Origin: Armatimonadota bacterium
GTDB lineage: Bacteria; Armatimonadota; UBA5829
Direction of reading: 5' to 3'
Assembly (NCBI GenBank): GCA_023474015.1
Contig: JAMCYN010000078.1
Coordinates: forward strand, 2,604 to 15,131
DNA: 12,528 bases
The notes under the pieces were generated by a model. The model did not search any database and was not told the origin of the DNA. It was given only the letters and a program-made list of their open reading frames with translations. Positions 1-12,528 of this stretch are shown piece after piece. The stretch's first letter is position 1. Each line of letters opens with the position of its first letter. Made by a program: the position numbers and the translations under genes.

Positions 1-82
1 AATGACAAGATCGGTGCGCTCGTATGAGATGTGGGGGCTCGGCACATGCTATCATGAGGCGGTTGTCACAACAGACCGTCAT
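1..82 (-). CDS. start of an unidentified gene, cut by the window edge
   Basis: An ATG (80-82) directly abuts the TAA of the upstream transporter gene (TAAATG), and the frame stays open for 27 codons to the edge (MTVCCDNRLMIACAEPP...). A strong Shine-Dalgarno sequence, GAGGAGG, lies about 8 bases before this ATG, inside the end of the transporter gene, so translation from here is likely. I do not recognise the N-terminus. In related clusters lpxK or waaA often follows msbA, but these residues do not show either one. An in-frame ATG at 50-52 is an alternative start. Confidence 0.4.
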   Translation of the reverse strand, partial: MTVCCDNRLMIACAEPPHLIRAHRSCH

Positions 83-1882
83 TTAGACCACCTCCTCAGG
101 GCGGAATTGCGTCCTGTATAACTGCGAGAACAACCCGCCGGAAGCCACCAGATCATCGAATGCGCCGGACTCGACAATGCCCCCCCGGTCCATCACCAGC
201 ACCCTGTCAGCGTTTTTGACGGTGGACAGCCGGTGCGCGATTATGAGCGTGGAGCGCCCCTGCATCAGGCGGTCGAGAGCTTCCTGAACGATCCCCTCGG
301 AGGCTGCATCAAGAGACGACGTAGCCTCGTCGAGGATCAGTATCTTCGGATTCTTCAGAAGAGCCCTGGCAATTGAAATCCTCTGGCGCTGCCCTCCCGA
401 AAGGCCGACGCCTCTCTCGCCAAGCTCGGTGTCGTAGCCCCTGGGAAGCTGCGCTATGAACTCGTGCGCGTTCGCGGCCTTGGCGACCTCTACGATCTCG
501 TCATTAGGCGCTCCAGGGCGGCCATAGGCGATATTCTCGGCGATAGTGCCGCCGAACAGTATAGTCTCCTGCGGAACCATCGCAATCTGCTCGCGCAGGC
601 TCTGGGTCTTGATATTGCGAACGTCCTGGCCTTCGACCAGTATCCGGCCTTTCGTGACGTCATAGAACCTTGGTATCAGGTCGGCTATGGTTGACTTACC
701 GGCGCCACTGGGGCCGACTATCGCCACAGCTTCACCGGGATGCATGATGAACGAAACATCGTCGAGCACGACCTCGCCTGGGTTATACTCGAAGCAGACG
801 TTTCTAAACTCCACCCGGCCCTGAACGTTCTTCAGAACAGCGCCGTTCGGGTCCTCAATAAGGTCGGACTTGGTGTCGAGTATCTCGAAAACCCTCTCGG
901 ATGCGGCAAGAGTCTGCTGGTAGGATACGTTCAGACGGCCGAACTGCTTAACTGCGGCTGCCACCATAAACGCAAGCAGGGTGAACTCGTTAAGAATACG
1001 GAACGTGATTTCTCCCTTAACCACCATCCACCCGCCGGTCGCGATGATAAGCGCGGCGGCCACGCCACCCATGACCTCAATCGACGGCAGAACGAGCGCG
1101 TTGCGCCGCCAGTATCTGAGGGCCGCTATAAGGCTGGCGGTATTGACCTTGTTGAAACGCTTGATCTCGTGCTCTTCCATCCCGAACGACTTAATAATCC
1201 TGACGCCGTTGATTGATTCCTCGATGGTCGCGTTCACATCGGCCAGCGTCTCCTGGGTAACCGTCGTGAGAGGCCGCAGCTTCCTCGTCAGCTTGTCGAT
1301 GACCACACCCATCATCGGCGCGAAGAAGACGGTCAGTAACGCAAGCTTCCAACTCAGGGCGAACATCTTCCCCAAGCCGACAATGATCATTATCGGCCCG
1401 TCAATGGCCTGCGTGACCACCAAGCTGGAGTTCTGGATCAATCCGACGTCGTTGCCCAGCCGCGACATAATATCGCCGATTCGGCTCCTGTGAAAGAAGC
1501 TGAGCTGCAGGCTCTGAAGATGCGCATAGATCCCGGCCCGGATGTCCGTCCCAAGCCGGTTAGTGACCGAAGCAACCACATAGCCGTTGAGATAGCCGAA
1601 CAAACCCTTCGGGATATGGACCAGCACCAGCAGTGACGCCACAATCCATATAAGCGCCGCCTTTGCCGCCGCATCAGTGTGAATAAACCACCCGTGCCGC
1701 AGGCCGAACTTGATAATCCAGAGGTCCCATACCGGGTTGCTGTCGCAAGCGGCGGTGAACCAGCCAACAAGCGTGGCTGTAAACAAGCTGCATGCAGCCA
1801 TCACCAGCCCGCATATCGCCGCCGTGATCAGCCGTCCCTTGTAGGCCAATAGGTATTTCAGAAGCCGATTTCGTGTATCCAA
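83..1882 (-). CDS. msbA: MsbA-type lipid A/phospholipid ABC exporter (fused TM and ATPase half-transporter)
   Basis: This 599-residue half-transporter would dimerise in the inner membrane and use ATP to flip lipid A precursor (or another lipid) to the periplasmic leaflet. Residues 1-330 form the type-1 exporter membrane domain, with hydrophobic segments near 17-42, 74-92, 160-195 and 265-312. The ATPase domain follows, with Walker A GPSGAGKST (390-398), Q-loop Gln438, signature LSGGQ (494-498), Walker B ILILDE (514-519) and H-loop His550, all intact. The length matches MsbA/BmrA-family proteins. Its place directly after lpxB and the methyltransferase favours lipid A transport over drug export, but sequence alone cannot separate MsbA from similar exporters. 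The start is TTG, 12 bases after the preceding stop, with only a weak GTGAG-like ribosome site. The next ATG in frame is at residue 28, inside a membrane segment, so TTG is preferred. Confidence 0.88.
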   Translation of the reverse strand: MDTRNRLLKYLLAYKGRLITAAICGLVMAACSLFTATLVGWFTAACDSNPVWDLWIIKFGLRHGWFIHTDAAAKAALIWIVASLLVLVHIPKGLFGYLNGYVVASVTNRLGTDIRAGIYAHLQSLQLSFFHRSRIGDIMSRLGNDVGLIQNSSLVVTQAIDGPIMIIVGLGKMFALSWKLALLTVFFAPMMGVVIDKLTRKLRPLTTVTQETLADVNATIEESINGVRIIKSFGMEEHEIKRFNKVNTASLIAALRYWRRNALVLPSIEVMGGVAAALIIATGGWMVVKGEITFRILNEFTLLAFMVAAAVKQFGRLNVSYQQTLAASERVFEILDTKSDLIEDPNGAVLKNVQGRVEFRNVCFEYNPGEVVLDDVSFIMHPGEAVAIVGPSGAGKSTIADLIPRFYDVTKGRILVEGQDVRNIKTQSLREQIAMVPQETILFGGTIAENIAYGRPGAPNDEIVEVAKAANAHEFIAQLPRGYDTELGERGVGLSGGQRQRISIARALLKNPKILILDEATSSLDAASEGIVQEALDRLMQGRSTLIIAHRLSTVKNADRVLVMDRGGIVESGAFDDLVASGGLFSQLYRTQFRPEEVV

Positions 1883-1894
1883 TTTAGCTCACAT

Positions 1895-2440
1895 TCAAAA
1901 TGGGATCATGTTTCCGCCAAACGCCCGCAGCGCGAATAACCCCACCATTAACAAGTTTGCAAGCACACAAACGTGCTCGTCGTTATTCATGAGTTGTCTA
2001 ATTGAGAACTCGCCATGCCCGGCTAATGACCGTGGGCGAGGCACAAACCTTGGAACCGACCGGCAATACTGTGTATAAGCCTCGCCGAACTTCTTGCTCA
2101 AAAGCTTTTCTTCATACGACACAGCCCCGCCGTGGAACAGCCAAAAAAGCCCAACCCCCGCTATCCACGCTTCGATGCGGTTGCACATGAAGCAATAACC
2201 CAAGCAGCTCAAGAAACTGCCGATATACAACGGATTCCTGCACAGGGCGAACGGGCCGGATGTGATAAGGTTCGATAGCTTGCTTAGATACCCCGCTGAC
2301 CAGACCCTGACGACCTCGCCCAAAATGACAAACGGCAGGCCGATATGAAAGCTCTTCGGCGTGGTATGCGCGATCAGAAGCAGAATAATAGGCGCGATCA
2401 GCAAAAAGAACGTGCGCCGCCTGAATAGGAAATAGACCAA
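1895..2440 (-). CDS. ICMT/PEMT-family integral-membrane SAM methyltransferase
   Basis: This 181-residue, very hydrophobic protein belongs to the isoprenylcysteine carboxyl / phospholipid methyltransferase superfamily. Membrane segments lie near 11-25, 34-50, 72-103 and 153-172. The family signature is present: SGPFALCRNPLYIG (61-74), then YEE (109-111), FGEAY (118-122), and a VPRFVPR block (129-135). These elements form the SAM-binding site at the membrane face. The substrate cannot be read from sequence. It lies 5 bases after lpxB and 12 before msbA, so it is co-transcribed with lipid A genes. One precedent is Leptospira LmtA, an ICMT-like enzyme that methylates the lipid A 1-phosphate; phospholipid or quinone-type substrates are alternatives. 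The likely start is TTG, since no ATG occurs before residue 151. A GGAGG lies 15 bases upstream, rather far, so the exact start is uncertain. Confidence 0.78.
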   Translation of the reverse strand: MVYFLFRRRTFFLLIAPIILLLIAHTTPKSFHIGLPFVILGEVVRVWSAGYLSKLSNLITSGPFALCRNPLYIGSFLSCLGYCFMCNRIEAWIAGVGLFWLFHGGAVSYEEKLLSKKFGEAYTQYCRSVPRFVPRPRSLAGHGEFSIRQLMNNDEHVCVLANLLMVGLFALRAFGGNMIPF

Positions 2441-2445
2441 GCTTG

Positions 2446-3603
2446 CTATCCCAGTCCTCCCATTTCCACAACCGCGCGGGCCACGCGTCCAGCCGCGCCC
2501 GGCTCCCCCAGCATCCTCCTGATTTCGCCCAATGAAGTTTTCATCTTGTCAAGTCGTACCGAGTCTTTCATAAAACCCAGCGCGACGTCGGCGACTTTTT
2601 CCGCCGTCACATCATTATTTATAAGCTCCGGGCACACCCCTCGGCCCGCGATGATATTCGGCAAGCCTATATGATCTTCCAGCACGGAGTGCCTAAACAA
2701 GAACTCGAAGCGCATAATCGCGGACCCCCGGTATATTATAACCATTGGGACGCCTAATAGGGTAGCTTCCAGGGTGGAGGTTCCGGATTTAGTGATGAGA
2801 AAATCGCTGTGCGCTATGCAATCATAGGTGCGGCCTTCTATTACTCTGATTTCAGGAGAACTTTCTTTGCCCAATGTGGCGGCGTGGACCCTCTCCCTGA
2901 TGCTGTCGGCGCGGTTGGCCGCCCCTATCACGAACTGCGCGCCTCCGAGCTCACGGCGCATGATCTCCGCGCACCCGATCATCGGTTTCAGGTGCTCCTT
3001 GATCTCATGCCCCCGGCTACCTGGCAGTAGACCGATTGTCGGCAGCGATTCCGACAACCCGAGGTCTCGCAGGAACTCAGACTTCCCTTGTGACGGCTTG
3101 ACGATATCAATAAGCGGATGCCCCACGAACTTCGCATTGATTCCCTGTGAGCCAAGGATTTCCGCCGACCACGGAAAAGGAGTGATGACCTTGCCGCCGC
3201 ACGCGCGCAGCTTCTCGGCGTTCTTGGGGCGCTTACGCCACGAGGATGGCGGCATGTAGTAGACTACGGGTATCCCGTTTCGATGGGCGATCTGCGCGAG
3301 CCTGATGTTGAACGCGCCGAAGTCGATGGGGACAAATACGTCGGGACGGCTGCGCAAGAGTTCTCCGCGCAGCCTGAGGTATTTCGCGGCAAGTCCCGGC
3401 AGTGCCCGCAAGGACTCTGATATCCCAATCGTACCGCCGCCCGCCATATCGATCTTAACATCCACGCCGGCATCACGCATTTTAGCACCACCGGCGCCCC
3501 ATATGTATGGGTCTGTAAGGAGCACTTTGAGTTCGTCGGCAAGGCGAGCGCCATACATGTCACCCGAAGCCTCGCCAGCCGAAACAGCAATGGAATAAGC
3601 CAC
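2446..3603 (-). CDS. lpxB: lipid-A-disaccharide synthase LpxB
   Basis: LpxB (glycosyltransferase family 19) is a peripheral inner-membrane enzyme that joins UDP-2,3-diacylglucosamine and lipid X to form the lipid A disaccharide. The 385-residue length is normal (E. coli 382). Visible family motifs are SAGEASGD (8-15), PIDFGAFN (92-99) with the Asp equivalent to catalytic E. coli Asp98, PPSSW (118-122, usually SPSVW), GHP (161-163), LLPGSR (192-197) with the conserved Arg, and KSGTSTLEA (272-280) followed by LPNIIAGR (314-321). The start is GTG at 3603, two bases after the lpxA stop, with AGGA about 8 bases before it inside lpxA. This implies translational coupling to lpxA, which matters because lpxA is frameshifted. 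The downstream methyltransferase begins 5 bases after the stop. Confidence 0.95.
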   Translation of the reverse strand: MAYSIAVSAGEASGDMYGARLADELKVLLTDPYIWGAGGAKMRDAGVDVKIDMAGGGTIGISESLRALPGLAAKYLRLRGELLRSRPDVFVPIDFGAFNIRLAQIAHRNGIPVVYYMPPSSWRKRPKNAEKLRACGGKVITPFPWSAEILGSQGINAKFVGHPLIDIVKPSQGKSEFLRDLGLSESLPTIGLLPGSRGHEIKEHLKPMIGCAEIMRRELGGAQFVIGAANRADSIRERVHAATLGKESSPEIRVIEGRTYDCIAHSDFLITKSGTSTLEATLLGVPMVIIYRGSAIMRFEFLFRHSVLEDHIGLPNIIAGRGVCPELINNDVTAEKVADVALGFMKDSVRLDKMKTSLGEIRRMLGEPGAAGRVARAVVEMGGLG

Positions 3604-3605
3604 GA

Positions 3606-3869
3606 CTATGTCCTGGGCGCTTCCAACTGCCGCCCGCCGAATCCCAACCTCACATTGCGAATGAAGTCCAGCAGGTACTGCAACTCCTCACTCGGCTCGA
3701 TCTCGTTCTCGACCGCTTCCAGGGCCTGCGATACGTTCATCTTGGACCTGTAGAGCAGCTTGTAGGCCTGTTTGATGTCCGAACGCACCTTGGAGGTCAC
3801 GCCGCTTCGCCGCAAGCCGATCACGTTTAAGTCGCAAACCGCCGCAAGCCGATCACGTTTAAGTCGCAA
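3606..3869 (-). pseudogene. lpxA: C-terminal part of frameshifted lpxA
   Basis: This 87-codon frame carries the missing LpxA C-terminus. After a repeat-derived copy of VCDLNVIGLRR comes SGVTSKVRSDIKQAYKLLYRS, the start of the LpxA C-terminal helical domain, ending in GGRQLEAPRT. It is out of frame with the N-terminal part because of the exact 32-bp duplication at 3809-3872. Deleting one copy joins the parts into 271 residues (848 minus 32 = 816 bases = 272 codons), close to the 262 of E. coli LpxA. The ATG at 3869 overlaps the end of the upstream part by 43 bases, but I see no good ribosome site for it, and a free helical domain would have no known activity. It is best read as the broken tail of lpxA, or as a product of an assembly error. 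Confidence 0.85.
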
Positions 3870-3872
3870 ACC
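3809..3872. repeat. exact 32-bp tandem duplication inside lpxA
   Basis: Positions 3809-3840 and 3841-3872 are identical over all 32 bases (each begins GCCGCAAGCCGATCACG on the plus strand and ends GTCGCAAACC). The unit encodes the LpxA stretch around VCDLNVIGLRR. Since 32 is not a multiple of three, the second copy shifts the lpxA frame. The copies show no divergence, so the event is recent or technical. Confidence 0.97.
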
Positions 3873-4453
3873 TTAGTCGGCCTGCCGTCCGCCATCGCAA
3901 ACGGCGGAACGTCCTGAACCACCTTGCTCATACCACCGACCATCGCTAGCTTGCCGACGCGCACCTTCTGGTGGACTCCGACAATCCCCCCGAACACGAC
4001 CTTATCTTCCACCAGCACGTGTCCGCTTATTCCGACATAGTTCGCCATCGTGATATTGCTGCCGATTGTGCAATTGTGGCCGATGTGGCAATAAGCCATC
4101 AGCATATTGTTGTCGCCCAGCACCGTGGACTCGCCATCGCCGCTTGCGCGGTGGATCGTGACATATTCACGTATGACGTTGGCGTTGCCAATTTTGAGGA
4201 AGCTCTGTTCGCCGTGGAACTTGTAATCCTGAGGCGCGCCGCCCAGCACCGCGCTGGACATGACGGTGCAATTGTTGCCAAGTGTGGTGTTGGTCTCGAT
4301 AACCACATGGGAATCAATTCGCGTGTCGTCGCCGATGCAAACGTTCTTGCCGATAACTGAATAGGGGCCGATTGTAACCCCCTGCCCGATTTCAGCGCTG
4401 CTGTCAATCAACGCGGTCGGATGTATCTCGGTCTTCCTGTCCGTTTTCTCCAT
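3827..4453 (-). CDS. lpxA: UDP-N-acetylglucosamine O-acyltransferase LpxA, truncated by frameshift
   Basis: LpxA catalyses the first step of lipid A synthesis: transfer of a 3-hydroxyacyl chain from ACP to UDP-GlcNAc, in the cytoplasm, as a trimer. This frame encodes the whole left-handed beta-helix (isoleucine-patch hexapeptides through about 175), with GGAPQDYKFHGE (71-82), NVIREYVTIHRAS (92-104) and MAYCHIGHNC (119-128), where His126 matches catalytic E. coli His125. It also retains the NVIGLRR motif that lies by the UDP site. It then leaves frame at the 32-bp duplication and stops after Phe-Ala-Thr, 208 residues in all. About 66 residues of C-terminal helical domain, which contributes to ACP contact and trimer packing, are lost. 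The ATG abuts the fabZ stop (TAGATG), with GGGTGA as ribosome site. Without the duplication the gene would be ordinary. Confidence 0.92.
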   Translation of the reverse strand: MEKTDRKTEIHPTALIDSSAEIGQGVTIGPYSVIGKNVCIGDDTRIDSHVVIETNTTLGNNCTVMSSAVLGGAPQDYKFHGEQSFLKIGNANVIREYVTIHRASGDGESTVLGDNNMLMAYCHIGHNCTIGSNITMANYVGISGHVLVEDKVVFGGIVGVHQKVRVGKLAMVGGMSKVVQDVPPFAMADGRPTKVCDLNVIGLRRFAT

Positions 4454-4948
4454 CTACTCACCCGAACCCTGTCTGTCGCTACTATCCTCGACCACGCTGT
4501 CGGCCGACTTTTTTCTTCTGTCTCTCTCAACAAGCGCGAACATGAACTCGCCCTCAGCGGCGACCTCGTTGTCCACTTTGGCTATCGCCTTCACCTTGCC
4601 GATGTTGCCCCTGGTCGCAAGCATCTCTACTTCAGTGACTAACGTATCCCCCGGAACAACCGGCTTGCGAAACCTGACCCTGTCCATTCCGCCAAAATAC
4701 GCCAGCTTACCCTGGTTTCCCGTCATGGAAAGCAGCAGCACGCCGGCTACCTGCGCCATAGCCTCGCAAACAAGAACCCCCGGCATCACCGCATGCCCAG
4801 GGAAATGACCCTCAAAGAACTCCTCGTTGATCGTCACATTCTTATAACCACGGGCGCTCTTCTCCGGCACAAGCTCCAGTATTCTGTCCACGAGAAGGAA
4901 CGGATACCTGTGGGGCAGAACGTCCCGTATTTGCTCTACATCAAGCAT
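4454..4948 (-). CDS. fabZ: 3-hydroxyacyl-ACP dehydratase FabZ
   Basis: FabZ dehydrates beta-hydroxyacyl-ACP in cytoplasmic fatty acid elongation. It competes with LpxA and LpxD for the same hydroxyacyl-ACP pool, which explains its place in lipid A operons. The 164-residue hot-dog-fold protein has LPHRYPFLLVDRI (11-23), GHFPGHAVMPGV (47-58) with catalytic His48, and CEAMAQVAG (61-69) with catalytic Glu62. The FGGMDRVRFRKPVVPGD stretch is also typical. The ATG at 4948 is chosen because AAAAGGTGG lies just upstream and the protein then begins at the family's usual N-terminus. The frame is open further upstream, but that part is translated repeat and element DNA. The C-terminus has a short charged extension (RDRRKKSADS...). 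Its TAG abuts the lpxA ATG. An inserted four-helix-bundle element separates it from lpxC. Confidence 0.95.
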   Translation of the reverse strand: MLDVEQIRDVLPHRYPFLLVDRILELVPEKSARGYKNVTINEEFFEGHFPGHAVMPGVLVCEAMAQVAGVLLLSMTGNQGKLAYFGGMDRVRFRKPVVPGDTLVTEVEMLATRGNIGKVKAIAKVDNEVAAEGEFMFALVERDRRKKSADSVVEDSSDRQGSGE

Positions 4949-4965
4949 AAGCCACCTTTTAATGA

Positions 4966-4994
4966 AGAATGATGAATGCAGAATGCAGAATGAA
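4966..4994. repeat. left inverted arm of the element (GCAGAAT heptamers)
   Basis: Two perfect GCAGAAT units (4978-4984, 4985-4991) are flanked by partial GAAT and GAATGAT pieces. Bases 4974-4994 are the exact reverse complement of 5401-5421. The arm lies 18 bases upstream of the fabZ start, just outside its AAAAGGTGG ribosome site, so a stem here could affect fabZ translation. Confidence 0.9.
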
Positions 4995-5028
4995 TCTGGC
5001 ATTCCGCAAGGCTCTTTGCAGCTCCCAA

Positions 5029-5433
5029 CTAGGAAGATGCTATACTCTTCGCGGTCTTGATCGACGAAACCGCGATACTCACCAAAGCATTTGCCTCCGC
5101 CGCGAGTTCGGCAACAGCATCGGTCTTGCACAGCCCACTGCCGATCAACAGCTCGATCCAGTATACACACTCGTCGGCTTCTTCAAGGACTATGGCCATC
5201 TTTGCGGCAAAGTCCGCTTTCGACTTGGCCCTGCATGCCGACCGGTAATTTGCTCCGACAGAAGTGCCACACCTGAGCAATTGCCTGCCCATTACGTCCG
5301 CGACCCGCGTGCGCGGCAGGATATCCGTGAGTTGAATGATACGTAGCGCAAAGGCCTTCGTACGCGCCCTTAAGTCCGTACCTTTCGACGCACGTCTCCC
5401 TTCATTCTGCATTCTGCATTCTGCATTCTGCAT
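5029..5433 (-). CDS. four-helix-bundle protein of the 23S rRNA intervening-sequence (S23) family
   Basis: The 134-residue protein matches the four-helix-bundle family first described from 23S rRNA intervening sequences (PF05635/TIGR02436 type); Avd of diversity-generating retroelements is a relative. Family hallmarks are FALRIIQLTDILPRTR (28-43), MGRQLLRCGTSVGANYRSA (48-66), AKSKADFAAKMAIVLEEADECVYWIELL (69-96), a helical stretch near 104-121 and a terminal SSIKTAK. The molecular function of stand-alone members is unknown; the family is basic and suspected to bind nucleic acid. The first residues ([14 protein letters not shown]) are translated heptamer repeat and differ from the family start, so the ATG at 5412 (residue 8) is an alternative. 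Neither start has a clear ribosome site. The start region overlaps the lpxC end by 64 bases in another frame. The gene is unrelated to lipid A synthesis and looks inserted. Confidence 0.85.
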   Translation of the reverse strand: MQNAECRMQNEGRRASKGTDLRARTKAFALRIIQLTDILPRTRVADVMGRQLLRCGTSVGANYRSACRAKSKADFAAKMAIVLEEADECVYWIELLIGSGLCKTDAVAELAAEANALVSIAVSSIKTAKSIASS

Positions 5434-6314
5434 TCTGCAATTGAATGGCTAACTGCTCTTGCAAATTCAACATTCAGTGCATGTCCCGACTTTACTGCAA
5501 GTATTTCCGCCTGAAGCAGCCCGCCTACGAGCGCGAGATCGCCTATTAGATCTACGACTTTGTGTCTGGCGAGTTCATCCTCGAATCGCAGTTCAGAACT
5601 CATCCGATCCTGCCAGATCACGATCACATTGTCCAGACTGCCGCCTTGCGAAAGCCCATCATTGAGCAGGCCCTCAACCTCTTCATACAACACGAACGTG
5701 CGCGCGGGGGCCAGTTCGGAGCCGAAGTCGCTTTCTTCCAGCACATAGGTCGCCGTCTGGGAGCCTATCAACGGATGATCGTAGCTTAACACGTAGGTAA
5801 TACTCAACCTTGGCGCGGGCACGGCCAGCACGAACGAGCCATTCTGCCGCACGCACACCGGCTCCGTCAGGACTATCGGTTTGCGCGTCGAAGCCAAATC
5901 GATCAGTCCGACAGCGTCAATGGCTTCGACATAAGGCAGGGCGCTGCCGTCCAACGCGGGGAGTTCCGGCCCGATGACCTCGACTACCGCATTATCTACC
6001 CCCGAGCCCCTCAAGGCGGCCATCAGGTGTTCTATCGTACGAATGCGCGTGCCGTTGAATCCGATGCTTGTTCCACGCGACGTGTCCACCACGTTCGACG
6101 CTAGCCCGCGTATAATGTGAGTCCCATCGCTAAAAACGACTCCGGTGTTCTCAGGCGCGGGCCTGATGACCACTGAGGTATCACCACCGCTGTGGAGGCC
6201 GGTGCCGGAAAGCCTCACGCTTCCAGCCAGCGTCTTCTGCAGGCACAAGGCATCCAGAGGCTCGGACTCGTTTTCGAGGAGCACCCTCGCATTAGTATTA
6301 AACACAGCCGCCAT
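5370..6314 (-). CDS. lpxC: UDP-3-O-acyl-N-acetylglucosamine deacetylase LpxC
   Basis: LpxC is the zinc amidase that commits UDP-GlcNAc to lipid A synthesis in the cytoplasm. From the ATG at 6314 it is 314 residues (E. coli 305). Conserved elements are LSGTGLHSG (35-43), [11 protein letters not shown] (93-103) with Glu95 and zinc-ligand His96, ELPALDGSA (117-125), HKVVDLIGD (251-259) with zinc ligands His251 and Asp255, and KSGHALN (275-281) with catalytic His278. The start is 17 bases inside the lpxD end, with GGTG upstream. The open frame continues further upstream, but only into lpxD sequence. The C-terminus is odd: after about residue 293 the protein is translated heptamer repeat and element DNA ([12 protein letters not shown], then [10 protein letters not shown]), so the original last residues were probably replaced by the insertion. 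The catalytic core is complete, so the enzyme should work. Confidence 0.95.
5404..5438. repeat. five perfect tandem heptamers ATTCTGC
   Basis: Five identical 7-bp units read ATTCTGC on the plus strand (GCAGAAT on the coding strand). On the coding strand each unit junction creates an ATG every 7 bases, cycling through all three frames. The array encodes the [12 protein letters not shown] tail of LpxC and, in another frame, the first residues of the four-helix-bundle protein. Confidence 0.97.
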
Positions 6315-7362
6315 CGTCGATTTCACCACTACCCTGAAGCTTCTTGACCTCTCGCTCCAAGGCTCGCAAACGTTCCAAGATATCGGGTAAATGCAGCCTC
6401 GCGGCCTCCACCCTCTTCTCCGACCGATGATCTCTGGCCGGAAATCCCGAGACCGTTGCACCCTTCCCCACGTTTCCAATCACGCCCGCCCTGGCAGCTA
6501 TCACGGCTCCGTCCTCTATTCGGACGTGGTCCTTGATGCCCGTCTGGGCAGCCAGAGTGACTCCATTGCCTATCTCAACGCTTCCCGCCACACCGCTCAA
6601 AGCGACGACCACGCAGTTTGAACCAAGTTTCACGTTGTGCGCTATATGCACCAGGTTATCGATCTTGGTTCCGATGCCGATAACGGTCGCGCCGGTCTTG
6701 GCGCGGTCAATGGTCGAGTTCGCGCCGATCTCGACGTCATCCCCGATTTCGACAATCCCCGCGTGGGGAAACTTCATCAGCCCGTTCGCCGAAGGCTTGT
6801 AGCCGAAACCGTCAGCGCCTATCACAGCGCCCGCGTGCAATATCACACGCTTTCCGATCCGGCATTTCGGGTAGATGGTCACGCCGGGGTAAATCTTAGT
6901 CCCCTCGCCGATTGTGACCGACTCACCCACATACACATTTGGAAACGCAACGCAGCCGTCTCCCAGACTCGCGCCGCGTCCGATGAAGCAATTCGCTCCA
7001 ATCGCGACGTTCTCGCCCAGGCGTACACCCTCTTCGACAACCGCTCCAACACCGATTCCGACCGCCGGAACCAGCTCCTCACCGCGAAAATAATCCAACA
7101 CCCTGGCGAAAGCCTCAGCGGGTCTAGCAACCTTTATGACACACTTCCCATCGCAAGGCCGCGCCACGTCAACGCCGCAGATAATACAGGAAGCCTTCGA
7201 TTCCAAAGCCTTTCGGAAGAACTTCGCGTCCTCCGCCAAAACCACATCACCTGCTTCGGCGTCATCAACATTCGCCACGCCATCAACCGCGAGACCCGAA
7301 TTTCCCTCAATATCGCCGTCGATAAGTGAGGCTATGCGCGCGGCGGTAGTATTTGCAGACAT
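6298..7362 (-). CDS. lpxD: UDP-3-O-acylglucosamine N-acyltransferase LpxD
   Basis: LpxD adds the second hydroxyacyl chain to UDP-3-O-acyl-glucosamine, as a cytoplasmic trimer. The 354 residues (E. coli 341) comprise an N-terminal uridine-binding domain (about 1-98), a long left-handed beta-helix of hexapeptide repeats (about 100-310), and a C-terminal helix (about 320-345, [18 protein letters not shown]). The stretch [11 protein letters not shown] holds His239 and His242; the latter aligns with catalytic E. coli His239. ADGFGY (183-188) is also typical. The ATG at 7362 is chosen over the TTG one codon earlier, because AAAGGG lies at good spacing. It overlaps the previous gene's stop by one base (TGATG), implying translational coupling, and its 3' end overlaps lpxC by 17 bases. 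Confidence 0.96.
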
Positions 7363-8495
7363 CAACTGCCCTTTGCTCTGTATAATACGGGCTCACAGGC
7401 GCGCCACCCTCGTGTCCGCATTAGATCGACAAACTCCCGCGTGGCATCGGGTAAAGCAGTGCCGGACGGGACAAATACCACTTTTACGCCCGTTTCCTCG
7501 GCCATCTTTAATACAGCCCGGCGGACATCGCTTCGAATCCGCGCCTCAAGAGCCTCCGAATCAGCCTGCCAATAGCACATATCTCCGACGCAAACTCGTT
7601 TCGACACCGCTATGTCTGGAACACCTTTAGGGTGCCTGCCATCCTTACGAGCCCCAGCACCTAACATACTCGGAAACGCGCCGAACGCGTTCATGTCGTT
7701 CAGTATCTGGCTCCGCGCCGAGGCCGCGCGAGTCTCGATATCCTTTGCCTCCACGCTGCCGTACTCGTTCAAAGTTGAATCGATCTTCTCGTTCATGCCT
7801 TGCCTGAGCATCTCAATCTTCGCCTTTGCATCCGCGTTTACCCGATCAGTTTCAGCGTCGTAAACGGCCCGCAGAGTGTTGAGTTCGGACTGGGCCTGTT
7901 GCTCCTTTAGCTTAATTGCCACGGTGTCGAGTCCGGGGCTCCCTCCCGCTGCTACATGCAGAGCGTCGGCTCTAATCTGAGCCTCCAGGAGATTACGGCG
8001 ATGCTTCTGGGTAACCGACGAGGCCTCACTCGCGGCCTCATCTTCGATCTGGCGCTCACGCACTCTTAAGTCAGACTCCGCATTCGCCCCTATCGACGCC
8101 CGGCTCGCATCCAACCGCGCCTGGAGCGATCTTCGCTGCTCCATCTCAAGCTGCCTCAGCGCCTCATCGGCGCGTCGCACCGTCGCTTCTTCAAGGCTGC
8201 TTCTCAGCGCCCTGTCGGCTGCGTCAGACCTCTGCCTGACGACGAGCGACGCCGGCTTTCGAACCACGGAATATCCCGCGCGCGAAACCTGCCGAATCCC
8301 GGTAACGGTGGACCTCATCGTAGCCAGCGCGCCCCAGTCGGGATGCATATTCACCAGCCTCCCGACATCAACAAACACCGTCCGTGGAGGCGGCGTCTCA
8401 CGACGACCATCTCCGGGCGAAATGCTCAGGAACGCCGCGCCTATCCCCGCCACGGCGATGACCACCAAAACTAAACAGTAGATCGCCAGTTTCAA
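7362..8495 (-). CDS. membrane-anchored periplasmic coiled-coil protein, OmpH/Skp-like
   Basis: This 377-residue protein has an N-terminal hydrophobic segment (about 4-25) that acts as uncleaved anchor or signal peptide, then a short OmpH-like strand [12 protein letters not shown] (41-52). A long charged, Ala/Glu/Arg-rich region (about 85-285) is predicted to be coiled coil. A C-terminal region follows ([26 protein letters not shown], about 320-345), resembling the end of OmpH proteins, where an alternating helix and strand close the body. It is far longer than Skp (about 160 residues). Four cysteines occur, three in the C-terminal periplasmic part (CVGDMCYW and WRACEP). It probably works in outer-membrane protein or LPS traffic next to the shorter Skp paralogue 18 bases upstream. 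The start is TTG with GGAG 8 bases before it. The family assignment is moderate; the exact role is unknown. Confidence 0.7.
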
Positions 8496-8513
8496 ATAAT
8501 GCGCTCCGTGATC

Positions 8514-9188
8514 TTATTTGCGGCTCAGCTCGTCAATGACCTTGTCGGTAACGTCGTTACCGCCGAACAGCACAGCCTCTTTGGCCACTACCAGCGTCAG
8601 TCCCTTTGCGCTCGCGACCTTGGTTATAGCATCGCGCACTTCGGTCTCGGCCTTTCCGTTCACTTCCTGCATTTTGCTCTGCAGCAGACCGTCATAGTCC
8701 TTGGTAAGAGCCGTTCCGGTATCCTCGGACTTCTTACGAATGGCCTGAAGCTCGTTAAGACGGGCCTTGTCCTGATCCTTAAGGTCTTTGGTTCCCTGAA
8801 GCTGCTTCAGCTCATCATCTTTAGCCCGCTCCGCGTCCTTGAGAGCCTTGATTCGAGCGGTGTCCTTATCGTTCGCACCTTCCTTGGTCGATAAATCGAT
8901 AAGCTCCTTGACCTCTTCTTCGCTGAGCATCATGTTTTGGCTGCGCAGCTCAAGCTTGCGTCCGAGACCTTCTCTATACTTGTTCAGTTCCTCGGTATAT
9001 TGCTTGAGGCGGGGTGCGTCCTTGTAGACTTTCTCCACATCAACAACCCCGACCTTCAATTCCGGGTCCGCCGCCAGAGCCACAGTACCAATCAACACAA
9101 CACCGGCAAGCACAAGCGCCAGTACCCACGCCATCCCGCGTGACCTAACCATTCGGTGCACCTCTCTTGTCGTTTTCGAAAGGCGCAT
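8514..9188 (-). CDS. skp: OmpH/Skp-family periplasmic chaperone
   Basis: Skp/OmpH holds unfolded outer-membrane proteins in the periplasm and hands them to BamA. From the ATG at 9188 the protein is 224 residues: a basic n-region, a hydrophobic core (about 20-38), and an ALAA|D signal-peptidase site near 39-40. The OmpH strand VGVVDVEKVYKDAP follows, then long Lys/Glu/Asp-rich tentacle helices (about 60-180), and the usual closing VASAKGLTLVVAKEAVLFGGNDVTDKVIDEL. It is longer than E. coli Skp (161 with signal). The start at 9188 is preferred for a GGAGG (9197-9201) 8 bases upstream and a promoter just above it; the ATG at 9152, with its own AGAGAGGTG, is a fair alternative giving a shorter signal peptide. 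It is the first gene of the unit that runs into the lipid A genes. Confidence 0.88.
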   Translation of the reverse strand: MRLSKTTREVHRMVRSRGMAWVLALVLAGVVLIGTVALAADPELKVGVVDVEKVYKDAPRLKQYTEELNKYREGLGRKLELRSQNMMLSEEEVKELIDLSTKEGANDKDTARIKALKDAERAKDDELKQLQGTKDLKDQDKARLNELQAIRKKSEDTGTALTKDYDGLLQSKMQEVNGKAETEVRDAITKVASAKGLTLVVAKEAVLFGGNDVTDKVIDELSRK

Positions 9189-9210
9189 TGCTACCGCCTC
9201 CGTTGAGCAA

Positions 9211-9239
9211 ATTATAACAGAATCCCAGTGCCTCAACAA
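9211..9239 (-). promoter_or_regulatory. extended -10 promoter for the skp-lipid A unit
   Basis: On the minus strand a perfect TATAAT (9216-9211) is preceded by TGT, giving an extended -10 (TGnTATAAT). A TTGTTG (9239-9234) sits 17 bases further up as a weak -35. Transcription would begin near 9204, immediately before the GGAGG ribosome site at 9197-9201. It is the only strong promoter-like sequence I see at the head of the skp-to-msbA run. Confidence 0.65.
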
Positions 9240-9379
9240 GCAAAGACGCGTTCAGCGCATCCTGCTCAACAAGTCACAAAACGGACGCCCCTAACTACAC
9301 TATATGGCATAGACGGTCTTCCAAGGCCCATATTGCCGCAGTAGGGCGATTTTTCCACAGTTGTAACTGCTCAGTCTTG

Positions 9380-9449
9380 CTGTCATCCTGAACTTGATTC
9401 AGGATATGTTACCTGCGAAGGAGATGCTGAATCGAGTTCAGCATGACAG
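9380..9449. repeat. REP-like twin hairpins (inverted 27-bp arms)
   Basis: Arms 9380-9406 and 9423-9449 are inverted copies, 23 of 27 bases matching, with a 16-base spacer. Each arm also folds alone: ATCCTGAA with TTCAGGAT around CTTGA, and ATGCTGAA with TTCAGCAT around TCGAG (8-bp stems, 5-base loops). Two of the four differences are a compensatory C-G to G-C swap within the small stems. This fits a dispersed palindromic (REP/BIME-type) element lying between two transcription units. Confidence 0.8.
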
Positions 9450-9501
9450 GTACTCATCAAGAGTGAACACTTACCCACAGTTCCGTTCAGGTACAAGACG
9501 A

Positions 9502-9528
9502 GGGCCGGAACCGCGAAGGTCCCGGCCC
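9502..9528 (-). terminator. hairpin terminator after bamA
   Basis: It starts 26 bases past the bamA stop. In the transcript, GGGCCGGGACC pairs with GGUUCCGGCCC over 11 pairs (one G-U), with a five-base UUCGC loop. The run after it (UCGUCUUGU) is only moderately U-rich. The G-U pair exists only on the minus-strand RNA (it is an A/C mismatch on the plus strand), which supports minus-strand function. It would separate bamA from the skp unit. Confidence 0.7.
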
Positions 9529-9554
9529 GATTGCATCCCAAAGTCAAACGAAGA

Positions 9555-11435
9555 TTAGAAAGCCTGGCCCATACTGAAGTGTGTGCGCGCGCCCTCTTTG
9601 CCGACGCCGTAGTCCAACCTCAAGTGTCCAATCGGGGTCGTGACTCTGATCCCGACGCCGGTGCCGAAACTGCCCTGGAAGTTCTGGTGCTGGGGCAGTT
9701 GCGCGATGTTATAGGTGGGATCGCCGCCCCATGCGTCACCATAATCCACAAATATGACACCCGATATCGATTGAGCAATCGGTTTTCTCAGCTCAATGCT
9801 TGTAAGGAGCATTCTGTCGCCCCAAAATCGGTCCTCCCGGTATCCTCTAAGGCTTTCACTGCCGCCCACGAAGAACTGTTCGAAATATGGAATCTTCCCG
9901 GTAGCGTAGCCGGTCCTCATTCGGATGGCTATGGTAGTCCGCTTGTCTTGCGGGGTTTTCTTGGCTCCTTGACGACTGAAGTAGCGTCGTAAGTCCACCG
10001 AAGCTTTTTGGAAGCCACCCTTGAATGGGAACGGTTCGGCGGTGGACACTGGTGTTGAAACTCCATTGACTATCTGGGTAGTCGTCACAGTATTGAATCT
10101 GGTACCATTGACCGTGCCGAATTCCAGCGAGATACCTTCGTATCCGCCCGCGGCGGGATCGATATCTATGTCACGAGTGTTGTGAACCATTCGAAGCGAG
10201 CCCCCCGCGACGTTGCCTTTCTGGATAATGTTGACAAGGTCGGATGGATTAGTGGTACCTGAGTTGAACAGCAAGTTCGGGTCGGCATCGACGTTCTCGA
10301 ACCGTCCGCCCACATATACCCTCGTCTTATCGGTCAACGGCCGGCTGACGGTGACATCCCCACCCTTGTGGCGCTCGTTATAGAATTGGCCGTTCTGGAA
10401 TGCACCGCCGCCGAAGACGCCCGAAGAGAATCTGTATAGCAGCTTATCGAATGCCGTAACGTTGAGTGACGTGTGCTGCTTGTCGATCCAGGGCTCGAAG
10501 AACCCGAGCTCATAACTTGCGCTGCCGCCGGTAGCCTGGGTGGTACCCTGCTCCCACAGCAGGTTCAGGTTCTGAGCCTTTCCCTTAAAGTTGGATTCCT
10601 GCAGCCTGGCCTGACCGACCAGCCTCTGCCTTGAACTGTATCCCAGACCAACCGACACCTGCCCGGTCTTCTTCTCGACCACCGGAATCGTGATTTTCAC
10701 GAGACCGACCTCGGTACCCGGATTGATCTGGTAGGGCTTGATGTCCTCAAGGATATCCAGGTTGTAGATTCGGCGGATGTCCTCGTTGAGTGTGTCCAAG
10801 TTGAGGATCTTGCCGGGCCCGGTCTTCATTTCGCGCAGAAAAACATAGGTCTTGGTTTTCTTGTTGCCGGTGATTTCCACGCTTTCTACCCTGTGCACGA
10901 GTATTGGAACCGTCAACACCCCGGTTTGTGGATCGACGCCTATCTCCTCGGTAACGTAGGCGATATACTTCTTGTCCTTGTAGAGCTCCTGGATCGCCTC
11001 GATATCCTGGTTGAGGCTGGTGGTGTTGAGAACTTGGCCGGGTTTGGTCTTCATCACTGCCCTGACCTGTTCGGCCTTCAAAGGCTCGCTGCCAACGACC
11101 TTGATATCGGTGATCTTCGGATTCTCGGTAACCTCGTAGTTGATCTTCACGCCTTCAGCCGTCTGGTCCTTGTGAACCGTGACGGCGCTAAAGTAGCCGA
11201 GCGACATAATCGAAGCCTTATCTTTGTCCGCGGCCTGGTCCGTGTATTCGTCACCCGGCTTGAGGGTGATGGCATTCTGAATAGTGTCTGTGTTGATATT
11301 CTTGTTTCCGGAAATCGCTACCTCCGTCACCCTTGCGGTCTCCTGCGCCGACAAAACAGTTGGAATGATAAGAATCAGTCCCGCCAGAAGCGTCAGCAGA
11401 ACCAACCCACCTGTTTTCGATATCCGATATGCCAT
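9555..11435 (-). CDS. bamA: outer-membrane protein assembly factor BamA (three POTRA domains)
   Basis: BamA is the Omp85 barrel that folds and inserts outer-membrane proteins. The 626-residue precursor has a signal peptide (1-30, hydrophobic core 10-28, LSA at the cut). Three POTRA domains follow, about 34-106, 107-182 (IKVVGSEPLKAEQV...) and 183-256 (VESVEITGNKKTKTYVFLRE), then a 16-strand-type barrel (257-626). The loop-6 hallmark is GGSESLRGY (524-532), and the protein ends in Phe, the usual terminal residue for barrels. E. coli BamA has five POTRAs and 810 residues, so this is a short form like those of many non-proteobacterial diderms. The ATG at 11435 follows AGGAGG with 11 bases spacing. 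It has its own promoter upstream and a terminator downstream. TamA is an alternative name for three-POTRA proteins, but the skp/lpx context favours BamA. Confidence 0.93.
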   Translation of the reverse strand: MAYRISKTGGLVLLTLLAGLILIIPTVLSAQETARVTEVAISGNKNINTDTIQNAITLKPGDEYTDQAADKDKASIMSLGYFSAVTVHKDQTAEGVKINYEVTENPKITDIKVVGSEPLKAEQVRAVMKTKPGQVLNTTSLNQDIEAIQELYKDKKYIAYVTEEIGVDPQTGVLTVPILVHRVESVEITGNKKTKTYVFLREMKTGPGKILNLDTLNEDIRRIYNLDILEDIKPYQINPGTEVGLVKITIPVVEKKTGQVSVGLGYSSRQRLVGQARLQESNFKGKAQNLNLLWEQGTTQATGGSASYELGFFEPWIDKQHTSLNVTAFDKLLYRFSSGVFGGGAFQNGQFYNERHKGGDVTVSRPLTDKTRVYVGGRFENVDADPNLLFNSGTTNPSDLVNIIQKGNVAGGSLRMVHNTRDIDIDPAAGGYEGISLEFGTVNGTRFNTVTTTQIVNGVSTPVSTAEPFPFKGGFQKASVDLRRYFSRQGAKKTPQDKRTTIAIRMRTGYATGKIPYFEQFFVGGSESLRGYREDRFWGDRMLLTSIELRKPIAQSISGVIFVDYGDAWGGDPTYNIAQLPQHQNFQGSFGTGVGIRVTTPIGHLRLDYGVGKEGARTHFSMGQAF

Positions 11436-11470
11436 CTGCGAAGATTCCTCCTGAATCAGAAGTTGGAAAT

Positions 11471-11491
11471 TAGAAGTTAGAGGTTAGAGAC
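11471..11491. repeat. three degenerate heptamers TAGARGT in the bamA leader
   Basis: TAGAAGT, TAGAGGT and TAGAGAC follow each other at 7-base spacing (plus-strand reading), inside the predicted untranslated leader of bamA and 36 bases before its start. An imperfect extra unit may precede it (AGAAGTTGGAAAT). It differs in sequence from the heptamers at the four-helix element but shares the 7-bp period. Confidence 0.6.
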
Positions 11492-11534
11492 TAAACTCCA
11501 AGACCTCGGATCAACTCACAAGTGCTATCGTGTG

Positions 11535-11564
11535 ATTATACTACAGGTTCTTCGGCCCATACAA
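11535..11564 (-). promoter_or_regulatory. sigma-70-type promoter for bamA
   Basis: The minus strand reads TATAAT at 11540-11535 with TTGTAT (11564-11559) 18 bases upstream, a weak -35. Transcription would begin near 11528, giving bamA a leader of about 93 bases. It lies just before the sigma gene's stop, in the 135-base gap between the two genes. No ECF-type -35 (GGAAC-like) stands out here, so control of bamA by the neighbouring sigma factor is not visible. Confidence 0.55.
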
Positions 11565-11570
11565 GCAACC

Positions 11571-12107
11571 TCACTCCTCACCCAGATACGGTGCAAGCTT
11601 TCCGCGCAGCATGCGGCGGGCGCGAGCTATTCGTGTGCGCACTACATCCACCGACAAATCCGCGGCTTTCGCTACTTCCTCATAGGATAGTCCATGGACA
11701 TCACGAAGAACCGCCACTATTCTATAGTCGGGGGGAAGCTCCGTTATCGCCCGCGCAATTCGTTCTTTCAACTCTTTGCGCTGCAAGACTTCGTCGGGAT
11801 TGTACTCGGAGCCCACAGATAAGCCCAACGGAACCGACGTTTCGGGGTTCTCATCGGTGTCCAGCCACTGGGTCTCGTATTCCCTGCGCCGGTCGCTTTG
11901 TTTGAACTTATTCTTGCACTTGTTGACGGCGATTCGGTATAGCCACGTATAGACTGACGACTCGCCACGAAACTCCGAGAACGACCTGTAAGCCGCCACG
12001 AACGTCTCCTGGGTGACATCAGCAGCCTCATCCCTGTCGCCCAAGAGCCGAAAAACGAGGTTAAAGATAGGCTTCTGGTAAGCATCCACCAGCCCATCGA
12101 AATCCAT
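11571..12107 (-). CDS. ECF-type RNA polymerase sigma factor
   Basis: This 178-residue sigma-70-family protein has only regions 2 and 4. Region 2 (about 3-75) shows the core-binding and -10 recognition helices: DRDEAADVTQETFVAAY (24-40), then FRGESSVYTWLYRIAVNKC (46-64). Region 4 (about 113-176) has the helix-turn-helix: ITELPPDYRIVAVLRDVHGLSYEEVA and VVRTRIARARRMLR (155-168). These groups often answer to envelope stress, and tamB and bamA flank it, but no anti-sigma gene is next to it in the window. The ATG at 12107 is chosen for a GAGAGG about 7 bases upstream; a GTG two codons earlier lies too close to that site. It starts 21 bases after the tamB stop, probably in the same transcript. Confidence 0.92.
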   Translation of the reverse strand: MDFDGLVDAYQKPIFNLVFRLLGDRDEAADVTQETFVAAYRSFSEFRGESSVYTWLYRIAVNKCKNKFKQSDRRREYETQWLDTDENPETSVPLGLSVGSEYNPDEVLQRKELKERIARAITELPPDYRIVAVLRDVHGLSYEEVAKAADLSVDVVRTRIARARRMLRGKLAPYLGEE

Positions 12108-12128
12108 AACCACGCCTCTCCCTGTGTC

Positions 12129-12528
12129 TTACCAGAATGCACCCGTATACTGCGTCTGGACCGTCGCGGTTTCCTGGTTGTCCACGCCCACGCTGAACTG
12201 ATAACGGTCTGAGAACCTATAGCCGACGCTCACCTCGTACTCCACGTCGTTGACATTCGCATATTGCGAGCTCAACCGGCCATAGTAGGAGACATACACC
12301 TTGTTGAATAATTTCCGCGATACGTAGAGCGCGAGCGGCTGAGTGGGACCATACTCCAGGCTGAACTGCTCGAAACCGAACTTTTCGACAAACAGTGTCT
12401 CGACAGGCGCGAACAATGTGCTCGACCCAACCGCTGTCAATATATTTCCAAGTTCGTTCTGAAGAGCCGCTTCACCTCCCGCGAATATTCCCTCGACGTG
12501 GCCGAGCGCCGCAAGCATTTGTTCTCGA
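12129..12528 (-). CDS. tamB: C-terminus of a TamB-like (DUF490) translocation protein, partial
   Basis: The frame is open to the window edge, and the last 133 codons are visible. TamB-family proteins are giant inner-membrane-anchored beta-rich bridges that work with an Omp85 protein and carry lipids (and help barrels) to the outer membrane. The visible part has the family's closing pattern: LYVSRKLFNKVYVSYYGRL, corresponding to the usual 'vGKyLtprLYVSY' block, then a beta-rich VEYEVSVGYRFSDRYQFSVGVDNQE, and an aromatic C-terminus (GAFW). Most members end in Phe; here it is Trp. A tamB next to bamA is common in non-proteobacterial diderms. The call rests on this C-terminal pattern only, because the rest lies outside the window. 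Confidence 0.75.
   Translation of the reverse strand, partial: REQMLAALGHVEGIFAGGEAALQNELGNILTAVGSSTLFAPVETLFVEKFGFEQFSLEYGPTQPLALYVSRKLFNKVYVSYYGRLSSQYANVNDVEYEVSVGYRFSDRYQFSVGVDNQETATVQTQYTGAFW

Follow-up and report, generated by a model that had tools for sequence, protein, structure and literature searches.

A cassette class, in which a gene of the 23S rRNA intervening-sequence protein (IVP) family is enclosed between two inverted arrays of short tandem repeats, was found across several phyla. The window, which is the whole stretch of 12,528 nucleotides of DNA analysed here, carries one such cassette of about 480 bp (inverted array, IVP/S23-type gene, inverted array) between lpxC and fabZ. 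Matching inverted flanks were found for 96 of the 128 IVP genes compared and for none of the 113 distal controls. The invariant property across the copies is the period of the arrays together with the match of one arm to the other, and not the sequence of the repeat unit. Mobility of the cassette is likely, and the explanation towards which we lean is a compact DNA cassette, whose protein would recognize the arrays, whose arms would copy each other and which would spread as DNA. The cassette joins two puzzles, namely a common protein family outside rRNA without an assigned function and the unexplained heptamer arrays of intergenic regions.

Structure of the cassette in the window

The original prediction had placed an IVP-family gene between lpxC and fabZ, and this was confirmed by the PF05635 and TIGR02436 models as well as by the neighbouring genes (Table 1). 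The ORF encodes 134 amino acids and matches PF05635 with 59.2 bits (cut-off 33.8) over residues 24-118 and TIGR02436 with 80.3 bits (cut-off 24). In a sequence comparison the protein matched a single solved chain, 2rld (E 5e-18). The upstream lpxC, the IVP gene and the downstream fabZ all run in the same direction. The longest version of the IVP frame has its ATG within the right array; the exact start codon is uncertain. The lpxC frame continues through this right (5') array up to a stop at 5370-5372, inside the cassette. The ATG of fabZ is located 12 nt past the 3' arm with AAAAGGTGG between them.

Table 1. Features of the lpxC-fabZ region and their positions in the window.
Feature	Position	Strand	Basis or remark
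23S-IVP / S23-type four-helix-bundle gene	5029..5433	minus	PF05635 and TIGR02436 matches, ORF
Upstream (5') arm: five ATTCTGC + TTC (coding strand: GCAGAAT)	5401..5438	minus	
Downstream (3') arm: GAAGAAT, GATGAAT, GCAGAAT, GCAGAAT on the plus strand, inverted with respect to the 5' arm	4961..4994	minus	
lpxC (context)	5370..6314	minus	start is the Met chosen in the frame of ORF 5370-6479
fabZ (context)	4454..4948	minus	FabZ-like; match in 15/15 family genomes

The inverted GCAGAAT arrays that had been described for this locus were recovered with one correction. All five units of the right array (5404-5438) are exact, but the left array (4964-4991) is only half exact, with two variants beside its two GCAGAAT units. 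The perfect match of 21 nt is present as the longest perfect inverted repeat of the arms (4974-4994 with 5401-5421), and the extended arms (4961-4994 and 5401-5434) match by 91% over 34 nt. Only two 12-mer inverted pairs were found elsewhere in the whole window. The suggestion that the arms could close an RNA stem around the gene agrees with the predicted RNA fold of the cassette strand, which is a single structure (-197.7 kcal/mol, z -4.5) with the paired arms at its base. Between the arms, the IVP gene is the only ORF of note on the coding strand; a second ORF of transposase size is absent inside the cassette, in line with the earlier statement that no transposase is present. A lone period-7 array (GAAATTAGAAGTTAGAGGTTAGAG) was also seen at 11466-11489 of the window, just 5' of a BamA-like ORF (9555-11435, minus strand), with no inverted partner in its vicinity.

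The lpxC-fabZ junction in related genomes

The LpxC search of the genome collection gave seven loci, three of which were close (69-73% identity), one in an Armatimonadetes MAG (L001) and two in further bacterial MAGs. At the loci L002 and L003 fabZ follows directly after lpxC and no cassette is present. FabZ was found in all 15 genomes of the family-level relatives of the window, and the junction is without an insert in 14 of the 15, which are the 14 that could be read, and this upholds the claim of an insertion at an operon junction. In 13 of these genomes the lpxC frame ends from 13 nt inside fabZ to 119 nt before it, so that there is no room for a cassette; in the fourteenth (L184) about 60 nt separate the end of the lpxC match from fabZ. 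The G001 junction coincides with a contig end, where another short repeat is located. As far as these relatives show, the IVP gene of the window is an insertion particular to its own lineage. No target-site duplication was found; the relatives are too distant for the exact insertion boundaries to be placed, and the near-identical sites compared below are all filled. A role of the IVP gene in lipid A synthesis was considered and dropped, as the lpxC-fabZ junctions of the relatives are empty.

The repeat at the G001 junction is a short palindrome (TGTCATCCTGAAC...GGAATGACA), present behind lpxC and before fabZ on two contigs (L001, L175), and the junction may be one that attracts repeats.

Census of bracketed IVP genes

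The PF05635 search of 61 genomes of the G001 phylum (Armatimonadota-like) gave matches in 35 genomes and 92 places over the cut-off, with up to 13 matches in a single genome (G052) at unrelated sites. Gene by gene, the upstream flank was aligned to the reverse complement of the downstream flank. The threshold of 14.5 was the 99th percentile of 5550 mismatched pairs, and sequence taken some 530 to 800 bases off at each locus served as distal control. The main set comprised 78 loci, namely the window locus, two loci of G003 and 75 of the 92 places over the cut-off, and three of the 78 were dropped for too little flank. In this set 60 of 75 genes had matching inverted flanks (distal controls 0/65). 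Matching inverted flanks were likewise found in 16 of 27 genes of Planctomycetota (distal controls 0/23), these being the over-cut-off loci among 30 taken from a longer list, in 5 of ten further loci of the G001 family (0/9) and in 15 of 16 plasmid genes (0/16), the plasmid set being 16 of 25 plasmid records. The plasmid hosts belong to Cyanobacteriota, Chloroflexota, Bacteroidota, Spirochaetota and Bacillota, and the single Bacteroidota case (L162) is weak and doubtful. Against their own mismatched pairs only 2 of the 16 plasmid genes pass the 99th percentile (35). This cross-pair control is weak because the cyanobacterial units resemble each other, and therefore the distal-flank control was used for the plasmids.

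The 32 genes of the 128 in which matching flanks are absent include fragments, weak family matches and also clear members. L153 (G040) and L154 (G026), in two genomes of the family, are a 93% identical IVP pair without arrays and under strong purifying selection (dN/dS 0.04), and an IVP gene can therefore exist without them. Two genomes of Planctomycetota, G077 and G089, have 25 and 21 low-scoring PF05635 matches, which may belong to a different subfamily; one locus from each of them (L208 and L206, respectively) had no matching arrays.

A second design was found at genes of the GxxExxY family (PDDEXK_3, PF13366) in the same 61 genomes. All 30 loci (L089-L118) were taken and 29 were usable; 25 of these reach 14.5 (distal controls 0/25) and 18 pass their own stricter 99th percentile (20.0). 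Their arrays are of another kind, for example ACCACAGAGACACAGAGGCACAGAG or AACCGCCGATGAACGCAGAT, with spacings of about 8 to 10 as judged by eye, and both neighbours lie in sense direction in 19 of 23 cases. The counts of IVP and GxxExxY genes over the 61 genomes are correlated (Spearman 0.70), 21 genomes having both genes, 14 only IVP, 3 only GxxExxY and 23 neither.

Period, unit sequence and turnover of the arrays

The heptamer unit mostly differs from copy to copy, also within one genome. GGGAACA, GGAAAGC, TGAGTTT, AGTCGAA, GATTTAC, TAATTCG, CCAGTGA and many more units were seen, and close cassette copies can have a common unit. Bracketed copies elsewhere, which the original prediction had anticipated, are many and of the same family, but GCAGAAT is not their common motif and most of them carry their own heptamer. 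Because of this, the proposed search for GCAGAAT-like triple units gave no exact match in six relatives. The relatives have no insert at the junction where it could be read and bracketed copies do exist elsewhere, so neither of the two outcomes named beforehand as contrary to that prediction occurred.

Over 94 arm pairs, L158 and L159 being left out as near-duplicates of L157, the best period was 7 in 74, 8 in 16 and another in 4. With a strict array criterion on at least one side, period 7 was found in 35 of 97 genes and period 8 in 13 of 97, other periods (the multiples 14 and 16 excepted) being found in at most 5 genes; the distal flanks gave 0 or 1. Moreover, the period follows the protein tree. 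On a tree of 88 of the 94 proteins, namely those of at least 75 aa with period 7 or 8, 10 changes of period were counted as against 15.0 when shuffled, and none of 500 shuffles was as low, a clustering that is helped by near-copies on a tree with many poorly resolved forks. Five related proteins all have period 8. Period 7 is found throughout a well-supported set of 32 that includes the window protein and copies of several phyla. By path on the tree, the closest neighbours of the window protein are a Gloeocapsa plasmid copy (L156) and a G010 copy (L085), followed by other plasmid copies from cyanobacteria and Chloroflexota, and this placement may be taken as a hint of transfer between phyla.

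At one site common to G003 and G001 (L013/L015), which by reading of the sequence lies between aminotransferase-like and nucleotidyltransferase-like genes, the two arms of either genome match one another (22 and 26), and arms of different genomes do not (6.0 to 6.5). At another site, located before a gene read from the sequence as argG-like, the arms of L025 differ likewise from those of L012 and L139, which still resemble each other. In three Planktothrix plasmids the ORF is almost constant, whereas between the arrays there are steps of 7 and 21 bases and many changes of the units. Three IVP protein pairs had dN/dS values of 0.09, 0.04 and 0.11, and in these measurable pairs purifying selection acts on the protein; three more pairs were saturated. 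The ORF is therefore maintained while the arrays turn over.

Copied units and arrays without a gene

The clearest sign of a copied unit is the pair L192/L216 in G087, with period-8 arrays, in which 5' array, gene and 3' array together are 88% identical and the flanks are unrelated; it is the only whole-unit copy pair of this kind that was found. Arrays without a gene are common, often as hairpins with short loops, and these hairpins sit between many kinds of genes. Period-7 arrays numbered 23 (G010), 13 (G008) and 6 (G040) per 400 kb, one of the six in G040 being part of an IVP cassette. G088 had 9 in 180 kb and G123 had 10 in 220 kb, and all five of these genomes have an IVP gene. No period-7 array was found in 800 kb sampled from five genomes without the IVP gene, all of one phylum. 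With genomes as units, this amounts to 5/5 with the gene against 0/5 without it, the negatives coming from that single phylum.

The stray arrays of three genomes were also compared with the resident cassettes, and 8 clusters matched where 2.7 were expected, a count reached in 34 of 2000 draws. This likeness is carried by G008; neither G010 (801 of 2000 draws) nor G040 (199 of 2000) reaches significance when taken alone, and other scorings of G010 gave 377 of 2000 draws by summed score and 787 by count. An empty site for the Planktothrix locus was sought in plasmids, and the three near-identical records obtained were all filled.

As to a possible partner enzyme, Y1_Tnp had no match in G007, G041, G056, G061, G064 and G066, all MAGs with over-cut-off IVP genes and possibly incomplete. 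RVT_1 had no match in G001, G023, G026, G040 and G061, each with several copies and each a possibly incomplete MAG. G061 has six IVP matches and neither of the two enzymes. Y1_Tnp and RVT_1 were rejected as obligate partners, each of them being missing from some genomes with copies.

Position of the cassettes in operons

Of 81 array-positive elements, 77 could be counted for the direction of their neighbours, the rest being left out because the contig was short, the neighbour frame was unclear or the flank was repeated. Both neighbours are in sense in 53 elements, both against in 3 and mixed in 21; the neighbour genes in these orientation and distance counts are longest open frames and not gene calls. 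For elements in sense, the median distance between the upstream stop codon and the beginning of the 5' arm is 2 nt, and the stop falls before the arm in 23, inside it in 19 and beyond it in 9 of 51 cases. The downstream ATG is within 40 nt of the 3' arm in 39 of 48 sense cases, with a median of 17.5. The cassette therefore typically fills the gap from a stop codon to the next start. The idea that the arrays exist for coding was dropped, as 23 of the 51 upstream stops precede the 5' arm. For the sense bias, selection of copies that the operon promoter can express would be explanation enough, and an RNA-based mechanism could also account for it.

Possible mechanism and alternative explanations

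From the features given above we infer recognition of the arrays by the IVP protein and copying between the arms. Binding of the protein to the arrays would account for a fixed spacing with a free sequence. A solved Xanthomonas relative of the protein is reported to be an oligomer of four-helix bundles. The arms might be kept alike if one of them templates the other on fold-back or repair, and whole units would be gained or lost by slippage. Cassettes as well as gene-less array hairpins may spread as DNA by means of a host enzyme or an enzyme acting in trans. Sense insertions at operon junctions would then survive, since no gene would be broken and the operon promoter would express the ORF. 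None of the elements compared below has terminal repeats of this sort, with arms that match each other and hold their period but are otherwise free to change. The DNA cassette model predicts binding by spacing, copying from arm to arm and loss of the arrays upon loss of the gene.

A wider proposal is put forward tentatively, and we would not yet rely on it. The cassettes may form a transposase-free mobile class in which the IVP/S23-type protein and its inverted arrays are the whole system. Here the protein would measure spacing rather than sequence, and the arms could have nearly any sequence of period 7 (or 8) and would be rewritten from each other in each lineage. The gene-less hairpins and the intergenic heptamers would be by-products, and the nuclease-like GxxExxY genes with their arrays of about 8 to 10 would be a parallel system.

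The cassette might on the other hand be immobile, the IVP protein acting as a regulator or nucleic-acid chaperone and the arrays as its own operator in mRNA or DNA, gained once per operon and inherited thereafter. The purifying selection on the protein, the sites common to family genomes (L013/L015/L069 and L012/L025/L139) and the sense position adjoining gene starts are consistent with such a role, and paired heptamer arrays are read as regulator sites in Geobacter in the available text of PMC2700814. We nevertheless consider it unlikely, since a unit was copied in G087, the window holds an insertion, G052 has matches at unrelated sites and stray arrays occur elsewhere; a complete sequence change at one site is moreover hardly expected of an operator.

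The original prediction had also offered an RNA element processed out of the transcript, with the arms pairing in the mRNA, RNase III cutting the stem and spread perhaps taking place through RNA. The strong predicted fold closed by the arms and the sense bias point in this direction. According to the available text of PMC4990558, moreover, RNase III cleaves rRNA intervening sequences that encode a member of this protein family. If pairing in the transcript were selected, G.U mismatches between the arms should exceed A.C mismatches. In the IVP arms of 65 elements there were 105 G.U and 86 A.C mismatches (p 0.19), with 21 elements leaning one way and 22 the other, and in the GxxExxY arms of 25 elements the counts were 56 and 58. 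G.U is thus not clearly above A.C, and these counts give no support to RNA cutting, which we judge quite unlikely. The window and six loci had no Rfam match at gathering scores, the five possibly incomplete MAGs named above gave no reverse transcriptase match, and the stray hairpins without an ORF, sitting between many gene kinds, also speak against it.

It is very improbable that the arrays came first, as heptamer microsatellites made by slippage and quasi-palindrome correction at operon junctions beside which IVP genes land or survive, for although arrays do change by whole units and heptamers are over-represented in some bacteria (available text of PMC4692102), the link of array and gene is far above the controls, the arrays at the GxxExxY genes in these genomes are of a different design, array period goes with the protein and the sampled genomes without an IVP gene have no period-7 arrays.

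Comparison with known systems

The 23S rRNA intervening sequences (S23p ORF) of Coxiella, Leptospira and others resemble the cassettes in the protein family (PF05635) and in total length, and likewise have an ORF in the loop, complementary ends and no transposase, as described in the available text of PMC4990558. The likeness drawn by the original prediction holds for the architecture and the protein family, but not for the location or the kind of ends. The rRNA intervening sequences sit in rRNA, whereas the present cassettes, with their IVP ORF and stem-closing ends, sit in protein operons such as lpxC-fabZ in the window and end in tandem arrays with a period of 7 or 8, whose sequence varies between copies. 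Moreover, the Coxiella intervening-sequence ORF is reported to decay (same text of PMC4990558), whereas the cassette protein is under purifying selection.

Foldback elements of eukaryotes have inverted ends made of tandem subrepeats. Inverted ends of short tandem repeats are also present in the cassettes, a likeness by analogy. Both foldback elements and bacterial MITEs share inverted ends with the cassettes, but the cassette ends differ in each copy and keep only the period, also within one genome, whereas MITEs have the same terminal sequence in all copies. Insertion sequences and DNA transposons encode a transposase, which the window cassette does not. REP/RAYT systems have a Y1 transposase in the genome, and none was matched in the six IVP-bearing genomes listed above. 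The accessory protein Avd of diversity-generating retroelements has a homologous four-helix-bundle fold (available text of PMC10053308). In contrast to those retroelements, the cassettes have no obligatory reverse transcriptase partner, as seen in the five genomes lacking RVT_1 matches, and have arrays instead of template and variable repeats.

Intergenic heptamer arrays have been described with the units TAACTGA in Beggiatoaceae (PMC4679880) and GGGAATC in Xanthomonas and GGGGA(T/C)T in Nostoc (PMC4692102), and paired heptamer sites in Geobacter (PMC2700814). In the available parts of these papers the arrays have period 7, are intergenic and occur partly as inverted pairs, as in the cassettes; there they are described as regulatory or quadruplex-forming and are not linked to an IVP gene. 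No published link between heptamer arrays and the IVP gene was found in a search of a literature library with few subscription papers and preprints, and an earlier description may exist.

Cassettes in defence loci

Eighteen IVP genes have been reported in CRISPR-cas loci, and flanking arrays are unmentioned in the available text of that report (PMC3936711). Such genes may be cassette insertions and not parts of the defence systems. Our results suggest that IVP genes in CRISPR, DISARM and restriction operons could be passengers in the same manner. Among the plasmid cassettes, 10 of 16 directly adjoin a defence-type gene by annotation or by reading, these neighbours being DrmD, DUF1156 with Swt1-HEPN, Cas1, Cas2, Csx2, a helicase with DNA methylase, HsdS and HsdR. 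Within this plasmid set (L156-L171), the cassette is located between drmD and a methylase in the three Planktothrix plasmids, and in Anabaena cylindrica it lies between cas2 and cas1.
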